From Bacillota bacterium (GTDB lineage Bacteria; Bacillota; Sulfobacillia; JABLXB01): 64,000 bases of DNA. Positions 1 to 64,000 of the stretch are shown piece after piece. Each line of letters begins with the position of its first letter. Position 1 is the first letter of the stretch. The notes below the pieces were generated by a model that searched no databases, was not told the DNA's origin, and saw nothing but the letters and a program-made list of their open reading frames with translations. The stretch covers positions 186,001 to 250,000 of the forward strand of contig JABLXB010000003.1 in the NCBI GenBank assembly GCA_013178305.1, given 5' to 3'. Made by a program: the position numbers and the translations under genes.

Positions 1-2
1 TC

Positions 3-953
3 ACCCGAGTTGGTGTGCTGACTCGGCCAGACCGAGTTGCCCGCTTCCTCAGGGGACTGGAAGCGGACGTCTACCATTTTCATGACCCAGATCTGTTACC
101 AGTGGCAGGGCTAATGAGTTCGCGCGATAGCATCATCATCTATGATTGCCATGAATGGTATCAACAGGTGTTCCCGCACAAAGGGTATCGCCCGTTGTTA
201 GCCAAAGGCGCAGCAATCGGGCTCTCGCTTGTTGAGCGGATTGTGATACCCAGACTGGATGCTGTAATCGTTCCTACAGAAGAACTCGCCCGGGTTTATA
301 AAACGCTTGCGAAAACAGTTGTCTCTATCCGCAATTTTGCCCCTGTGGATGGATGGACGACTTGCACGGAGTCTGGGGAGAAGACTTGGGATCTGATACA
401 CACAGGGACGGTGTCCCGGCCCAGACTGGAGGTCATGTTGGACATCGCTAGGTCAATCAGGGATACAGGCCGTAGCATCAAGTTCTGTCTTTTGGGAGTT
501 TCGGATGAGGTCAGGTCCTGGGTGAACAGCGATGCAAAGGCTAGGAGCCTGGTGGACTGTGTTGGCAGGGTGAGTGAGACGGAGGTGCCGGGATTTCTTG
601 AGCGGTCGAGGATTGGGATCAACTATCATCCGTACCAACAACGGTTCATGGTAGCCATACCGATGAAAGTATTCGAGTACATGCGCCACGGCTTGCCTTT
701 TGTCTCCACAGCGTTGCCACCTCTGAAGAGGCTTCTTGGTGATTCAGGTACTGGCCTACTAGTAGAAGAAAACACAGTGCCGTCGTTCGTGGCTGCGATT
801 ACCAGCTTGCTGGATGATCAAGTTGGAACTGCACAGATGGGACAGAGAGGGCGGGAACTGATTACCCGCGAGTACAACTGGGAGCGGGAGTCTGTCAAGC
901 TTGTCGGACTCTATCGGCAGCTCCTGGGCAAAAGGGGTCTTGCAGTTGCGTAG
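3..953 (+). CDS. Glycosyltransferase family 4, 5' end cut by the window edge
   Basis: The frame is open to the left edge, so the N-terminal acceptor-side Rossmann half is incomplete. What remains has the typical GT-B C-terminal half: a strand with HTGTVSRPR near residue 135 (numbered from the GTG at 15), and the donor-binding helix with MKVFEYMRHGLPFVS near residues 222-236, whose Glu is the usual nucleotide-sugar ligand. The family transfers an activated sugar to a lipid-linked glycan on the cytoplasmic face of the membrane. It overlaps the following deacetylase gene and is the first visible member of a surface-polysaccharide locus. The sugar and acceptor cannot be told from sequence. Confidence 0.85.
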   Translation, partial: TRVGVLTRPDRVARFLRGLEADVYHFHDPDLLPVAGLMSSRDSIIIYDCHEWYQQVFPHKGYRPLLAKGAAIGLSLVERIVIPRLDAVIVPTEELARVYKTLAKTVVSIRNFAPVDGWTTCTESGEKTWDLIHTGTVSRPRLEVMLDIARSIRDTGRSIKFCLLGVSDEVRSWVNSDAKARSLVDCVGRVSETEVPGFLERSRIGINYHPYQQRFMVAIPMKVFEYMRHGLPFVSTALPPLKRLLGDSGTGLLVEENTVPSFVAAITSLLDDQVGTAQMGQRGRELITREYNWERESVKLVGLYRQLLGKRGLAVA

Positions 954-1800
954 GCTTATTATCAATGCAGATGGGTTGGGCTTCAGCCCGGGCGTAAACA
1001 GAGGGATCCGTGAGACGGCCGCATTTGGGCTTGTCAAGAGCACGAGCGCGCTTGTGAATTTTGAAGCAGCCGAAGAAATTCCGCAATTTGCACGAGACTT
1101 TCCCATGGTTTCAATTGGAATCCACCTAAACCTTACTGTCGGTCGACCTGTCGCAGAGCCCAGTAGAGTCCGCTCTCTTATTGATCCGCAGAGCGGAGAG
1201 TTCTACGGAAACAGACTGCCATTCTTGCTGATGAGCGGCCGGGTCAAATGGAACGAGATTTGTCTTGAGTTGGAATCACAGGTTAAGAAGATGATTGATT
1301 TCGGGATACAGATCACCCATGTTGACGGTCACCAGAACAAACACCTTTATCCCCCGTTGTTTTTCGCTGTTCTAGAGACGGCCAAGAAGTATGGCATTAA
1401 GCGCATACGAAGCCACAGGCGGTTCTTGACCGGGAGTCCGCGACAGAAATTGAACTATTACGTTGCACATCCTCAGCGACTCGCAACGCACATGGCTGGG
1501 CGAGTGCTCACCGATTATGCTCGCGTCAAAGGCTTAAGGTGCGCTGACAGACTGATTAGTCCTGGATACGCGGACTCGTCCAGGAAGTACTTGCTCAGCT
1601 CTTGGATGGAGTTGGCCAAGATCCTTCCCAGTGGAACCAGTGAGATATACTGTCATCCGGCTTACCCTGACGACATTTTGCGGCGGTACGCTACCTATGT
1701 GGAAGAAAGACGAATCGAGGTTGAAGTATTGACCAGTGAGGAATTGCGGGCTAGTTTTGCTATGGCGAACATCGAGATTATATCTTTCTATGACCTTTGA
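946..1800 (+). CDS. YdjC/ChbG-family carbohydrate deacetylase
   Basis: A family of metal-dependent enzymes that remove N-acetyl groups from sugars or oligosaccharides. From the TTG at 946 the protein starts MRRLIINADG; an AAAGGGG site eight bases upstream supports this start, inside the end of the preceding gene. Family motifs are seen: GIHLNLT with His60 and HVDGHQNKH with His125, Asp127 and His129. The N-terminal motif is normally NADDFG but here reads NADGLG, so the second Asp of a pair involved in metal binding or catalysis is Gly. Activity may be altered or lost. The neighbours (glycosyltransferase, CapA, a second deacetylase) suggest it trims a surface glycan or its precursor. Confidence 0.85.
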   Translation: MRRLIINADGLGFSPGVNRGIRETAAFGLVKSTSALVNFEAAEEIPQFARDFPMVSIGIHLNLTVGRPVAEPSRVRSLIDPQSGEFYGNRLPFLLMSGRVKWNEICLELESQVKKMIDFGIQITHVDGHQNKHLYPPLFFAVLETAKKYGIKRIRSHRRFLTGSPRQKLNYYVAHPQRLATHMAGRVLTDYARVKGLRCADRLISPGYADSSRKYLLSSWMELAKILPSGTSEIYCHPAYPDDILRRYATYVEERRIEVEVLTSEELRASFAMANIEIISFYDL

Positions 1801-1815
1801 AGGAGATCTTTAGTC

Positions 1816-2838
1816 ATGGGTTTGCTTGTTGCGGGCGATGTGATGCTATCACGGAACGTCAGGCACCGAATAGCGGGGATCGCTGCGAGCCTTCAGGCCT
1901 TGAAGTCCAGTTTTCCAGGATGCGCTTTGGTGGCGAATCTTGAGTCTCCCGTTTGTACAGCTCCGTTACGTTATCAGAATGGCTTCCGAGCTGATCCTGG
2001 GGAGTGCAAGGAAATCCTACGAATGTTTGACGTGCTATCCGTAGCCAACAACCATGCGATGGATTGTGGTGTTGAAGGGCTTGAGGAGACGGTTGCCTTT
2101 CTCAAGGGACTTGGTATCCAGGTGGTTGGATATCGCGGGTCCGAAGGAAAGCAAAATGGCGCAGTCATCACGATTGGTGACACTAAGGTTGGAATAGTCG
2201 GTTATGTGGAGAGGGCGCTGTTGGTAGAAGAACCTCCTTCGATTCTGGCGACGTGTTCTGACCTCAGTCTAGTCCAGAAAGAAATCGGTAGTATTCGCGA
2301 ACAGTCAGATATCACGGTGTGTATATTGCATGCAGGCAGCGAGATGACGAGATTCCCCAGCAAGGCTGAGAGGGCGTTGCCCCGGAGGTTGGTCGAGATG
2401 GGGGTGACAGTGGTTATCCGTTCCCATGCTCATGTCATCCAAGGATGTGAAAGGCTCGAGTCGTCGCTGGTGTTGTATGGATTGGGGGATTTCATCTTTG
2501 ATAGCAGTGTGCGAAGAAGGCGCACGGGGGCTCTTGCACACATTACGGTGGAGGACTCTCGTATCAGCGTAAGACATGTTCTCGTCCGAAGGGACACGGA
2601 TCATAATCCCCTAATAAGTGGAAGCTATGGTGACCTTCCGTCTGTGCCAGACTCGTGGCAGAAGCCGAGACAGATTATAGATAGGCTCACGTATTACTGT
2701 GAACGTACAGCCGACCTGATATCGACATATGGAATGCGAGGAGTGGCCTACGTAATACGCCGAATAGCGCGCGCAATGATGAGTGGTTTCCGGCTAAGAT
2801 CAAGCGGCAGGGAGGGCCTGACACGGTTTCGGATATAG
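1816..2838 (+). CDS. CapA-family (PGA_cap) metallophosphatase-like protein
   Basis: Resembles the CapA/PgsA family, a calcineurin-like phosphoesterase fold linked to capsule and poly-gamma-glutamate export. The metal-site motifs are in order: GDVM at residues 7-10, NLESP at 41-45, NNHAMDCG at 78-85, LHAGSE at 171-176, RSHAHVIQG at 202-210 and GDFIFD at 224-229. The length, 340 residues, is typical. There is no evident signal peptide or N-terminal membrane helix, unlike many CapA proteins, so it may act in the cytoplasm. AAGGAG lies a short distance before the ATG. The context is surface polysaccharide rather than a pgs operon. The exact substrate is unknown. Confidence 0.85.
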   Translation: MGLLVAGDVMLSRNVRHRIAGIAASLQALKSSFPGCALVANLESPVCTAPLRYQNGFRADPGECKEILRMFDVLSVANNHAMDCGVEGLEETVAFLKGLGIQVVGYRGSEGKQNGAVITIGDTKVGIVGYVERALLVEEPPSILATCSDLSLVQKEIGSIREQSDITVCILHAGSEMTRFPSKAERALPRRLVEMGVTVVIRSHAHVIQGCERLESSLVLYGLGDFIFDSSVRRRRTGALAHITVEDSRISVRHVLVRRDTDHNPLISGSYGDLPSVPDSWQKPRQIIDRLTYYCERTADLISTYGMRGVAYVIRRIARAMMSGFRLRSSGREGLTRFRI

Positions 2839-3061
2839 CAGTTGTTGTTTCAAGACCTGTAGCGTACGGGAGAGAGTTCGGGACTTGGTCGGTGCCACCA
2901 TTCCGTCTGTTGCCAGGTCAAAAGCCCTCAGCTTGGTTGCGGGTTGGGGCCATATGTGGTGGCATATGCCCCTGCGTCCGCGATTCTGCTAGCAGGCAAA
3001 CGCCTGACTCGAACGAATCTTCGATAATTGGTGTTGGGCCCGGGAAGGTGATGGATTGGTC

Positions 3062-3943
3062 ATGTATACTCTGGTTCTGTCGCACGATCTGGATTTCTGG
3101 TCAGTGTGGGAAACGGGATTTCTTGGGCGGCGTCACTTGTCATTCATGAAGCGATGTGTGATAGATAACTTCCCGAGAATTGGCAGGGATTTGAACCCCA
3201 TGCAATATGGTCATGGTGTTCTTTCTGCAGTTAGAACGCTCTTGAGAATCGCCCCAGACCCGTGGATAAGGAGCTTCCACCGCATGATCGAAATCGAGCA
3301 ACAACGTGGACTGAGATCCACAGTATTCGTTATTCCCTTTAGGGAAGATCCTGGTCTAGATCCAAATGGCACCCCATCGCCGCGCGCAAGGGCAGCGTTA
3401 TATGATGCTTCATGCCTTGCGCCTCTTCTGCGCGCAATCGAGAAACAAGGCTGGGAAATTGGAGTTCATGGGCTGAAAGGGCATTTGTCCAGTCAAAGTG
3501 CGCGCTCGGAACGGGAGGCGATCGAGTCGTTGGGTGTCAAAGTGTGGGGTCATCGCAGTCACTGGCTGATTACCTCGCCGCTTCTTTACTGGAACTTGAT
3601 TGAGGCCGGATATGCGTATGATTCCTCAACCCGGGTTTCGGACGGCTGCAAAGGTCGGGATGTAGTTCATGTGGCTGATCGGTGCCTGGTAGTTCTTCCG
3701 ATAGCCGTTCAGGACAAAGATGTCTTAGCGAACCAAAACATGGAGATTGCGTGGTCTGAGATCAAGAAGCGGCTTGACAAAGCACGCGCAGAAGAGGACA
3801 CCGTGACCGTCTTAGTCCATACGAATCATTTTGGCCCACCAAGGTTCTGGGGTGACTTGTATGAGCGAATGCTCGACTACGCCTTGGGGCAGGGTGCGGC
3901 CATTTGCCGGGCCATCGACGCAGTCCAAGACGCGAATACCTAG
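3062..3943 (+). CDS. Polysaccharide deacetylase-like protein
   Basis: About 293 residues with the outline of the NodB-like (CE4) fold: an HDLDF motif at residues 8-12 supplies the expected early Asp pair, WEIGVHGLKGH near residue 140 resembles the metal-binding His motif, and VLVHTNHFGPP near residue 255 lies where the last catalytic His is found. The spacing of the His motif (HxxxxH) differs from the classic HxxxH, so it is a divergent member. The ATG at 3062 follows GGAAGG; a TTG two codons upstream is also possible. About 220 bp without a gene precede it. The predicted role is removal of acetyl groups from the locus glycan. Confidence 0.7.
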   Translation: MYTLVLSHDLDFWSVWETGFLGRRHLSFMKRCVIDNFPRIGRDLNPMQYGHGVLSAVRTLLRIAPDPWIRSFHRMIEIEQQRGLRSTVFVIPFREDPGLDPNGTPSPRARAALYDASCLAPLLRAIEKQGWEIGVHGLKGHLSSQSARSEREAIESLGVKVWGHRSHWLITSPLLYWNLIEAGYAYDSSTRVSDGCKGRDVVHVADRCLVVLPIAVQDKDVLANQNMEIAWSEIKKRLDKARAEEDTVTVLVHTNHFGPPRFWGDLYERMLDYALGQGAAICRAIDAVQDANT

Positions 3944-3958
3944 ACTGGAGGTGTTTGC

Positions 3959-5404
3959 TTGTTTACAGGTGCTGTGGACGGTCTATCTACTGTCCTGCGG
4001 GTGTTGGTTGCGACTGCCGTGGGGTGTGTTGCTGGAGTGGCGGCGACTGGGACGACAGGCGCTTTCCTGTTGGTGCTGCCAGCTATTGCCGTTCCGCTAG
4101 TGTGGCCATGTGTGTCTCTCGCGGGAATGCTAACGGCTGGATTGTACAAGGCCGACCCGCGCGTAACGGTTCCAGGGGGATTTGATCTCACGCTACTTTT
4201 CGCCCTATCTCTTGTATTGGTCCTGCTCGTTGAAGTCCTCAAGTCCAGGAACGTTCTTCGCAGACTATGGCAAGAACGTGTTTTTCTCGCCTCATGGGCC
4301 ATATTCCTCATGATCTTGTCCTTGGGCCTTACTAGGACTCCGAGTCCGGAATACGGATATGCCAAAGCGCTGCATTTTGTCGTGATAGGTGGGCTGGCGG
4401 TACTGGTTCCACTGATCTGGGAAAACCGTCAGACGGAGCTTTTTTACAGGGTCTTGTTTGGGCTTTCACTGGCTATGGCTCTCGATGCGTTGTCACGCAT
4501 GGGCGAGGGGAGATACCATCTAACGGCGTTTTCGTCGAACTATCTTGGGCTGGCCCGTCAATCCGGCTATGGATTGCTCATTGGCACACTGTACTTGCTT
4601 CCCAAGCAGCGGACGAGTATGGGAAGAGCACTGGTCATGATTCTGAATGTCCCTTTGGCCTTTGCTTTGTTGGCAGCGGGGGGGCGGGGCCCGGTTGTCT
4701 CTTGCTTGATAGCCTTGAGCTACCTGTTCCCATATGACGCTGTGCTGTCCCGCGTTGCAACGGGGCAACTGAGAATCAGACGTCTCGCGGGAGCACTGTT
4801 GGTCCTAGTTCTTATTGGTGTTCTGACGGTCCTGATTGTAGTCTCACCACGAGGATTGTTTGACGTGCTCCGATCGCGCTTCTCCTTGGCGCTCGGGCCG
4901 GACGTCGGGAGTTCCACTCTGACTCGGCTCGACTACTGGAAGTTGGCCTCCTCGTTGTTCATACAGAATCCAGTTATGGGCGTGGGAACAGGGGGCTTTT
5001 CTCGCTGGGCTGTAGGCTCGGATGCCCATGAATACCCACACAATCTGTTTCTCGAGATTGCGAGCGAGTTGGGTATTGTTGGCTTGGCATCGTTCTTGAT
5101 GGTTATTGTTTCCGCGTTGTACGCCTTTCGGTATGTCGCGTCGACTGGAGACGAGCAGTCCAAGGAATCCGTGCGCCTAGTTAGTGTGCTCGCCTTGTAC
5201 GCTTTGGTAAATGCATGTGTCTCTGGGGACCTGAACGATAATCGGATGCTGTTCGCTCTGCTGGCAATCTTGAAGCGCACTGGAACTGATACTCTACACG
5301 AAGCGGGTGCAAGGTCGAGAAGAGTGAATCCTATTTCGGGGCCACAGGGGGAGTCCGTTACACGCCGCGAATTCCAGGCGAAACGAGGACCGCGTGCATC
5401 GTAA
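3959..5404 (+). CDS. O-antigen ligase / Wzy-type polymerase-like membrane protein
   Basis: A 481-residue integral membrane protein with about ten to twelve hydrophobic helices and a large periplasm-facing loop, as in the Wzy_C (O-antigen ligase) family. The family signature region is visible as GVGTGGFSRW followed by EYPHNLFLEIASELGIVG near residues 340-380. It would polymerise or transfer a completed glycan repeat outside the cytoplasmic membrane. The TTG start at 3959 sits seven bases after GGAGG. There is no Wzx flippase in the window, so it may lie to the left of the edge. Ligase versus polymerase cannot be decided from sequence. Confidence 0.85.
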   Translation: MFTGAVDGLSTVLRVLVATAVGCVAGVAATGTTGAFLLVLPAIAVPLVWPCVSLAGMLTAGLYKADPRVTVPGGFDLTLLFALSLVLVLLVEVLKSRNVLRRLWQERVFLASWAIFLMILSLGLTRTPSPEYGYAKALHFVVIGGLAVLVPLIWENRQTELFYRVLFGLSLAMALDALSRMGEGRYHLTAFSSNYLGLARQSGYGLLIGTLYLLPKQRTSMGRALVMILNVPLAFALLAAGGRGPVVSCLIALSYLFPYDAVLSRVATGQLRIRRLAGALLVLVLIGVLTVLIVVSPRGLFDVLRSRFSLALGPDVGSSTLTRLDYWKLASSLFIQNPVMGVGTGGFSRWAVGSDAHEYPHNLFLEIASELGIVGLASFLMVIVSALYAFRYVASTGDEQSKESVRLVSVLALYALVNACVSGDLNDNRMLFALLAILKRTGTDTLHEAGARSRRVNPISGPQGESVTRREFQAKRGPRAS

Positions 5405-5458
5405 TGCTGTGCCTGAACGAGTATTTACAAGCGGCGAGATGGGAAGGGATTAGCGTTC

Positions 5459-6838
5459 ATGGATTTGACCACAATGTACTTTAGGTTGCCCCCCTTTGTA
5501 AGAAACGCTGCCCTCAGCGGATATGGGTTCTGGCAAGCCAGGAAGCGCTTTGACCGGGGGTTCATGTACCGGTATGGTAGGCTGATGCAATCACAGTGGC
5601 GCGATGTAGGTGAGACGCAGCAATGGCAGATGGAGCAGCTTGCAAGACTGTTAGAACATGCATGCAATCACGTGCCATACTATCAGCGGGTTTTCGCTGA
5701 AGCAGGAATCAGCCCATCTGATATTACCAGCGTGGAAGATCTAACGAAGATACCATTACTCACCAGGGAATCCGTGGCGTCGCGATTCGAGGACTTGTGT
5801 AGTGATGAAATGAGGGCTTATAGGCCAGTCTTCTGCAAGACAAGTGGGAGTACTGGACAGAAACTCCGGTTCTATCTTCCGTCTGAGCTGAAATGGGGAT
5901 TGGGCAGTGCTGTGCTGTGGCGCTTCTATAGTTGGGGAGGCGTGAAGCCAGGTGACCGTCGCGCCACACTGGGGGCTCGCGTGTTTACCGTTAGGCCACC
6001 CTATTGGGCGTGGAACAAATGGGAAAACCAGCTTCTTCTCTCGTCACACCATCTATACCCGGAAAACCTCAGGGAGTATTGTGCCCTGCTCAGAAGGTTT
6101 CGAGTGGTTTTCATCCAAGGTCACCCCTCTGCCATCAGGGTCCTGGCTGAGCACGTCCTGCAAGAGGGTCGTCCAATTCCAATGAAGGCAGTATTCACTA
6201 CGGGCGAGACGATTTACGACGATGACAGAGTGTTAATAGAAAAGGCGTTTGAGTGTGATGTTCTTGATTCATATGGAATGGGTGAGCGTGCAGCTGAGGC
6301 ACAGGAGTGTGCAGAACATGCGGGCTACCACGAGGTATCTGAAGACTGCGTTATTGAGATGCAGCCAGCTGGCAACGGCTTGTACGAGATAGTGGGGACG
6401 TCATTACTGAACTTTGCGATGCCGTTCATAAGATACCGGACTGGTGACCTGGTTCAACCGACTACGAGTGCTCAGTGCAAGTGTAGGCGCGGACTCCCAA
6501 TAAGATTTACGCGGGTAATCGGGCGTGTGGACGACAGCCTCATCTTTGCGGGCAGGACTGTACTTCCAGTGACTGTACGCATGTTCATGAAACCCCTCCT
6601 GGTGCCAGGCGAGAACTACCGAGTCATTCAGGAGGACGAAACAGTAGTGAAGGTGGAATTGACGGGCTCTGTATCCGCTCTACGCGCGGCTCGAATAAGG
6701 GAGGAGTTCCGCGCTTTTGTTCCCGAGCAAGTTGTGATTGAGGTGGAGCACGTTGATGACCTAATTGGCAGCAACAATAAGGTGCGTAACGTTGTCAACC
6801 GGTTACGACTGCAAGAAAGGGTGACGAATCTCCACTAA
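5459..6838 (+). CDS. CapK/PaaK-like adenylate-forming enzyme
   Basis: A 459-residue relative of phenylacetate-CoA ligase, of the CapK type found in capsule loci. The ATP-binding loop is seen as TSGSTGQKLRFY near residues 122-133, followed by TTGETIYDD and DSYGMGER in the usual order, and the C-terminal lid begins near FTRVIGRVDD. The reaction would be adenylation of a carboxylate, but the natural substrates of CapK proteins in polysaccharide loci are poorly known; acyl decoration of the glycan is the likely job. The ATG follows GGAAGGGA. It ends just before a transposase remnant, so the locus may have been broken and rejoined here. Confidence 0.85.
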   Translation: MDLTTMYFRLPPFVRNAALSGYGFWQARKRFDRGFMYRYGRLMQSQWRDVGETQQWQMEQLARLLEHACNHVPYYQRVFAEAGISPSDITSVEDLTKIPLLTRESVASRFEDLCSDEMRAYRPVFCKTSGSTGQKLRFYLPSELKWGLGSAVLWRFYSWGGVKPGDRRATLGARVFTVRPPYWAWNKWENQLLLSSHHLYPENLREYCALLRRFRVVFIQGHPSAIRVLAEHVLQEGRPIPMKAVFTTGETIYDDDRVLIEKAFECDVLDSYGMGERAAEAQECAEHAGYHEVSEDCVIEMQPAGNGLYEIVGTSLLNFAMPFIRYRTGDLVQPTTSAQCKCRRGLPIRFTRVIGRVDDSLIFAGRTVLPVTVRMFMKPLLVPGENYRVIQEDETVVKVELTGSVSALRAARIREEFRAFVPEQVVIEVEHVDDLIGSNNKVRNVVNRLRLQERVTNLH

Positions 6839-6870
6839 CTTGATTCATGGTTCGGGATACTCATCCAGGG

Positions 6871-7251
6871 CTGTTTTTGTTGTTCGGCGTAAACATCAAG
6901 AGTATTGGGTCGTCGTAGAAGATCAAGCGGGCGCTGCACGAAGACGTGGGATTCAGGGTCATGTCGGCGAACCAGCATCCGGACTTTTGGCGATAGCTGG
7001 ATTTCGACTGAGGTACCACAAAGCGCTGGGGGATCTTTTCTTGCAGACGGCAAGGATTACGGACAGGGCGAGATCGATCAGGTTGGCCCACGTTGTTACG
7101 GACAGGACGAAGCCGAAGGCGAACGCGCGCAAGCACTCAGCCATGAGTCGCGGCCGGACGAAGACGTAAATGGAGCGGTTGAGAAAGGAAATCCAGGAAT
7201 ATCTACGCCAGTGGGATGAGGTGGAGGGGGCCAAGATAGGAAGTACGGGAA
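6871..7251 (+). pseudogene. IS1182-family transposase remnant
   Basis: In one frame from 6871 the sequence reads LFLLFGVNIKSIGSS, stop, KIKRALHEDVGFRVMSANQ; near 6990 homology jumps to another frame and continues as RYHKALGDLFLQT and later KANARKHSAMSRGR, stop, MERLRKEIQEYLRQ. This order matches the N-terminal half of IS1182-type transposases (the SSRRIERACREDVAFR, FRRRHLKAL and GTKIKANASKHKAMSY regions). At least two in-frame stops and one frameshift make it dead. The DDE catalytic half and terminal inverted repeats were not found. The remaining 290 bp up to 7545 hold nothing I can recognise. Confidence 0.8.
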
Positions 7252-7545
7252 ATTGAGCGGTTGGAGACTACCTGCCATAGAAGCTGGTGAAGAACCCTGA
7301 AGTGACTGAGCCGAAACAGTTGTGGGCGGTAGAGATGAAAGAATCCTGATCTGCTGCACATGACGCTATAGCAGCACTCAACCGTGCATCATGAAACGTG
7401 AATTGGTAAGCGGCGGCTGAAGATTGTGTGACGAGTCCCACGAAGCATTGTAGAGAAAAAGCAAAACTGCCACAAATCAGAAGAGGAATCGAAAATCAGT
7501 GAGTCGATCAGATTTTCCAAATAACGCACCTGGCGGGGCGAACCA

Positions 7546-8775
7546 ATGCGAGTATTGATCATCAATCATTATGCAATTCCCCCAACAGAACCTGGCGGAA
7601 CGAGACACCACAGCTTAGCCAAGGAACTCGTTAGTAGGGGACACGAAGTTGCAATAGTAGCTGCCAGTTTTCATCACATGACTCGTCGTCGGAGACCCGA
7701 GGCAGATAATAGTTGTTGGTTCTTCGAGTCAATTGATGGAGCTCGGTTTGTTTGGCTCAGGGTGCCCGCATACCAAGGCAACAGTGTGGCCCGGGTCTGG
7801 AACATGATTGTATTTGCGCTTAGGACTCTTGGTCTATTAAGATCACACGACATGGAGTGTCCGGACGTGGTAATTGGCTCGTCGCCCCATCTGTTCGCAG
7901 CGTGGGCAGGTGAACGGTTGGCACAATGCTACGGAGTGCCATTTGTTTTGGAGGTTCGTGATCTGTGGCCGGAGACGCTTGTCAGGATAGGGAAGATGCC
8001 CAGATGGCACCCCCTTGTTTTGCTCATGTCAATGCTCGAGAGATGGCTCTACCGGCGTGCGAGTAGGATTATTACATTGCTTCCGGGAGCATCCAAATAC
8101 ATTGCCTCGAAAGGGGTACCCTCAGAGCACATAGTGCACATTCCCAACGGAACTGATTTCAGTCTGGCTGCAAAGCCGGCGATGCCACCAGCTGAATCGA
8201 GAGCGACCTTCATTTATGTGGGGGCCCACGGCGTAGCAAACGCACTTGACACTGTGCTGGAGGCGGCGTGTATTCTGCGCGACAAAGGATATGACTCCTT
8301 GAGGTTCAGATTCGTCGGCGATGGCCCGGAGAAATCACGGTTGCGGGATAAAGCGTCTCGGATTGGTTTTCAGAATGTGGTTTTTGATGATCCGGTACCG
8401 AAGGGCCAGGTCTATTCGGAAATCGCTAAGGCCGATGCGGGCCTATTAGTCATGCGCGATTCTCCGCTCTATGATTGGGGAATGAGTACAAACAAGATTT
8501 TTGACTACATGGCTTCTGCGCGTCCGGTTATCTTTTCTGGCAACACACCTTACGACATTGTAAGGAGCGCAGGGTGTGGTTTTTCCGTGCCTGCAGAGGA
8601 TGCTGCAGGACTTGCCGAAGCAATCGAGGCGTTCTTGCAGTTGCCCAAGGCAGAGCGGATTGAGATGGGGTTACGTGGGAGGAGGTATGTTGAGGAGAAT
8701 CACAATTTCTCCATACTGGCCAGCAAATTGGAGCAACTGCTTCGCGAGGTTTTGGAGGCCCAGCCGAAAGATTGA
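7546..8775 (+). CDS. Glycosyltransferase family 4, WbuB-like
   Basis: A complete 409-residue GT-B enzyme. The N-terminal domain begins MRVLIINHYAIPPTEPGGTR, where the GGTR loop contacts the acceptor, and has FVLEVRDLWPE near residue 140, typical of WbuB-like transferases that add amino sugars to lipid-linked glycans. The C-terminal donor domain has YVGAHG near 225, FVGDGPEK near 265 and STNKIFDYMASARPVI near 310-325. The ATG lies behind GGCGGGGCG. It is followed by the initiating sugar-phosphate transferase, so it may add the second sugar of the repeat unit. Donor and acceptor are not known. Confidence 0.88.
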   Translation: MRVLIINHYAIPPTEPGGTRHHSLAKELVSRGHEVAIVAASFHHMTRRRRPEADNSCWFFESIDGARFVWLRVPAYQGNSVARVWNMIVFALRTLGLLRSHDMECPDVVIGSSPHLFAAWAGERLAQCYGVPFVLEVRDLWPETLVRIGKMPRWHPLVLLMSMLERWLYRRASRIITLLPGASKYIASKGVPSEHIVHIPNGTDFSLAAKPAMPPAESRATFIYVGAHGVANALDTVLEAACILRDKGYDSLRFRFVGDGPEKSRLRDKASRIGFQNVVFDDPVPKGQVYSEIAKADAGLLVMRDSPLYDWGMSTNKIFDYMASARPVIFSGNTPYDIVRSAGCGFSVPAEDAAGLAEAIEAFLQLPKAERIEMGLRGRRYVEENHNFSILASKLEQLLREVLEAQPKD

Positions 8776-8837
8776 GATAAGACTCCATGCACTGAACATG
8801 TAGTTCCGGGCTATCAAGTTGATAGGAGCCAAGAATT

Positions 8838-9524
8838 ATGATCTTGTCGTTTTCTCGAGAGGGCAGGTCAAGGCGCGCAGCAAGAAAGGACTCTCGAGGG
8901 AGTCTACCATCCCTGACGCTGAAACGCCTTTTCGATGTAGTGTCGGCCATGGCAGGTGTTCTTCTGCTAAGTCCGTTGGTTCTGCTGATAGCCGTACCCA
9001 TTGCACTGAGCATTGGCCGTCCAATCCTTTACTGTCAGACTAGAGCGGGGCTCCACGGGCGACCTTTTAGACTACTAAAGTTTCGTACCATGACAGATGC
9101 GCGAGACGAGCAAGGGCGGCTTCTACCAGATGAACAGCGCCTGACTTCATTGGGCCGTTTCTTGCGGAACACCAGTATGGACGAGCTTCCTGAACTCTGG
9201 AACGTGCTCAAGGGCGACATGAGTCTTGTCGGTCCGAGACCGCTTCTGATGCAGTACCTCGAGAGGTATACCCCCGAGCAGGCGCGTCGTCACGAAATGA
9301 AACCGGGCATCACAGGTTGGGCCCAGGTTAACGGTCGCAATGCGATTTCGTGGGAGAAGAAATTTGAGTTTGATGTTTGGTACGTGGACAACTGGAGCCT
9401 GTGGCTCGACTTCAAGATCTTGGGGATGACACTAGTTTCCGTCCTTAAACGTGAGGGGATAAGCGCGGAAGGGCATGCAACCATGCCCGAGTTCATGGGC
9501 ACCGGGCGCAGCCTGAAGGGTTGA
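8838..9524 (+). CDS. Initiating sugar-phosphate transferase (PglC/WcaJ-type)
   Basis: A bacterial sugar transferase of the small, monotopic PglC type, 228 residues. It transfers a sugar 1-phosphate from UDP-sugar to undecaprenyl phosphate, starting glycan assembly. One re-entrant N-terminal hydrophobic helix (about residues 33-58) is followed by the family core: KFRTMTDAR, then SMDELPELWNVLKGDMSLV with the catalytic Asp-Glu pair, GPRPLL, and PGITGWAQVNGRN. AGGAG lies upstream of the ATG. With the NeuD/PglD-like and DegT/PglE-like genes downstream, the first sugar may be N,N'-diacetylbacillosamine or a related diamino sugar. Confidence 0.9.
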   Translation: MILSFSREGRSRRAARKDSRGSLPSLTLKRLFDVVSAMAGVLLLSPLVLLIAVPIALSIGRPILYCQTRAGLHGRPFRLLKFRTMTDARDEQGRLLPDEQRLTSLGRFLRNTSMDELPELWNVLKGDMSLVGPRPLLMQYLERYTPEQARRHEMKPGITGWAQVNGRNAISWEKKFEFDVWYVDNWSLWLDFKILGMTLVSVLKREGISAEGHATMPEFMGTGRSLKG

Positions 9525-9627
9525 GGAAGAGCAGAACCGGAGCCAAAAGTGGTTTGAAGAGCCAAGATGTCGAACAGGCTAGCTGTAAGAGAGGCCGACT
9601 GTTTGTCCGGAGGAGACGCGATAGCAT

Positions 9628-10911
9628 ATGGGACTAGCGACAAATAAAGGTGTGCGTTGTTACGAAGTCTCTGCAGTAGATAAGGCTTCGGGCAGGTTTT
9701 CGACCGGGGGTCTGAGTACTGTGTCACACTTGCTTCAATTTGACTTTCCGTCACTTGTCGGAGCGTCAGCAAGGATGGCGTCTGTCAGGATGATCCGGGG
9801 GCAATGTGCCCGGTTCGACCGGTTGGCTCGGCATTTTCGGTTTAGGTCAGCGCTGGATTCGGTAATTGATCTGAAAGTTCGGATGGGATACGCTGGTTGG
9901 ACCGTTGAACGAGAGCGTTCGGCACTTGTCGGTGATCTGGGCGAAGCATTAGGCTATCTTGCTATGACTGGGTTATATGACTGCACCGAGGTTGCTCATT
10001 TCTCAACATGGCTTCAAATCGTTGAGAACCGCATTCTACAGCGAATGCCCTTGCCAGCGCCGCTAGTTGCGGCGGCCAGAACATTCACCAAGAAAAGATC
10101 GCCCAGGCCCGACTTTGTGTTTAGTCGAGGGGGTTCTCTGGTCGTAGCCGAATTCAAAGGCTCTCTAAGGAGCTACGCTACGCGCGTACGCTGGCAGGAC
10201 TACATGAAAAGTGCTCTTAAGCAGGTTGAAGCCGGGAAAGACATAATCCGAGCAGTTCAAGGTCCTCATGTCAGTAATGCGTACGTAATAGTCTCGGTGC
10301 TCTGTGAACGTGGGATTCGCGGCGAAGAATCACGGATTTTCGTGTGTGATCCTGAGGAGCAAGACGGTGCGGCAGGTGACCTTGCTGAGGTTCTCTTCGA
10401 CATGTTTCGGAGAGTAAGCTACGGGAATTGGCTCGAATTCATCGGTTTCGAGGGATTAGCTGATGCTCTGACTTTTCAGTCATTGCAAACGGATAAGTTG
10501 TTTCCCGTCCTTACAGTAAGAATGCAAGAACAAGATTTCAGCTTTCTTGATACATCAGAACACTCCTCCGACAGTGAGTGCGTCACGCCTGCGCCCGAAT
10601 GTTGCTTACACGGTAGGAAGCCCACAGCACAGTGCCCACCTTGTTGCTTGCGTTTTGGGATAGAGAGGCATAGACTGGTCAAGTTGCTTGAATTCGCTCG
10701 CAACCCAGCTAGCCAACGGGAATGGGCTAGTATTCCTGCTTTTGAGCGCGTGCGAACCGTGAGACTTTCCAACAAGGTAGGACCGGAGATGGAAATCCGG
10801 GCGCTGCAAAAGGATCAAGGGAAGGAGGAAAGCACTCTAGCTGTTTTCCCGGATGGTTCAGTATGTGTCTACGCATGCATGCTGGAGCACGGAACCAGAG
10901 AAGAGTTGTAG
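9628..10911 (+). CDS. Predicted PD-(D/E)XK nuclease-fold protein with a Cys-rich C-terminal region
   Basis: A 427-residue protein I cannot place in a named family. Residues 160-177 read as the core of the restriction-endonuclease fold: RPDFVF, a turn, then VVAEFKG, giving Asp162 and Glu175-x-Lys177; Glu106 in DLGEALGYL sits where such enzymes have a helix Glu. A cluster of six Cys and one His near residues 320-345 (ECCLHG then CPPCCLRFG) could bind zinc. The ATG is 10 bases after GGAGGAG. It sits between the initiating transferase and the acetyltransferase, with no role in glycan synthesis evident. DNA defence or hitch-hiking cargo are possible readings. Confidence 0.6.
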   Translation: MGLATNKGVRCYEVSAVDKASGRFSTGGLSTVSHLLQFDFPSLVGASARMASVRMIRGQCARFDRLARHFRFRSALDSVIDLKVRMGYAGWTVERERSALVGDLGEALGYLAMTGLYDCTEVAHFSTWLQIVENRILQRMPLPAPLVAAARTFTKKRSPRPDFVFSRGGSLVVAEFKGSLRSYATRVRWQDYMKSALKQVEAGKDIIRAVQGPHVSNAYVIVSVLCERGIRGEESRIFVCDPEEQDGAAGDLAEVLFDMFRRVSYGNWLEFIGFEGLADALTFQSLQTDKLFPVLTVRMQEQDFSFLDTSEHSSDSECVTPAPECCLHGRKPTAQCPPCCLRFGIERHRLVKLLEFARNPASQREWASIPAFERVRTVRLSNKVGPEMEIRALQKDQGKEESTLAVFPDGSVCVYACMLEHGTREEL

Positions 10912-11075
10912 TTGGCCGCGGGTACGGTGCTACAGCGGGTCAGCTGTACGGTTGGAGACTCTTGAGCGAGGCCCTGATTCGGTATGGGTTTTCAGGGGCC
11001 AGGCCAGGAATTAGTTGAGCCTACTTTAGTGTAGCTTTGTCGTACAAGAATCACAGTTGCCCAGAGGGGTTCCTG

Positions 11076-11738
11076 ATGGCTAAAGTTAATGCTGGCAAGC
11101 CACTGGTTATAGTCGGGGCAGGTGGACACGGCCGCGAGGTTGCTCGCATGGTCGAAGATATCAACCGATGCTCGGGAGAGCAGTGGGAATTGCTGGGGTT
11201 TGTAGATGATAGTGTTCAGGGAGAGACCGTCGAGGGCGACCGAATACTGGGTGACGTCGGGAGCCTCGTGCCGATGGACACGAAGCCTTGGGTAGTCTGC
11301 GCAATAGGCAATCCCCGAACTCGTAAAAGAATTGCGACGATGCTGGAACAAGCTGGCCTGAGGTTCGCTACGCTCGTCCACCCGAGCGTGGTGACCTCAA
11401 GGTTTGTCACAATTGGAGAGGGTTCAATGGTGTCGGCAGGGACCATTCTCACTACGAACATTGCCATCGGCCGACATTGTTTGATAAATACCGGCTGCAG
11501 AATCGGCCATGACACTCGGCTGGGGGACTACGCGAGCTTGATGATCGGTGTCAGCATAGCCGGTGAAGTGACTGTCGGAAGTGGATGTTTTTTGGGCCTC
11601 AATGCCTGCGTCATAAACCGGGTGTCTGTGGGTGAGTGGAGCATCATCGGCGCAGGCGCCGCAGTAGTGAAGGACATCCCTCCGAGGGTGGTTGCCGTGG
11701 GGGTGCCGGCAACCCCCATCAAGACCCTGGACCAGTAA
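11076..11738 (+). CDS. PglD/NeuD-like sugar O/N-acyltransferase
   Basis: A 220-residue enzyme with an N-terminal Rossmann-like nucleotide-sugar binding part (LVIVGAGGHGREVARMV at residues 9-25) and a C-terminal left-handed beta-helix made of hexapeptide repeats (from about residue 105 to 205, with VSAGTILTTN, CLINTGCRIGHD and WSIIGAGAAV). PglD uses acetyl-CoA to acetylate the 4-amino group of a UDP-sugar; NeuD acetylates sialic acid. The DegT-type aminotransferase directly downstream favours the PglD role. The start is the ATG at 11076, six bases after AGAGGGG. The dehydratase (PglF) expected in the same pathway is not in the window. Confidence 0.87.
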   Translation: MAKVNAGKPLVIVGAGGHGREVARMVEDINRCSGEQWELLGFVDDSVQGETVEGDRILGDVGSLVPMDTKPWVVCAIGNPRTRKRIATMLEQAGLRFATLVHPSVVTSRFVTIGEGSMVSAGTILTTNIAIGRHCLINTGCRIGHDTRLGDYASLMIGVSIAGEVTVGSGCFLGLNACVINRVSVGEWSIIGAGAAVVKDIPPRVVAVGVPATPIKTLDQ

Positions 11739-11781
11739 GTGATACATCCGTTGTAGCCCCAGCCAAAGGAGGGCTTCCCAG

Positions 11782-12945
11782 TTGCAGGTCCATCTCTCCC
11801 GGCCAGACGTAACTGAGCAGGAAATCGCGGTCCTTGAGGCGGTCATCCGTTCCCCCGTCCTCGCCCTCGGCCCCAACATCACCGAGTTCGAGCGGGCCGT
11901 CGCCGGCTACGTCGGCCGCAGGCACGGCATCGCCTGCAACAGCGGCACGAGCGGCCTCCACCTCCTCGTGCGGGCGCTGGGCATCGGCGATGGCGACGAG
12001 GTCATCACGACCCCGTTCAGCTTTATCGCCTCGAGCAACTGTATCCTGTACGAGCGCGCAAGGCCCGTGTTCGTGGACATCGAGCCCGACACCGGCAACA
12101 TCGACCCCGATCTCATCGAGGCCACCATCACCCCGCGCACGAAGGCCATCCTCCCGGTGGACGCCTTCGGTCAGCCCGCGCGGCTCGACGCCATCCGCGA
12201 AATCGCGGACCGCCGCGGGCTGTTCGTCATCGAGGACTCCTGCGAATCCCTGGGTTCGGAGTATAAGGGCGTCAGGGCCGGCAACGGGGCTTTCGCCCAC
12301 GGGGCGGTGTTCGCGTTCTACCCGAATAAGCAGATAACCACCGGCGAGGGCGGCATGGTCGTCACCGACGACGACCGCCTTATGCGGCTCTGCCGCAGCA
12401 TGTGCAACCAGGGCCGCGGCGAGGAGGGGGTCTGGCTGTCGCACGAACGCCTGGGCTTCAACTACCGGATGGACGAGATGTCCGCCGCGCTGGGTGTCGC
12501 CCAGATGAGAAGGATAGAGGAGATCATTGAGAAGCGCGCCCGTGTGGCCGAGATATACCGCGAGCGCCTGTCGAGGATCGATGGCGTGCGCCTGCCGTAC
12601 ATCGCCTCCGAGGTCACGCGGATGAGCTGGTTCGTATACGTCATCCGCGTCGGGCTGGAGGAGAAGGAGCCCGCGCGCCAGGAGGCGGTCAGGGACCACG
12701 TGATGAAGGTGCTCATCGACAACGAGATCGGCTGCCGGCCGTACTTCACGCCGATCCACCTCCAGCCGTTCTACCGCGAGATGTTCGGCTTCAAGGAAGG
12801 GGATTTCCCCATTACCGAGCTCGCTGGCAGGACGAGCATCGCGATTCCGTTCCACAATAACCTGACAGAGGCCGAGATCGAGTACGTGGCTGGCGCGCTC
12901 GAGGAGGGCCTGCGCACTGCGCCGGGAAGGACCCGCTGGATATGA
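11782..12945 (+). CDS. DegT/DnrJ/EryC1-type sugar aminotransferase (PglE-like)
   Basis: A PLP enzyme of 387 residues that transfers an amino group to a 4-keto nucleotide sugar. The PLP-binding features are CNSGTSGLHL near residue 53, DSCESLGSEY near 155 and the Schiff-base Lys in YPNKQITTGEGG near 180. The TTG start at 11782 follows AAAGGAGGG. From this gene onward the DNA becomes strongly GC-biased at third positions, unlike the preceding 11.7 kb, so a transfer or recombination boundary lies close to its start. Paired with the PglD-like gene it should make a 4-acetamido sugar. Its stop overlaps the wecB start (ATGA). Confidence 0.9.
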   Translation: MQVHLSRPDVTEQEIAVLEAVIRSPVLALGPNITEFERAVAGYVGRRHGIACNSGTSGLHLLVRALGIGDGDEVITTPFSFIASSNCILYERARPVFVDIEPDTGNIDPDLIEATITPRTKAILPVDAFGQPARLDAIREIADRRGLFVIEDSCESLGSEYKGVRAGNGAFAHGAVFAFYPNKQITTGEGGMVVTDDDRLMRLCRSMCNQGRGEEGVWLSHERLGFNYRMDEMSAALGVAQMRRIEEIIEKRARVAEIYRERLSRIDGVRLPYIASEVTRMSWFVYVIRVGLEEKEPARQEAVRDHVMKVLIDNEIGCRPYFTPIHLQPFYREMFGFKEGDFPITELAGRTSIAIPFHNNLTEAEIEYVAGALEEGLRTAPGRTRWI

Positions 12946-14225
12946 GCGCGCCGTGTGTCCGGGGGGCAGCGGCCACGCCGTCTCGGGAGGCCGCGGTGTC
13001 GCAGAAGGCAGGGTCGCGGCGGGCTGTTAGTATTGCTTCCATCGTCGGCGCGCGGCCGCAGTTCGTGAAGGCGGCGATGGTCTCGCGTGCGCTGCGGGCG
13101 CTGCGGGACGCCGGCGTCCAGGAGACGCTCATCCACACCGGCCAGCACTACGATGACAACATGTCGAAGGTCTTCTTCGACGACCTCGAAATGCCCGAGC
13201 CGGCCGTCAGCCTGGATATAGGCTCGGGCGGGCACGGCGCGCAAACCGGCCGGATGCTCGAGGCGCTGGAGAGATACCTCATCGACATAAAGCCGGACTG
13301 GGTGGTCGTATACGGTGACACGAACTCCACCCTCGCGGGCGCTCTCGCGGCCGCCAAGATCCACCTCCCGGTGGCCCACGTCGAGGCGGGGCTTCGCTCG
13401 TTCAACCGCGGGATGCCCGAGGAAATCAACAGGGTCGTCGCCGACCACCTGTCCGACCTTCTGTTCGTCCCGACGGATGCCGGCGTGGCAAACCTCCAGC
13501 GCGAGGGCATCCCCGCGGACCGTGTTCACCTCGTTGGGGACGTTATGTACGACGCGGCGCTCTACTACGGCGACAGGGCCGAACGCCGGAGCGACGTTTT
13601 GCGGCGGCTGGACCTTTCGTCGCGCGGGTACGTGCTGGCCACAGTGCACAGGGCCGAGAATACCGACGACCCTGTCGCCCTGCGCAGCATCTTCGAGGGG
13701 CTCGCGCTTGCCGGTCGGGAGATCCCTGTCGTCATGCCGCTTCACCCTCGCACGAGGACCCGCCTCGCGGAGCACGGGCTGCTCGACCGGTATGCGGGGG
13801 CCGTACGTCTGGCCGAGCCGTGCGCGGGGGCCGTCCGCCTGACCGAGCCACATGCGGGGGCCGCCCCTCTGCCCAGGCCGCACGCCGGGGCTGTGCACCT
13901 CACCGACCCCGTCGGCTACCTCGATATGCTGATGCTCGAGAAGCATGCGCGTCTCATCGCCACAGACTCAGGCGGGGTGCAGAAGGAGGCCTTCTTCTAT
14001 TCAGTCCCCTGTGTGACGCTGCGCGGCGAGACGGAGTGGACGGAGCTCGTGGAATCGGAGTGGAACCGGCTGGTGCCGCCCCGCTCAGCGAGCGAGGTGT
14101 CCCAGGGCATCATCGAGTCCCTCGACCGGCGCGGCACGCCAGTGAAACCCTACGGCTTGGGCGATGCCTCGGAGAGGATCGCCAGGGTCCTTGTATCGAA
14201 TCGAGAACCACAAGACGGCAATTGA
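12942..14225 (+). CDS. wecB: UDP-N-acetylglucosamine 2-epimerase (non-hydrolysing)
   Basis: Interconverts UDP-GlcNAc and UDP-ManNAc for surface glycan synthesis. Family motifs: SIVGARPQFVKAAMVSRAL, HTGQHYDDNMS, VYGDTNST, HVEAGLRSF, PEEINR, ATVHRAEN, PLHPRT, DSGGVQKEAFF and RGETEWTEL. The N-terminal 30 residues before the family start are unusual; GTG at 12996 is an alternative start, while the ATG overlaps the previous stop. Between PLHPRT and PVGYLDML the protein carries four tandem copies of a ten-residue unit (AGAVRLTEPH-like), where homologues have one. Assignment is firm, but the inserted repeats may affect the loop near the active site. Confidence 0.93.
   Translation: MSAPCVRGAAATPSREAAVSQKAGSRRAVSIASIVGARPQFVKAAMVSRALRALRDAGVQETLIHTGQHYDDNMSKVFFDDLEMPEPAVSLDIGSGGHGAQTGRMLEALERYLIDIKPDWVVVYGDTNSTLAGALAAAKIHLPVAHVEAGLRSFNRGMPEEINRVVADHLSDLLFVPTDAGVANLQREGIPADRVHLVGDVMYDAALYYGDRAERRSDVLRRLDLSSRGYVLATVHRAENTDDPVALRSIFEGLALAGREIPVVMPLHPRTRTRLAEHGLLDRYAGAVRLAEPCAGAVRLTEPHAGAAPLPRPHAGAVHLTDPVGYLDMLMLEKHARLIATDSGGVQKEAFFYSVPCVTLRGETEWTELVESEWNRLVPPRSASEVSQGIIESLDRRGTPVKPYGLGDASERIARVLVSNREPQDGN
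13794..13913 (+). repeat. Four tandem 30-bp units inside wecB
   Basis: In-frame repeats translated as AGAVRLAEPC, AGAVRLTEPH, AGAAPLPRPH and AGAVHLTDPV. The last copy joins the family-conserved GYLDML, so the first three look like extra duplicated copies. The units have diverged by several bases each, so the expansion is not recent. Confidence 0.9.
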
Positions 14226-14240
14226 CTGGCGCACGGAGAT

Positions 14241-14804
14241 TTGACGGGCCGCTCGACATGGAATAGGATAGGCGCATATAGACTTACGGAGGAACATGGC
14301 CGGAATTTGAAGGAGACTTCTGCAGCCCGGAAAGTAGTCCGGTGGCTTCCCGTCGTCGTGTGCCTGGCCCTGATCGCGTTCTTCTCTTCACAGGATGCCT
14401 TCAGACAGGACCTGCGCGGGCCGATTGGGAAGTGCCGGGTGCTGGTGAAGGGCGCGCAGGCGCTTCCCCGCGTGAGTTTCCGCTACTCGAAGAAGGTAAT
14501 CGACAACAAGAAGGACCCCGTCCAGTTCATCCATTTCTTTCTGAGGAAGGGCGCTCACGCTGGAGTGTACGCTGCGCTCGGCCTGTCGTTCAGCTATGCT
14601 GTTGAACCATCGATACCCGCCGCGCGCCGCCGCTGGCTTGCCTCGGCGGCCTTCGTCACACTCGTCGGCGGCCTGGATGAATGGCATCAGACCCTGGTCC
14701 CCGGCAGGTCGGGACTTGCTGTCGACGTGTGCATCGATCTGGCTGGCTTCGCGGCGGCTTCCATGCTTCTTGCGGTGCTCCGCGCAGTGCGCGGTTCATG
14801 GTGA
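14241..14804 (+). CDS. VanZ-family membrane protein
   Basis: A small integral membrane protein of up to 187 residues with the VanZ signature: FLRKGAHAGVYAALG near residue 101, GGLDEWHQTLVPGRSG near 142-157 and DVCIDLAGFAAA near 160. VanZ homologues are frequent near teichoic acid and polysaccharide genes; VanZ itself gives low teicoplanin resistance, and the biochemical role of the family is unclear. An initial hydrophobic helix (WLPVVVCLALIAFFSS) follows a charged N-terminus. The start is uncertain: TTG at 14241 has only a poor site, while TTG at 14307 has GGAGGA about 13 bases upstream. Confidence 0.85.
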   Translation: MTGRSTWNRIGAYRLTEEHGRNLKETSAARKVVRWLPVVVCLALIAFFSSQDAFRQDLRGPIGKCRVLVKGAQALPRVSFRYSKKVIDNKKDPVQFIHFFLRKGAHAGVYAALGLSFSYAVEPSIPAARRRWLASAAFVTLVGGLDEWHQTLVPGRSGLAVDVCIDLAGFAAASMLLAVLRAVRGSW

Positions 14805-14824
14805 GGCAGCAGGTGCTTGGTGCG

Positions 14825-15068
14825 GCGAAATCCGACGGACTACTCGCGCAAGCGTGGGCGCTGCCGACAGACCTGCGCCGGAAGCGTTCCCTGCGCCGTC
14901 AGGTCGACCCCGACCGTAGTCATTGCCTACAAACGGACGCCGCAGGTGTGGCTTCTGCCCACGGACAGACGCCAGCAGTGCGGCTTCTGCCGACAGACCA
15001 GACGCCGGCAGTGCGGCTTCTGCCGACAGACCAGACGCGATGGTGTTGTTTTCACCCGCAGGTTGCTC
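14825..15068 (+). repeat. Tandem 32-33-nt repeat array (copy A)
   Basis: The gap between the VanZ gene and the nucleoside hydrolase is made of about eight degenerate units of 32-33 nt. The core of each is GCCGACAGACC-like, followed by AGACGCC and TGCGGCTTCT. Two central units (about 14972-15036) are almost identical, showing recent duplication. The units abut with no spacers, so this is not a CRISPR array. Two related arrays lie at 16.1 and 17.3 kb. A frame stays open through the array because 33 is a multiple of three, but I see no sign that it is translated. Confidence 0.8.
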
Positions 15069-15095
15069 ACGGTCAATCCACAGGGGGGCGAGGCT

Positions 15096-16016
15096 GTGAA
15101 GTGGATCATCGATACGGACCCCGGAATTGATGATGCGGCGGCGATAATCGCGTCGGTCCGGTCGGGGCTGGATGTCACCGGCATCTCAGTGGTGTACGGG
15201 AATGCTTCGCTGGAGCACACGCTGAAGAATGCCTTGCGACTTATAGAATTGCTGGATGTCCGAATTCCGGTTTACCCCGGTGTTGACCGCCCGCTGCTCG
15301 GGCAACTGCATCGTGCGGCTGTCGCACACGGGGAAGACGGTTTCGGCGACAACTTCTTGCCTGCCCCAAATCGTCGCGAGGAGGGAGGTCACGCGATCGA
15401 TTTCTTGCTGGAGAGCGCCCGGCGTTTTGCGGGGAACCTGAGCCTGTTGGTCATAGGTCCTTTGACGAATGTGGCCCTGGCCATAGCCCGGGATCGCTGC
15501 TTCTGTGATTCCGTCAGCCAAATCGTAATCATGGGTGGGACATCTGGTGCTCGGGGCAATGCCACAATGGTCTCGGAATTCAATATCTACGCAGACCCGG
15601 AAGCTGCGGCGATCGTTTTGGGTTCGGGGATCCCCATAACCATGGTCCCCCTCGAGACTGCGCGTAAGGTGCTATTGGGTGTTGAGTTCCTCGAAATGCT
15701 CGAGCGGTCGAAGGCCCCGCTGGCTCAATTCTTCTCGAGCATTTGTGGGCCTGTGGTCAGGCGGGTGGAGCGACAACGGGGCGCTCGCGGCCTGGTATTG
15801 TGCGACCTGGTTGCCGCAGCCCTGGCCATCGAGCCTGGACTCGCGAGGTCCGCAGTTCAATCCTATGTGGCTGTGGAAACAGGTGGTTCGGTATCGAGGG
15901 GACTGACGGCTGTCGATTACTCGGGAATATCGGGCTGTAAACCTAACGCCACTGTATGCCTTGACGTTGACGCTGCTCGGGTAGGCGACATCTTCGCCCA
16001 AGCCCTGACTACCTGA
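15096..16016 (+). CDS. Inosine-uridine preferring nucleoside hydrolase
   Basis: Hydrolyses the N-glycosidic bond of ribonucleosides to free base and ribose. The metal-binding N-terminal motif DTDPGIDDAAA at residues 5-15 is complete, and GPLTNVALA near 129, IVIMGG near 148 and EFNIYADPEAA near 163 follow in family order. The catalytic His seen in many members (DxxH near residue 240) is not obvious, so specificity is open. The start is the GTG at 15096, just after GGGGGGCGAGG; a longer frame upstream runs through repeats and is rejected. No partner genes for nucleoside salvage are adjacent; it sits alone between repeat arrays. Confidence 0.88.
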   Translation: MKWIIDTDPGIDDAAAIIASVRSGLDVTGISVVYGNASLEHTLKNALRLIELLDVRIPVYPGVDRPLLGQLHRAAVAHGEDGFGDNFLPAPNRREEGGHAIDFLLESARRFAGNLSLLVIGPLTNVALAIARDRCFCDSVSQIVIMGGTSGARGNATMVSEFNIYADPEAAAIVLGSGIPITMVPLETARKVLLGVEFLEMLERSKAPLAQFFSSICGPVVRRVERQRGARGLVLCDLVAAALAIEPGLARSAVQSYVAVETGGSVSRGLTAVDYSGISGCKPNATVCLDVDAARVGDIFAQALTT

Positions 16017-16048
16017 CTCCTGGCTCCTGGCTCCTGATTCCTGATTCC
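16011..16048 (+). repeat. Heptanucleotide tandem repeat
   Basis: Five units of seven bases (ACCTGAC, TCCTGGC twice, TCCTGAT twice) begin at the nucleoside hydrolase stop codon. This is a simple slippage-prone tract of unknown function. Confidence 0.85.
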
Positions 16049-16103
16049 GAAGGACCTCACGAGCCTGTCCGCAGCCTCCGTCAGCGATACTCCGGTGCCG
16101 CCA

Positions 16104-16298
16104 GCCGCAGTTGTGTGGTCTACGCCGACGGATCAACCCCAAGTTCGTGGCCACTGCCGGCAGGCAAATCGCAAGCGTGCTGTCCGCCGACGGGTGAATT
16201 CCGACATTGCGGTTTCCGCCGGCAGATCCGCTGCGATAGTGTTGCCTTCCCCCGCAGGTTGCCACCGAACACGTGGCACGTGACCACGTGTCGCCGGA
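16104..16298 (+). repeat. Dispersed repeat, copy B (five 32-33-nt units)
   Basis: About 195 bp that aligns with 17316-17507 in the same orientation at roughly three quarters identity, judged by eye. Internally it is five units of 32-33 nt built around GCCGACGGATCAA- and GCCGGCAGGCAA-like cores, related to array A. The rest of the 16017-16580 gap holds a 10-nt ATGG-initial repeat (16372, 16382, 16392, 16402) in an AT-rich stretch that may contain the promoter of the next gene; nothing else is recognisable. Confidence 0.75.
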
Positions 16299-16580
16299 GT
16301 CGGATCCCGGCCCCCCGCGCGGTCGCGCCCTTCGACCAATGGTTCATCAGGCCGACAGGCCACGCGCCGCCATGGAAATACATGGCAATATATGGTAGAC
16401 TATGGTTAGGGCGTCAGCCGGAGCGTGTCCAAACGCCGACGTCGCAGGTACAGCACAGTCGCACGGCCCTGCTCGAAAGCCAGACCACGTGTGACAGCAG
16501 CAAGCAGCCACGCGGTTGCTTGGCGCGCCTTCAACACAATTAGTCCTGGAAAGCTGTGATGAGGAGGTTTTGTCAGCCGG

Positions 16581-17297
16581 TTGAGGTATCGAGCGTTCTT
16601 GCCTCCAGATATGCTGAATTCGAGAAAGTTGCGGCCTGTAGCGAAGACCCTGTATTTCGTCGCGCAGGCCCTGCAGCCGAGGTCGATCAGTGAGCTCGCA
16701 AGACACGCCGGGGTCGACCGAAGCACAGCATCCGAAGCCTGCGCCGAGCTCGCCCGGGCCGGTTGGATGAAAATCGTGAAATCGAGGAGGGAACACGCCC
16801 CCGTCGCGGTCATTCCCGGGGCATTGCAGGCTGAGCGCGCGGAGAGTCTCCGCAAAATCCTCGCGATGGTGCGTCACAAGGGCGAGTTCCTCATGAAGTG
16901 CTGGCTTGACCTCATGGTTCCCAGTGACGACTATCTCGACAACGCAAGGCCGGAATTCCTGTTGAACCCCGTCTCGGGTGAACCCCTCGAATTCGACCGC
17001 TATTACCTCCTCGGAGTGGCCTTCGAATTCAACGGCCCCCAACACTACGGCCCCACAGTCGTGTATCCCGATGAACGCGCGTTCAGGGAGGTGCGGACGA
17101 GAGACCTGTTGAAACGGGGGTTAAGCCAGGAGAAGGGCATAGTGCTGGTCACCATCACTGCGCAAGACCTTTCGTTGGAGGAAATGCGCAGGAAAATCCC
17201 CGACCGGCTGCCCCGTGGCTTCGTTGACACGGGTTCGCCGTACGTGAGGACCCTGGAGCGCGCGTCGGCCGAATACAGGGAAAAAGCGAGCGGCTAG
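16581..17297 (+). CDS. Winged-helix plus EDxHD/Vsr-like nuclease-domain protein
   Basis: A 238-residue protein with two parts. Residues 18-72 read as a winged helix (RSISELARHAGVDRSTASEACAEL). Residues 130-205 carry a restriction-endonuclease-like motif set: Glu137-x-Asp139, GVAFEFNGPQHY with Glu149 and His155, then RDLLKRGLSQEKGIVLV with Asp175 and Lys178. That pattern occurs in Vsr-like nuclease domains fused to DNA-binding modules. Function is unknown; DNA cleavage or repair is inferred. The TTG start has AGGAGG 13 bases upstream; ATG at 16611 is an alternative. It lies alone between two direct copies of a 195-bp repeat, which suggests movement as a unit. Confidence 0.65.
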   Translation: MRYRAFLPPDMLNSRKLRPVAKTLYFVAQALQPRSISELARHAGVDRSTASEACAELARAGWMKIVKSRREHAPVAVIPGALQAERAESLRKILAMVRHKGEFLMKCWLDLMVPSDDYLDNARPEFLLNPVSGEPLEFDRYYLLGVAFEFNGPQHYGPTVVYPDERAFREVRTRDLLKRGLSQEKGIVLVTITAQDLSLEEMRRKIPDRLPRGFVDTGSPYVRTLERASAEYREKASG

Positions 17298-17315
17298 AAC
17301 CCATTACAGTTCGTC

Positions 17316-17507
17316 CCTGCAGGTGTGTGGCCCAGGCCGACGGATCAACCCCAAATCCGTGGCCAATGCCAGCAGGTGAATCGCAAGCGTGGCGGCCGCC
17401 GACGGATATACATCGAGAATGCGGCTTCTACCCACAAATCGGCCGTGATTGTGTTGCCATCGTCTGCAAGTTGCCTCCGAATACGTCGCATTTGACCACG
17501 CGTCCCC
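17316..17507 (+). repeat. Dispersed repeat, copy C
   Basis: Same family and orientation as 16104-16298, again five 32-33-nt units, starting GCAGGTGTGTGG and ending near CCACGCGTCCCCGG. The remaining gap to 17653 shows no gene or clear promoter. Confidence 0.75.
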
Positions 17508-17653
17508 GGCTTCTTCTCATCATAAACTCCCCGTCGATTCCCCCCGATATTTGCTGTAGAGGCTTCACGCCTGCCCTGCGCCGGCGATAGCTGCGGCAAT
17601 GAAGCGACAGCCGGGCTGCCCGGCGCGCGCGGCTCATGATGGGGGGAACCAGT

Positions 17654-18559
17654 ATGAGAAGGCTATGTGCTACCCTGCTCGCGTTGATGGTAATGCTGGG
17701 CACTCAGGTGGCGCACGCGTCGGCCGAGATAGTCCCTGCAGTTCCCCCGCGTGAGATCACGGTCCAGGAGTACGTCATCTGGCACCAGGCCCTCGCCGCC
17801 AAGCTCGAGGCGCTGCTGACCGCGTACGAAGGCTCACTGAAGGCGTTCACCGGGAAGAATCTCACCCAGGACCAGTTCCGCCAGCGGCTCATGGAGTTGT
17901 CGATCGCGGCGGCGGAGGTATTGAGGGACAGCACCTCGGTGACCAATACGAAAAACCCAGAACTCTGGGGGCGGATCACGGGTGATGCGGCTCTGGTCGC
18001 GATGGTGTATTCCGACATAGTGCTGACTTTTGGCAAGTACGCGGGCGGTGACGCCACCGGCGGCGACGACAGGCTGAACACCACGTGCGACCTGCTGCGG
18101 CAGGCCGTTGCGACCATCACAGGCCGGAACTTGGTGACCAGCGTTCAGCCGGCCGCCGCGGCTCCTGGAGATCAATTGACCCCGGACACCGCGCTGTTCT
18201 CCCAGTACTTCAAGAACCTCTCGGTCGGACGACTTCCGGCCGAAGTCACGAAGCAGGATAAGGCCAACTGGCGTAATCACCTTATCCAGACGGACATGTT
18301 CTCGTACGGCGATATCTTCGCCATGACCGGTGAGGTCCTGAAAGAGGTCCGCCTGACTATCGCTTACGTCGATGTGAACTCCGGGAGGTTGGTTGGCTCG
18401 GCTGGCGAGACGCCACCCCTAAAGCCCGGACCGTTCACAGGCTACAACCTTATGGCCCTTCCGCCGGGGAGCTACGAGGTGAGGTGCTTCATCAATGGGA
18501 CGCTTGTCAGGGTACTGCCGTTCTCGGCACTGAGTCCCGGCTCGAGGGTATCGATGTAG
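17654..18559 (+). CDS. Secreted protein of unknown function
   Basis: I do not recognise this 301-residue protein. A clear signal peptide (MRRLCATLLALMVMLGTQ then AHASA) predicts export. The middle, residues 30-150, is mainly helical with many Ala and Leu. The C-terminal part, from about residue 230, looks like a small beta domain (VRLTIAYVDVNSGRLVG, then YNLMALPPGSYEVRCFI) similar to carboxypeptidase-regulatory or prealbumin-like modules that end in PPGSYEV. The ATG at 17654 follows GGGGGG; an ATG six codons earlier is possible. Its neighbours give no functional link. Confidence 0.7.
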   Translation: MRRLCATLLALMVMLGTQVAHASAEIVPAVPPREITVQEYVIWHQALAAKLEALLTAYEGSLKAFTGKNLTQDQFRQRLMELSIAAAEVLRDSTSVTNTKNPELWGRITGDAALVAMVYSDIVLTFGKYAGGDATGGDDRLNTTCDLLRQAVATITGRNLVTSVQPAAAAPGDQLTPDTALFSQYFKNLSVGRLPAEVTKQDKANWRNHLIQTDMFSYGDIFAMTGEVLKEVRLTIAYVDVNSGRLVGSAGETPPLKPGPFTGYNLMALPPGSYEVRCFINGTLVRVLPFSALSPGSRVSM

Positions 18560-18638
18560 GGGCGCTCGGGGCCATGCGCGGGGCTCGGCCCACCTCGGCC
18601 CACGACGGCCTACCACGAGGATAGGCGTACTGCAAGAA

Positions 18639-18682
18639 GGGGGAAACCCCCCTCGTCCATAATCAACAGGCGATGAGGGGGG
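18639..18682 (+). promoter_or_regulatory. Competing hairpins over a ribosome binding site
   Basis: GGGGG at 18639-18643 can pair with CCCCC at 18647-18651 across AAA. Alternatively CCCCCCTCGTC at 18647-18657 can pair with 18672-18682, which includes the GAGGGGGG site of the next gene, in an 11-bp stem. The two stems share bases, so only one can form. Control of translation is an inference. Confidence 0.45.
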
Positions 18683-18689
18683 CTTTGCA

Positions 18690-19685
18690 TTGTCTGAGAG
18701 ACTGTCCCGAGAAGAATCATCCAAGCGTGACATTTTCGCGGGGGTCCTGGCCGCAGCGAAGCGCCTGGATGGAGTGGCCCACAGGACCCCGGTTATCACG
18801 TCAAGGTTTCTGAATGAGCGCACCGGCAACACCATCTACCTCAAGTGCGAGAACTTCCAGCGTGCGGGGGCGTTCAAGTTCCGCGGGGCGTACAACGCGA
18901 TCAGTTCTCTGACAGCCGAAGCGCGGGAGCGAGGGGTCATCACCCATTCCTCCGGAAATCATGCGCAGGCGCTCGCGCTGGCCGGGAGGCTCCTCGGCGT
19001 GGCTGTGACTGTCGTGATGCCGAAGGACGCCCCTGCGGTTAAGCGGGCCGCCACAGAGGGCTACGGCGCCACCGTGGTGCCGGTGGACCAGGCGGCTAAC
19101 AGTCGTGAACAGGTGTGTGATGAGCTGATTGCGGCGCACGGCTACACGCTGATCCACCCGAGCGATCAGGTCGAAATCGTAGCCGGGCAGGGCACCGCCG
19201 CAAAGGAACTCATTGAGGATGTCGGCGACCTGGACTACGTGTTCGCGCCGTGCGGCGGTGGCGGGCTGCTTAGCGGTACCGCCGTCGCTGCGAAACACCT
19301 GCGACCCGGCTGCAAAGTGATCGGGTCTGAGCCGGCGAACGCCGACGACGCGACCCGCTCGTTCAAGACCGGCATCCTGCAGACGATTCACAACCCGCAG
19401 ACGGTGGCCGACGGCCTGAAAACGTCGCTCGGCAAGGTCACTTTCCCCCTGGTCAGGCAGTACGTCGACGACATGCTCACCGTGACTGAGGAAGAAATCA
19501 TCAGCACGATGTACTACCTCTGGACCAGGCTGAAGATCGTGGTTGAGCCGTCGGGGGCGGTTGCGCTGGCACCGCTGTTCCACCGGAATCTCCCAATCGA
19601 GGGAGAGAGGGTGGGCGTTATCCTGAGCGGCGGCAACGTGGACGTCCGCCGGGCGGGCGAGCTCTTCGAGGGTCTCGACGACTAG
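18690..19685 (+). CDS. PLP-dependent threonine/serine dehydratase or serine racemase family
   Basis: A 331-residue fold-type II enzyme without a C-terminal ACT domain, as in catabolic threonine dehydratase, serine racemase and hydroxyaspartate ammonia-lyase. The PLP Lys lies in AGAFKFRGA near residue 56, SSGNHAQALA near 86 holds the substrate loop, the glycine-rich phosphate loop is CGGGGLLSG near 189, and the end loop is LSGGNVD near 315. It would deaminate threonine to 2-oxobutyrate or serine to pyruvate, or racemise serine. The TTG start is just behind GAGGGGGG, which can be masked by a hairpin. It overlaps the end of the convergent HepT-like remnant. Confidence 0.85.
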   Translation: MSERLSREESSKRDIFAGVLAAAKRLDGVAHRTPVITSRFLNERTGNTIYLKCENFQRAGAFKFRGAYNAISSLTAEARERGVITHSSGNHAQALALAGRLLGVAVTVVMPKDAPAVKRAATEGYGATVVPVDQAANSREQVCDELIAAHGYTLIHPSDQVEIVAGQGTAAKELIEDVGDLDYVFAPCGGGGLLSGTAVAAKHLRPGCKVIGSEPANADDATRSFKTGILQTIHNPQTVADGLKTSLGKVTFPLVRQYVDDMLTVTEEEIISTMYYLWTRLKIVVEPSGAVALAPLFHRNLPIEGERVGVILSGGNVDVRRAGELFEGLDD

Positions 19686-19924
19686 CCTCGACGGAGCCGT
19701 TCCTCGGCGGCCTTCTGAAGCGCATCGAGGAAGCGTGTGAGGTCGTCGCGCAACGCTCCATGGGCGTCTTGCAGATCGTAGGCAAATCTCAACACGCGCT
19801 GGGGGATCAGGTTGTAGTCGTATATGTTGGCTACGAGCTGGCGGAACGTCCGTAGCTCATCAAGGCGAGCGAACGTCTCATGGGCAATTACCGGCGGGCG
19901 TATCCCCGGTAGATCCCGCTTCAT
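19682..19924 (-). pseudogene. HepT-like toxin/antitoxin-module remnant
   Basis: An 80-residue product that matches only the C-terminal half of HepT-like proteins: IRPPVIAHETFARLDELRTF, RQLVANIYDYNL and PQRVLRFAYDL follow the family pattern of a Pro-rich entry, DE(Y/L)RxFR and a YxYxLxPxRV helix. The frame stays open upstream for about 24 codons with some similarity (QHLKTYPAKM) and then meets a stop, with no start codon. HepT proteins are usually about 150 residues, so the N-terminal half is missing. No MNT partner is adjacent; a decayed MNT-like gene is at 31.6 kb. Confidence 0.6.
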
Positions 19925-20012
19925 TTTCGCCGGATAGGTTTTGAGATGTTGCCCAGCTAAGTCGGCTGAGCCTGATGAGCCCGGCTGCGTTTGTCAATCA
20001 CGAGCGTGTGCT

Positions 20013-20438
20013 TCAACCGAAATGGGCAGGGGGTTCGTCCCAGGCCACGCTCATCCTCGAGAACTGTCTCTTGTTGAACGTCCAGACTCGCTGCTGTTTG
20101 CCCCTTGCGATGGCAGCCAGCAGAGCGTCTGAGAAGTCTACACCCTTGTCTCTGAATTCCAGCAGCGCCTCGTGGACAGCGCGCTTGTCTTCTACCAGGA
20201 CACCCCTGAGCGCGAAGAATTGCCTGAGCGCGTTACATATGTCGGGGCGTGAGTAGCCCTCGCCTTCGAGAACGTACACTATCTCGCGCAGGATGTGTGC
20301 GGCAACCTTGAGCCTGTGCGAACCGCGTTCGGCTTCTTCGAAAAGGTACTTGGCGCGGGGGCTGTGGTCTGGATGGTCGTTCAGCAAGTACCGCAACACA
20401 ACGTTGGAATCCAACCATGATTCTGCGAGCTCGGCCAT
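20013..20438 (-). CDS. vapC: PIN-domain toxin, VapC-like
   Basis: A 141-residue PIN-domain RNase. The acidic residues that bind the metal are in place: Asp in [12 protein letters not shown] at the N-terminus, Glu in [11 protein letters not shown] near residue 56, Asp in [13 protein letters not shown] near 106, and the final strand VWTFNKRQF. VapC toxins cleave tRNA or rRNA when the antitoxin is degraded. I start it at the ATG at 20438, immediately after the stop of a small upstream frame that could be its antitoxin; a longer frame upstream is unlikely. It forms part of a run of minus-strand toxin-antitoxin genes. Confidence 0.8.
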
Positions 20439-20439
20439 T

Positions 20440-20649
20440 TTAGGGCGCCTCGCGTTCCCGGCGGTAGCGCGAGGCCCGCTCAGCTCGGATGTTGGCCCGG
20501 TTCTCGTAGATGACGTAACCGATGGTGGTGAAGTGCGGCTCAACATGCTTGGTTCTACGATTCCCAGAAAGCTGGGGAGAAATGACCCTTGCCCGTGTGG
20601 CAGCGGCAAGAAATTCAAGAAATGCTGCGAACCCATGATTATTCTGCAT
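20440..20649 (-). CDS. Possible truncated antitoxin of the adjacent VapC
   Basis: A 69-residue frame ending one base before the vapC start, the tight spacing expected of an antitoxin. Its C-terminal half ([20 protein letters not shown], then [14 protein letters not shown]) looks like a charged antitoxin tail, but the N-terminal half is antisense to a SEC-C motif on the plus strand and has no recognisable DNA-binding fold. No good start codon or ribosome site is seen. I consider it a broken antitoxin, or a chance frame. Confidence 0.35.
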
Positions 20650-20673
20650 GCAGGCATCAGGGTTCTGGGCTAG
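20545..20673 (+). pseudogene. SEC-C metal-binding motif fragment
   Basis: A 42-residue frame containing [20 protein letters not shown], a complete zinc-binding SEC-C motif ([13 protein letters not shown]). SEC-C motifs normally sit at the C-terminus of SecA or of larger proteins. The frame upstream of the ATG runs antisense to vapC and looks non-coding, and no ribosome site is present. It is most likely the tail of a gene otherwise lost here, though a stand-alone miniprotein cannot be excluded. The 20674-20902 stretch beyond it holds nothing I recognise. Confidence 0.55.
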
Positions 20674-20902
20674 GGCGCCGTCTACCGGGCATGCTGGGAT
20701 CCGGTTGACCGGCGCGGACGGCGACCACCTGATTCGCCTGGCCAGGACTATGCCGCCGGTGGCACGCGTCCTGTCGGGGCCCGATTCGAGTTCTGGAGGA
20801 GGTCAAAGGGAGCCTCGAAGAGCATCTCGAACGATGAAGGCTCCTGCTTCGGGCGGATAAAAGGTCGGCGCTGGCGGATGCATGCTCAACTGCCGTAAGT
20901 TC

Positions 20903-21307
20903 TCATGGTTGCGTCTTGGTATACGGCTGCAACGTCAGCAAGCCCTCGATGATGTTGAAGTGCCTTGCGTTTCTGGTGACGAGGACCGCTTTCAATTCCA
21001 GGCAGGTACTGGCGATGATTGCATCCACCGGGGTCAAGCCCTTGGCCCTGTAGTTCCTCAATAGTTGTCCGGCTCGCCGGGAGATGGACGATGAAACAGG
21101 GATGGAGGAGAAACGGCTCAGCAGGCTTTCCAGCAGTTCCTTTTCGCCTTTTGCGGGCAGAGCGCCGGCCATGAGTTCCATTTCCGTTAGCACGGATATC
21201 TGACCCGAGTATTCACCCGTAAAAACCCTGCGCAGGAAATCGCCGGCGGGTTGGTAGCCGCGCAGGTGATCGACGAGAATATCGGTATCGATGAGGATGC
21301 TAGTCAT
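20903..21307 (-). CDS. vapC: PIN-domain toxin VapC
   Basis: A 134-residue PIN-domain RNase with the standard acidic set: Asp in ILIDTDILVDHLRG at residues 4-17, Glu in LTEMELMAG near 42, Asp in LTPVDAIIASTC near 93, and VTRNARHF near 114. It is the toxin of a complete pair, since an AbrB-type antitoxin precedes it. The ATG at 21307 overlaps the antitoxin stop by eight bases, giving translational coupling. RNA cleavage is expected; the target is not known. Confidence 0.88.
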   Translation of the reverse strand: MTSILIDTDILVDHLRGYQPAGDFLRRVFTGEYSGQISVLTEMELMAGALPAKGEKELLESLLSRFSSIPVSSSISRRAGQLLRNYRAKGLTPVDAIIASTCLELKAVLVTRNARHFNIIEGLLTLQPYTKTQP

Positions 21308-21584
21308 CCAGGATTCTCTCCAGGCGCCCGGAATCTGACTGGCGCAACTCCGCAGTGAACTGGGCGCTAATGTCATCCCGGTTTTTCCACAAACCAGCTG
21401 TTGCGGTGATTATGTCTTCATCTGTCATCCGGTCCCTGACTGCAGGTTTTCTCCCAACCTCGAGTACGATGCTGTTTTCCCCCACTGCTTTCACCTGCAG
21501 CACATCCCCTGCCCCAATTCTCAGTTGGCGCCGGACGTCTGATGGCAAGGTAATCTGTCCTTTAGAGGATATACGCGTTTGCAC
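21300..21584 (-). CDS. vapB: AbrB/MazE-type antitoxin VapB
   Basis: A 94-residue antitoxin. The N-terminal swapped-hairpin DNA-binding domain is clear: MQTRISSKGQITLPSDVRR, then LRIGAGDVLQVK and SIVLEVG. The C-terminal half, with DEDIITATAGLWKNRDD, should wrap the toxin. The GTG start at 21584 lies behind TAAAGGAGGGGG. A 15-bp palindrome overlapping that site is the likely autoregulatory operator. It is followed directly by vapC and preceded, on the same strand, by the sigma-54 activator gene. Confidence 0.88.
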   Translation of the reverse strand: MQTRISSKGQITLPSDVRRQLRIGAGDVLQVKAVGENSIVLEVGRKPAVRDRMTDEDIITATAGLWKNRDDISAQFTAELRQSDSGRLERILDD

Positions 21585-21595
21585 GAGGCCCCCTC

Positions 21596-21610
21596 CTTTA
21601 CTTAGTAAAG
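21596..21610 (-). promoter_or_regulatory. Palindromic operator upstream of vapB
   Basis: CTTTACTTAGTAAAG is a perfect 7+1+7 palindrome that overlaps the TAAAGGAGG ribosome site of vapB. Toxin-antitoxin pairs usually repress their own promoter through such a site. Confidence 0.6.
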
Positions 21611-21663
21611 CATAGCATGGGCAGTAAAGGACCGTCAAGAACTGGCCGCAAGGGCGTCCTTGC

Positions 21664-23199
21664 CTACGGACGCCCGTCCCCCCGTCTCCGGTGCCCCGAG
21701 ATCCGCCTGTACACGGTGCTCTGGCTGAGCCCGGTCGCCCGCGCCACCTTGTAGGTGCTGCCGAGGGTTTCGTACAGGCGCAGGAGCTCCGCTGCGTCCG
21801 GCGCGGGACGGGGCGGGGCCACGGCCGCGGCTGGCCCCACGCCGGCAACTGTGGCGTCGGAAGGCAACTGGGGCTGCATCGCCGTGCCGGGCGCCTCCGC
21901 CGGTGAGGCTTGCGGGTAACCGCGCGTAACGGAGCACCTGACGCGTTCTGGAAGATCACCCCAGTCTATTTGCCTCGATTCGCAGGTCACGAACAGGTAT
22001 TCCAGGAGATGCTGCAACTCGCGTATGTTGCCTGGCCAGTCGTACTGCTTGAGCGCCTCCATCGCCGCCGGAGCGATCTCCTTCGTCCCCCTGTATTTCC
22101 GGCTGAACGCCCTGGTGAAGTGCGAGACGAGCCCGGGGATCTCTTCCTTCCGGCTCCTGAGCGGTGGCATGCTCAGCGCGATCACGTTGAGGCGGTAGTT
22201 CAGGTCCGCGCGGAATCGCCCCGCCTTCACCAGCGCGTCGAGGTCCTGGTTGGTGGCGGCGATGATCCGGAAGTCGGCGTGGCTCGACTTGGTCCCGCCC
22301 ACCGGTATGAACGTCCTGTCCTCGATTACCTGCAGTAGCTTGGCCTGGATCGAGAGCGGGAGATCCCCGACCTCGTCGAGGAAGACGGTGCCGCCATTAG
22401 CGAGCTCCAGCAGCCCTGGCTTGCCCTGCCTGTTGGCGCCCGTGAAGGCGCCCGGCTTGTAGCCGAACAGCTCCGATTCGAGGATCTCCTCGGGTAGAGC
22501 CGGGCAGCTCAGCTTCAGGAATGGGCCGCCTCGCCTCGGGCTCTTGCGGTGAACGAAATGGGCCAGGACGTCCTTGCCCGTCCCCGATTCGCCGGTGATG
22601 AGTATGTTCGCGTCGAAAGCCGCGGCGCGGGTGGCCAGCCTGAGCACGTCCCGCATGACCTTCCCGGTACACACGGGTTCGATGTGGCCTTCCTTGCGGT
22701 CGTCGCTGGGGCGCCCGGTGGTGCCGCGCGGGTCCGCCGCCCCGCCGGCGGCCTGCGCCGCTCCGCCGGCCGCCTGCGCCGCCCCGCCGGCGGCCTGCGC
22801 CGCCTGAACGCTCTCGTAGGTCTCCCTCATGTACTCCAGCGAGGTGACATCCCTCGAGTTCTCGACGACGTACTGGAGGTTCCCGTGCGCATCGAACACG
22901 GGGGTCCCCGTGATGAGCATCACCCTGCCGGTTCTAATCCGCTGCGTCAGGGTGATGCTCTTCTTTTCGGCGATGACCAGCGGGGCAACGGCGGGGTGGA
23001 AGTATCCCTCGAGCTCCAGGTCGCGCACGTTCCGGCCGATCAGGTTCTCGAGCTTTTCCCCGTACAGCTCCTCGCACGCCGGGTTAACATAGAGGGTGTT
23101 GCCCTCGGCGTCCGTCACCCAGATTTCGTCGCACGAATGATCGCAAACCACCTTGTAGAACTGATCGGGCAGGCCTACGGCCACGATGAACGCCTCCAT
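21664..23199 (-). CDS. Sigma-54-dependent transcriptional activator with PAS domain
   Basis: A 511-residue enhancer-binding protein. Residues 10-120 form a PAS sensor (DEIWVTDAEGNTLYVNPACEELYG). Residues 175-400 form the AAA+ domain, with Walker A GESGTGKD at 203-210, the sigma-54 contact loop GAFTGA at 250-255, and GGTVFLDEVGDLPL as Walker B. The C-terminus has a Fis-type helix-turn-helix (YKVARATGLSQSTVYRRI, about 480-497). A linker at 133-155 is three copies of AQAAGGA. It is divergent from a seven-gene operon that has a -24/-12 promoter, so this operon is its likely target. The ligand is unknown; pantothenate, pantoate or beta-alanine are candidates by context. Confidence 0.93.
   Translation of the reverse strand: MEAFIVAVGLPDQFYKVVCDHSCDEIWVTDAEGNTLYVNPACEELYGEKLENLIGRNVRDLELEGYFHPAVAPLVIAEKKSITLTQRIRTGRVMLITGTPVFDAHGNLQYVVENSRDVTSLEYMRETYESVQAAQAAGGAAQAAGGAAQAAGGAADPRGTTGRPSDDRKEGHIEPVCTGKVMRDVLRLATRAAAFDANILITGESGTGKDVLAHFVHRKSPRRGGPFLKLSCPALPEEILESELFGYKPGAFTGANRQGKPGLLELANGGTVFLDEVGDLPLSIQAKLLQVIEDRTFIPVGGTKSSHADFRIIAATNQDLDALVKAGRFRADLNYRLNVIALSMPPLRSRKEEIPGLVSHFTRAFSRKYRGTKEIAPAAMEALKQYDWPGNIRELQHLLEYLFVTCESRQIDWGDLPERVRCSVTRGYPQASPAEAPGTAMQPQLPSDATVAGVGPAAAVAPPRPAPDAAELLRLYETLGSTYKVARATGLSQSTVYRRISGHRRRGDGRP
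22738..22803 (-). repeat. Three tandem 21-bp units in the activator gene
   Basis: GC-rich units encode AQAAGGA three times in the linker between the PAS and AAA+ domains. The length of this linker could change by slippage without a frameshift. Confidence 0.9.
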
Positions 23200-23248
23200 C
23201 CGGGTTAGACGTCCGGTTCGAAACGTGACTTATCCAACCTCGATGACT

Positions 23249-23307
23249 GACTTAAATCGACTCAAGTCCTAGCCGCAGTCTTGGCCGCCGGTGGAGGGAA
23301 TTCCTCC
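23249..23307 (+). promoter_or_regulatory. Candidate activator binding sites
   Basis: Two inverted repeats lie 35-95 bp upstream of the -24 element: GACTT-N10-AAGTC at 23249-23268 and GGAGG-N5-CCTCC at 23293-23307. Enhancer-binding proteins bind such dyads upstream of sigma-54 promoters. Which of them is used is not known. Confidence 0.4.
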
Positions 23308-23337
23308 TGCTTGACCGAAGCGTCCAACAGGTGGCCG

Positions 23338-23354
23338 GTGGCATGTCTCTTGCG
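23338..23354 (+). promoter_or_regulatory. Sigma-54 (-24/-12) promoter
   Basis: GTGGCATGTCTCTTGCG matches the consensus TGGCAC-N5-TTGC. The invariant GG is at 23340-23341 and GC at 23352-23353, with exactly ten bases between them. Transcription should start near 23365, ahead of the M20 hydrolase gene. The divergent gene encodes a sigma-54 activator. Confidence 0.8.
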
Positions 23355-23409
23355 TGTGATCCGGGTGGAGGTGTTGTCGTTGTTCGATGTTGAACCAGGG
23401 GTCGTGGAG

Positions 23410-24675
23410 ATGGTTAGCGCAACTGTTGACAGCATGAGGGACGAGATCGCGGGCTTCCTCAGCGACATCGTCCGGATCGACACCGAGAACCCGCCGGGCA
23501 GGAACTACCGGCGCTGTGCGGAGGCAATCGGCGACAAGCTCAAGGAATTCGGCTACGAGGTCGAGTACTTATCCGTACCCGCCGAACTCCTCGGCCGGCT
23601 CGCCCCTCTCGGGGAAGGTCTGGAGAGGGTAAGCGTGGTAGGCCGCCTCGAGGGTCAGACCAGGAGGCCGGTGCTACATTTTACGGGCCATTTTGACGTT
23701 GTCCCCGCGGGGGATGGATGGTCGGTCGACCCGTATGGGGGGCTCGTCAAGGACGGCCGCGTATACGGGCGCGGCGCCTCGGACCAGAAGTCCGGGATAG
23801 CGGCCCAGGTCTTCGCCATCGAGGCTGTCCGCCGGGCTGGACTGAAGCCACTTGGCACCGTCGTGTCCAGCGCCACACCCGACGAGGAGACCGGGGGGTT
23901 CGCAGGCATCGGCTATCTCGTCGACCGCGACATCATCTCTACGTCCAACACGGACTACTGCGTCATCACTGAATGCCTCGACTACGACAAGGTATGCATC
24001 GGCCATCGCGGGACCGTGTGGTTCGAGATCAAGACCTTCGGCAGGAAGGCTCACGGCAGCATGCCGGGTCTCGGCGTCAACGCGATTGACAAGATGGTCA
24101 AGGCGATCAACGTCCTGAACTCGGGTGTCCGCGCGAAAGCGGAGTCGCTGGTTTCATCGTACCCCGTCGTGCCCGACAGCGCCAGGCGCAGCACAATGGC
24201 CGTAACCGTTGTTCAGGCCGGCGTGAAGACAAACGTCATCCCCGACGAGTGCCGCGCCGAGTTCGACTGGAGGCTTGTGCCGGAGCAGGATGTGGACGCC
24301 TGCTGGGACGAGCTCGTCTCGGCGCTCGAAGGGATCAGGCGGTCAGATCCGGAGTTTGCGTACAGTGCCAGAAAGCTGCTGGAGACACCGCCCACGATCG
24401 TGCCTACGGATACGGAGGTGGTCAGCGCGTTCCTCGAAGCGGGCGAGAGGGTCATAGGGAGGAGGATGGGGTTCTCGGTGAGCCCCGGCAGCGACGATCA
24501 GAAGTTCGTCGTGCAGAAAGCCGGACTGAAACAGTGCATCGTCTACGGTCCGGGCCCGCTGAACCTGGCTCACCAGAACGACGAGTACCAGCCCGTAGAC
24601 GACCTTATCGCCTCGACGAAGGTGATGGCGGTCGCGGCGCTCAGATTGCTGGGTTACAGGCGGGAGAAGCGATAA
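23410..24675 (+). CDS. M20-family metallo-amidohydrolase, candidate pantothenate amidase
   Basis: A 421-residue ArgE/DapE/CPG2-type hydrolase. The two-metal site is complete: His94 in GHFDVVP, Asp125 in GRGASDQK, Glu159-Glu160 in PDEETGG, Glu188 in ITECLD and His388 in NLAHQNDEY; a dimerisation domain lies between about 195 and 305. The family cleaves amide bonds next to a carboxylate. It heads an operon with pantothenate uptake, PanB and PanE, so I infer cleavage of pantothenate to pantoate and beta-alanine. That substrate is not established for M20 enzymes by this sequence. The ATG at 23410 is chosen because the promoter starts near 23365; TTG at 23380 is an alternative. Confidence 0.8.
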   Translation: MVSATVDSMRDEIAGFLSDIVRIDTENPPGRNYRRCAEAIGDKLKEFGYEVEYLSVPAELLGRLAPLGEGLERVSVVGRLEGQTRRPVLHFTGHFDVVPAGDGWSVDPYGGLVKDGRVYGRGASDQKSGIAAQVFAIEAVRRAGLKPLGTVVSSATPDEETGGFAGIGYLVDRDIISTSNTDYCVITECLDYDKVCIGHRGTVWFEIKTFGRKAHGSMPGLGVNAIDKMVKAINVLNSGVRAKAESLVSSYPVVPDSARRSTMAVTVVQAGVKTNVIPDECRAEFDWRLVPEQDVDACWDELVSALEGIRRSDPEFAYSARKLLETPPTIVPTDTEVVSAFLEAGERVIGRRMGFSVSPGSDDQKFVVQKAGLKQCIVYGPGPLNLAHQNDEYQPVDDLIASTKVMAVAALRLLGYRREKR

Positions 24676-24687
24676 TCTGTCGAGGAG

Positions 24688-24969
24688 GTGCTCAGGGAAG
24701 TGGAAGACGACCGGAAAGGGCTTCGCGTCGACCCCAGGTACGTCCAGGCGACGAAGGAGGCGGTCATCGGCCTGATCCTGTTCGTGCTGAATTTCCTGTG
24801 GTGGTATGGTTTCGCGTACACGCTCGGCTCCGGATCGCCCGACAAGTACACCTATGTCCTCGGTTTTCCGGCGTGGTTCTTCTGGAGTTGCATCGTGGGA
24901 TTCGTCGTGTTCTCGATAGCGGCAACCTGGGTGGTGGCCAGGTTCTTCAAGGACATTCCACTGGACTGA
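24688..24969 (+). CDS. yhdT: YhdT/DUF997 small membrane protein, PanF partner
   Basis: A 93-residue protein with two hydrophobic helices (about 27-47 and 60-85) and the family signature WWYGFAY and YVLGFPAWFFWSC. In enterobacteria yhdT lies directly before panF, and the same order occurs here, 13 bp before the panF start. It is presumed to be a small subunit or accessory factor of the symporter; no biochemical function is established. Start GTG at 24688 or 24700, behind GGAGG. Confidence 0.85.
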   Translation: MLREVEDDRKGLRVDPRYVQATKEAVIGLILFVLNFLWWYGFAYTLGSGSPDKYTYVLGFPAWFFWSCIVGFVVFSIAATWVVARFFKDIPLD

Positions 24970-24982
24970 GGGGGTGGGCTGA

Positions 24983-26458
24983 ATGACCATTAACTGGACA
25001 ATGATGTCCGCGCTGGTAGTGTACCTGGTTGGCGTCTACCTCCTTGGCTACTACAGCTGGGCGTTCGTCGCCAGGGCCAGGGCCGGCACGGGCGCTGGTT
25101 TCATGAGAGAGTACTTCATCAGCGGCAGGGACCTCGGAGGGTTCGTCCTGGCCATGACGCTCGTCGCCACGTACGTCAGCGCCGGCAGCTTCATCGGCGG
25201 CCCCGGTACCGCGTACACGCAGGGTCTCGGCTGGGTGTTCCTCGCCATGGCGCAGATGCCGACAGGCTACCTCACGCTTGCCCTGCTCGGCAAGAGGTTC
25301 GCCATCCTGGCGCGGAAGATCAACGCCGTGACCATTGTCGATTATCTCAAGGCCCGGTACGAAAGCGATCTCGTAGTCATACTGGCTTCCATCTCTATAG
25401 TAGCGTTCCTCATGGCTTCAATGACCGCGCAGTGGGTCGGTGCCGCGCGCGTCCTGCAGGCGGTCGGCATGAGTTACGAACTGGGCCTCGCGATATTCGC
25501 CATCACGCTGCTCATCTACGTGACAGTCGGCGGGTTCAGGGCGGTGGCGCTCACCGACGCCCTCCAGGGCATGGTGATGTTAGTCGGTACCATCGCCATA
25601 ATCATAGGGGCGGTCTCGGCCGGCGGCGGCGTCGAGAACATCGTCCGCACGATGTACAAGACCAACCCCGACCTCATCACACCTTTCGGCGTGAAGAACT
25701 TCATCTCCGTACCGTGGGTGTCGTCGTTCTGGGTGCTCGTGGGCATCGGACTCGTCGGCCTTCCACAGATAGCGGTGCGTGCGATGGCGTACCGGGACAG
25801 CAAGGCCATGCACAGGGCGATCATTATCGGCACCCCGGTGGCCGGCTTCCTCATGCTGGGTATGCATCTCGTGGGGGCGTTCGGAGCGGCGGTTGTCCCC
25901 GGCATCAAGGCCGGCGACCTGGTGGTGCCGACCGTGACGACGAAGGTGCTGCCCGAGTGGCTGGCGGGGATGTTCCTCGCGGGCCCGCTCGCCGCCATCA
26001 TGTCCACCGTCGACTCGATGCTCATACTCGTGGCGTCGTCCATAGTCAAGGACATCTGGCTCAACTACGTCAACCCGAAGATGTCCGACAGGGGCATCGC
26101 GAACATGAGCACCATCGTGACCATCATCGTGGGCGTGGTGGTGTACGTGACAGCGCTGAAGCCGCCGCCCCTCCTCGTGTGGTTGAACCTGTTCGCGATC
26201 GCCGGTCTCGAGGCCACGTTCTTCTGGCCGATCCTCCTCGGCCTCTACTGGAGGCGGGCCAACGCCCCGGGCGCGATCGCGTCCATGCTGGCCGGCGTGG
26301 GCAGCTACCTCTACTTCGACCAGGTAATCCTGTGGAAGAAACCGCTGGGCATGCACACGGTGGTTCTCCCGCTCATACTGGCGCTCGTCGCGTTTGTGGT
26401 GGTGTCTTGTGTGACCAGGAAACCGTCACGGGAGATAGAGGAGAAGTTCTGGGCATAG
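24983..26458 (+). CDS. panF: Sodium/pantothenate symporter
   Basis: A 491-residue sodium:solute symporter with about 13 membrane helices. It follows E. coli PanF closely along the chain, for example in TYVSAGSFIGGPGTAY, KRFAILARKINAVT, GGFRAVALTDALQGMVMLIG-like, FWVLVGIGLVGLPQIAVR, YRDSKAMHRAIIIGT, AGPLAAIMSTVDSMLI and LKPPPLLVWLNLFAIAGLEATF. The likely substrate is therefore pantothenate, taken up with sodium ions. The ATG follows GGGGGTGG. In this operon uptake is coupled to degradation enzymes rather than to coenzyme A synthesis. A close relative of pantothenate, rather than pantothenate itself, remains possible. Confidence 0.9.
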   Translation: MTINWTMMSALVVYLVGVYLLGYYSWAFVARARAGTGAGFMREYFISGRDLGGFVLAMTLVATYVSAGSFIGGPGTAYTQGLGWVFLAMAQMPTGYLTLALLGKRFAILARKINAVTIVDYLKARYESDLVVILASISIVAFLMASMTAQWVGAARVLQAVGMSYELGLAIFAITLLIYVTVGGFRAVALTDALQGMVMLVGTIAIIIGAVSAGGGVENIVRTMYKTNPDLITPFGVKNFISVPWVSSFWVLVGIGLVGLPQIAVRAMAYRDSKAMHRAIIIGTPVAGFLMLGMHLVGAFGAAVVPGIKAGDLVVPTVTTKVLPEWLAGMFLAGPLAAIMSTVDSMLILVASSIVKDIWLNYVNPKMSDRGIANMSTIVTIIVGVVVYVTALKPPPLLVWLNLFAIAGLEATFFWPILLGLYWRRANAPGAIASMLAGVGSYLYFDQVILWKKPLGMHTVVLPLILALVAFVVVSCVTRKPSREIEEKFWA

Positions 26459-26495
26459 CGTAACGGCAGACAGCGACACGGAAGGGGTGTTGTAC

Positions 26496-27785
26496 TTGAC
26501 AGTCGACGAGGCGGTGCGTCTCAAGCAGGAGTACCTTTTCCCCGGGGTCCGCGCGTATTACTCAAAGCCGCTCGTACTGGTGGACGGCAACGGGGTGAGG
26601 GTCCACGATTCCACGGGGCGCGAGTACCTCGATCTCTACGGGGGCATCCTGACCGTCTCGGTCGGCCACGCACACCCGCACGTGGTCGAGGCCGTAAAGG
26701 AGCAGGTAGATAAGATATCTCACACCTCGACCTGCTACCTTAACGAACCCATGCTCCGCCTCGCGGAGAGGCTGGCGAAGATCACGCCGGGGAACCTGAA
26801 GAAGACGTTCTTCTCCAACAGCGGCACCGAGGCGAACGAGACCGCCGTCTTCCTGGCCAAGATCTACACGGGTAACCACGACGTCATCGCGGTCCGCCAC
26901 AGCTACCACGGGCGTTCCACCCTGGCGGCGATGTTGACGGGCAACTCGGCGTGGAGACCGGTTGACACCGAGATCCCCGGCATAGTCCACGCGCACAGCC
27001 CGTACTGCTTCCGCTGCGCATTCCACCTCGAGTACCCGTCGTGCGGCCTCGCTTGCGCTTACGACATCGAGGAGCTCATCAGGACGTGCACCTGCGGCCG
27101 CATCGCGGCGTTCATCGCCGAACCCATCCAGGGCGTCGGGGGTTTCGTGACGCCGCCGCCCGAGTACTTCAAGATCGCGGTGGAGATCGTGCGCAGGTAC
27201 GGCGGCGTGTTCATCTGCGACGAAGTGCAAACCGGGTGGGGCCGCACGGGCGGGAAGCTGTTCGGGATCGAGCACTGGGGCGTCGAGCCGGACATCATGA
27301 CGTTCGCCAAGGGCCTGGCGAACGGCTCTCCCATTGGGGCGACCGTGGCGAGGGCCGAGATAGCCGAGGCGTTCACGGCGGCCACCATTTCCACGTTTGG
27401 CGGGAACCCCGTGACCATGGCCGCCGCGATGGCGACCATGGACGTGATCGTGGACAACAACCTGCCGGCGCACGTTGCGAAGGTGGGAGAGATGTGCTTC
27501 GGGCGCCTCAGATCGATGCAGGACAGGTTCCCGTTCGTGGGCGAGGTCCGCGGCAAGGGCCTGATGATGGGCGTCGAGATCACCGGCGAAAACAGGGCGC
27601 CGGCGCCCGACGCGACCACGGCGCTGATGGAGGCCGCCAGGGAAGAAGGAATCCTGATCGGCCGGGGCGGGCTGTATTCGAACGCCATACGTATTGCGCC
27701 GCCGATGACCATTTCCGCGGAAGACGCTGCCGACGGCATGGACAGGTTCGAGAGGGCGCTCGCAAAGGTGGCAAGCCAGTTCTGA
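26496..27785 (+). CDS. Class III aminotransferase, candidate beta-alanine transaminase
   Basis: A PLP enzyme of about 429 residues in the AGXT2-like branch, whose members use omega- or beta-amino acids such as beta-alanine and 3-aminoisobutyrate. The motifs are FSNSGTEANE near 108, HSYHGRST near 138, FIAEPIQGVGG near 210, ICDEVQTGWGRTG near 243 and the Schiff-base Lys in TFAKGLANG near 275. A cysteine-rich stretch (YCFRCAFHLEYPSCGLAC) is shared with related bacterial enzymes. TTG at 26496, eight bases after GAAGGGG, is the best start. In the proposed pathway it turns beta-alanine into malonate semialdehyde. Confidence 0.85.
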   Translation: MTVDEAVRLKQEYLFPGVRAYYSKPLVLVDGNGVRVHDSTGREYLDLYGGILTVSVGHAHPHVVEAVKEQVDKISHTSTCYLNEPMLRLAERLAKITPGNLKKTFFSNSGTEANETAVFLAKIYTGNHDVIAVRHSYHGRSTLAAMLTGNSAWRPVDTEIPGIVHAHSPYCFRCAFHLEYPSCGLACAYDIEELIRTCTCGRIAAFIAEPIQGVGGFVTPPPEYFKIAVEIVRRYGGVFICDEVQTGWGRTGGKLFGIEHWGVEPDIMTFAKGLANGSPIGATVARAEIAEAFTAATISTFGGNPVTMAAAMATMDVIVDNNLPAHVAKVGEMCFGRLRSMQDRFPFVGEVRGKGLMMGVEITGENRAPAPDATTALMEAAREEGILIGRGGLYSNAIRIAPPMTISAEDAADGMDRFERALAKVASQF

Positions 27786-27804
27786 AAGCCGGGGGTGTTG
27801 CACT

Positions 27805-28677
27805 GTGGCGGAGGAGAAGAAGAAGATCACCATACCGGAGATGCTCGCGGCGAAGAAGCAGGGGCGGAAGATCACCATGGTGACGTCGTACGACTACTCC
27901 ACGGCCGTCCTCGTGTCGAAGTCGAACGTCGACACGATCCTGGTTGGCGACTCGGCGGCCATGGTCATGCTGGGACACCCCGGCACCGTCCCTATTACGC
28001 TGGACGCGCTGATGATCATGGCAACCGCGGTGGTCAAGGGCGCAGGGCACAACACGTTCATCGTCGGCGACATGCCGTTCCTGTCGTACGAGGTCAACAA
28101 GGACAAGGCCATCGAGAACTGCGGGAGGTACCTCAAGGAAGCCGGCTGCGACGCCGTGAAGCTCGAGGGCGGCCGCAGGGTGGCTGCGACCGTGTCGGCG
28201 ATAGTCCAGGCGGGCATCCCCGTGATGGGCCACATAGGGCTTACTCCACAAACCGCGGCTCAGCTCGGGGGGTTCAAGGTGCAGGGGAAGGACCGGAGCG
28301 CAGCGCGGGCGATAGTGGACGACGCAATCGCCCTGGAGGACGCCGGCGTCTTCTCCATGGTGCTGGAAGCCGTACCCACGCCTGTCGCCAGGATCATCAC
28401 CGAGAGGGTGAAGGTCCCGACCATAGGGATCGGCGCGGGCCCGCACTGCGACGGGCAGGTGCTGGTCTTCCACGACATGATGGGGTTGTTCCAGAGATTC
28501 CTCCCAAAGTTCGTCAAGCAGTACGTGAACCTCGCGCCGCAGATCGTCGAGGGACTCAACCAGTACTCGACCGAAGTTGCGGGCGGGGCGTTCCCGGCGA
28601 AGGAGCACACGTTCTCGATGAAGGATGAGGAGGTCAACGCCCTCATCGAAGAGCTCAAGAAGGAGGGGGTCATCTAG
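27805..28677 (+). CDS. panB: 3-methyl-2-oxobutanoate hydroxymethyltransferase
   Basis: Interconverts 2-oxoisovalerate plus methylene-tetrahydrofolate and ketopantoate plus THF. The 290-residue sequence has the magnesium ligands Asp49 (LVGDS), Asp89 (GDMPF) and Glu121 (VKLEGG), and the catalytic Glu188 in MVLEAVP, with GHIGLTPQT and IGIGAGPHCDGQVLV as expected. The reaction is reversible. With PanE and a transporter but no PanC or PanD in the operon, I infer that it runs backward here, releasing a one-carbon unit as methylene-THF. GTG start behind CCGGGGGTG. A biosynthetic role cannot be ruled out from sequence alone. Confidence 0.93.
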   Translation: MAEEKKKITIPEMLAAKKQGRKITMVTSYDYSTAVLVSKSNVDTILVGDSAAMVMLGHPGTVPITLDALMIMATAVVKGAGHNTFIVGDMPFLSYEVNKDKAIENCGRYLKEAGCDAVKLEGGRRVAATVSAIVQAGIPVMGHIGLTPQTAAQLGGFKVQGKDRSAARAIVDDAIALEDAGVFSMVLEAVPTPVARIITERVKVPTIGIGAGPHCDGQVLVFHDMMGLFQRFLPKFVKQYVNLAPQIVEGLNQYSTEVAGGAFPAKEHTFSMKDEEVNALIEELKKEGVI

Positions 28678-28679
28678 CA

Positions 28680-29627
28680 GTGAAGATAGCCATCCTCGGG
28701 GCGGGCGCCATGGGTTCGCTCTTCGGGGGGTATCTGACCGCGGGCGGGCACGATGTGTGGCTCATCGATACGTGGGCCGGCCACGTGAACGCGATGAACT
28801 CCGGCGGCCTCGTGATCGAGGAGGCCGGCGGTCCACGCTCTTACGCGGTCAGGGCGGTCTCCGACCCGTCGGCGGCGGGGCCGAGCGATCTCGTCATCGT
28901 GTTCGTGAAGTCCTACCACACCGGGGCGGCGCTGGGGGGCGCCTCCGCCCTGTTCGGCGAGGGCACCGTGGCCCTGTCGCTCCAGAACGGCGTCGGCCAG
29001 CTGGAGGCGATGTCCGCGGTAATCGGGCGTGAAAGGGTACTGCTCGGGACCACCGCCCAGGGCGCAACCATGCTCGGCCCCGGGAGGGTGAGGCACGGCG
29101 GGTCCGGCGAGACGATCGTGGGCGAGCCGGACGGGGGTGTCTCGCCGCGGGTCGAGCGAATCGTGGAGGCATTCAACGCATCGGGCATAGAGGCGAGGGC
29201 CGATGCCGGTATCCTGAGCCACATCTGGGGCAAGGTTATTGTCAACGTGGGGATAAACGCGCTCACCGCCCTGCTCGGCGTGAGAAACGGGGAGATCCTC
29301 GAGATCCCCGAGGCCCGGCGACTCATGCGGACGCTGGTGCTTGAGGCCCGCGACGCTTGCTCCGCCAAGGGGATCCGGCTCCCATACAGCGATGTCGCCG
29401 GCAAGGTGGAATCGGTCGCGGCCGCCACGGCGCAGAACCGGTCGTCGATGCTGCAGGATGTGTCGGCGGGCCGTCAAACTGAGATCGACTACATAAACGG
29501 CGCCATCGTCCGCGAGGCTGCCTCGCTTGGCGTGCCTGCTCCCGCGAACGAAATCATGACTCTGCTGGTCAGGGCGCTTACGACGGCCCGAACCAGCGGG
29601 AAAACGGCCTGGAGGGTGGAGGGGTGA
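28680..29627 (+). CDS. panE: 2-dehydropantoate 2-reductase family, probably NAD-linked
   Basis: A 315-residue ApbA/PanE protein: GAGAMGSLFGG nucleotide loop at residues 7-17, QNGVGQLE, the catalytic Lys in HIWGKVIVN, and HTEIDYING-like QTEIDYINGAIVR near the end. At the tip of the second strand E. coli PanE has Arg31, which holds the NADPH phosphate; here the sequence is VWLIDTW with Asp30, the usual mark of NAD preference. That suits oxidation of pantoate to ketopantoate, the catabolic direction. GTG start 3 bp after the panB stop; the frame overlaps the next gene by a GTGA junction. Confidence 0.9.
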   Translation: MKIAILGAGAMGSLFGGYLTAGGHDVWLIDTWAGHVNAMNSGGLVIEEAGGPRSYAVRAVSDPSAAGPSDLVIVFVKSYHTGAALGGASALFGEGTVALSLQNGVGQLEAMSAVIGRERVLLGTTAQGATMLGPGRVRHGGSGETIVGEPDGGVSPRVERIVEAFNASGIEARADAGILSHIWGKVIVNVGINALTALLGVRNGEILEIPEARRLMRTLVLEARDACSAKGIRLPYSDVAGKVESVAAATAQNRSSMLQDVSAGRQTEIDYINGAIVREAASLGVPAPANEIMTLLVRALTTARTSGKTAWRVEG

Positions 29628-31555
29628 GCGTGTACGCAGTCAACGGTCGCGTGCTTGAGGTGGATCTGGGTTCGGGCAGGCTGGGCGATAGCCCCGTGCC
29701 CGAAGGTCTCTGGCGCGATTATCTCGGGGGCAGCGGGCTCGGGTCATACCTGCTGTATGGCGCTGCAGATCCTGCCCTACCGCCGCTTGCTGCGGAAAGC
29801 CCGATCTTCGTGATCGCGGGCCTTCTCACGGGGACGCCTGCCCTCACGAGCTGCAAGGTGTCGCTGTGCTTCAGGTCGCCGCTCACGGGGATCTGGGGCG
29901 AATCGACCGTGGGCGGGTTCTGGGGTGCGCAGCTCAAGGCCGCCGGGTATGACGGGATAGTGCTGCGCGGCCGCGCGGCCGAGCCCGTCTACCTCTGGAT
30001 CAGGGATGGAGCCGCGGAGATCCGGCCCGCGAAGGACCTGTGGGGGAAGCAGACGTACGAGACCTCGGACGCCGTGCGCGAGCGGACGGACCCCAAAGCG
30101 CAGGTGGCGTGTATCGGCCCCGCCGGCGAGAACCTCGTCGAGATCGCGAGCGTAATGTTCGGCGGCCACGACTGTCGCGCCGCCGGCAGGTGCGGGGTTG
30201 GCGCGGTGTGGGGTTCGAAGAACCTCAAGGCCATCGCGGTCAGGGGGACCGGCCGCCCGGCCGTCGCCCGGCCCGGCGCTCTGGCCGAGTCACAGAAAGG
30301 CGTTCTGGGCTCCATCCGCGAGTTCGCCAGGGCCCTGGGTGAATTCGGCACCGCGGGCGGGATCCCCGGCGTCGAGGTGTCGGGGGACCTCCCGATAAAG
30401 AACTGGACGATGGGTTCCTGGACCGAAGGCGCCGCGAAGATAAGCGGCCAGGCGCAAGCCAAGACGATCCTCCTCGATCATTACGCCTGCTGGGCGTGCC
30501 CGATCCACTGCGGCAAGATCGTCAGGCTGGACGCGGGGCCGTACGCCGGCGCGACCGCGCACGGGCCGGAGTACGAGACGTGCGCCGGGTTCGGCTCGAT
30601 GCTTCTCGTAGACGACGTCAACTACGTGGCTGCGGCCAATGACCTGTGCAACAGGCTCGGGCTCGACACGATCTCGACCAGCTCCGTCATCGCCATGGCG
30701 ATGGAGGTCCGCGAGCGAGGGATTTGCATCCCGTCTGACGGTGGGTCGGGTGGCGGGTCGGGTGGTGGTTTGGCAGGCGGCCCGGCAGGCGAGGGTCGCG
30801 AGCCGGACCTCAGGTGGGGGAACGGCGAGGCCATGCTAGAGGCGATATATCTGATCGCTTCGCGGCAGGGCATCGGCGAGGCCCTCTGCCACGGGTCCAG
30901 GGCGCTCGCGCGAAGGCTTGGCGGGCTGGCTGCGGAGTATGCGGTCGAGTGCAAGGGGCTGGAGGTCGCCTACCATGACCCGCGCGCCTTCACGGGCATG
31001 GCGGGGAACTACGCCACGGCGAACCGCGGGGGGTGTCACCTCGAGGCCCTGAGCTACTTCGTGGAGAGCGGCGGCGTGCCCGGGTCGGTGGTCGGCTTCA
31101 CCGGCCAGGTTGAGCCGCACTCGGCTGAGAACAAGGGATGGCTTGCCGCCCACATGCAGGACCTGATGGAGGTTTTCAACGGTCTCGGCCTGTGCAAGTT
31201 CCTGCTCAGGGGCAGGGTGTCGGTCGAGAACATCACGGACTGGTGCAACGCCGTTACGGGCTGGGACCTTAGCGTCGACGACCTCCTGAGACTGGGAGAG
31301 AAGATCCACAACCTGAAGCGGATGTACAACGTCCGCCTCGGGATAAGCAGGAAAGATGACACGCTGCCCCCCAGGCTCCTCGTGCACGATCGCAAGACGG
31401 GGCGGGCGGCCGGGAGCCTGCCCCACCTCGGCAGGATACTTAGCGATTACTACCGGCACAGGGGCTGGAATGAAGAGGGCATCCCCACGAAGGAGACCCT
31501 CGATCGGCTGGGGCTCGGGTGGTTGCAGGAGAGCGACGTGGTATGGAGAGAATAG
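29624..31555 (+). CDS. Aldehyde:ferredoxin oxidoreductase (AOR family)
   Basis: A 643-residue tungsto- or molybdopterin enzyme. The 4Fe-4S ligands are seen: Cys289, Cys292 and Cys296 in CWACPIHCG and Cys524 in GLCKF. The N-terminal domain (VLEVDLGSGRL, GGSGLGSYLL) is typical. It oxidises an aldehyde to the acid and reduces ferredoxin. As last gene of the operon it may oxidise malonate semialdehyde, or acetaldehyde formed from it by decarboxylation; this is inference. An insert of Gly and Ser residues at about 373-392 (SGGGSGGG) is unusual for the family. It is translationally coupled to panE. Confidence 0.9.
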   Translation: MSVYAVNGRVLEVDLGSGRLGDSPVPEGLWRDYLGGSGLGSYLLYGAADPALPPLAAESPIFVIAGLLTGTPALTSCKVSLCFRSPLTGIWGESTVGGFWGAQLKAAGYDGIVLRGRAAEPVYLWIRDGAAEIRPAKDLWGKQTYETSDAVRERTDPKAQVACIGPAGENLVEIASVMFGGHDCRAAGRCGVGAVWGSKNLKAIAVRGTGRPAVARPGALAESQKGVLGSIREFARALGEFGTAGGIPGVEVSGDLPIKNWTMGSWTEGAAKISGQAQAKTILLDHYACWACPIHCGKIVRLDAGPYAGATAHGPEYETCAGFGSMLLVDDVNYVAAANDLCNRLGLDTISTSSVIAMAMEVRERGICIPSDGGSGGGSGGGLAGGPAGEGREPDLRWGNGEAMLEAIYLIASRQGIGEALCHGSRALARRLGGLAAEYAVECKGLEVAYHDPRAFTGMAGNYATANRGGCHLEALSYFVESGGVPGSVVGFTGQVEPHSAENKGWLAAHMQDLMEVFNGLGLCKFLLRGRVSVENITDWCNAVTGWDLSVDDLLRLGEKIHNLKRMYNVRLGISRKDDTLPPRLLVHDRKTGRAAGSLPHLGRILSDYYRHRGWNEEGIPTKETLDRLGLGWLQESDVVWRE

Positions 31556-31608
31556 GTTGGGACAGGTGAGTTGGCTCTCCAAGACGAGTCTCCGGGTGGT
31601 AGACAGAG

Positions 31609-31875
31609 ATGACATCCGCCGAGCACAAGAGAACCAGTGAACGCCGAGTTACGCCTGTCAGGCTGCATGATCTATTTGAGGGGACCCTGGCTGCTCATGT
31701 CAACGCGTGGCGGGAGGTGCTCGGGTCGGACCTCGTGTCTCTGGTGTTGTACGGGTCGTGGGCCAGGGGCACGGCGACGGTTGATTCCGACATCAATATC
31801 CTTGTCGTGGCCGAGCGCCTCCCCCGAGGCCGGTGGGCTGAGGCCGTCTTTTCACGCTGTCGCCAAATCGTGTGA
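31609..31875 (+). pseudogene. MNT-type nucleotidyltransferase remnant
   Basis: An 88-residue frame with the nucleotidyltransferase motif as GSWARGTATVDSDINILVV. The family motif is GS-x10-DxD; here the second Asp is Asn, so the catalytic pair is incomplete. The frame ends shortly after the core domain, three bases before the convergent regulator gene, and lacks the usual C-terminal helices. MNT proteins are antitoxins that AMPylate HepT toxins. A HepT-like remnant lies 11.7 kb to the left. I judge it truncated and probably inactive. Confidence 0.6.
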
Positions 31876-31878
31876 AAT

Positions 31879-33294
31879 CTACGCCCTGCACGCGGGGTCT
31901 CGGCCTGCCTCACCGTTCAGGGCGAGCAGCGTGAGTCTTTGCCTGCTGTTAACCCCGAGTTTCTGGTATATGTGGGCGATGTGCGTCTTCAGTGTGCCTG
32001 GCGCCAGGTTCAGGCGCACTTCGATTGCGGAATTAGGCACCGCATGGAGCATCAACTGAGCGATCTCCCTCTCGCGTGGCGTCAGCCTGGCCGCTACGTC
32101 CGGAGGAAGCGACACCCCTGGAGTTGAGAGCCGGGGTTGGTGCAACGGGTAGCTCGCGCGAAGGGACTCGGCGCCCAGCACCCGTATCAACCCGTACGTG
32201 GCAAGAAACAGGGCCGTCACCGCCGTCAGGGCGCATGCCACGATGATGTCGGTCCCCGTGTGCGGAAGGAGCCATGCGGACAGCAGGCTTCCGAGGAGGA
32301 TCCCCGTCACGTTGAGACCGAGCCCCCATCCGTACATCCAGTAGGGGTCGCGAGAATCGGAGAGGTCCGCAAGGCTTACCCATAGGAACAGGTCGAATGC
32401 GGCAAACGCGACGTTGATCAGAAACAGGCTGCCGAAGTACCTCGCCAGCGGCGGGACCATCGGTGCAAGCGCGTAGCTCACACCCATCGCCAGAACAGCA
32501 ACCACTGCGAGGGGCTTGCGACCGCGAGAGTCAGCATACCGTCCCGCGAGCCCCAGCGCCGCTATGTACGGCAGCGCCTGCAGGGACTTGTCAAAGGGGA
32601 CCTGATTGAAGTATGGGAGTGCAACCTCGTAGTACAGCCCTCCTACCACGCAGAAGGCCAGGACCATCACGCCAAACCAGGGGATGACGCCGTCTCTGGC
32701 TCCGATCCCCTTGTCCGCAGCAGTGGACCGGCCCGTCACCCCGGCCGGCTGTTGCGTGAGACCCTCGCTGGCCCAGAGGGCCAGGGCGAGCAACGCCAGG
32801 TTCGCCAGCGCGATGCCATGCACTCCCGCGATGGGTAGGGCTAGGACTGCAAGCGCGTAGAAGACGTTGGCCACGATCATCCCTATCGCCATCATCCTTC
32901 CGCGATGGCTGACCGGGATGGTGGAACGAAAACGCGGTCCCCACCACAGCACGTACGCGGCTGCCGACACTCCGGCTACGACCTGCGGATACATCCATAA
33001 ACGCGGAGGCCCGTAACACAGGGCAAGCGTAGCAGCCACCGAACCCGCCAGGCCAGCTCTTGAGAGAACGTGGATAGCTCGAGAAGAGATGCCACCACGC
33101 GAAAACCAGAGGCCGAGGGTGAAGAGAGCACCGGCATGCGAGACCGTGAAGGCCTTCCCTGCTGAAGCTGCCACTCCCCCTCGCAGGGCCTCAAGACCTG
33201 CCAGAAACGGGCCGTACAGCGGGAACGACAACAGCCATCCGAAGAAGAAGCCAATCCCGAGCACTACCCGGGCTGATTCGGCGCGTCTCGACAC
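31879..33294 (-). CDS. Membrane-bound LuxR-type regulator with MFS domain
   Basis: A 471-residue fusion. Residues 10-380 contain about twelve hydrophobic helices with major-facilitator features such as RYADSRGRKPLAVVAVL, and residues 400-462 are a LuxR/GerE helix-turn-helix (LTPREREIAQLM, SAIEVRLNLAPGTLKTHIAHI, YQKLGVNSRQRL). This is a one-component regulator that would sense a ligand in the membrane and bind DNA on the cytoplasmic side. Two palindromes just upstream of its start are candidate binding sites. MFS-LuxR fusions are known in Actinobacteria and some Firmicutes, mostly uncharacterised. The target could be itself and the divergent surface-protein gene. Confidence 0.9.
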   Translation of the reverse strand: MSRRAESARVVLGIGFFFGWLLSFPLYGPFLAGLEALRGGVAASAGKAFTVSHAGALFTLGLWFSRGGISSRAIHVLSRAGLAGSVAATLALCYGPPRLWMYPQVVAGVSAAAYVLWWGPRFRSTIPVSHRGRMMAIGMIVANVFYALAVLALPIAGVHGIALANLALLALALWASEGLTQQPAGVTGRSTAADKGIGARDGVIPWFGVMVLAFCVVGGLYYEVALPYFNQVPFDKSLQALPYIAALGLAGRYADSRGRKPLAVVAVLAMGVSYALAPMVPPLARYFGSLFLINVAFAAFDLFLWVSLADLSDSRDPYWMYGWGLGLNVTGILLGSLLSAWLLPHTGTDIIVACALTAVTALFLATYGLIRVLGAESLRASYPLHQPRLSTPGVSLPPDVAARLTPREREIAQLMLHAVPNSAIEVRLNLAPGTLKTHIAHIYQKLGVNSRQRLTLLALNGEAGRDPACRA

Positions 33295-33320
33295 CGGGCG
33301 ACCCCCTCGTCGAACAGTAT

Positions 33321-33384
33321 ATCATCCGTCGGGATGATCTGCACATGCGAGGTGCGCATTTCATAATCATCCGCGCGGATGATT
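33321..33384. promoter_or_regulatory. Two palindromic operators in the divergent intergenic region
   Basis: AATCATCCGCGCGGATGATT at 33365-33384 is a perfect 20-bp palindrome; ATCATCCGTCGGGATGAT at 33321-33338 is a near copy, centres 45 bp apart. On the minus strand the perfect site fills the 18-bp spacer between TTTACA and TATGAA, a possible promoter of the MFS-LuxR gene; TATACT next to the second site is another possible -10. Repression by the LuxR-type protein is inferred. Confidence 0.65.
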
Positions 33385-33404
33385 GTAAACATCATCGCCC
33401 TGCT

Positions 33405-33433
33405 TTTACATTACTGGTAGGTTGCGGTAAAGT
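33405..33433 (+). promoter_or_regulatory. Sigma-A-type promoter of the SLH protein gene
   Basis: TTTACA at 33405-33410 and TAAAGT at 33428-33433 are separated by 17 bp, and the 20-bp palindrome lies 20 bp upstream. The leader to the ATG at 33608 would be about 165 nt. I see no further structure in it. Confidence 0.5.
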
Positions 33434-33607
33434 CAGTCCGGCCTGCTGGTGTGCCAGGGGTCGTCTAGAAGTCTGGAAGGGGGAGGGAACGACTCGTCAG
33501 GATTCGTCAATCGCGATCCCGCCGTAGGCTCGAGGCCGCGGGATTTGGAAGTCGTCCTTGCTCGAAGTCATACAGTATGCTCAGTGAAAAAGGGGGAATA
33601 AGCCTCA

Positions 33608-36600
33608 ATGCTCCGTAGATCGCTCGTCCTGCTCCTTACGATGGCCCTGCTCATCTCATTCTCCGCCGTCGCGTCGGCGGATGATTCGCCGTTCACTCTC
33701 CAGATCCTGACCCCTTCAGGCGATCCAACTGCGGGGCAGGCCACGAAGGACATCGGCGTTCCCGGCGTCGGCCTGGTGCCCTTCGGGCTGTACTACTATT
33801 TTCCCGGGCAGACGATAAGGCTGCGTGTTGCACCCAGGCCAGGGGTTTCGCTGCCGGAACCACAGACCCAGTACCGCGTCTATGCGAGTTTTGCGTCGGT
33901 TGACGGTACCAGCAACCGCGTGAACGGAGTTTGGAATAGCGGGAGTTACTGGGATATCCAGTACGCGATAAACTCCAGCTGGGAGGTGGGCGAAAGCCCC
34001 GTCTGCCAGATCCCCATCTACTGCGAATTCGATTTTCCACAGTCTCAAACGGTTCAGGTGGGGACGATGATCGCAGTGATAGACCTGAACCCGAGGGACA
34101 TACCCGACTCCGGCCTTGGGGGAGAAACCACCGACTGGGAGACCATCGAGGACTTCACCGCGATACCGAGCCTGACGTTCGAGCGGTTCGAAGGAGGCAC
34201 CGCCGTCGGCAAGCTCGTCATACAGGGGCCGATCAACCTCTGCGAGGTGGACGATGGAGGGCAGCCGACGACTGCGCGGGCTCTCCTGGAGCTGGACAAC
34301 AACCTCGAGATCGAATCAGGCGAGATGAACATCAATACCGCCGCCGACGCTCTGGCGGCCCTGAATCAGCCAGCGTCACTCACCATGTATAACCTGCCAT
34401 ACATTAGCTCGCCCGGGATCGTATATGAGGATAACTACGGCACCCGCACCGTCGCGCTAGACCCTGGTGAGGATGCGAGCCAAGACACGACCGGGAAAAT
34501 CAGCGGACTCTCATGGAATTCGGACCAGAGATCCCTAACGCTCACTGTCGGTGGATGGAGCGGTTACTCCACGTTCCCGAAAGTGGCCGCTGTCGCCTCG
34601 GACGTTTATGTCACGATGGCCTCGGGAAACACGACCCTTTCGTCCGACAACAAGTGGGTGCTCCAGGTGACGGACGGTACGGTGAAGACCGGCGTATCCG
34701 CGGCCGACCTTTCCGTGAGCAATCTTCCCTCGGGCCTCAGCATTGCGGCTGCGAAGGGGTCGGATAATTCGATTCAGATTACGGTGTCCGGTACGGCGAG
34801 CGCGGCGGTCACGACGCCAGTGGCTGTCGACGTTGTCGTGAAGGGCAGTGCGGTGACCCAGGCCAATGCCATCGATTCGGAACCCGTTACCGCTTATGTT
34901 CAGCCCCACCAACCTTCCAGTAACAATAACCTCGCGTCTCTGACGCTGACCAGGGGTTCGCTCACCCCGTCGTTCTCTTCGGGCATCCAGGACTACACTG
35001 TCAGCGTTGCGCACAGTGTATACAGTATCGACCTGACTCCCACGGTGGCGGACCCGGGAGCGACGCTCAAGATCGACGGCGAGGACCACTCCAGTGGAAC
35101 GCCCGCTACAATAGACCTGTCGGGGGGGACGACGACGGTCACCATCACCGTAATCGCCGAAACCGGCGCAGAGAAGGAATATGTCGTGTCCATCCAGAGG
35201 GCGGATGTGTCCAGCGACGCCACCCTCGGCAACCTCACGGTCTCGAGCGGCTCTTTGTCGCCGGCCTTCTCGGCTGGGGAGACGAGCTACACAGTCAGCG
35301 TGGGCAATTCTGTGTCGAGCATTCAGATTACGCCCACGGCCGGCCACGAGTTCGCGGCGATCAAGGTCAACGACAGTGCGTGCGACAGCGGTTCCGCGAA
35401 GACGGTGAACCTGAGCGTCGGGGCCAACACGGTGACGGTTGTAGTCACAGCGGAGGACGGCTCGACCACGGAGACCTACACCATCACCGTGACGCGGGCT
35501 GCTTCCAGCGGCGGCAATGGGTCGAGCTCCTCGTCGACGCCTGCCTACCGGCCGACGATAAGTGGCGACAGGGCTGACGTGAACGCGGGAGCCCAGGTAA
35601 GCACCTCGACCAACGCCGATGGCAGCACGACCGCCGGGGTTACCGTCAGGGCTGACGTCATCCAGAGTGCGCTGGCCTCCGGCAGCGGGGTGCGCGACAT
35701 CGTCGTGCAGGTCACCCAGGCCGCGACCGAACAGGCTGCCATAGTCCCGGCCAATGCGTTCGCGGCCATGGCCGGCAGCCAGGCCAATCTGGTGGTGGAG
35801 ACGGCCCGCGGCACGCTGCACGTTCCCGCGGAGGCGATCGATGTCGCCGGCCTCGCGCGACAGCTCGGCGTGAGCGCCTCCGACATGCAGGTCAGGGTGT
35901 CGGTTCGCGAGGTGTCCGGGGACGATGACCAGTATCTCCGCCGGCGCGCCACAAGCGCCGACCCCGCTTTGAAACCGGTGACGCGCGCCCTGGAGTTCAC
36001 CATCGAGGCGGTTGCCGGCGACAGGCGGGTGACGGTGGAGTCGTTCGGCGGCAAGCTGGTGCGAGGTGAGTTCCCGCTCGGGTCGGGCGACGCAGGCCAG
36101 GTGAGCGACCCGCGGAAACTCTGTGTCTACAGGTACGACGAGCAGACCAGGCAGTGGGCTCCGGTGCAGAGCCGCGTCGACCTTGAGAACATGAAGGTCA
36201 TATTCTTCACGCCCAGCTTCAGCAAGTACACTGTGATGGCATACGAGAAGTCGTTCGCGGACCTCGCTGGCCACTGGGCGAAGGCTGATGTCGAACTCGT
36301 CGCCTCCAGGCACGTCGTCAAGGGGATGACTGCCGACCAGTTCGTTCCGGAGAACAAGGTGACGAGAGCCGAATTTGCCACCATGCTCGTCCGGGCGCTC
36401 GGCCTGAGCGTTCCGGCGAGGCCGCAGCCCGGCTTCATCGACATCTCGGCGACCGACTGGTGCGCGGGATTCGTCGAGGCGGCTGTCAAGGCACGGCTGG
36501 TGAACGGGTATGACGATGGGACGTTCCGCGCCAACCGGACGATCACCAGGCAGGAGATGGCCGCGATGATAGTCCGCGCGCTGAAAGTAGTCGGCAAGGA

Positions 36601-36817
36601 CGCGTCGGTCTCGGCCGCTGAAGAGACGAGCCTGCTGCAGGGTTTCGGCGACGCGGGACTCGTTCAATCGTGGGCGAAGTCTGACGTGGCGAAGGCCTTG
36701 AAATCGGGCCTCATCAAGGGGATGACGCCGGCGTCGTTCGCCCCGGCCGATAACGCGACCCGGGCGCAGTCGGCGACGGTGATCAAGAGGCTGATGGAGC
36801 AGGCGGGGCTGTTCTGA
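33608..36817 (+). CDS. Cell-surface protein with cadherin-like and SLH domains
   Basis: A 1069-residue exported protein. A signal peptide ends near residue 24 (VASADD). The region 25-430 is beta-rich and not recognised. Two cadherin-like beta-sandwich modules follow (about 437-530 and 535-630; LASLTLTRGSLTPSFSSG then YTVSV, and the same pattern again). After a Ser/Gly linker and a further beta region come three SLH domains (about 880, 940 and 1011, e.g. FADLAGHWAKADVELVA, GYDDGTFRANRTITRQEMAA). SLH domains anchor proteins to pyruvylated cell-wall polymer. It is a likely S-layer-associated adhesin or structural protein. GGGGG-type site just upstream. Confidence 0.9.
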   Translation: MLRRSLVLLLTMALLISFSAVASADDSPFTLQILTPSGDPTAGQATKDIGVPGVGLVPFGLYYYFPGQTIRLRVAPRPGVSLPEPQTQYRVYASFASVDGTSNRVNGVWNSGSYWDIQYAINSSWEVGESPVCQIPIYCEFDFPQSQTVQVGTMIAVIDLNPRDIPDSGLGGETTDWETIEDFTAIPSLTFERFEGGTAVGKLVIQGPINLCEVDDGGQPTTARALLELDNNLEIESGEMNINTAADALAALNQPASLTMYNLPYISSPGIVYEDNYGTRTVALDPGEDASQDTTGKISGLSWNSDQRSLTLTVGGWSGYSTFPKVAAVASDVYVTMASGNTTLSSDNKWVLQVTDGTVKTGVSAADLSVSNLPSGLSIAAAKGSDNSIQITVSGTASAAVTTPVAVDVVVKGSAVTQANAIDSEPVTAYVQPHQPSSNNNLASLTLTRGSLTPSFSSGIQDYTVSVAHSVYSIDLTPTVADPGATLKIDGEDHSSGTPATIDLSGGTTTVTITVIAETGAEKEYVVSIQRADVSSDATLGNLTVSSGSLSPAFSAGETSYTVSVGNSVSSIQITPTAGHEFAAIKVNDSACDSGSAKTVNLSVGANTVTVVVTAEDGSTTETYTITVTRAASSGGNGSSSSSTPAYRPTISGDRADVNAGAQVSTSTNADGSTTAGVTVRADVIQSALASGSGVRDIVVQVTQAATEQAAIVPANAFAAMAGSQANLVVETARGTLHVPAEAIDVAGLARQLGVSASDMQVRVSVREVSGDDDQYLRRRATSADPALKPVTRALEFTIEAVAGDRRVTVESFGGKLVRGEFPLGSGDAGQVSDPRKLCVYRYDEQTRQWAPVQSRVDLENMKVIFFTPSFSKYTVMAYEKSFADLAGHWAKADVELVASRHVVKGMTADQFVPENKVTRAEFATMLVRALGLSVPARPQPGFIDISATDWCAGFVEAAVKARLVNGYDDGTFRANRTITRQEMAAMIVRALKVVGKDASVSAAEETSLLQGFGDAGLVQSWAKSDVAKALKSGLIKGMTPASFAPADNATRAQSATVIKRLMEQAGLF

Positions 36818-36882
36818 GGGAATACCGGAGGCCGGGCGACGCGCACGGGGTGCATGCCCACCATGTGCGTGCGCGGCAGCAA

Positions 36883-36917
36883 GGCGGCGGGAGAGCCTGC
36901 GGGGCTTTTCCGCCGCC
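36883..36917 (+). terminator. Terminator-like hairpin after the SLH gene
   Basis: GGCGGCGG at 36883-36890 pairs with CCGCCGCC at 36910-36917, enclosing a smaller AGCC-TGCG-GGGCT hairpin followed by TTTT. Either stem could end transcription of the SLH gene. Confidence 0.5.
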
Positions 36918-36927
36918 CGGTCTGTCG

Positions 36928-37142
36928 GTGGGAAACTGCTGCCGTAGGGCACGGATGAACGGTAAACTGCTGCAATAGGGCAGCGAAAGCCGGGGAATTG
37001 CTGCTGCAGTGCAGCAAAGTCGAGTAAGTTGCTGCCGTGGCGCAATCGACGGCCGGATCGTTGCGCCTGCGCAGCAAAGCGGGGAGGATTGCTGCCCTGG
37101 TGCAGCCATGGCGGATCGACTGCTGCTGTGGCGCACAGGACG
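36928..37142 (+). repeat. Array of seven degenerate 30-33-nt dyad repeats
   Basis: Between the SLH gene and the alaS promoter, seven units of 30-33 nt abut one another. Each contains TTGCTGC or ACTGCTGC, four to six bases, then GCAGC or GGCGCA, so most units can fold into a short hairpin (clearest in TTGCTGCTGCAGTGCAGCAA near 36997). The surrounding bases vary. There are no spacers as in CRISPR and no open frame worth calling. The period resembles the arrays at 14.8-17.5 kb, but the consensus differs. Confidence 0.75.
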
Positions 37143-37171
37143 TTCTCCCGATGTGTGGTGCGCCAGCAGAA

Positions 37172-37200
37172 TTGACAACGCAGGCGACGGCGGGGATAAT
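37172..37200 (+). promoter_or_regulatory. Sigma-A promoter of the alaS leader
   Basis: TTGACA at 37172-37177 and GATAAT at 37195-37200 have a 17-bp spacer, close to consensus. Transcription would begin near 37207, before the T-box leader. Confidence 0.8.
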
Positions 37201-37206
37201 ATGAGC

Positions 37207-37510
37207 CAGACGCATCGAAAGGCGCGGGCGCCCGGGAGTCCAGCGCCGAGCGATTGGCCGTTTGAAAATGCTAGGGCAATGACGGGGTCAACCGGTTCAG
37301 GCCGATTCCAGAGAGGGGACGGATGGTGCGAGTCCCTGCGCCGCGACCGGGAGGCCACCCCGGAGCTGCGGCCGTGAAGGCCGGGGGGAGCGCCCCATAG
37401 AGCGCCTGGAGATGCGCCGGCGGAGCCGTCCACACAGTGGCTGGGCCGGCGAATCAGGGTGGTACCGCGAGAGAAGCCTCTCGTCCCTGAGCGGGGCGAG
37501 GGGTTTATCA
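37207..37510 (+). promoter_or_regulatory. T-box riboswitch controlling alaS
   Basis: Stem I is closed by GGCCG (37300-37304) with CGGCC (37369-37373) and includes the AGAGAG-like and GGTGCGAG conserved elements (37309-37332). The T-box sequence AGGGTGGTACCGCG is at 37456-37469; its variable base U37463 would pair with discriminator A of tRNA-Ala. GCC at 37354-37356 is a candidate alanine specifier, though I could not fold the stem fully. A terminator follows at once. Uncharged tRNA-Ala would favour the antiterminator and allow alaS transcription. Confidence 0.9.
37477..37510 (+). terminator. T-box intrinsic terminator
   Basis: CCTCTCGTCCC at 37477-37487 pairs with GGGGCGAGGGG at 37493-37503 in an 11-bp stem, followed by TTTATCATTT. 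It is mutually exclusive with the antiterminator formed by the T-box sequence. Confidence 0.85.
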
Positions 37511-37592
37511 TTTGTCGCGAGCCGCCGGTGTCCGGCCGGTCCGAGCCGCCGGCGCCGGCCCGGCTGGGGCCGAGAAACGGCCGACAGGGGGT

Positions 37593-40268
37593 ATGACCGT
37601 GATCCGCTACATGACTGGTGACCAGATTCGCAGCGAGTTCCTGCACTACTTCGAGCGAAACGGGCACACGATAGTCCGGAGCTCGTCACTCGTCCCGCAC
37701 AACGATCCCACGCTCCTGTTCACGAACGCCGGCATGGTGCAGTTCAAGGACGTATTCCTGGGCACCGACAAGCGGCCGTACACACGCGCGACCACTTCGC
37801 AGAAATGCGTTCGCGCCGGCGGCAAGCACAACGACCTCGAGAACGTGGGCTACACGGCGAGGCACCACACGTTCTTCGAGATGCTCGGGAACTTCTCGTT
37901 CGGCGACTACTTCAAAAAGGACGCGATCCGCTTCAGCTGGGAGTTCCTCACCGGGGTGCTGGGGCTGCCGGAGGACAGGCTGTGGTTCACCATATTCAGG
38001 GACGACGACGAGGCGGGCGGGCTCTGGCAGGAGACTGCGGGAGTCGGGCCGGACCGGATCATCCGCATGGGGGAGAAGGACAACTTCTGGGCGATGGGCG
38101 ACACGGGACCGTGCGGGCCGTGCAGCGAGATCATATTCGACCGCGGTGAGCAGTACGGCTGTGACGCCCCCGAGTGCTTCATCGGGAAATGCGACTGCGA
38201 CCGGTGGCTCGAGATATGGAACCTCGTGTTCATGCAGTTCAACCGGAGCCAGGACGGCACGCTGGCGCCGCTGCCCAAACCGAGCGTGGACACGGGCATG
38301 GGACTCGAGCGCATTACATCAATTATGCAGGATGTTGAGACCAACTTCGATACGGACCTGTTCACCCCCATCATAGGAGCGATCGAGGAACTTGCTGGAA
38401 GGCCCGCGGGCAAAGGTGCCGAGGTGTTCCCGTACAGGGTGATCGCGGACCACGCCAGGGCGTGCACATTCCTCGTCTCCGACGGCGTCATCCCGAGCAA
38501 CGAGGGGCGTGGATACGTCCTGCGCAGGATCTTGCGGCGCGCCGTGAGGTACGGCAGGGTGCTCGGCATCGAAGGCGCGTTCATGCACCGGCTGGTCCCG
38601 GTCGTCGGTAAGGCCATGGGCGACGCATACCCCGGGGTCGTCGAGAAGTCGGACCTTGCGTCGAGGGTCATCCGCGTCGAGGAGGAGAGGTTCCTCCAGA
38701 CGCTCGAGCAGGGTATCAGGATGGTGAACGGACTGGTGGAAGCGGCAAAAGCCGCGGGGAGGACCCGGATCGACGGCCAGGACGCGTTCACCCTGTACGA
38801 CACCTACGGTTTCCCGTTCGACCTGACGAGGGACATCGCCAGAGAGAACAACCTGACGGTCGACCGCGAGGGATTCGATCACGCCATGGAGGAACAACGG
38901 GAACGCGCCCGCGCCGCGAGGAAAGCGGAGGGCCTGGAGTACACCGCGGGCGTCTCCGCCGTGCTCGCGGACGTTCCCCCGACAGTGTTCGTGGGCTACT
39001 CAGCGCTGCGTTCGGAGTCGAGGGTTCTCGCCGTGGTGAAAGGCGACGACAGGGTGCCGGCTCTCGGCACGGGCGATACGGGGGAGTGCGTGCTGGACAC
39101 GACCCCGTTCTACGCCGAGTCCGGCGGGCAGGCGGCCGACTCGGGGACGATCTCGTGGGCCGGCGGTTGCGCCTCCGTGGAGGGGGTCCGCAGGCTCCCC
39201 GGCGGCAAGGTCGTTCACACCCTCACCGTACGGGAGGGCCAGCTTACGCAGGGCGACGCCGTCTCGGCCGTCGTCGACAGGGAGCGCAGGGCGTCGACGG
39301 CGCGCAATCACACCGCCACGCACCTGATCCACAAGGCGCTCAAGACCGTAGTGGGGGAGCACGTTAACCAGGCGGGCTCGCTCGTGACCCACGATAGGCT
39401 CAGGTTCGACTTCACGCATTTCACCCCGCTCACGGAGGAAGAAACCGCCCGTGTCGAGCGGCTGGTCAATTCCAGGGTGATGGAGGACCTGCGCGTCGAC
39501 GCGAGCGAGATGGGCCTCGACGAAGCGAAGGCAGCGGGGGCGATCGCCCTGTTCGGCGAGAAGTATGGCGAGCGGGTACGCGCCGTCAGGGCCGGCGATT
39601 TCAGCATGGAGCTGTGCGGCGGGACCCACGTCGGCCGCACCGGGGAGATCGGCCTCGTGAAGATAATTTCGGAGTCGGGGATCGGGTCGGGGCTGCGGCG
39701 TCTCGAGGCCGTCACCGGCTTCGGAGTGCTCGAATACCTGGGCGCTGTCGAGAAGACGCTCAACGAGGCGGCTTCTGTGCTCAGGGTATCGCCACAGGAC
39801 GTGCCCGCGAGGGTTTCCGAGGTCGTTTCCCGGGTCAAGTCCCTCGAGCGCGAGCTCGAGCGCGCGCAATCCCGCGCCGCCCAGTCGGGCGTCGACGAGA
39901 TCATCGCGGCGGCTGCCGGCGTCGGCGGATCGCGCATAGCCTCCGGCCGGGTGGCCGCGCAGAGCGTCGACTCGCTGAGGGCGGCCGGTGACGCCGTCAG
40001 GGACCGGATCGGTTCGGGCGTCGTCATTCTCGCGGCGGACCTGGACGGCAAGGTGAACCTCGTTGTCATGGTGACCAGGGATCTGGTTGGAAAAGGGGTT
40101 CATGCGGGTAAGATAGTACATGAGGCGGCCCAGGTGGCCGGAGGAGGCGGTGGTGGCCGTCCGGACATGGCCCAGGCGGGCGCCAGGGACGTCGACAAGA
40201 TGGAGGAAGCCCTCAGGAAGGGTGTGGAGGTGGCGCGTGGGCAGGTCGTGGCCGCGCTCGGGTCTTGA
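37593..40268 (+). CDS. alaS: Alanyl-tRNA synthetase
   Basis: Charges tRNA-Ala. The 891-residue protein has the class II aminoacylation core ([60 protein letters not shown]), the editing domain with the zinc-type motif [14 protein letters not shown] and [16 protein letters not shown], and the C-terminal DHHA1 domain ([34 protein letters not shown]). The start is ATG at 37593, or GTG at 37599, seven bases after AGGGGG; a longer frame runs back into the T-box terminator and is rejected. It heads the conserved Firmicutes alaS-ireB-ruvX region. Confidence 0.97.
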
Positions 40269-40369
40269 AGAACCACCGCGCCGCGCCGGTGAAGGATAAA
40301 CGACGTGGGACGCAGAACAAAATGTCACCTGAGTTCGTTTACTCGAATATTCCTGTGGGGGGGCTGACC

Positions 40370-40624
40370 GTGGTCGAACCGGGCGAAAGCACCAGAATGT
40401 TCAAGGTAAAACCGGACGAGGCATGCGACGCCAGGGAAGTCCTGACCCGGGTTCATCAAGCGTTGAAGGAAAAAGGGTACAACCCGATCAACCAGATCGT
40501 CGGTTACCTGTTGTCCGGAGACCCTGCGTACATCACCAGCCACAAGAACGCCAGGAGCCTGGTGCGGCGCCTCGAAAGAGATGAACTGCTGGAAGAGCTC
40601 GTGAAGAGCTACCTGGAGGGCTAG
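40370..40624 (+). CDS. ireB: IreB-family regulatory protein (UPF0297)
   Basis: An 84-residue cytoplasmic protein, nearly invariant in its core: [20 protein letters not shown], then [19 protein letters not shown] and [13 protein letters not shown]. In enterococci IreB is a phosphorylation target of the Ser/Thr kinase IreK and affects cephalosporin resistance. GTG at 40370, six bases after a run of seven G, gives the family length and the N-terminus [12 protein letters not shown]; the longer frame that overlaps alaS is unlikely. The gene position, directly after alaS, is the normal Firmicutes order. Confidence 0.92.
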
Positions 40625-40630
40625 CCTAGG

Positions 40631-41329
40631 GTGATTCCCCTTAGAGACAGCATCCGCTCACGCCGTTTCCCTGTCGTGAATGTGTTGCTGATCGCCGTAA
40701 ACATCCTGGTCTTCCTTTTTGAGTGGACCCTGTCCGACAGGCAACTCGCGCTGTTGTTTCGCTATTACGGCGTGGTGCCGCTCAGGTTCGCTTCGATGCT
40801 GGGCGGTCCCGCTTCTTCCGGGCCCGGCCTCACGCCCGTGCTGACCCTCATTACCTCCCAGTTCATGCACGGCGGGCCTGTACACGTCGCCGGCAACATG
40901 CTCTACCTCTGGGTTTTCGGCGACAACGTCGAGGACAGGATGGGGCGCCTGCGCTACCTCGTGTTCTACCTGCTGCTGGGTAGTCTCAGCGGCCTCGCCC
41001 ACGTGCTGTTCAATGTTGGGTCGCCGATCCCCACCATAGGGGCTTCAGGGGCGGTTGCGGGAATCCTCGGCGCTTATTTCATATCGTACCCGCGGTCGCG
41101 TGTGGTGGCCCTGATCCCGCTGATCGTGTTCTGGACGGTTACGGAAGTCCCGGCCGTGATATTCCTCTTCCTGTGGTTCCTCCTGCAGCTGGGGAGCGGC
41201 GTGGCGAGCCTCAGGGCGGCGGTACAGGTTGGCGCGGGGGTGGCCTGGTGGGCGCACATAGGGGGGTTCATCGCGGGCGCCGCCCTGGTGAACGTGTTCA
41301 AGGGCAGGCGCAGGTGGCCGTATTACTAG
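40631..41329 (+). CDS. Rhomboid-family intramembrane serine protease
   Basis: A 232-residue protein with six to seven membrane helices. The catalytic serine is in TIGASGAVAG (near residue 140), the catalytic His in WWAHIGGFIAG (near 212), and the HVAGNMLYLWVFG stretch carries the conserved His and Asn of the oxyanion region. Rhomboids cut membrane proteins within the bilayer. The gene lies six bases after ireB and may be cotranscribed, between ireB and ruvX, which are usually neighbours. The substrate is unknown. It overlaps the end of the convergent vapC by four bases. Confidence 0.92.
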   Translation: MIPLRDSIRSRRFPVVNVLLIAVNILVFLFEWTLSDRQLALLFRYYGVVPLRFASMLGGPASSGPGLTPVLTLITSQFMHGGPVHVAGNMLYLWVFGDNVEDRMGRLRYLVFYLLLGSLSGLAHVLFNVGSPIPTIGASGAVAGILGAYFISYPRSRVVALIPLIVFWTVTEVPAVIFLFLWFLLQLGSGVASLRAAVQVGAGVAWWAHIGGFIAGAALVNVFKGRRRWPYY

Positions 41330-41793
41330 CGGGAGTAGCCGGCTGGTTTCTCGGCGACGAACCCTGTAGTGAACGGGTTTATCACCGTGATTCCATCGTA
41401 CACACCGCCTGAGGATAGGTCCTCCGACAGGATAACCTCACACTGGAGCCTCAGCGCACTGCGGATTATCATGGCGTCCCAGAACGAAATCTTATAGCGA
41501 CACTCGATGTCGATGGCTCTGAGCACATCCTGGGCGTCCGGAGAGTGAACGTGCCACGTCGAAAGGTCGTCCACGATTTGCGCCGCTGTCTCCTGCGGGA
41601 GACCGATTGAGAGTTTGCGGGTTACGGTGACGTAGAATTCCTGCAGTACCTGAATGCTGATACAGCCCGCCCCTGAATCCCAGAAACCCCCTACTAGGGC
41701 CATGGCTCGCTCGTGCTTCCATCTTACCGAAGGGTCGTACGCATACACAAGCACGTTGGTGTCGATGAACCGGCGTTGCGGGTCAGCGCTCAT
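41326..41793 (-). CDS. vapC: PIN-domain toxin VapC
   Basis: A PIN-domain RNase of about 155 residues. Metal-binding acidic residues: Asp in RFIDTNVLVYAYD, Glu in VLQEFYVTVTRKL, Asp in SFWDAMIIRSA and Asp in LSEDLSSG. Start chosen at the ATG at 41793, which overlaps the antitoxin stop; ATG at 41805 is an alternative. It forms a complete pair with the ribbon-helix-helix protein upstream and is inserted, on the opposite strand, inside the alaS-ruvX region. RNA cleavage is inferred from the family. Confidence 0.88.
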   Translation of the reverse strand: MSADPQRRFIDTNVLVYAYDPSVRWKHERAMALVGGFWDSGAGCISIQVLQEFYVTVTRKLSIGLPQETAAQIVDDLSTWHVHSPDAQDVLRAIDIECRYKISFWDAMIIRSALRLQCEVILSEDLSSGGVYDGITVINPFTTGFVAEKPAGYSR

Positions 41794-42025
41794 GTAGGTC
41801 ATCACGCGTCCACGTAATCTTGCCGTTCATGCCCATGTTGAAGCCCGTCTGCATCATCTTAATCTGACGCTCGCGTGCTTGCTCGTAACGTTCGTCGCTG
41901 CTGACGAGTTCCTCCACCATGTCCGTTAGCAGCCGCGACAGTGATGTCTGGCGCTTGACAGCGATAATTTTGGCCTTACGCAGGACGTCTTTAGGTATTG
42001 AAAGCGTTATGTTCTGGTTGTCCAT
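41783..42025 (-). CDS. vapB: Ribbon-helix-helix antitoxin VapB
   Basis: An 80-residue antitoxin starting MDNQNITLSIPKDVLRKAK, with a strand NITLSIP and the helix pair KAKIIAVKRQTSLSRLLTDM of the CopG/RHH fold. The C-terminal half should bind the toxin. Upstream an imperfect inverted repeat (CCACGTAAAC near 42040 and GTATTTGCGTGG near 42060) may be its operator. It precedes and overlaps vapC. Confidence 0.82.
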   Translation of the reverse strand: MDNQNITLSIPKDVLRKAKIIAVKRQTSLSRLLTDMVEELVSSDERYEQARERQIKMMQTGFNMGMNGKITWTRDDLHER

Positions 42026-42203
42026 CTCCAATGCACCTTCCACGTAAACGAGTGTATCACGTATTTGCGTGGATGGCAACGCTGATAATTGTTTCCGCCG
42101 GCAGGAGGACTAGACGGCTCCACAAAGAAAATGTACCTGTCTCTATCAGGGTTTGCCAGGAGCCTATCCTGCGCCCATCAGAACATGGTTGGGAGGCGGT
42201 CCT

Positions 42204-43304
42204 GTGCCGGACAAGATAACGGTTAGCGTAATCAAGGCCGATGTGGGGGGGTTCGTCGGGCATTCGTGCGTGCACCCGGACCTTCTGGAGAAGGCAAGAG
42301 AGACCTTGCACCAAAGGGCCGCCGGTTTGCTGGTGGATTTCTTTGTGGCTAACGTGGGCGACGACATAAACCTCATAATGACTCACCGCAACGGCGTTGA
42401 CTGCCCCGCGATTCACGAGCTCGCGTGGGAGACATTCGTCGCCTGCACGGCGGTCGCCAAGGGGCTCAAACTCTACGGCGCGGGGCAAGACCTGCTGTCC
42501 GACTCGTTCTCCGGCAACGTCAAGGGCATGGGGCCCGGCGTCGCCGAAATGGAGTTCGTGGAGAGGGCCGCCGAACCCATCATCGTGTTCATGGCAGACA
42601 AGACGGAGCCCGGCGCGTGGAACTTTCCGCTCTACAAGATGTTCGCCGACCCGTTCAACACGATCGGGCTCATCATAGACCCCAAGATGCACGATGGATT
42701 CCGGTTCGAGGTGCACGACCTTATAGGGCACAAGAAAGTGATGTTCGACTGCCCCGATGAACTGTACGACATGCTCGTGTTCATCGGCGCACCGGGCAGG
42801 TACTGCGTAAAGTCGGTCTATTCCAGGGCTATGAACGAGATAGTGGCGACGTCGACGACGCAGAGACTGAACATGATGGCCGGCAGGTACATAGGCAAGG
42901 ATGACCCCGCGATGGTAGTGCGCTGCCAGAACGGCATGCCTGCGGTGGGCGAGGCGCTCGAGGCGTTCGCGAACCCTCACCTCGTGGCGGGCTGGATGCG
43001 CGGGTCGAGCCACGGGCCGCTCATGCCGGTCTCGATGCAGGACGCGGTTTGCGTCAGGTTCGACGGGCCGCCCAGGGCTGTGGCGCTCGGGTTCCAGCTT
43101 TGCCACGGGAGACTGGTCGGGCCGAGGGACTTCCTCGGTGACAAGAGCTTCGACAAGGCCAGGCAGACCGCCAACGAAATAGCCAACTACATGCGCAGCC
43201 TCGGGCCGTTCGAGCCCGCGAGACTGCCGCTGGACGAGATGGAGTATACTACGCTACCGGACGTGATGAAGAAGCTGGCCGGGAGATTCGAGGACATCGA
43301 CTGA
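42204..43304 (+). CDS. fbp: Fructose 1,6-bisphosphate aldolase/phosphatase (class V)
   Basis: The bifunctional gluconeogenic enzyme first known from archaea and thermophilic bacteria: it condenses two triose phosphates and hydrolyses the 1-phosphate to fructose 6-phosphate. The 366-residue protein shows the conserved features KADVGGFVGHSCVHP at the N-terminus, VGDDINLIMTH, FNLPLY-like NFPLYKMFADPFNT, HDLIGHKKVMFDCP and GSSHGPLMPVS. It points to growth on C1, C2 or C3 compounds, consistent with lactate use in this window. GTG start behind GGGAGGCGG. It is followed 39 bp later by an oxidoreductase gene and probably shares its transcript. Confidence 0.93.
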   Translation: MPDKITVSVIKADVGGFVGHSCVHPDLLEKARETLHQRAAGLLVDFFVANVGDDINLIMTHRNGVDCPAIHELAWETFVACTAVAKGLKLYGAGQDLLSDSFSGNVKGMGPGVAEMEFVERAAEPIIVFMADKTEPGAWNFPLYKMFADPFNTIGLIIDPKMHDGFRFEVHDLIGHKKVMFDCPDELYDMLVFIGAPGRYCVKSVYSRAMNEIVATSTTQRLNMMAGRYIGKDDPAMVVRCQNGMPAVGEALEAFANPHLVAGWMRGSSHGPLMPVSMQDAVCVRFDGPPRAVALGFQLCHGRLVGPRDFLGDKSFDKARQTANEIANYMRSLGPFEPARLPLDEMEYTTLPDVMKKLAGRFEDID

Positions 43305-43343
43305 AGCCGGCGGGCTGCGTCCGTGGGCTCTGTTGGAGCGCCT

Positions 43344-44291
43344 ATGACATACCGCGAGCTCGGTAAGACGGGACTCAACGTCTCACGCCTAATCCTGGGG
43401 ACCCTGACGATGGGTCCCTTTCAGGCGAATCTGGACCTGGAACAGGGTGCGGACCTGATCCGCCGCGCTGTGGAACTGGGTGTCAACATGCTGGACACCG
43501 CCGAGGTCTACCGCACGTACCCGTACATCAAGCGGGCGCTCCGCGGGACCGGCGACGAGGTGATGGTCGCCACGAAGTCGTTCGCGTACACCTGGGAGGA
43601 CATGAAGCGCAGCCTGGACAGGGCGCGAATCGGCGTCGACCGCGACGTGATAGACGTGTTCCTCCTGCACGAGCAGGAGTCCGCCAGGACGCTGGAGGGC
43701 CACCGGCGGGCATTCGACTACCTCCTGGACGCAAAGGTCAGGGGGATCGTGCGCGCCGCCGGGGTCTCGACCCACTTCGTGGAGGTGGCGGCGGTCGTGG
43801 CGGAGATGCCTGAGGTGGACGTGTTGCACCCCATCATCAACCGCGAGGGGCTCGGCGTCCAGGGCGGAACGCTCGACGAGATGATGGCTGCGGTCGGGAA
43901 AGCGCACGACGCGGGCAAGGGTGTCTACGCCATGAAGGCTCTGGGAGGCGGCAACCTCCTCAAGGACGTCGAGAAGAACCTCGGCTGGGTGAGAGACCTA
44001 GAATTCGTGGACGCGATCGCGGTCGGGGCAGTGACCGCCGCCGAAATCGAGATGGACGCGTTCATCATCGAGGGGAGGGATGTCCCGGAGAGCGTCAGGA
44101 GGGCCGTGGCGAAGCGCGCGAAGCGCCTGTTCATAGAGGAATGGTGCAAGGGTTGCGGCGCCTGCGTGAAAGCCTGCCAGTTCGGCGCGCTGAGCGTTGT
44201 CGGCGGTGCGGCGCGCGTGGATCCCTCGCGTTGCGTGCTGTGCGGTTACTGCGCTGCGACGTGCCCGGGGTTCCACATCAAGGTGGTGTAG
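43344..44291 (+). CDS. Aldo/keto reductase with C-terminal 2x[4Fe-4S] ferredoxin domain
   Basis: A 315-residue protein. The TIM-barrel AKR part has the catalytic tetrad in LDTAEVYRTY (Asp, Tyr), VATKSFAY (Lys) and FLLHEQES (His). The last 60 residues carry two cluster motifs, WCKGCGACVKACQFGALS and RCVLCGYCAATCPG. Such fusions are common in anaerobes and may couple carbonyl reduction or oxidation to ferredoxin; the substrate is unknown. The ATG follows GGAGCG. Between the FBP aldolase/phosphatase and ruvX, it fits no fixed operon elsewhere that I know. Confidence 0.88.
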   Translation: MTYRELGKTGLNVSRLILGTLTMGPFQANLDLEQGADLIRRAVELGVNMLDTAEVYRTYPYIKRALRGTGDEVMVATKSFAYTWEDMKRSLDRARIGVDRDVIDVFLLHEQESARTLEGHRRAFDYLLDAKVRGIVRAAGVSTHFVEVAAVVAEMPEVDVLHPIINREGLGVQGGTLDEMMAAVGKAHDAGKGVYAMKALGGGNLLKDVEKNLGWVRDLEFVDAIAVGAVTAAEIEMDAFIIEGRDVPESVRRAVAKRAKRLFIEEWCKGCGACVKACQFGALSVVGGAARVDPSRCVLCGYCAATCPGFHIKVV

Positions 44292-44310
44292 GTTGAGTCC
44301 GGTGACCGCT

Positions 44311-44760
44311 ATGCGTATCCTCGCGCTTGACGTGGGGGACAGGAGAACGGGGGTTGCGCTCAGCGACCCTCTGGGCCTGACGGCACAGGGGTTGTGCGTC
44401 ATCGAGGCCTCGGGCGTGAGGTCGCTCGTTGAACAGGCTGCCGCCCTCATCCGGGAGCACGAGGTATCACGCGTCGTGGTCGGGGTGCCGCTCAACATGG
44501 ACGGTAGCGCGGGTGAACGGGCGCTGAAATCGCGGAAGGTAATCGAGATGCTCCGCTCGCGGGCGGGTGTGGAGGTCGACCCGTGGGATGAGCGTCTCAC
44601 GACATTACAGGCGGAGCGCACGCTGATCGAGGCCGACGTCTCGCGCAGGCGGAGGAAAGAGGTCATCGACAAGATGTCCGCCGTGCTCATCCTGCAGGCA
44701 TACCTGGACAGGACTCGGGCGGCTCCTGGAGGAGCGCCTCGCCCGGGATTAAATCCGTAA
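44311..44760 (+). CDS. ruvX: Putative pre-16S rRNA nuclease / Holliday junction resolvase-like RuvX
   Basis: A 149-residue YqgF-family RNase H-fold protein: ILALDVGDRRTGVALSDPLG with the first Asp, VVGVPLNMDGSAGERA, and DERLTTLQAERTL with the later acidic pair. The family processes the 5' end of 16S rRNA in E. coli; a resolvase role was proposed earlier. ATG at 44311 is chosen, with TTG at 44293 and GTG at 44302 possible. In most Firmicutes it follows ireB directly; here rhomboid, vapBC, FBP aldolase/phosphatase and an AKR gene lie between. Confidence 0.9.
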   Translation: MRILALDVGDRRTGVALSDPLGLTAQGLCVIEASGVRSLVEQAAALIREHEVSRVVVGVPLNMDGSAGERALKSRKVIEMLRSRAGVEVDPWDERLTTLQAERTLIEADVSRRRRKEVIDKMSAVLILQAYLDRTRAAPGGAPRPGLNP

Positions 44761-44794
44761 CGGTGGGTAGAATTAAGGCTCGGGATGAAGTCGA

Positions 44795-44824
44795 TTGACT
44801 CCCGTCGAGCGCCCGTACTACAAT
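44795..44824 (+). promoter_or_regulatory. Sigma-A promoter before the DUF1292 gene
   Basis: TTGACT at 44795-44800 and TACAAT at 44819-44824 with an 18-bp spacer, just downstream of ruvX. The start site would be near 44831, about 27 nt before the TTG start. Confidence 0.7.
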
Positions 44825-44857
44825 AGGTCTATCCGCTGGAAAACTGAGGTGAGTCGT

Positions 44858-45178
44858 TTGACAGAGGAAGGAATGGACGACACTATCGTCCTTAAGGATG
44901 AGGACGGCGAGGAGCATGAATTCAGCGTCGTCGACGTGATCGAGGTCGACGGCAAGGAGTACGCTATCCTGCTGCCCATGGACCACGAACTCGACCAGGG
45001 CGCCGACATTGAAGACATAGAGGAAGGGGCCGTCATCTTCAGGGTAGAGAGCGACGGCAAGGGCGAAGAGGTGCTCGTCGAGATAGATGATGACGACGAA
45101 TGGGAGCGGGTGGCCGGGGCCTGGGAGGAGATAATCGAGGACGAGGAAGACGAGGACGATGAGGACGACGAGGATTGA
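44858..45178 (+). CDS. DUF1292 family protein (YrzB-like)
   Basis: A 106-residue acidic cytoplasmic protein of unknown function. The conserved part is DTIVLKDEDGEEHEFSVVDV, then EVDGKEYAILLP and AVIFRVESDGKGEEVLVEI, followed by a low-complexity Glu/Asp tail. The gene follows ruvX in most Firmicutes. TTG at 44858 lies behind GAGGTGAG and just after its own promoter; the frame starting earlier overlaps that promoter and is rejected. A strong terminator follows. Confidence 0.88.
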   Translation: MTEEGMDDTIVLKDEDGEEHEFSVVDVIEVDGKEYAILLPMDHELDQGADIEDIEEGAVIFRVESDGKGEEVLVEIDDDDEWERVAGAWEEIIEDEEDEDDEDDED

Positions 45179-45212
45179 CCTGAGTCTACCGGCGTTTGCC
45201 AGCGTACGGACG

Positions 45213-45243
45213 CCCTGCGGAACGGTCCGCGGGGCTTTCTGCT
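45213..45243 (+). terminator. Intrinsic terminator after the DUF1292 gene
   Basis: CCCTGCGGA at 45213-45221 pairs with TCCGCGGGG at 45226-45234 (one G-T pair), followed by CTTTCTGCTTT. It lies between converging genes and may also stop mltG transcripts. Confidence 0.8.
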
Positions 45244-45246
45244 TTA

Positions 45247-46278
45247 TCAGAGGCCGTAAGGCCTGTACTTGTTGATTGCGTTGATGTGCTCTCGCAACGT
45301 CATGCTGAAATGGTGGGTGCCGTCGTTCTTCGCCACGAAGTACAGGTACTTGGTCTCGGCGGGGTACAGCGCGGCGCGTATCGAGGCCGTCCCCGGCGCC
45401 GCGATCGGGCCAGGCGGCAGGCCCGGCTGCCTGTACGTGTTGTACGGTGACTGCGCCTTCGTATCGTCCAGGGTGACCGGGCCGCTGAACTTGCCGGTGG
45501 CGTACCTCACCGTGGGGTCGGCGTCGAGTTTCATCCCGATACGCAGCCTGTTGTGGAATACCCCCGAGATAAGCGGCCTCTCCTCGTCAACCACTGCTTC
45601 CTTCTCGATAATGGAGGCCAGGGTCACCACGTCGTGCAGCCGCATTCCGATCTGCTTCGCGCGCACCCTGAAATCGTCGTTGAAGACATCCCTGAACCGC
45701 TGGACCATGAGCGCCACTACCTCGGTTTCGGCAGTGCCCTTGCGTATCCTGTACGTTTCGGGGGAGAGATAGCCTTCGAGTGGCTCCTTTAGATTGACGC
45801 CGGGCGGTGCAAGGTCCGCCACGACCGAGCGGTCCCTGGCCGCCTTGAGGAATGCCTCCTTGTTCACCACTCCCTGCGAGGCGAGGGATTCAGCGATCTG
45901 CAGGACTGTCAGGCCCTCCCGGACCGTGAACGGTCGCGTCAGGATCGGTCCCTTGACGAGGTACTCGAGGATCTCGGCGGGGGACATCGCGGCGTTCAGC
46001 TCGTACTCACCGGCCCTGATCTTGCCGTCGAGCCCACGGTACTCGGCCAGCAACCTGAACACGAACGCGTTCCTGATCACCCCGCTGGACTCGAGTATCT
46101 CCGCGATCTTCCCAGCGGTGGCGCCCTGGGGGACTTCCACGACCCGCGGCACAGGGGCGCCTGGTGACGCCGGCCGGAGCATGAGGTTAACCTGAAAGAA
46201 CACCAGACCCCCGACCAGGACGGCCAGGGTTGCCAGGACGAGCAGCAGGACAGGCCTGTGTTGTGCGCGAAACTCCAT
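45247..46278 (-). CDS. mltG: Endolytic peptidoglycan transglycosylase MltG
   Basis: A 343-residue membrane-anchored enzyme that cuts nascent glycan strands and ends their elongation. One N-terminal helix (PVLLLVLATLAVLVGGLVFF, residues 9-28) is followed by a LysM-like part (PQGATAGKIAEILESSGVI) and the YceG core: FLEGYLSP-like LEGYLSPETYRI, TLASIIEKEAV with the catalytic Glu, SGVFHNRLRIGMKLDADPTV, SPYNTYRQPGLPPGPI. ATG at 46278 follows GAGAGGGG. In related genomes it lies downstream of the DUF1292 gene on the same strand; here it is inverted. Confidence 0.94.
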   Translation of the reverse strand: MEFRAQHRPVLLLVLATLAVLVGGLVFFQVNLMLRPASPGAPVPRVVEVPQGATAGKIAEILESSGVIRNAFVFRLLAEYRGLDGKIRAGEYELNAAMSPAEILEYLVKGPILTRPFTVREGLTVLQIAESLASQGVVNKEAFLKAARDRSVVADLAPPGVNLKEPLEGYLSPETYRIRKGTAETEVVALMVQRFRDVFNDDFRVRAKQIGMRLHDVVTLASIIEKEAVVDEERPLISGVFHNRLRIGMKLDADPTVRYATGKFSGPVTLDDTKAQSPYNTYRQPGLPPGPIAAPGTASIRAALYPAETKYLYFVAKNDGTHHFSMTLREHINAINKYRPYGL

Positions 46279-46393
46279 GCGTACCCCTCTCCGGCGGGAT
46301 GGACGTTCATATTCTTCCACGAAACGCCCATTTCCTTTGTTCCGCGCACCGGTGAGGTTGTGAGAAGGATTGAGGGACGCGAGGTGTGTGGTG

Positions 46394-47320
46394 TTGTCCA
46401 GGATACTCGTCACCGGAGGGGCCGGCTTCATCGGCTCACATGTCGTCGAGGCGCTGCTTGACAGTGGTTCGATCGTCGTGGTCGTTGACAATCTGTCGAC
46501 TGGCAAATCCAGGAACCTGCCTGACGGCGTGCCGCTGCACGTGGCCGACGTGGCTGATGAGGAGGCCGCGCGTCTTGTCGAAACGTTCAGGCCGCACTGC
46601 GTGGTGCACCTGGCGGCGCAGGCGTCGGTCGGCGTTTCAACGAAAGACCCCGTTCTCGACTGCCGCACGAACGTGTTGGGGACCGTGAGGATGCTGGACG
46701 CGGCGCACAGGTGCGGGTGCGGCAGGTTCGTGTTCGCTTCGTCCGCGGCGGTCTACGGAGTGCCCGGACAGATCCCGGTTTCCGAAGACCACCCGGTGGG
46801 ACCGTTGTCGTTTTACGGCCTGTCAAAGGCCTCAGCGGAACGGTACGTCCGCGAGTACTCGCGGCGAGGCATCGATTGCGCCATTCTCAGATACGCGAAC
46901 GTGTACGGCCCCCGGCAGGACACACAGGGCGAGGCCGGCGTGGTGGCCGTGTTCGTGGATCTGCTCGTCAGGGGTGGACGGCCGGTCATACACGGTGACG
47001 GGACTCAGTCCAGGGATTTCGTCTACGTAAAGGATGTCGCGGCCGCTACTGCGTCTGTAGCCCTCAGGGGATCCGGGGGCGCCGGTACACTCAACATCGG
47101 GACCGGGAGGGAAACTACGGTCAACCGGCTGCTGGAAATGGCCGCGGCCGCGTGCGGCCGCCGGGTAGAACCCCTGTATGGCGAGCGCAGGGAGGGCGAC
47201 ATACACCGCAGCGTGCTGGACGTTTCCGGGGCCGGAGAGAATCTGGGCTGGAAAGCCGGGTGGTCGCTGGACGACGGGTTGAGGGAGACCGTTCTATGGT
47301 ATTCCGGGTCAGGCAGGTGA
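46394..47320 (+). CDS. NAD-dependent nucleotide-sugar epimerase/dehydratase (GalE-like)
   Basis: A 308-residue extended SDR. GGAGFIGSHVVEALL is the nucleotide loop, VDNLSTG follows with an Asp typical of NAD, VHLAAQASV, SSAAVYG with the catalytic Ser, and YGLSKASAE with the Tyr-x3-Lys. Close to UDP-glucose 4-epimerase in pattern. It probably supplies a sugar for surface glycans, though it lies far from the main polysaccharide locus. TTG at 46394 follows GAGGTG; GTG one codon upstream is possible. It overlaps a small gene at its stop. Confidence 0.88.
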   Translation: MSRILVTGGAGFIGSHVVEALLDSGSIVVVVDNLSTGKSRNLPDGVPLHVADVADEEAARLVETFRPHCVVHLAAQASVGVSTKDPVLDCRTNVLGTVRMLDAAHRCGCGRFVFASSAAVYGVPGQIPVSEDHPVGPLSFYGLSKASAERYVREYSRRGIDCAILRYANVYGPRQDTQGEAGVVAVFVDLLVRGGRPVIHGDGTQSRDFVYVKDVAAATASVALRGSGGAGTLNIGTGRETTVNRLLEMAAAACGRRVEPLYGERREGDIHRSVLDVSGAGENLGWKAGWSLDDGLRETVLWYSGSGR

Positions 47321-47502
47321 TAGACATCATGGAGCAGGCCCACCTGGGCACACCGGGCCTTGGCCAGGCCAGGGGCCTCATCGAGTCTCAGAAGCTATCG
47401 GTAATGGATGATGAAAAGGGGTTTGTGGATCTGATAGACAGAGTCACCGACGTTCTCATAGACGAGGTTGACCGTCCCTTTCCCCACCGAACCGAACCGT
47501 AG
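47317..47502 (+). CDS. Small protein of unknown function
   Basis: A 61-residue frame whose GTG overlaps the stop of the epimerase gene (GTGA), a sign of translational coupling. The product is soluble and acidic (IDIMEQAHLGTPGLGQ, then MDDEKGFVDLIDRVTDVLID). I recognise no domain. Low confidence that it is expressed. Confidence 0.45.
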   Translation: MIDIMEQAHLGTPGLGQARGLIESQKLSVMDDEKGFVDLIDRVTDVLIDEVDRPFPHRTEP

Positions 47503-47514
47503 TATATCGCAAGT

Positions 47515-48897
47515 CTATTGCAGGCGGCTGAAGCCCCTCTTCAGCTCGATCCTCGCCTTCTCGCGGGCGAGCTGCTTAAGCCGCAGCTCGGCGGAGTCGT
47601 AGAGTGGCTGCGGGCTGCCCCTTTGGACCGAGGCCAGCGCGACCACCGCATTCCACCCGTGAGCCTCCGTCCAGTCTCCAAGATTCGGCCTGTAAGCAGG
47701 CGTTAATAGTACTGGCAGGGCGCCATCCCATGGCGCGGTCGAGAGAGCCTTGGCCAAATTGACGACGATCCTCGTGTGCTGGCCCCCCTTATACTGTTGT
47801 TGCCTGAAAACGATTATCCCACCGGTACGGACCGGGTGTCCCCGCAAAAGGCCCGACGTCGGTACGGGCATGAGGACGGGGGAAAACGAATCGCGAGAGT
47901 GCCTCGCCACGATCTCGCTGGCGAGGATCGGGCTCAGCCCGGCGGCGAACCCAACATTTCCGCCCGCCAGAGCATCGAGCGTTCGCCACTCCGCGCCGCC
48001 CACGATCTGTGCTCTGGCGAGTCCCCGGCGGACCAGAGACCGAGCCAGTTCGGCGGGCGCGCTCGACAACACCCGGGGCGGCCCGGTGTCGGTAGGCGGC
48101 GGAGGCGACCGGCCGGGTGGCTGGGGTTCTCCTGGCGGTTCGTAACCCAGGTCGGTCATCAGGTCTGGTGACGACGGGTCGACCATCGCCGGGACGAATC
48201 TCTTCGCCTTGAGCTGCTCGCACAGATTCTCGAACTCCCGCCAGGTCCAGCCGCTCATCGTCTTCCCGGGGTCAAACCCCACACTTCGCAGCGCCCCGGC
48301 ATTCGCGATCCATGCCCTGCCTTCCACCCACCTGGGCAGGGCGAGCAGTCTTGCCCCGCGGCTGCAGCCGGAGATAGCCTGGGGCAGATAGGATTCGATC
48401 TCGTGGCGGGCCAGGAACGGCCTCAGGTCCAACTGCAGGACCTCATCGTAAACGGCAAGCCCTCCGGGGGGCGGCAGAAAGATGTCGGGTGGGTCGCCCG
48501 ATAACAGCGCCCTGGTCAGCTCGCTGGTGCAGGCCTGGTACCCCAGGATAACCAGATCGACCGTAACTCCAGGGTGCGACGCGCGGAATTCGCCAATTAC
48601 TTGTCCGAGCCCCGCTTCGGGGCCATTGACTGGCGCCGGCCAGCGGTATGCCCAGATGCGAATGTGTGCCGGGGATACCGGGGGCTCGTCTGGCAGGAGT
48701 CTCGGTGAAGGCGTCCGCGAAGGTGGGATCGTGAGGGGTGGAAGAAAGCCCGCGCGCACGACGGAGAAGGCGCCAAAGAGAAGGCCGGAACACACTACAG
48801 CCGCAAGAATCCTGGTTCCCCACCGTAATCGCAACCCTGCAAGCCCCCGGGGAGCCACACCGAGTGACCGAACGGTCCTGTGGACACCCGGTAACAA
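47515..48897 (-). CDS. Extracellular solute-binding protein-like (family 1)
   Basis: A 460-residue exported protein. After a basic N-terminus one hydrophobic helix (about 29-48, ILAAVVCSGLLFGAFSV) acts as signal or anchor. The body follows the pattern of ABC sugar-binding proteins: IRIWAYRW, FRASHPGVTVDLVILGYQ, LLSGDPPDIFLPP, MSGWTWREFENLCEQLK and GNVGFAAGLSP. A proline-rich insert lies near residue 255-275. No ABC permease genes are adjacent. It starts just after the stop of the QueG-like gene on the same strand, so they may be cotranscribed. Ligand unknown. Confidence 0.75.
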   Translation of the reverse strand: MLPGVHRTVRSLGVAPRGLAGLRLRWGTRILAAVVCSGLLFGAFSVVRAGFLPPLTIPPSRTPSPRLLPDEPPVSPAHIRIWAYRWPAPVNGPEAGLGQVIGEFRASHPGVTVDLVILGYQACTSELTRALLSGDPPDIFLPPPGGLAVYDEVLQLDLRPFLARHEIESYLPQAISGCSRGARLLALPRWVEGRAWIANAGALRSVGFDPGKTMSGWTWREFENLCEQLKAKRFVPAMVDPSSPDLMTDLGYEPPGEPQPPGRSPPPPTDTGPPRVLSSAPAELARSLVRRGLARAQIVGGAEWRTLDALAGGNVGFAAGLSPILASEIVARHSRDSFSPVLMPVPTSGLLRGHPVRTGGIIVFRQQQYKGGQHTRIVVNLAKALSTAPWDGALPVLLTPAYRPNLGDWTEAHGWNAVVALASVQRGSPQPLYDSAELRLKQLAREKARIELKRGFSRLQ

Positions 48898-48899
48898 GG

Positions 48900-49718
48900 C
48901 TATGCGCTACGGGGCCTGCCTGAGAACGGCCGGAATGCGCAGGGGCCGGTCGCGCACTTGCCGCAGATGGCGAGGGACCCCGGGAAACCGCGCTCGGTGT
49001 TCAGGTACTTTCCGACTCTGCGGCAGTGGTCGTTACACTTGCTCTTGTCCAGCCCTTCGCCGGATATGGCGGACGCGGGGCATAGCCTGATGCAGGTATT
49101 GCAGCGTTCTCCCGCGAGGAAACCACAATATGGCTCCTCCCCGCCACCCTCGCCTCTGGCGGACCGGGTGTCGTGTACGGCCGAGTCTACCACGATACTC
49201 GAAATGCGTCCTGCGCACCCGCGTTCGGTGATGAGCAGGTGGTTGAGCCCGAACCGCCCGACGCCGGCAATCGCCGCCGCACTCTTGTGCGACCACCTCG
49301 CGCGCAGCGTCGCGGGGTCGTAGTTGTGGGTGGGCTGCTGAAAGGCGGCGCCCACGCCAACCGCGGCAAGCCTGCGCTGCAGGTCCTCACATATCGCCGC
49401 GAGCAGGGCATTGGTCTCGGTGTAGGAGGCGGCCCATTCGTCCGCGCAGAGGGGGGCGCGAGCGTTCGCCGCAACTATGCCCTTATCGAAGGGTAGGAAG
49501 AAGCACACCACCGAGCGTGCCTGCGGGAGCAGATCGGTAGGGAGGAGGTGGCCCGGGATAGGGCCGTCGCCGAGATCCTTCCACCGCGGGTCGGCAGCGT
49601 CGGCATACCCGGTGACGGGCTCGCGATACCTGGTGCTGCCGGCATGGTTCAGCGCGGCGGACCGGACGGTATCCTCGATAAGGCCCCGCAGCTCCGCCGC
49701 GTTCAGTTCTCTCTGCAT
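48900..49718 (-). CDS. Epoxyqueuosine reductase-like iron-sulfur protein
   Basis: A 272-residue relative of QueG with the double 4Fe-4S binding end: CNTCIRLCPASAI, then KCNDHCRRV and CGKCATGPCAF. The middle (HYNPAT-like THNYDPATLRARWSHKSAAA, AGVGRFGLNHLLITERGCAGR) follows the cobalamin-type domain of QueG. It is shorter than true QueG and lacks the HEAT-like C-terminus, so it is one of the shorter clostridial homologues rather than the tRNA enzyme. ATG at 49718 chosen. Its function is unknown. It overlaps no other gene but forms a minus-strand run with DUF2284 upstream. Confidence 0.8.
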   Translation of the reverse strand: MQRELNAAELRGLIEDTVRSAALNHAGSTRYREPVTGYADAADPRWKDLGDGPIPGHLLPTDLLPQARSVVCFFLPFDKGIVAANARAPLCADEWAASYTETNALLAAICEDLQRRLAAVGVGAAFQQPTHNYDPATLRARWSHKSAAAIAGVGRFGLNHLLITERGCAGRISSIVVDSAVHDTRSARGEGGGEEPYCGFLAGERCNTCIRLCPASAISGEGLDKSKCNDHCRRVGKYLNTERGFPGSLAICGKCATGPCAFRPFSGRPRSA

Positions 49719-49752
49719 TACGTCAACGCCCTCCCCCGGACTGCCACCCCGC

Positions 49753-50331
49753 CTAGTGGACAAGTACACACCCGGTCCACACGGCTCGGTTACCGGCTGG
49801 GAATTCCGCGTCCAATCCGAGTTCCCTTACGGTACGGATGACGTCGATCCCCATGCCTTCCATCGAAGGCCTCGCCTCGAACGGGTGCCTGCACGCCTTG
49901 CCGTCGTCGGCCGCCACACAGGTGTCGCACAGGCGGCACGCCCCGCCGATCAACCCTGCCGCGAGGACGAAACCCATCTCGAACGCCTTCTTCTCGACCG
50001 CGCTGACGGCGCGGTGAAGCCGCAACGCCCCCTGGTGGACCTCAGGGCGGGTGATGGACCCCCCGGTGGCCGGCGCCGCTTCAACCTGGATCATGACGAC
50101 CCTGCTGTACCGCGCCAGCGCTTCTTCAAACTCCTTCACAGCAGGAAGGTTCGGGGGGCACATCAGGTTCCGGCCGTAGCTGGGGCACCGCGGGATCATG
50201 CATTTGAGCCGCACCCTGGGATCCACGCGGATTGAAGACGTGCTGGTGACAATGGCGCGCGTGGCGCCGGCGCCACGCGCTGCGTCGAGGAGGCACTTGA
50301 GATCACTACTGTTACCGGCATCCTCGTTCAT
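49753..50331 (-). CDS. DUF2284 putative metal-binding protein
   Basis: A 192-residue protein with many conserved cysteines: RLKCMIPRCPSYGRNLMCPP at about 46-65, GGACRLCDTCVAADDGKACRHP at about 132-153, and PSMEGMGIDVIRTV near the end, all typical of the DUF2284 family. These cysteines probably bind an iron-sulfur cluster. The family occurs in anaerobes and methanogens, and its function is not known. ATG at 50331 chosen; earlier starts are possible. It is divergent from lplA, with a shared regulatory region of about 130 bp. Confidence 0.85.
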   Translation of the reverse strand: MNEDAGNSSDLKCLLDAARGAGATRAIVTSTSSIRVDPRVRLKCMIPRCPSYGRNLMCPPNLPAVKEFEEALARYSRVVMIQVEAAPATGGSITRPEVHQGALRLHRAVSAVEKKAFEMGFVLAAGLIGGACRLCDTCVAADDGKACRHPFEARPSMEGMGIDVIRTVRELGLDAEFPAGNRAVWTGCVLVH

Positions 50332-50398
50332 GGTCCTCATGATTCTACGAATTTTACGGATCCACCTGTCGGCCCCCCGCTGGTTCATGCGAGGGCAG

Positions 50399-50444
50399 TT
50401 GCCAGGCGTGCCTTATGCTGGTAGGATGGTCTATAGGTCAGACC
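50399..50444 (+). promoter_or_regulatory. Promoter and operator of lplA
   Basis: TTGCCA at 50399-50404 and TAGGAT at 50422-50427 with a 17-bp spacer form a promoter. Directly downstream GGTCAGACC at 50436-50444 is a palindrome at the start site, with a further TGGTC half-site at 50427. The same core, GGTCTGACC, lies upstream of the lactate permease gene. Repression by a GntR/FadR-type protein is inferred. Confidence 0.55.
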
Positions 50445-50465
50445 ACGTACAGGAGGAAGATTAGA

Positions 50466-51515
50466 GTGAAGATCTTCAGGCTCGGGCTCGTCCCACCCGC
50501 CTTCTCGCAAGCCGTCTACCACGCTCTGGCGCGGGAAGGCATTGAATCGCTGGTCATCCTGTCGCCAGCCAGCAGTTACGTGTGCGTCGGCTACTTCCAG
50601 AACCCGCACAACTGCGTGGACCTGGAGTTCTGTCAGAGCGAGGGTATCCCGGTAATCAGGAGGGAGGTTGGGGGCGGTGTCGTGCTCCTCGATTCTAACC
50701 AGGTGTTCTACCAGCTGATCCTCCGGAGGGGGAACCCGCTCCTGCCCGGTACTGTCGCGGAGATGTACGAGAGGTTCTCGGGCCCCCCCGTGGCGACGTA
50801 CAATGCCCTCGGCGTTCCAGCGAGGCACCGGCCCGTCAACGACATCGTGACGCTCGATGGGAGGAAGGTGTCCGGCCAGGGTGGAGCCGATATTGGGCCT
50901 TCGCAGGTTTTCGTCGGCAATATAATCCTCGACTTCGACTACGACACCATGGTCCGAGCGCTCCGCGTGCCCGACGAGAAGTTCCGGGACAAGGTCTACA
51001 AGACCATGAAGGACAACCTGACAACCCTCAAGCGAGAGCTCGGCGAGGCCCCTCCCAGGCGGAAAGTGGAGGACGTGCTGATAGGCGAATTCGAGAAGAT
51101 GCTCGGGCCGCTGCACGAGGAATCGCTGTCGCCGGAGTTCCTTCAGAAGGTCCGCGCGATGGAGGAGTACCTCGCGTCCAGGGAGTTCCTCTTCAGAGAG
51201 GGCGCCAGGCCCCGCGGGGTCACCATCCGCGAGGGGGTCAGACTCGGGCGCGCGGACTACAAGGCCCCGGGCGGCCTGATAACGGCCGAGGTCGAGGCCG
51301 GAGACGGGACCATCAGGTGGCTGTCGCTTTCGGGAGACTTCACGTTCCACCCCAAGGATGAATTCGACGGCCTGGCGGCGGCCGTCAGCGGCCTGCCGCC
51401 CGAGAAGGAAGCCGTCAAAAAGGCCGTGGGCGCATACTACTCGTCCAGGTCGATCGACTCCCCGGGCGTTACTCCGGAGGACATCGCTACCGTGGTAGTC
51501 AAAGCATTGGGTTAG
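50466..51515 (+). CDS. lplA: Lipoate-protein ligase A family
   Basis: A 349-residue enzyme that attaches lipoate through lipoyl-AMP to a lysine of a carrier protein. The lipoyl-binding motif is IRREVGGGVVLLDSNQVFYQ near 60-79, the Lys-containing GRKVSGQGGADIGPSQVFVG near 136-155, and the last third resembles the LplA C-terminal accessory domain. GTG at 50466 lies nine bases after AGGAGG. No pyruvate or glycine dehydrogenase genes are near, but the lactate operon 10 kb downstream encodes a GcvH-like lipoyl carrier that is a likely partner. Confidence 0.9.
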   Translation: MKIFRLGLVPPAFSQAVYHALAREGIESLVILSPASSYVCVGYFQNPHNCVDLEFCQSEGIPVIRREVGGGVVLLDSNQVFYQLILRRGNPLLPGTVAEMYERFSGPPVATYNALGVPARHRPVNDIVTLDGRKVSGQGGADIGPSQVFVGNIILDFDYDTMVRALRVPDEKFRDKVYKTMKDNLTTLKRELGEAPPRRKVEDVLIGEFEKMLGPLHEESLSPEFLQKVRAMEEYLASREFLFREGARPRGVTIREGVRLGRADYKAPGGLITAEVEAGDGTIRWLSLSGDFTFHPKDEFDGLAAAVSGLPPEKEAVKKAVGAYYSSRSIDSPGVTPEDIATVVVKALG

Positions 51516-51655
51516 ATACTGTAGTCCAGGCGCCGTGAGCCGTCGCCCGCGCCGCGGCCCCCGGTATTTTCCAGATCGTGTCCGGCAACCCTCATAAAGC
51601 CCCGGTCCCCTGCGAAAGTATCTGGAAGAACAGGCAGTGAGGAGGAGGTCTTGGT

Positions 51656-53824
51656 ATGGCGTGGGCTAGGAGACTGATCTGCGTGGCGGTGGTGGCGTCG
51701 CTGCTGGTGGCGGCAGGGGGCGTGGCGAGCGTGGCGGCCGCGGCGTACGAGAAGGAGGTCGCTTTTAAGCCACAGGGCAAAGGGGTAAGTGTCGGCTGGG
51801 CCAAGAAGGTGTTTATAGACGAGGATGATGCCCCGTGGGCCACGGGATACATGGCCAAGATGAAGGTACGAGGGCTCATGCAGGGGTATCCCGGGGGGAA
51901 GTTCCTCCCCAACGCGGCCGTCTCCAGGGTTGAACTGGTGGTGCTGGCCGTCCGTCTGAAAGGGCTGGAGCAAGAGGCCAGAGACCGCAGCGGCGCAGTC
52001 CTCCCGTTCAGTGACGCGGAGCAGATCTACCGCAAAAACGCGTGGGCCGTCGGCTATCTTGCCACGGCGATTAGCGCGGGGTTGATTTCGTCGACGCGTG
52101 CGGCGTTCCAGGCTGAGAAGGCCGCGACCAGGCTCTGGGCTTCCGAGGTATTCATAAAGGCCATGGGCCTGGAGCAGGAAGCCAACGATATGATGAACAC
52201 CAGTCTCCCGTACTCAGACGCCCACGAGATCCCCTCCGACAAGGTCGGCTACGTGGCCGTCGCCCTGGAACGGGGGATCATGATGGGGTACGGCAACGCC
52301 TTCAGGCCGAACGCTCCGATCAAGCGCTCGGAGATCGCGGCGGTGCTCGACCGAGCCGACGAGGCTCTCCCGCCGAAGATCGGCTACGAGGTTCGCGGGA
52401 TCATAACCGGCGTTAACGAGCAGAACCCCGCCATAACCGTCAGGGTGCTCGACAACCGGTGGTGGGACTGGAAGGTCATGACCCGCAACGCGTACAAGGG
52501 GAACCTGTTCACAGGCACGGTCACGATACCGGTGTCAGAGGACGCGCTGATCCTGGTCAACAAGAAGCTCGGCGACCTGTCGGACCTCGAGACAGGGCAG
52601 CGAGCGTTGATACTCAGGAACTCCGACGGCAAGGCCATCCTCATCGACGCCAACGGGAACGGCCCGACCCCGAACTGGCCCGACGTGGGGAGCATCAGCA
52701 AGGAAGGCACCGTGAGGGCGATCGATCTGGGCAGCCCGAACAAGGTCACCATCAGGGATAATCAAGGGATCGACTGGACGTACCAGATCGCGTCGAATTG
52801 CCAGTTCCTCAGGGACGGTGACGAGATCGACCTCGACGATGTGAGGGTCGGCGACAGGGTCACTATCAAGATCGTTGACTCCAAGATCACCAAGCTTGTT
52901 GTGGAGGCGCCGGTGGCGGACTCGGTGAAGACCGGCGAAGTCACGGACATAAGAGCGGGTTCAACACCGAGGATCACGATAGAGCTGTCCGATGACTCGA
53001 GCTTCACCGCCGCCATCTCCTCCTCGGTGGTCGTGAAGGAGGACGGCTCGACGCGGTATCTCAGCGACGTGCACGTCGGTGACGACGTCCGCATCGAACT
53101 GCGCGACGGATATGTTGTAAGGATCGACATACTTGAATCGGAGGCCCGTGAGTACACCGGAGTAGTGCAGGACGTGTACTTCAGCGGATCGCCGAAGAGG
53201 CTCACAATCAGGTTGGACGGGACGCGGACGATGAGCGCCACCCTGTCGGACAGCGTCGTAGTCAAGTACGACGGGCATACCGTCAGCCTCAGCGAAGTCA
53301 AGGTCGGTGACACAGTCGATCTCACGGTTGTGAACTCGCTGGTCACGAAGATAGACATCGAGCGACGCTCGGTCACCGAGAGAGAGGGGACGGTAACCCA
53401 GGTCGAGACCGGCTCCGGCGCGCGAATCTGGATACGCGTCAGCGGCGGTTCCATCGTGAACTACCAGGTTACCTCCAGCGCCACCGTCGAGTTCCACGAT
53501 GACGACGACCTGGAACTCGAGGATGTAGTGCCCGGCGACAAGGTCGACCTCAGGATCTCCGACTCCAAGGTGACCAGGATCGTGATCGAGGAGCGGCCGG
53601 TCAGTGAAATCCAGGGCACGGTAACAGCACTGAACCCGAGCTCAACCTCGGGGCGCACGGTAACGGTCCGCGACTCGGCAGGGAACCTCATGACCTACAA
53701 GGTGTGGAATGAGGCCAGCATTAAGAAGGGCTCCGACACCCTGAGGTTCAGTGACCTCGACGAAGGTGACTCGGTGATACTGAAGGTCGAGGGGAACCTC
53801 GTGACGAGGATCACAGTATTGTAG
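51656..53824 (+). CDS. SLH-domain surface protein with repeated beta domains
   Basis: A 722-residue exported protein. A signal peptide ends near AAAAYEK (residue 31). Three SLH-like segments follow (about 50-245, e.g. YMAKMKVRGLMQGYPGGKFL, WAVGYLATAISAGLIS, YVAVALERGIMMGYGNAF). The rest, 250-722, is five to six copies of a beta module with a VRVGDRVTIKIVDSKITKLV / VGDTVDLTVVNSLVTKIDI pattern, roughly 75-85 residues each. Such VGDxVxL repeats occur in cell-wall proteins of clostridia; their binding partner is unknown. ATG follows GAGGAGG. A strong terminator follows. Probable S-layer or envelope structural protein. Confidence 0.88.
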   Translation: MAWARRLICVAVVASLLVAAGGVASVAAAAYEKEVAFKPQGKGVSVGWAKKVFIDEDDAPWATGYMAKMKVRGLMQGYPGGKFLPNAAVSRVELVVLAVRLKGLEQEARDRSGAVLPFSDAEQIYRKNAWAVGYLATAISAGLISSTRAAFQAEKAATRLWASEVFIKAMGLEQEANDMMNTSLPYSDAHEIPSDKVGYVAVALERGIMMGYGNAFRPNAPIKRSEIAAVLDRADEALPPKIGYEVRGIITGVNEQNPAITVRVLDNRWWDWKVMTRNAYKGNLFTGTVTIPVSEDALILVNKKLGDLSDLETGQRALILRNSDGKAILIDANGNGPTPNWPDVGSISKEGTVRAIDLGSPNKVTIRDNQGIDWTYQIASNCQFLRDGDEIDLDDVRVGDRVTIKIVDSKITKLVVEAPVADSVKTGEVTDIRAGSTPRITIELSDDSSFTAAISSSVVVKEDGSTRYLSDVHVGDDVRIELRDGYVVRIDILESEAREYTGVVQDVYFSGSPKRLTIRLDGTRTMSATLSDSVVVKYDGHTVSLSEVKVGDTVDLTVVNSLVTKIDIERRSVTEREGTVTQVETGSGARIWIRVSGGSIVNYQVTSSATVEFHDDDDLELEDVVPGDKVDLRISDSKVTRIVIEERPVSEIQGTVTALNPSSTSGRTVTVRDSAGNLMTYKVWNEASIKKGSDTLRFSDLDEGDSVILKVEGNLVTRITVL

Positions 53825-53853
53825 CACCGCGACGTAACCACGTCACCTGATCG

Positions 53854-53898
53854 GCGGCCGTTGGCCGGCCTGGAGCCGGCTCGGCCGCTGGTCGTTTT
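53854..53898 (+). terminator. Terminator after the SLH protein gene
   Basis: GCGGCCG at 53854-53860 pairs with CGGCCGC at 53882-53888, and GCCGGC at 53864-53869 with GCCGGC at 53875-53880, followed by GTCGTTTTGT. The rest of the 53825-54233 gap has a CCACC/GGTGG dyad at 54027-54050, the operator below and no gene that I can see. Confidence 0.75.
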
Positions 53899-54064
53899 GT
53901 GGCCGCCGGCGAGTTCTACCGCCGCTCCAACCGCGTCGCCCGCGTTTTACCACTGTGAGCAGCATTTTGAGCAGTACTTTCGAGAAACATTACCGTAAGA
54001 CTTTCTTTCCGGCAGGAATCATCCGCCACCACGCTGAATAGCCGCGGTGGCCTAGACATCATAC

Positions 54065-54075
54065 TGGTCTGACCA
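54065..54075 (+). promoter_or_regulatory. GntR/FadR-type operator upstream of lctP
   Basis: TGGTCTGACCA is a perfect palindrome around a central T, of the kind bound by FadR-subfamily GntR proteins such as LldR, which controls lactate genes in other bacteria. CATACT at 54060-54065 could be an overlapping -10 element, but no -35 is clear. No GntR gene is in the window. Confidence 0.5.
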
Positions 54076-54233
54076 ATGAACCTGGGACCTGCTAAACCGC
54101 AGTTGCAGGCGCGAAGGGGGTGAAAATGGGGGTAGGACGACGGTGAGCATTCGGCCACTGGAGGCATCAGTAAGGCAGTAGATTCTCTGTGGTTGGAAGG
54201 TGCCCGCGTGACAATAGAAAGGAGGTTTCCCTA

Positions 54234-55913
54234 ATGCCACTTCCCCTTGGGGTTATGGCCATCCTTGCTCTGTTGCCCATCCTCGCGGCAGTCGTCCTGA
54301 TGACTGCATACAGATGGCCCGGCAAGAAGGCCATGCCGGTGACGTGGCTGGTAGCGGTCCTCATCGCAGTGGTTTTCTGGAGAATGGATTTCACCTGGAT
54401 AGCGGCTTCAACGATTAACGGCTTCCTCTCCGCTCTGAACATCCTCGTCATCGTTTTCGGCGCAATCTTCGTAATGAACACGTTGCAGAACGGCGGCGCG
54501 ATGAATGCCATCAAGCGCGGGTTCTACGGCATCACCGGGGACAGGCGCGCGCAGGCGCTCATCGTGGGCTGGCTGTTCGGAGCCCTGATCGAAGGGGCGG
54601 CGGGATTCGGCACCCCGGCGGCGCTGGCCGGACCCCTGATGGTCGGCCTCGGATTCCCGCCACTCGCTGCGGCAATGGTTGCACTCATATACAATAGCAC
54701 CCCCGTTTCGTTCGGGGCCGTCGGCACCCCGATCCTGGCGGGCGTCAATACCGCCATAGGCAACTTCATAGGGGCCGGAAAGGAGCTGCCGGTCGACTAC
54801 CTCAGGATGCAGGGTATCTACGTCTCGCTCGTTCACGGTATCTGCGGCACGTTCATCACTCTCGTGGGCATATGCATGATGACCAAATTCTTTGGTGAGA
54901 AACGCTCGATCAGCGACGGTCTCGCGATCTGGCCGTTCGCGGTGTTCTCGGGCCTGGCGTTCACCGTCCCCTACATGCTTCTAGCCCAGATAAGCCCGGA
55001 GCTCCCGTCGCTCGCCGGCGCGACCATCGGCCTGCTCATCGTGATGTACGCGGCGTCGAGGAACTTTCTGCTGCCGAAGGAGCCGTGGGACTTCCCCGCG
55101 CGAAACAAGTGGGAATCCGACTGGGTGGGGAGCCTGGAACCCGGAAGGAAAGGGGACGCGGCGGAGAAGACGATGTCTCTCGCGCTGGCGTGGGCGCCGT
55201 ACATACTCATCGTCGCGGCGCTCGTGCTGACGAGGCTCCGCAACCTGCCGTACGGCAACATGCTGAAGGCTGCGTGGGTCATAACTGTCCCCAGGATACT
55301 GGGGACCTCGATAACCTACACGGTGCAGCCGCTTAACCTCCCCGGCTTGTTCCCGTTCATTCCTGTGGCGATGATCGCCTGGGTCATTCACTCGATGAAG
55401 GGGGAGGCCATCAACAAGACTCTCAACCAGACGTTCAGGCAACTGGTCCCCGCGACGATCGCGCTGCTGTTCGCCGTGGGTGCCGTTGAAGTCATGAAGG
55501 CCTCTGGGAACAACGCCCTGAAGATCGATGGCATGCTGATCACTATGGCGAAGGCCGCGGCCTCGCTGTTCGGGGCTGCTTGGCCGTTGTGCGCGCCCTT
55601 CGTCGGCGTACTCGGCGCGTTCGTGGCCGGTTCGAACACCGTTTCGAACATCCTGTTCAGCGGGTTCCAGTATGAGGTGGCCAAGCAGCTCGGCATATCC
55701 AGGCTCATAGTGGTGGCCCTCCAGGTTGTCGGCGGCGCCGTCGGCAACATGATTTGCGTCCACAACGTTGTGGCGGCATGTACCACCGTGGGTATCCAGG
55801 CAGCCGAGGGCACTGTCATCAAGCGCAACCTCGTGCCGACGGTCATGTATAGTCTGGCAGCGGGGATAATCGGGCTTCTCATGGCGTACGTTTTCGCTCC
55901 CGGGCTCCTGTAA
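54234..55913 (+). CDS. lctP: L-lactate permease
   Basis: A 559-residue LctP/LldP-family transporter with about 13-14 membrane helices, importing lactate (or glycolate) with protons. Family landmarks are [25 protein letters not shown]-type sequence near 118-145, [17 protein letters not shown] near 157-173, and [21 protein letters not shown] near 465-485, followed by [20 protein letters not shown] at 54234 lies behind AAAGGAGG. It heads the lactate-oxidation operon; oxidising enzymes follow at once. A GntR-type operator lies 160 bp upstream. Confidence 0.95.
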
Positions 55914-56047
55914 GGGCTGGCAGGCGCTCGCGGGCAATTGGCGTGGCACGGTGATCCGCCGCTGGGCTGCGGGCGGTCACCGTGCCGCCCCAAGACACAC
56001 GCGGACCGGGTGACGCGGACCTCATCACGCGGGGGTGAGATTGACTG

Positions 56048-57442
56048 ATGTGTGAACTGGGACAGGAGCTCCGGAGGATAGCCGGAGACGCGAACGTCCT
56101 CAGCGACATGGAGGACCGCCTGTGCTACTCGTACGATTCGACCCACGTCGAGCATCTCCCGGAATTCATAGTTAGACCCCGCACGACCTCCGAAGTGATC
56201 GAGATAATGAGATTGGCCAACGACACGATGAAGCCGGTCGTGCCCAGGGGCGCCGGAACTGGCCTGAGCGGCGGCAGCGTCGCCATCTCGGGCGGCATAG
56301 TGATGGACCTCACCCGCATGAACTCGGTGCTGGAGGTAAATAGCCAGGACCTGTACGCCGTGGTGGAACCCGGCGTAATCACGCTGGACCTGCAGAACCA
56401 GGTCGCTGTGGACAAGCTACTCTATCCGCCGGACCCGGGTTCGAACAGCGCGTCGACCATCGGCGGCAATATCGCCGAGAACGCGGGCGGGCTGCGCGGG
56501 CTGAAGTACGGGGTCACGCAGCACTATGTGATGGGACTCGAGGTTGTGGCTCCGACCGGCGAGGTATTCAGGACCGGAAGCAAGACCGTGAAGTGTGTCA
56601 CGGGGTTCGACCTCACGCGGCTCATGGTCGGCTCCGAGGGGACGCTCGGGGTGGTCACCCGGGCGACCCTCAGGCTTATACCGGCGCCCGAATTCGGCCG
56701 TGCCATGCTTGGGGTATTCGACGAAACGATGAACGCGGCCAGGGCTGTATCGAAGATAATCGAGGCGGGCGTGGTGCCCGCCACGCTGGAATACCTCGAC
56801 AGGGTAACCGTCAACGCCGTCGAGGACTTCAAGCCGTGCGGCCTGCCGAGGGATGCCGAGGCCGTGCTGCTGTGCGAGTGCGACGGCTACCGAGAGGCCG
56901 CCGAGAGGGAAGCCGCTGCGGCGAGCAAGATCATGAAGGACTGCGGGGCGAGGCGCGTCGATTTCGCCCGTGACGACGCCGAGAAGGCGGCCGTGTGGGC
57001 CGGCCGGCGCGCTGCGCTCGCCGCGCTCACCCGTGTCATGCCCACGACGATCCTGGAGGACGCTACGGTACCGCGCAGCAGGATACCCGACATCATCGAG
57101 ATCATAAGGCGGATCGCCGCGGAGTACGACCTGGGGATCGGGACGTTCGGCCACGCGGGCGACGGCAACCTCCACCCCACGTTCCTCACCGACGAGCGCA
57201 ATGCCGCCGAGATCCATCGCGTCGAGATGGCAGTCGACGACCTTTTCAAGGCGGCGCTCGAACTCGGGGGGACCCTGAGCGGGGAGCACGGCATCGGGGT
57301 CACCAAGGCGAAGTTCCTCGCGTGGGAACTGGGCCCCGAGGGTGTGGGGGTCATGCGGCGGATAAAGAAGGCGATGGATCCGCGTAACATTCTTAACCCC
57401 GGGAAGATGGACCTGGGGGATTTTGGGGGTGTTGCCGGTTGA
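56048..57442 (+). CDS. glcD: FAD-linked D-lactate/glycolate dehydrogenase subunit (GlcD-like)
   Basis: A 464-residue VAO-type flavoprotein. The FAD domain has PVVPRGAGTGLSGGSV at about 58-73, PPDPGSNSASTIGGNIAENAG-type sequence at 124-144 and MVGSEGTLGVVTRATL at 192-207; the C-terminal FAD-oxidase domain ends GTLSGEHGIGVTKAKFL and NPGKM. It oxidises D-lactate or glycolate to the oxo acid. Electrons should pass to the iron-sulfur partner encoded next, with which it overlaps by four bases (TTGA). The substrate is inferred from the adjacent lactate permease. Confidence 0.92.
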   Translation: MCELGQELRRIAGDANVLSDMEDRLCYSYDSTHVEHLPEFIVRPRTTSEVIEIMRLANDTMKPVVPRGAGTGLSGGSVAISGGIVMDLTRMNSVLEVNSQDLYAVVEPGVITLDLQNQVAVDKLLYPPDPGSNSASTIGGNIAENAGGLRGLKYGVTQHYVMGLEVVAPTGEVFRTGSKTVKCVTGFDLTRLMVGSEGTLGVVTRATLRLIPAPEFGRAMLGVFDETMNAARAVSKIIEAGVVPATLEYLDRVTVNAVEDFKPCGLPRDAEAVLLCECDGYREAAEREAAAASKIMKDCGARRVDFARDDAEKAAVWAGRRAALAALTRVMPTTILEDATVPRSRIPDIIEIIRRIAAEYDLGIGTFGHAGDGNLHPTFLTDERNAAEIHRVEMAVDDLFKAALELGGTLSGEHGIGVTKAKFLAWELGPEGVGVMRRIKKAMDPRNILNPGKMDLGDFGGVAG

Positions 57443-58593
57443 GCGCGCTGTCCGCTGTCGAAGAAAAAATGGTGCGCTGCATGAAGTGCGGGCTCTGCAG
57501 GGCGGCGTGCCCCATATACAAGGAGACGGGAGTCGAATCGAACCTCGCGCGCGGCAGGGTCCGCCTGGTCAAGGCGGTGCTGAGGCGGGAACTCCCCATC
57601 ACCCCCAACCTGGTTTCAAAGATATACATGTGCCTCCTGTGCAGGCAGTGTGTCACGGCATGCCCGAGCGGCGTGGATGTGGACACCATCATGAAGGCCG
57701 CGAGGGAGGAATTCGCGCAGGGCGGGTTCGCCCCCGGGGCGATGGAGACGCTCGCGAAGTCGATCGATGAATTCAAGAACATCACGGGGGAAGCCAACGA
57801 GAGCCGCCGGCTGTGGACTGAAGGTGAGTCCTGGGCTGAGCGCGTGGCGGCCCAGGCGCAAGGCGCGGAGGCCCTGTATTTCGTGGGATGCGTGGCCGCG
57901 CTTTTCCCGCAGGTGTACGATATCCCGCGCGCTGTTGCCTCGCTTCTCGACTCGGGCGGTGTCAGGTTCGCCACCGCGCAGGGTGACGAGTGGTGCTGCG
58001 GGTTCCCGCTCCTCGTGGGGGGAATGCCCGGGCGGGCGAGGCAACTTGCCAGGCGCAATGTCGCGGCGGTGCGGGAGACGGGCGTCAAGGCCCTGGTGGC
58101 GGCGTGCCCGTCGTGCTACCATACGTGGAAAACCGGCTACCCCGAGCTCCTGGGCGAGGACCTCGGGTTCAAGGTATTGCACTCATCCGAGGCGTTGCTG
58201 GAGCTCGTGGAGTCGGGCCGGCTGAAACCGGCTGCGGTCGAGATGACGGTCACGTACCACGACCCATGCGATCTCGGCAGGAAGAGCGGGGTGTACGACC
58301 CGCCGCGGAATCTGCTGAAGAGCATTCCGGGGATCGATCTCGTCGAGATGAAGGCGACGCGCGATGCCACGGTGTGCTGCGGCGGCGGCGGGAACATGGA
58401 GATGAATTTCCCGGATATGGTGCAGGCGCTGGCGAAGAAGAAGGTGCAGGAGGTCCTCTCGACCGGGGCCTCCGTGGTCGCAACGTCGTGCCAGCAGTGC
58501 AAGAGGACTATCCAGGGGTCGGCGAGGAAAGACAAGGCGAAGCTCAGAGTCCTGGACGTCTCCGAGATCCTTGCGAGGGCGGTTTCGGGGTAG
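57439..58593 (+). CDS. glcF: Iron-sulfur subunit, GlcF / HdrD-like
   Basis: A 384-residue protein with two 4Fe-4S motifs (CMKCGLCRAACP and CLLCRQCVTACPSG, within residues 13-75) followed by two CCG domains (WCCGFPLLVGG, CPSCYHTWKTGYP, HDPCDLGRKSG, CCGGGGNMEMNFPD, SCQQCKRTIQG). It should take electrons from GlcD and pass them on to the Hdr-like proteins or the membrane. It is strikingly similar to the protein at 61374-62606, which suggests duplication within the operon. TTG start overlapping the glcD stop. Confidence 0.92.
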   Translation: MSALSAVEEKMVRCMKCGLCRAACPIYKETGVESNLARGRVRLVKAVLRRELPITPNLVSKIYMCLLCRQCVTACPSGVDVDTIMKAAREEFAQGGFAPGAMETLAKSIDEFKNITGEANESRRLWTEGESWAERVAAQAQGAEALYFVGCVAALFPQVYDIPRAVASLLDSGGVRFATAQGDEWCCGFPLLVGGMPGRARQLARRNVAAVRETGVKALVAACPSCYHTWKTGYPELLGEDLGFKVLHSSEALLELVESGRLKPAAVEMTVTYHDPCDLGRKSGVYDPPRNLLKSIPGIDLVEMKATRDATVCCGGGGNMEMNFPDMVQALAKKKVQEVLSTGASVVATSCQQCKRTIQGSARKDKAKLRVLDVSEILARAVSG

Positions 58594-58727
58594 ATGCGCG
58601 GCGCGGTCCGCGTAGGAGCCGTCGCGGCGGTCTTGCCGCGGGGGACCCGCGATGACCGGCAACCAGCCCGGCCGGTCTGCCCGGAAGCCTCACTGTCGAG
58701 AACACTCATCAGAAAGGGGCCTGCCGT

Positions 58728-60728
58728 ATGAGCGAGCAGAGGGTGACTGCGCACGAGGCGCTGAACGAGAAGATCAGGGACGGGCTGGCCGACCGCGACT
58801 CCCAGCGCGGGCGGAACGTCGCCCTGCAGGTCATCTGCCCCAAGCACATAGCGAAGGTACGGGATTATCCCGCCCTGTCGCGGCGCCTCAGGGAAATAAA
58901 GGCGTATTCGATCACTAACCTCGATGCCCTGGTGAAGAGGGCCGTCGCGGCGATGCAGGCCGTCAACTGCAAGGTATTCTACGCAAGAACGGGCGCCGAG
59001 GCCAGGGACTACATACTCGGCGTCATCAGGAAGGGGCCCGTGGTAAAGAGTAAGACCAACGCGGGCAAAGAGATCGGCCTCGTCGACGCACTCGAGGCCG
59101 CGGGGATTCAGGTGATCGAAACCGACCTCGGCGACAGGATAGTGCAACTTGCCGGCAGCCATCCCAGCCATTCGCTCGTTCCGGCGCTGCACATCCCCCT
59201 CGAGCGGATAGCTCAGATCTTCAGCGAGGAGACCGGGCAGGTTGTGGATCCCACTCTCGATGCGTGCATCGCGGCCGCCCGGAAGGGCCTCCTGCACTAC
59301 ATGCTCGACGCGCAATACGGGATATCGGGGGCGAACGCCATCGCGGCGGATTCCGGGACCATATTCCTCATCGAAAACGAGGGCAACGTCCGCGCCGTCA
59401 CAAACCTGCCGCACACCCACATCGTCATCGCGGGTATCGAGAAGATCGTGCCCACTCCTCAGGATGCCCTCACCGTGGTACAGGCCGCGTCCGTGTACGG
59501 CCTGGGGCAGGACCTGGGCACTTACGTCTCGTGCATATCGGGACCGTCGCGCACCGGCGACATCGAATACAAGGTGGCGCTCGGGATGCACGGGCCGAAA
59601 GAGGTGCACGTGGTGCTGCTCGACAACGGGAGGTCGGAGGCGATCAGGCAGGGCTACGAGGAGGCGCTGTACTGCACCAACTGCGGCAGCTGCCTGAACT
59701 TCTGCCCGGTGTACGGGGCGATCGGCGAGCGGTACGGCTACAAGTACCTCGGCGGCAGGGGCATCGCGTTCACTGCGTTTCACGCAGGGCTGGACACGGC
59801 CGTCGCGGAAGGATTGCCCCTGTGCACCACCTGCGAGAGCTGCAAAGCGACCTGCCCCGCGCAGATTGACGCGCCCAAACTGGTCAAGCGCCTGAGGAAG
59901 GACGCTGGGTGTTCCGCGCTCGAGTTCGAACCGTACGCGCAGGCGAAGGCGGAGATCGATAGGAACGGCAACCCGTACGGCGAGACGCGCAAGCCCTGGG
60001 GACACGAGAAGTCTTCCGCGGAGAACGTTGTGTTCGTCGGTTGCGTGGGGTCGTTCAGGGAACGCGAGAGCGCGGAGGCGACCCTGAGACTCCTAGAGAG
60101 GCTCGGGGTGGATTTCACGACGATCGACGAGCGGTGCTGCGGCGGCGTGTACGAGGACATCGGGTACCAGGCGAACGCGGAGTTCGCGCGGCACAACCTC
60201 GACGCTGTGCGCGCCGCAGGCGCGAAACGCGTGATCGCCATCTGCCCGCGGTGTATGAGGTTCCTCAAGGAGTCCCCGGGCTACGAAGGCGTCGAGATCG
60301 TCCACGTGACGGAATTCCTCGCTGAATTCCTCGCGGGCAAGGGCCTACCGGTGAAGACCGGCGCGAAGATCGCATACCACGACCCCTGCCATCTCGGCAG
60401 GTCGCAAGGCGTGTACCAGGCGCCGCGAGATCTCGTAAGGATGGTGGCCGATAATACCGTGGAGCCGCTCCGTTCGAAGGAGTACGGCCGCTGTTGCGGC
60501 GCCGGGTCCGTGGTGCGCGGCGTGTTCCCGCGGCTCTCGATCTCCATGGCCCGCACCCGCGTGCAGGAGTTCGAGGATACGGGGGCGGACGTGGTGCTGA
60601 CGGAGTGCTTTGCTTGCCTGCACAACCTGAGGAATGCCCTGACCTCCAGGAATAAGGTGGAGGTCTACAACATAACGGAGTACATCTCGCTCCTGCTGGA
60701 CGGTAAGGCGCAGGCGGCGGCCGAGTAG
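58728..60728 (+). CDS. LutB/LldF-like LUD protein fused to CCG domains
   Basis: A 666-residue fusion. Residues 60-310 are the LUD domain of LutB/LutC-type lactate enzymes (VVKSKTNAGKEIGL, ETDLGDRIVQL, HPSHSLVPALHI, GISGANAIAADSGTIFL, THIVIAGIEKIVPT). Two 4Fe-4S motifs follow (CTNCGSCLNFCPVYG, CTTCESCKATCPAQ). Residues 430-660 hold LutA-like CCG domains (FVGCVGSF, ERCCGGVYED, CPRCMRFLKE, HDPCHLGRSQG, RCCGAGSVVRG). In Bacillus these are separate LutA and LutB proteins that oxidise L-lactate; LutC is not seen. ATG behind AAAGGGG. Confidence 0.9.
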   Translation: MSEQRVTAHEALNEKIRDGLADRDSQRGRNVALQVICPKHIAKVRDYPALSRRLREIKAYSITNLDALVKRAVAAMQAVNCKVFYARTGAEARDYILGVIRKGPVVKSKTNAGKEIGLVDALEAAGIQVIETDLGDRIVQLAGSHPSHSLVPALHIPLERIAQIFSEETGQVVDPTLDACIAAARKGLLHYMLDAQYGISGANAIAADSGTIFLIENEGNVRAVTNLPHTHIVIAGIEKIVPTPQDALTVVQAASVYGLGQDLGTYVSCISGPSRTGDIEYKVALGMHGPKEVHVVLLDNGRSEAIRQGYEEALYCTNCGSCLNFCPVYGAIGERYGYKYLGGRGIAFTAFHAGLDTAVAEGLPLCTTCESCKATCPAQIDAPKLVKRLRKDAGCSALEFEPYAQAKAEIDRNGNPYGETRKPWGHEKSSAENVVFVGCVGSFRERESAEATLRLLERLGVDFTTIDERCCGGVYEDIGYQANAEFARHNLDAVRAAGAKRVIAICPRCMRFLKESPGYEGVEIVHVTEFLAEFLAGKGLPVKTGAKIAYHDPCHLGRSQGVYQAPRDLVRMVADNTVEPLRSKEYGRCCGAGSVVRGVFPRLSISMARTRVQEFEDTGADVVLTECFACLHNLRNALTSRNKVEVYNITEYISLLLDGKAQAAAE

Positions 60729-60835
60729 AGGCGCCCGCCCGGACACGGTGCGCGCTGCATTTGCCGGGGTGGCGGTGCGGTCGCCCGCCGGCGCTGCCGC
60801 CCGCCGCCTGATGTGAGGTATTGGGAGGGATACGC

Positions 60836-61285
60836 TTGGAACTCAACGGTTACGTTTTTCCGGACGATCTGCTCTACGACAGGCATCACGCGTGGGCGCG
60901 GGTCGAGGAGGGCGTTATCACCTGCGGTGTGACCGACTTCGCCCAGAAGCTCGCGGGGGAGATCGTCTACGTCGAGCTACCGCGCAAGGGGCGCAAGGTA
61001 GAGCAGGAAAAGCCGCTCCTGTCCCTGGAGTCGGGGAAGTGGGTGGGCAGGGTGTATGCGCCCTTCACGGGGGAGGTTCTGGAGGCCAACACCTCGCTCG
61101 AGGATGACGCCTCGCCGGTCAACGCGGACCCGTACGGCGAGGGCTGGATCGTCAGGCTGAAGGTCGATCCAGCCACGGCGCAGGCGGAAACCGCCAACCT
61201 GCTCAAGGCCGGTCCGGCCCTCGAGGAGTTCATAAGGTCGGAGATGACCCGTATCGAGAAGGAGAAGGCGGAGAAGCGCGGCTAG
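60836..61285 (+). CDS. GcvH-like lipoyl carrier protein
   Basis: A 149-residue protein with the lipoyl domain fold of glycine-cleavage H protein: HHAWARVEEGVITCGVTDFA, GEIVYVELPRKGRKV, LLSLESGKWVGRVYAPFTGE. Lys68 in ESGKW is the expected lipoylation site, and the C-terminus has DPYGEGWIVRLK. No glycine cleavage genes (gcvT, gcvP) are nearby. Instead it lies between a lactate-oxidising fusion protein and Hdr-like genes, like the lipoate-binding proteins (LbpA) of sulfur-oxidising Hdr systems. TTG start at 60836 behind GGGAGGG. Confidence 0.88.
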   Translation: MELNGYVFPDDLLYDRHHAWARVEEGVITCGVTDFAQKLAGEIVYVELPRKGRKVEQEKPLLSLESGKWVGRVYAPFTGEVLEANTSLEDDASPVNADPYGEGWIVRLKVDPATAQAETANLLKAGPALEEFIRSEMTRIEKEKAEKRG

Positions 61286-61373
61286 GTGCGGCCGCCCGCG
61301 GGCCGGCGGGTGCGGCGCTGCGGTGCGACTCCGCACGGCGTCCCGGCCGGCGCGGGGGTTGGGGGTGTGGACG

Positions 61374-62606
61374 TTGGGCCCGGGCCTTATAACGGCAGCG
61401 GAACTGGATTCGCGTTTCCTCGGCGGCCTGGCGGACCAGGCGGGCCGGCCTGTAGCCGGCGAGTTCAAGGGCTGCATACAGTGCGGCACCTGCACCGCCA
61501 CCTGCCCATCGGCCGTGGTCATGGAGCACCCGCCGAGGCGGATGGTGCGAATGGCCGCGCTGGGCCTGTGGCGGGACCTGTTCTCCGCCAACTCGGTGTG
61601 GCAGTGCCTGACCTGCGCATCGTGCCAGGCCAGGTGCCCCCGTGGAGTGAAGATTGCCGACGGCGTACTTGCCCTCAGAAGGGAATTCGGGCGGCGGGTC
61701 GGCCTGCCCGAGGGCATGGGGCGGCTTGCATCCGTGGTGTCGTCGGACAAGAACATCACCGGTGACCCTAACGATAACAGGAATCTATGGGTTGACGACC
61801 TTGACATGAAACCCCCTCTCGCGGATGAGGCCGCCGGGGCGGGCGTGACGCTCGATGCGGTCTACTTCGTCGGCTGTGTGGCCTCGCTTTTCCCCGCGGT
61901 GTACGGCATACCGAGGAGCGTGGCTGGTCTGCTGTCGCGCGCGGGACTGAAGTTCGCGGTCATGGGCGGGGACGAGTGGTGCTGCGGCTTCCCGCTGATC
62001 GGGGCGGGCGCCACGGAAGGGGACGCGCCGGATTCCCCGAACCGTATCGAGGACCTCGTCCGCCACAACGTGGACGTGGTGAGGCGCTCCGGCGCGTCGA
62101 GGCTGGTTACGTCGTGCCCGTCGTGCTACCACACCTGGAAGCACACCTACAATGCGATATACGGCTCGACGCTGGGTTTCGAGGTTGTCCACGCGTCCGA
62201 GCTCCTGGCGGAGGTCGTAGACGGCGGGAGGCTCAACCTGAACCCGCAAGAGATGGTCGTGACGTATCACGACCCTTGTGACCTGGGCAGGAAGTCGGGA
62301 ATATTCGACGCCCCGCGGGCCCTGCTCAGGGCGGTGCCGGGGCTGGAACTGAAGGAGATGAGGTTTCACGGCCCCGACTCGAAGTGCTGCGGGGGCGGCG
62401 GGAACCTTGAGATGAACGACCCCGCTCTGAGCGGGGAGATCGCAAGATCGAGGCTGGCGCAGGCGGCTTCGACCGGGGCCGCCGTACTTGCCTCGTCCTG
62501 CCAGCAATGCAAGCGCACGCTGCAGGGCGCGGCGCGGAGGGACAAAGTCAAGATCAGGGTCATGGACGTGAGCGAGGTCTTGTTGAAGTCTGTGACCGGC
62601 GAGTGA
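61374..62606 (+). CDS. HdrCB-like iron-sulfur / CCG fusion (HdrD-type)
   Basis: A 410-residue protein. The N-terminal part binds two 4Fe-4S clusters (CIQCGTCTATCPSAV, CLTCASCQARCPRGV) as in HdrC; the rest has two CCG domains as in HdrB (FVGCVASLFPA, WCCGFPLIGAG, CPSCYHTWKHTY, HDPCDLGRKSG, CCGGGGNLEM, SCQQCKRTLQG). It would handle a disulfide or an internal cluster substrate and exchange electrons with HdrA encoded next. Its sequence closely parallels the GlcF-like protein in the same operon. TTG at 61374 chosen behind GGGGGTG; longer starts are possible. Confidence 0.9.
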   Translation: MGPGLITAAELDSRFLGGLADQAGRPVAGEFKGCIQCGTCTATCPSAVVMEHPPRRMVRMAALGLWRDLFSANSVWQCLTCASCQARCPRGVKIADGVLALRREFGRRVGLPEGMGRLASVVSSDKNITGDPNDNRNLWVDDLDMKPPLADEAAGAGVTLDAVYFVGCVASLFPAVYGIPRSVAGLLSRAGLKFAVMGGDEWCCGFPLIGAGATEGDAPDSPNRIEDLVRHNVDVVRRSGASRLVTSCPSCYHTWKHTYNAIYGSTLGFEVVHASELLAEVVDGGRLNLNPQEMVVTYHDPCDLGRKSGIFDAPRALLRAVPGLELKEMRFHGPDSKCCGGGGNLEMNDPALSGEIARSRLAQAASTGAAVLASSCQQCKRTLQGAARRDKVKIRVMDVSEVLLKSVTGE

Positions 62607-62670
62607 GTCGTGGGACGCGGGGGCATGGCAGCCGCGTGACCGGCGGGCCGAGTTTCCGGGGGTGTATGGG

Positions 62671-64000
62671 TTGCGGAGAATAGGCGTTTACGTGTGCCAC
62701 TGTGGCAGCAACATCGCGGGCACGGTGGACGTCAAGGACGTCGCGGCGGCGGCTGCCGCGCTCCCGGGGGTCGTGGTATCGAGAGACTACACCTACACCT
62801 GTTCCGACCCGGGGCAGGAGATGATCAGGGAAGACATCAGAAACCTCAAACTCGACAGGGTGGTTGTCGCGGCGTGCTCCCCCAGGATGCACGAGCCCAC
62901 GTTCAGGGAGACCGTCAGGTCGGCCGGGCTGAACCCTTACTACCTGCAGGTAGCGAACATCCGCGAGCAGGTCTCGTGGGTCACGAAGGACACCGCCGAG
63001 GCGACCGGAAAGGCGAAGGACCTGGTACGTGCCGCCGTCGCTCGCGTGGCCCTGCACAGGCCGCTCGACACCCCGTCGGTGCCGGTCAACCACACCGCCG
63101 TCGTCGTGGGCGGCGGGATCGCCGGGATACAGGCTGCGCTCGACATTGCTAACGCGGGGCACAAGGTGTACCTCGTTGAGCGGGCGCCCAGCATAGGCGG
63201 GCACATGGCGCAGCTCGACAAGACGTTTCCGACGCTCGATTGCTCGGCGTGTATCCTCACCCCAAGGATGGTCGACGTGGCGCGCCACCCCAACATCGAG
63301 ATGCTCGCGTACTCCGAAGTCGTCGACGTGAGCGGCTACGTCGGCAATTTCGCGATCAAGGTGAGGCGTAGGCCGCGCTACGTTAACGAGGAATCGTGCA
63401 CCGGTTGCGGCGAGTGCGCCAAGGCGTGCGTACTGGAGGGCAGGATACCCGACGAATTCGAGAGAGGCCTTTCGAAGCGCGGCGCGGCGTACATACCGTT
63501 CCCTCAGGCCGTGCCGCTCAAGGCCGTCATAGACCCCGTTCACTGCCTGTACCTGACGCGGGGGAAGTGCACGAGGAGGTGTGAGACTGCGTGTTCGAGG
63601 GGAGCCATCGACCTCGCGCAGTCCCCGCGTGAGATCGAGATAGCCGCGGGCGCCGTGGTGCTGGCGACGGGTTACGAGCTGTTCGACGCCTCCCGCCTTA
63701 CGCCGTTCGGCTACGGGCGTTATCCCGACGTGGTCGACGGCCTTCAGTTCGAGCGACTCGTGAACGCCTCAGGTCCGACGCAGGGACACATCGTAACGAG
63801 CGAGGGGAAGACCCCGGAATCCGTCGCGTTCCTGCACTGCATCGGATCGAGGGACGACAACGCCAACAAGTACTGCTCGCGGGTGTGCTGCATGTATTCG
63901 ATGAAACAGGCCCACCTCGTGAGGGACAAGACCGGCGCTGAGGTATTCGAGTTCTACATCGACATCCGCGCCTCCGGGAAGGGCTACGAGGAATTCTACG
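62671..64000 (+). CDS. hdrA: HdrA-like flavin/iron-sulfur subunit (3' end beyond the window)
   Basis: The frame runs from a TTG at 62671, behind CCGGGGGTG, to the right edge (443 codons seen). N-terminal VYVCHCGSNIAGTVDV is the HdrA hallmark; VVVGGGIAGIQAALDIANAG is the FAD loop; PTLDCSACILTPRMVDVARH, CTGCGECAKACVLEGRIPDE and GKCTRRCETACSRGAIDL bind clusters. HdrA carries the FAD that splits or merges electrons between ferredoxin and another acceptor. Whether bifurcation occurs cannot be told. It is cotranscribed with the HdrCB-like gene. Confidence 0.92.
   Translation, partial: MRRIGVYVCHCGSNIAGTVDVKDVAAAAAALPGVVVSRDYTYTCSDPGQEMIREDIRNLKLDRVVVAACSPRMHEPTFRETVRSAGLNPYYLQVANIREQVSWVTKDTAEATGKAKDLVRAAVARVALHRPLDTPSVPVNHTAVVVGGGIAGIQAALDIANAGHKVYLVERAPSIGGHMAQLDKTFPTLDCSACILTPRMVDVARHPNIEMLAYSEVVDVSGYVGNFAIKVRRRPRYVNEESCTGCGECAKACVLEGRIPDEFERGLSKRGAAYIPFPQAVPLKAVIDPVHCLYLTRGKCTRRCETACSRGAIDLAQSPREIEIAAGAVVLATGYELFDASRLTPFGYGRYPDVVDGLQFERLVNASGPTQGHIVTSEGKTPESVAFLHCIGSRDDNANKYCSRVCCMYSMKQAHLVRDKTGAEVFEFYIDIRASGKGYEEFY

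Follow-up and report, generated by a model that had tools for sequence, protein, structure and literature searches.

A winged-helix nuclease-like gene family linked to phased palindrome arrays in a lineage of Bacillota: a candidate nuclease-plus-binding-site element

Results

The locus and its repeats

The window, a stretch of 64,000 nucleotides from the genome of a Bacillota bacterium, contains a gene for a predicted nuclease that lies between two arrays of short repeats (B upstream, C downstream), and a nucleoside-hydrolase gene separates array B from a third array, A, located further upstream (Table 1). The initial annotation had described B and C as copies in the same orientation on the two sides of the gene, and this was confirmed: they are on the same strand and 77% identical over 191 nt, and since the E value is about 1e-40 the likeness is not a matter of chance. 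The units start at positions 16114, 16146, 16176, 16208, and 16240 in array B and at 17326, 17358, 17388, 17420, and 17452 in array C; they recur every 30–33 bp, and each carries an imperfect palindrome with the motif TGTGGCcTccGCCgaCAG, which array A shares. The arrays of the window are degenerate. In a manual count, B and C matched at 71/90 motif positions and 61/80 spacer positions, i.e. both diverge about equally, and the strongest evidence for our reading comes from the relatives of the locus. There were no inverted repeats of at least 40 nt in the window.

Table 1. Positions of the arrays, the box, the gene, and its domains in the window
Feature	Position	Strand	Basis
Array A, 267-bp array element, best units TGCGGCTTCTGCCGACAG	14811..15077	+	
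Array B, 191-bp block of 5–6 degenerate palindromic units of ~32 bp, upstream of the nuclease gene	16107..16297	+	
Box ATGGTAGACTATGG, extended -10-like (TGGTAnnnT), between array B and the nuclease gene	16392..16405	+	Pattern count
wHTH-nuclease gene, 238 aa, TTG start, stop included	16581..17297	+	ORF list, family alignment, AF2 model
Winged-helix domain, residues 19–76, recognition helix about 47–59	16635..16808	+	Pfam MarR_2/HTH_IclR, DSSP of AF2 model, Foldseek
PD-(D/E)XK, Vsr/EDxHD-like nuclease domain (D139, E149, N151, Q154, H155, D175, K178)	16869..17195	+	Conservation, PHROG, AF2, weak Foldseek
Array C, copy of B in the same orientation, downstream of the nuclease gene	17319..17509	+	

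When the upstream regions of the family genes were compared with control windows, the strict box pattern WTGGTAnnnTATGG was found in 14/76 and 0/231, respectively. The box is common to loci whose palindromes differ.

Several other repeats were seen in the window. A 7-bp, CCTGACT-like repeat (16004–16048) lies between the stop codon of the nucleoside-hydrolase gene and array B, a 30/60-bp tandem repeat (13792–13906) is located inside a UDP-GlcNAc 2-epimerase-like coding sequence, and a 21-bp repeat (22723–22804) encodes AAGG units in a PAS/sigma-54 regulator. An AbrB/VapB-like ORF (21300–21959) has a 50-aa stretch that is 96% identical to a fragment about 200–590 bp upstream of a paralogous nuclease gene (L034), 32 kb away.

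The encoded protein

The N-terminal part of the protein is a MarR/IclR-like winged helix–turn–helix (wHTH) domain (Pfam HTH_IclR, score at the cut-off), with E137xD139, E149, H155, and D175xxK178 in the C-terminal part. The winged helix and Vsr-like motifs proposed in the initial annotation thus agree with the residues at these positions, with Pfam, with the conservation in 49 aligned sequences, and with the AlphaFold2 model. In the alignment, F148, E149, G152, Q154, H155, K178, and L197 were invariant, while D139 and D175 were more than 90% conserved. The model was confident (pLDDT 92.9) and displayed a wHTH and a PD-(D/E)XK-type domain; the nuclease domain modelled alone reached a pLDDT of 91.0.

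With Foldseek, the wHTH part matched MarR/IclR proteins and, lower in the list, the centromere protein AspA. The matches of the nuclease domain were TnsA, Vsr, and XisH, all insignificant (Vsr with a weak TM of 0.41), and all of which we take to belong to the PD-(D/E)XK superfamily. Searches of PDB by sequence and by Foldseek gave wHTH matches or insignificant nuclease matches and nothing else, and DUF2726 matched the nuclease domain weakly. The closest annotated relatives of the nuclease were the phage homing endonucleases phrog_9084 and phrog_559 (PHROG), in line with the endonuclease predicted earlier; the EDxHD/Vsr-type homing endonucleases include the I-Bth0305I group. Phage tblastn matches to the protein covered residues 100–221. 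PADLOC returned no defence match apart from generic wHTH ones, and no match to an HUH/catalytic-tyrosine (Y1) family was found. The catalytic residues of this predicted nuclease are conserved.

Family and distribution

Full-length relatives were found in 11/41 genomes searched, the window's genome included, often several per genome and in one case seven. Nearly all of the named loci belonged to Candidatus Fermentithermobacillaceae, Limnochordales, Symbiobacteriaceae, Thermaerobacter-labelled genomes, and unclassified Bacillota MAGs. The family is lineage-restricted and multi-copy, occurring in Fermentithermobacillia, Limnochordia, Symbiobacterium, and related MAGs, which are heat-loving bacteria. 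Outside this lineage the nuclease domain alone is held in common: phages, plasmids, and viral contigs yielded nuclease-domain relatives and no full-length family member. A related half-site, GCGGC, occurs at L071, whose protein is the closest to that of the window (62%).

Most family loci lie in differing gene contexts, and few pairs are orthologous in place. For the same-context orthologue pairs the dN/dS was 0.11–0.27, with the lowest values in the nuclease domain, which indicates purifying selection on these genes, strongest on that domain. Most of the genomes are MAGs, and in up to 24/84 loci the contig ends within 700 bp of the gene, so that some arrays are hidden. A second family copy in CP062796 (L124, CP062796:1993124-2001806) has stop codons in the matched stretch and no clear array, and is probably a decayed gene.

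Repeats are enriched beside the family genes

As exact palindrome counts were too noisy in GC-rich DNA, they were replaced by periodic and refined scans. Among the closer relatives, a tandem-repeat score of at least 160 was reached in 20/73 flanks and in 3/162 control windows, which were located over 1.6 kb from the gene (p 7e-9). The loci with such a score made up 19 of the 37 close ones, many close loci being only modest; with a looser cut-off, 32/37 had at least one repeat-bearing flank. The periods in the flanks piled up at 31–32 bp and its multiples, whereas those in the controls did not. The gene family and the flanking repeats are thus statistically linked, the flanks being strongly enriched in arrays. 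No further gene family recurs beside the arrays. The observations that the initial annotation had named as speaking against it, orthologues without flanking repeats and repeats spread without the gene, do occur in part: many distant family members showed no clear array in their flanks, some members having no detectable repeats, and some arrays have no gene.

Locus-specific palindromes in helical register

At the clearest loci, each array is built on its own palindrome of 16–23 bp: TGGTCCCCnGGGGACCA at L083 (25 sites), CAGTGCcAACcngGTTgGCACTG at L094 and L092 (12 and 22 sites, respectively, every 42 bp), gGTGGTcGAtaaTCgACCACc at L091, and TnTGCgGAAnanTTCcGCAnA at L074. The palindromes are spaced by 31–32, 41–42, 51–52, 63, 72, or 84 bp. 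These are whole helical turns, which places the palindromes on one face of the duplex. The non-modal spacings were phase-coherent at 10.5–10.6 bp (R 0.59, 44 distances, 18 arrays), with a nominal p of 2e-7 that is optimistic because unit blocks are duplicated and spacings within an array are non-independent, inflating the statistic. Both the phasing test and the Mantel test described below were devised after the data had been seen.

The arm mismatches in 17 arrays comprised 100 G-T and 115 A-C, and in most of these arrays the number of two-sided arm changes was near that expected under independence. The arms therefore drift independently and without G-U bias, indicating that the palindromes are sites in duplex DNA rather than RNA hairpins. 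The palindrome cores of orthologous arrays were 83/77/93% identical, as against 49/54/74% for the spacers, and the 490-bp array of L085/L091 has the same length in both with three gap columns. The retained cores and diverged spacers of the orthologous arrays point to selection on the palindromes as sites.

Loci with more similar palindromes also tended to have more similar recognition helices (r 0.43, p 0.0002 in an exploratory Mantel test on 17 arrays). When close pairs were removed, the correlation with the recognition helix remained (r 0.29, p 0.004), and the nuclease domain and the whole wHTH were both non-significant. This result is evidence, although not proof, for recognition of the palindrome by the wHTH encoded at the same locus.

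Dispersed arrays and decaying loci

Orphan arrays were found in three genomes. In the window's own genome, array D (G000:C2:166925-167156) is 78% and array E (G000:C2:44201-44386) 72% identical to array A; BLAST with B alone missed them, whereas array A as the query found them. They lie at two unlinked sites and neither adjoins a family gene, and since arrays without the gene are present there, the arrays have spread. The A/D/E element was not found in the same-family genomes searched. In CP062796, an orphan array lies 26 kb from the gene-bearing array, to which it is 87% identical. G023 has seven further intergenic arrays (L152–L158) with a hairpin-like unit of ~75 bp as beside L051, and the stretches read at L152–L158 contained no family gene. 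The family of ~75-bp units (L051, L152–L158) is far bigger than the gene family. The initial annotation had suggested that the gene might excise or spread by recombination or homing. As regards spread, the dispersal of the repeat to other sites stands.

The loss of an element could be traced at a single locus, that of L095, with the comparison anchored on a neighbour gene of L095. The gene and the array are kept in L098/L169, the N-terminal half of the gene is lost and a ragged array kept in L170, and in L168 a 76-bp gene tail remains and the array is gone. With a truncated gene or gene tail beside an array that decays in place, these losses represent joint decay by erosion and not precise excision, and no clean empty allele that would mark a precise insertion was found at this locus. 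The empty site with a single repeat copy that the initial annotation had proposed to look for was not found in relatives; the downstream neighbour of the window gene and the L092 neighbour are absent from relatives, which made the empty-site searches there uninformative. Neither active transposition nor a clean empty site was seen, and an unsystematic inspection revealed no target-site duplication. In 72 loci, the upstream and downstream arrays were alike in five, always in direct orientation (among them L079, L086, L133, and L076, the last over just 32 bp), and inverted pairs were absent.

Discussion

The explanation that we favour, at a probability of about one half for the model as a whole, is that of an element family consisting of a wHTH-PD-(D/E)XK nuclease gene and at least one array of short palindromes. 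Most likely, the wHTH encoded by the gene binds these palindromes, probably as a dimer; the protein would then cover its own locus in a cooperative manner and so hold down its own expression. On weaker grounds, we think it most likely that the conserved nuclease occasionally nicks or cuts DNA at or close to the palindromes, after which repair would lengthen or shorten the arrays or copy them to other locations. Such homing-like copying would leave orphan arrays behind, although these might serve other proteins. Put at its strongest, with the wHTH-Vsr-like protein itself creating, expanding, and dispersing helically phased arrays of its own palindromic sites in bacterial chromosomes, as a selfish or domesticated element of a kind separate from IS, REP/RAYT, CRISPR, and TIGR, the idea is tentative.

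A possible, if rather less than probable, alternative is that the wHTH-nuclease binds the phased palindromes for self-repression or local chromosome organisation, as an operator or titration array, the nuclease acting elsewhere, e.g. on invading DNA, and the arrays growing and moving by replication slippage and recombination. The phasing, the site selection, and the recognition-helix correlation require no cleavage of the arrays, and the vertical inheritance and purifying selection seen in orthologous pairs are also in keeping with such a role. In the iteron and centromere systems (Rep, TubR, AspA), the gene of a wHTH protein lies beside clusters of regularly spaced sites. The present loci resemble them in this arrangement, and AspA was among the wHTH matches; they differ in that the nuclease domain is conserved and the genes are chromosomal and multi-copy. 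Against this alternative, the orphan arrays at unlinked sites in three genomes and the patchy multi-copy distribution suggest active spread, and PADLOC gave no defence match apart from generic wHTH ones. We consider it improbable that the gene is a unit which loops out through, or homes with, direct repeats such as B and C: the window pair and its few counterparts would suit this, but such pairs were seen in only five loci, and the excision by recombination between B and C suggested earlier is not supported by the L095-locus losses, which left no clean junction.

Still less credible is a relationship to the REP/RAYT systems (TnpA-REP; PMC2817692, PMC8266576), where the palindromes would be single-strand hairpins mobilised by the protein. 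The likeness is that a nuclease-type gene is flanked by palindromes with extra copies in the genome. However, the enzyme there is an HUH tyrosine enzyme and here a Vsr/PD-(D/E)XK-type protein with a wHTH, and the sites here are tandem, phased, locus-specific duplex sites in few copies. The pairs are direct and the arms independent, rather than two inverted REPs with compensating arms. The least probable reading, which we rejected, is that of an RNA-level array, with CRISPR- or TIGR-like guides or a processed hairpin RNA and the protein as the effector. Like the TIGR-Tas systems, which include palindromic stem-loop variants (PMC12045711), the present loci have locus-specific tandem arrays with variable spacers upstream or downstream of a gene, and their palindromes are often TG...CA, the tigRNA repeats being UG...CCA. 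Against this, there was no G-U excess and no arm covariation, the spacing moves by helical steps, some palindromes have no space for a loop, Rfam gave no match, and Pfam at the thresholds used gave no Nop domain in the window protein or in the nuclease domains of the 49 aligned sequences. The degenerate repeats and the variable-length spacers, duplicated in blocks, also fail the CRISPR criteria.

The element further resembles the EDxHD/Vsr-type homing endonucleases, an outgroup described in PMC12350094, in the sequence and motif pattern of the nuclease domain. It differs from them in its wHTH targeting domain, its intergenic position in bacterial chromosomes, and its palindromic arrays, and no intron, intein, or phage context was seen around the family genes. 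As regards the terminal inverted repeats expected of an insertion sequence, no inverted repeats of at least 40 nt were seen in the window, and none of the upstream and downstream arrays at the 72 loci formed an inverted pair. In the libraries and the open-access literature searched (Vsr/EDxHD, REP/RAYT, phased palindromes, Symbiobacterium repeats, TIGR), we found no described system in which a nuclease gene is accompanied by duplex palindromes in helical register. Because the sequence features do not pass the tests that define the known kinds of system we considered, we set the loci apart as a new category, and they suggest an undescribed nuclease-plus-binding-site element with predicted sites.

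Each locus represents a predicted pair of a protein and its site, some 20 in all, which opens the idea to direct tests on the purified proteins. Should the nuclease drive the growth of the arrays, the family would represent a new route by which bacterial genomes gain phased arrays of binding sites. If the protein only binds, the arrays would still offer a natural collection of co-evolved wHTH specificities.
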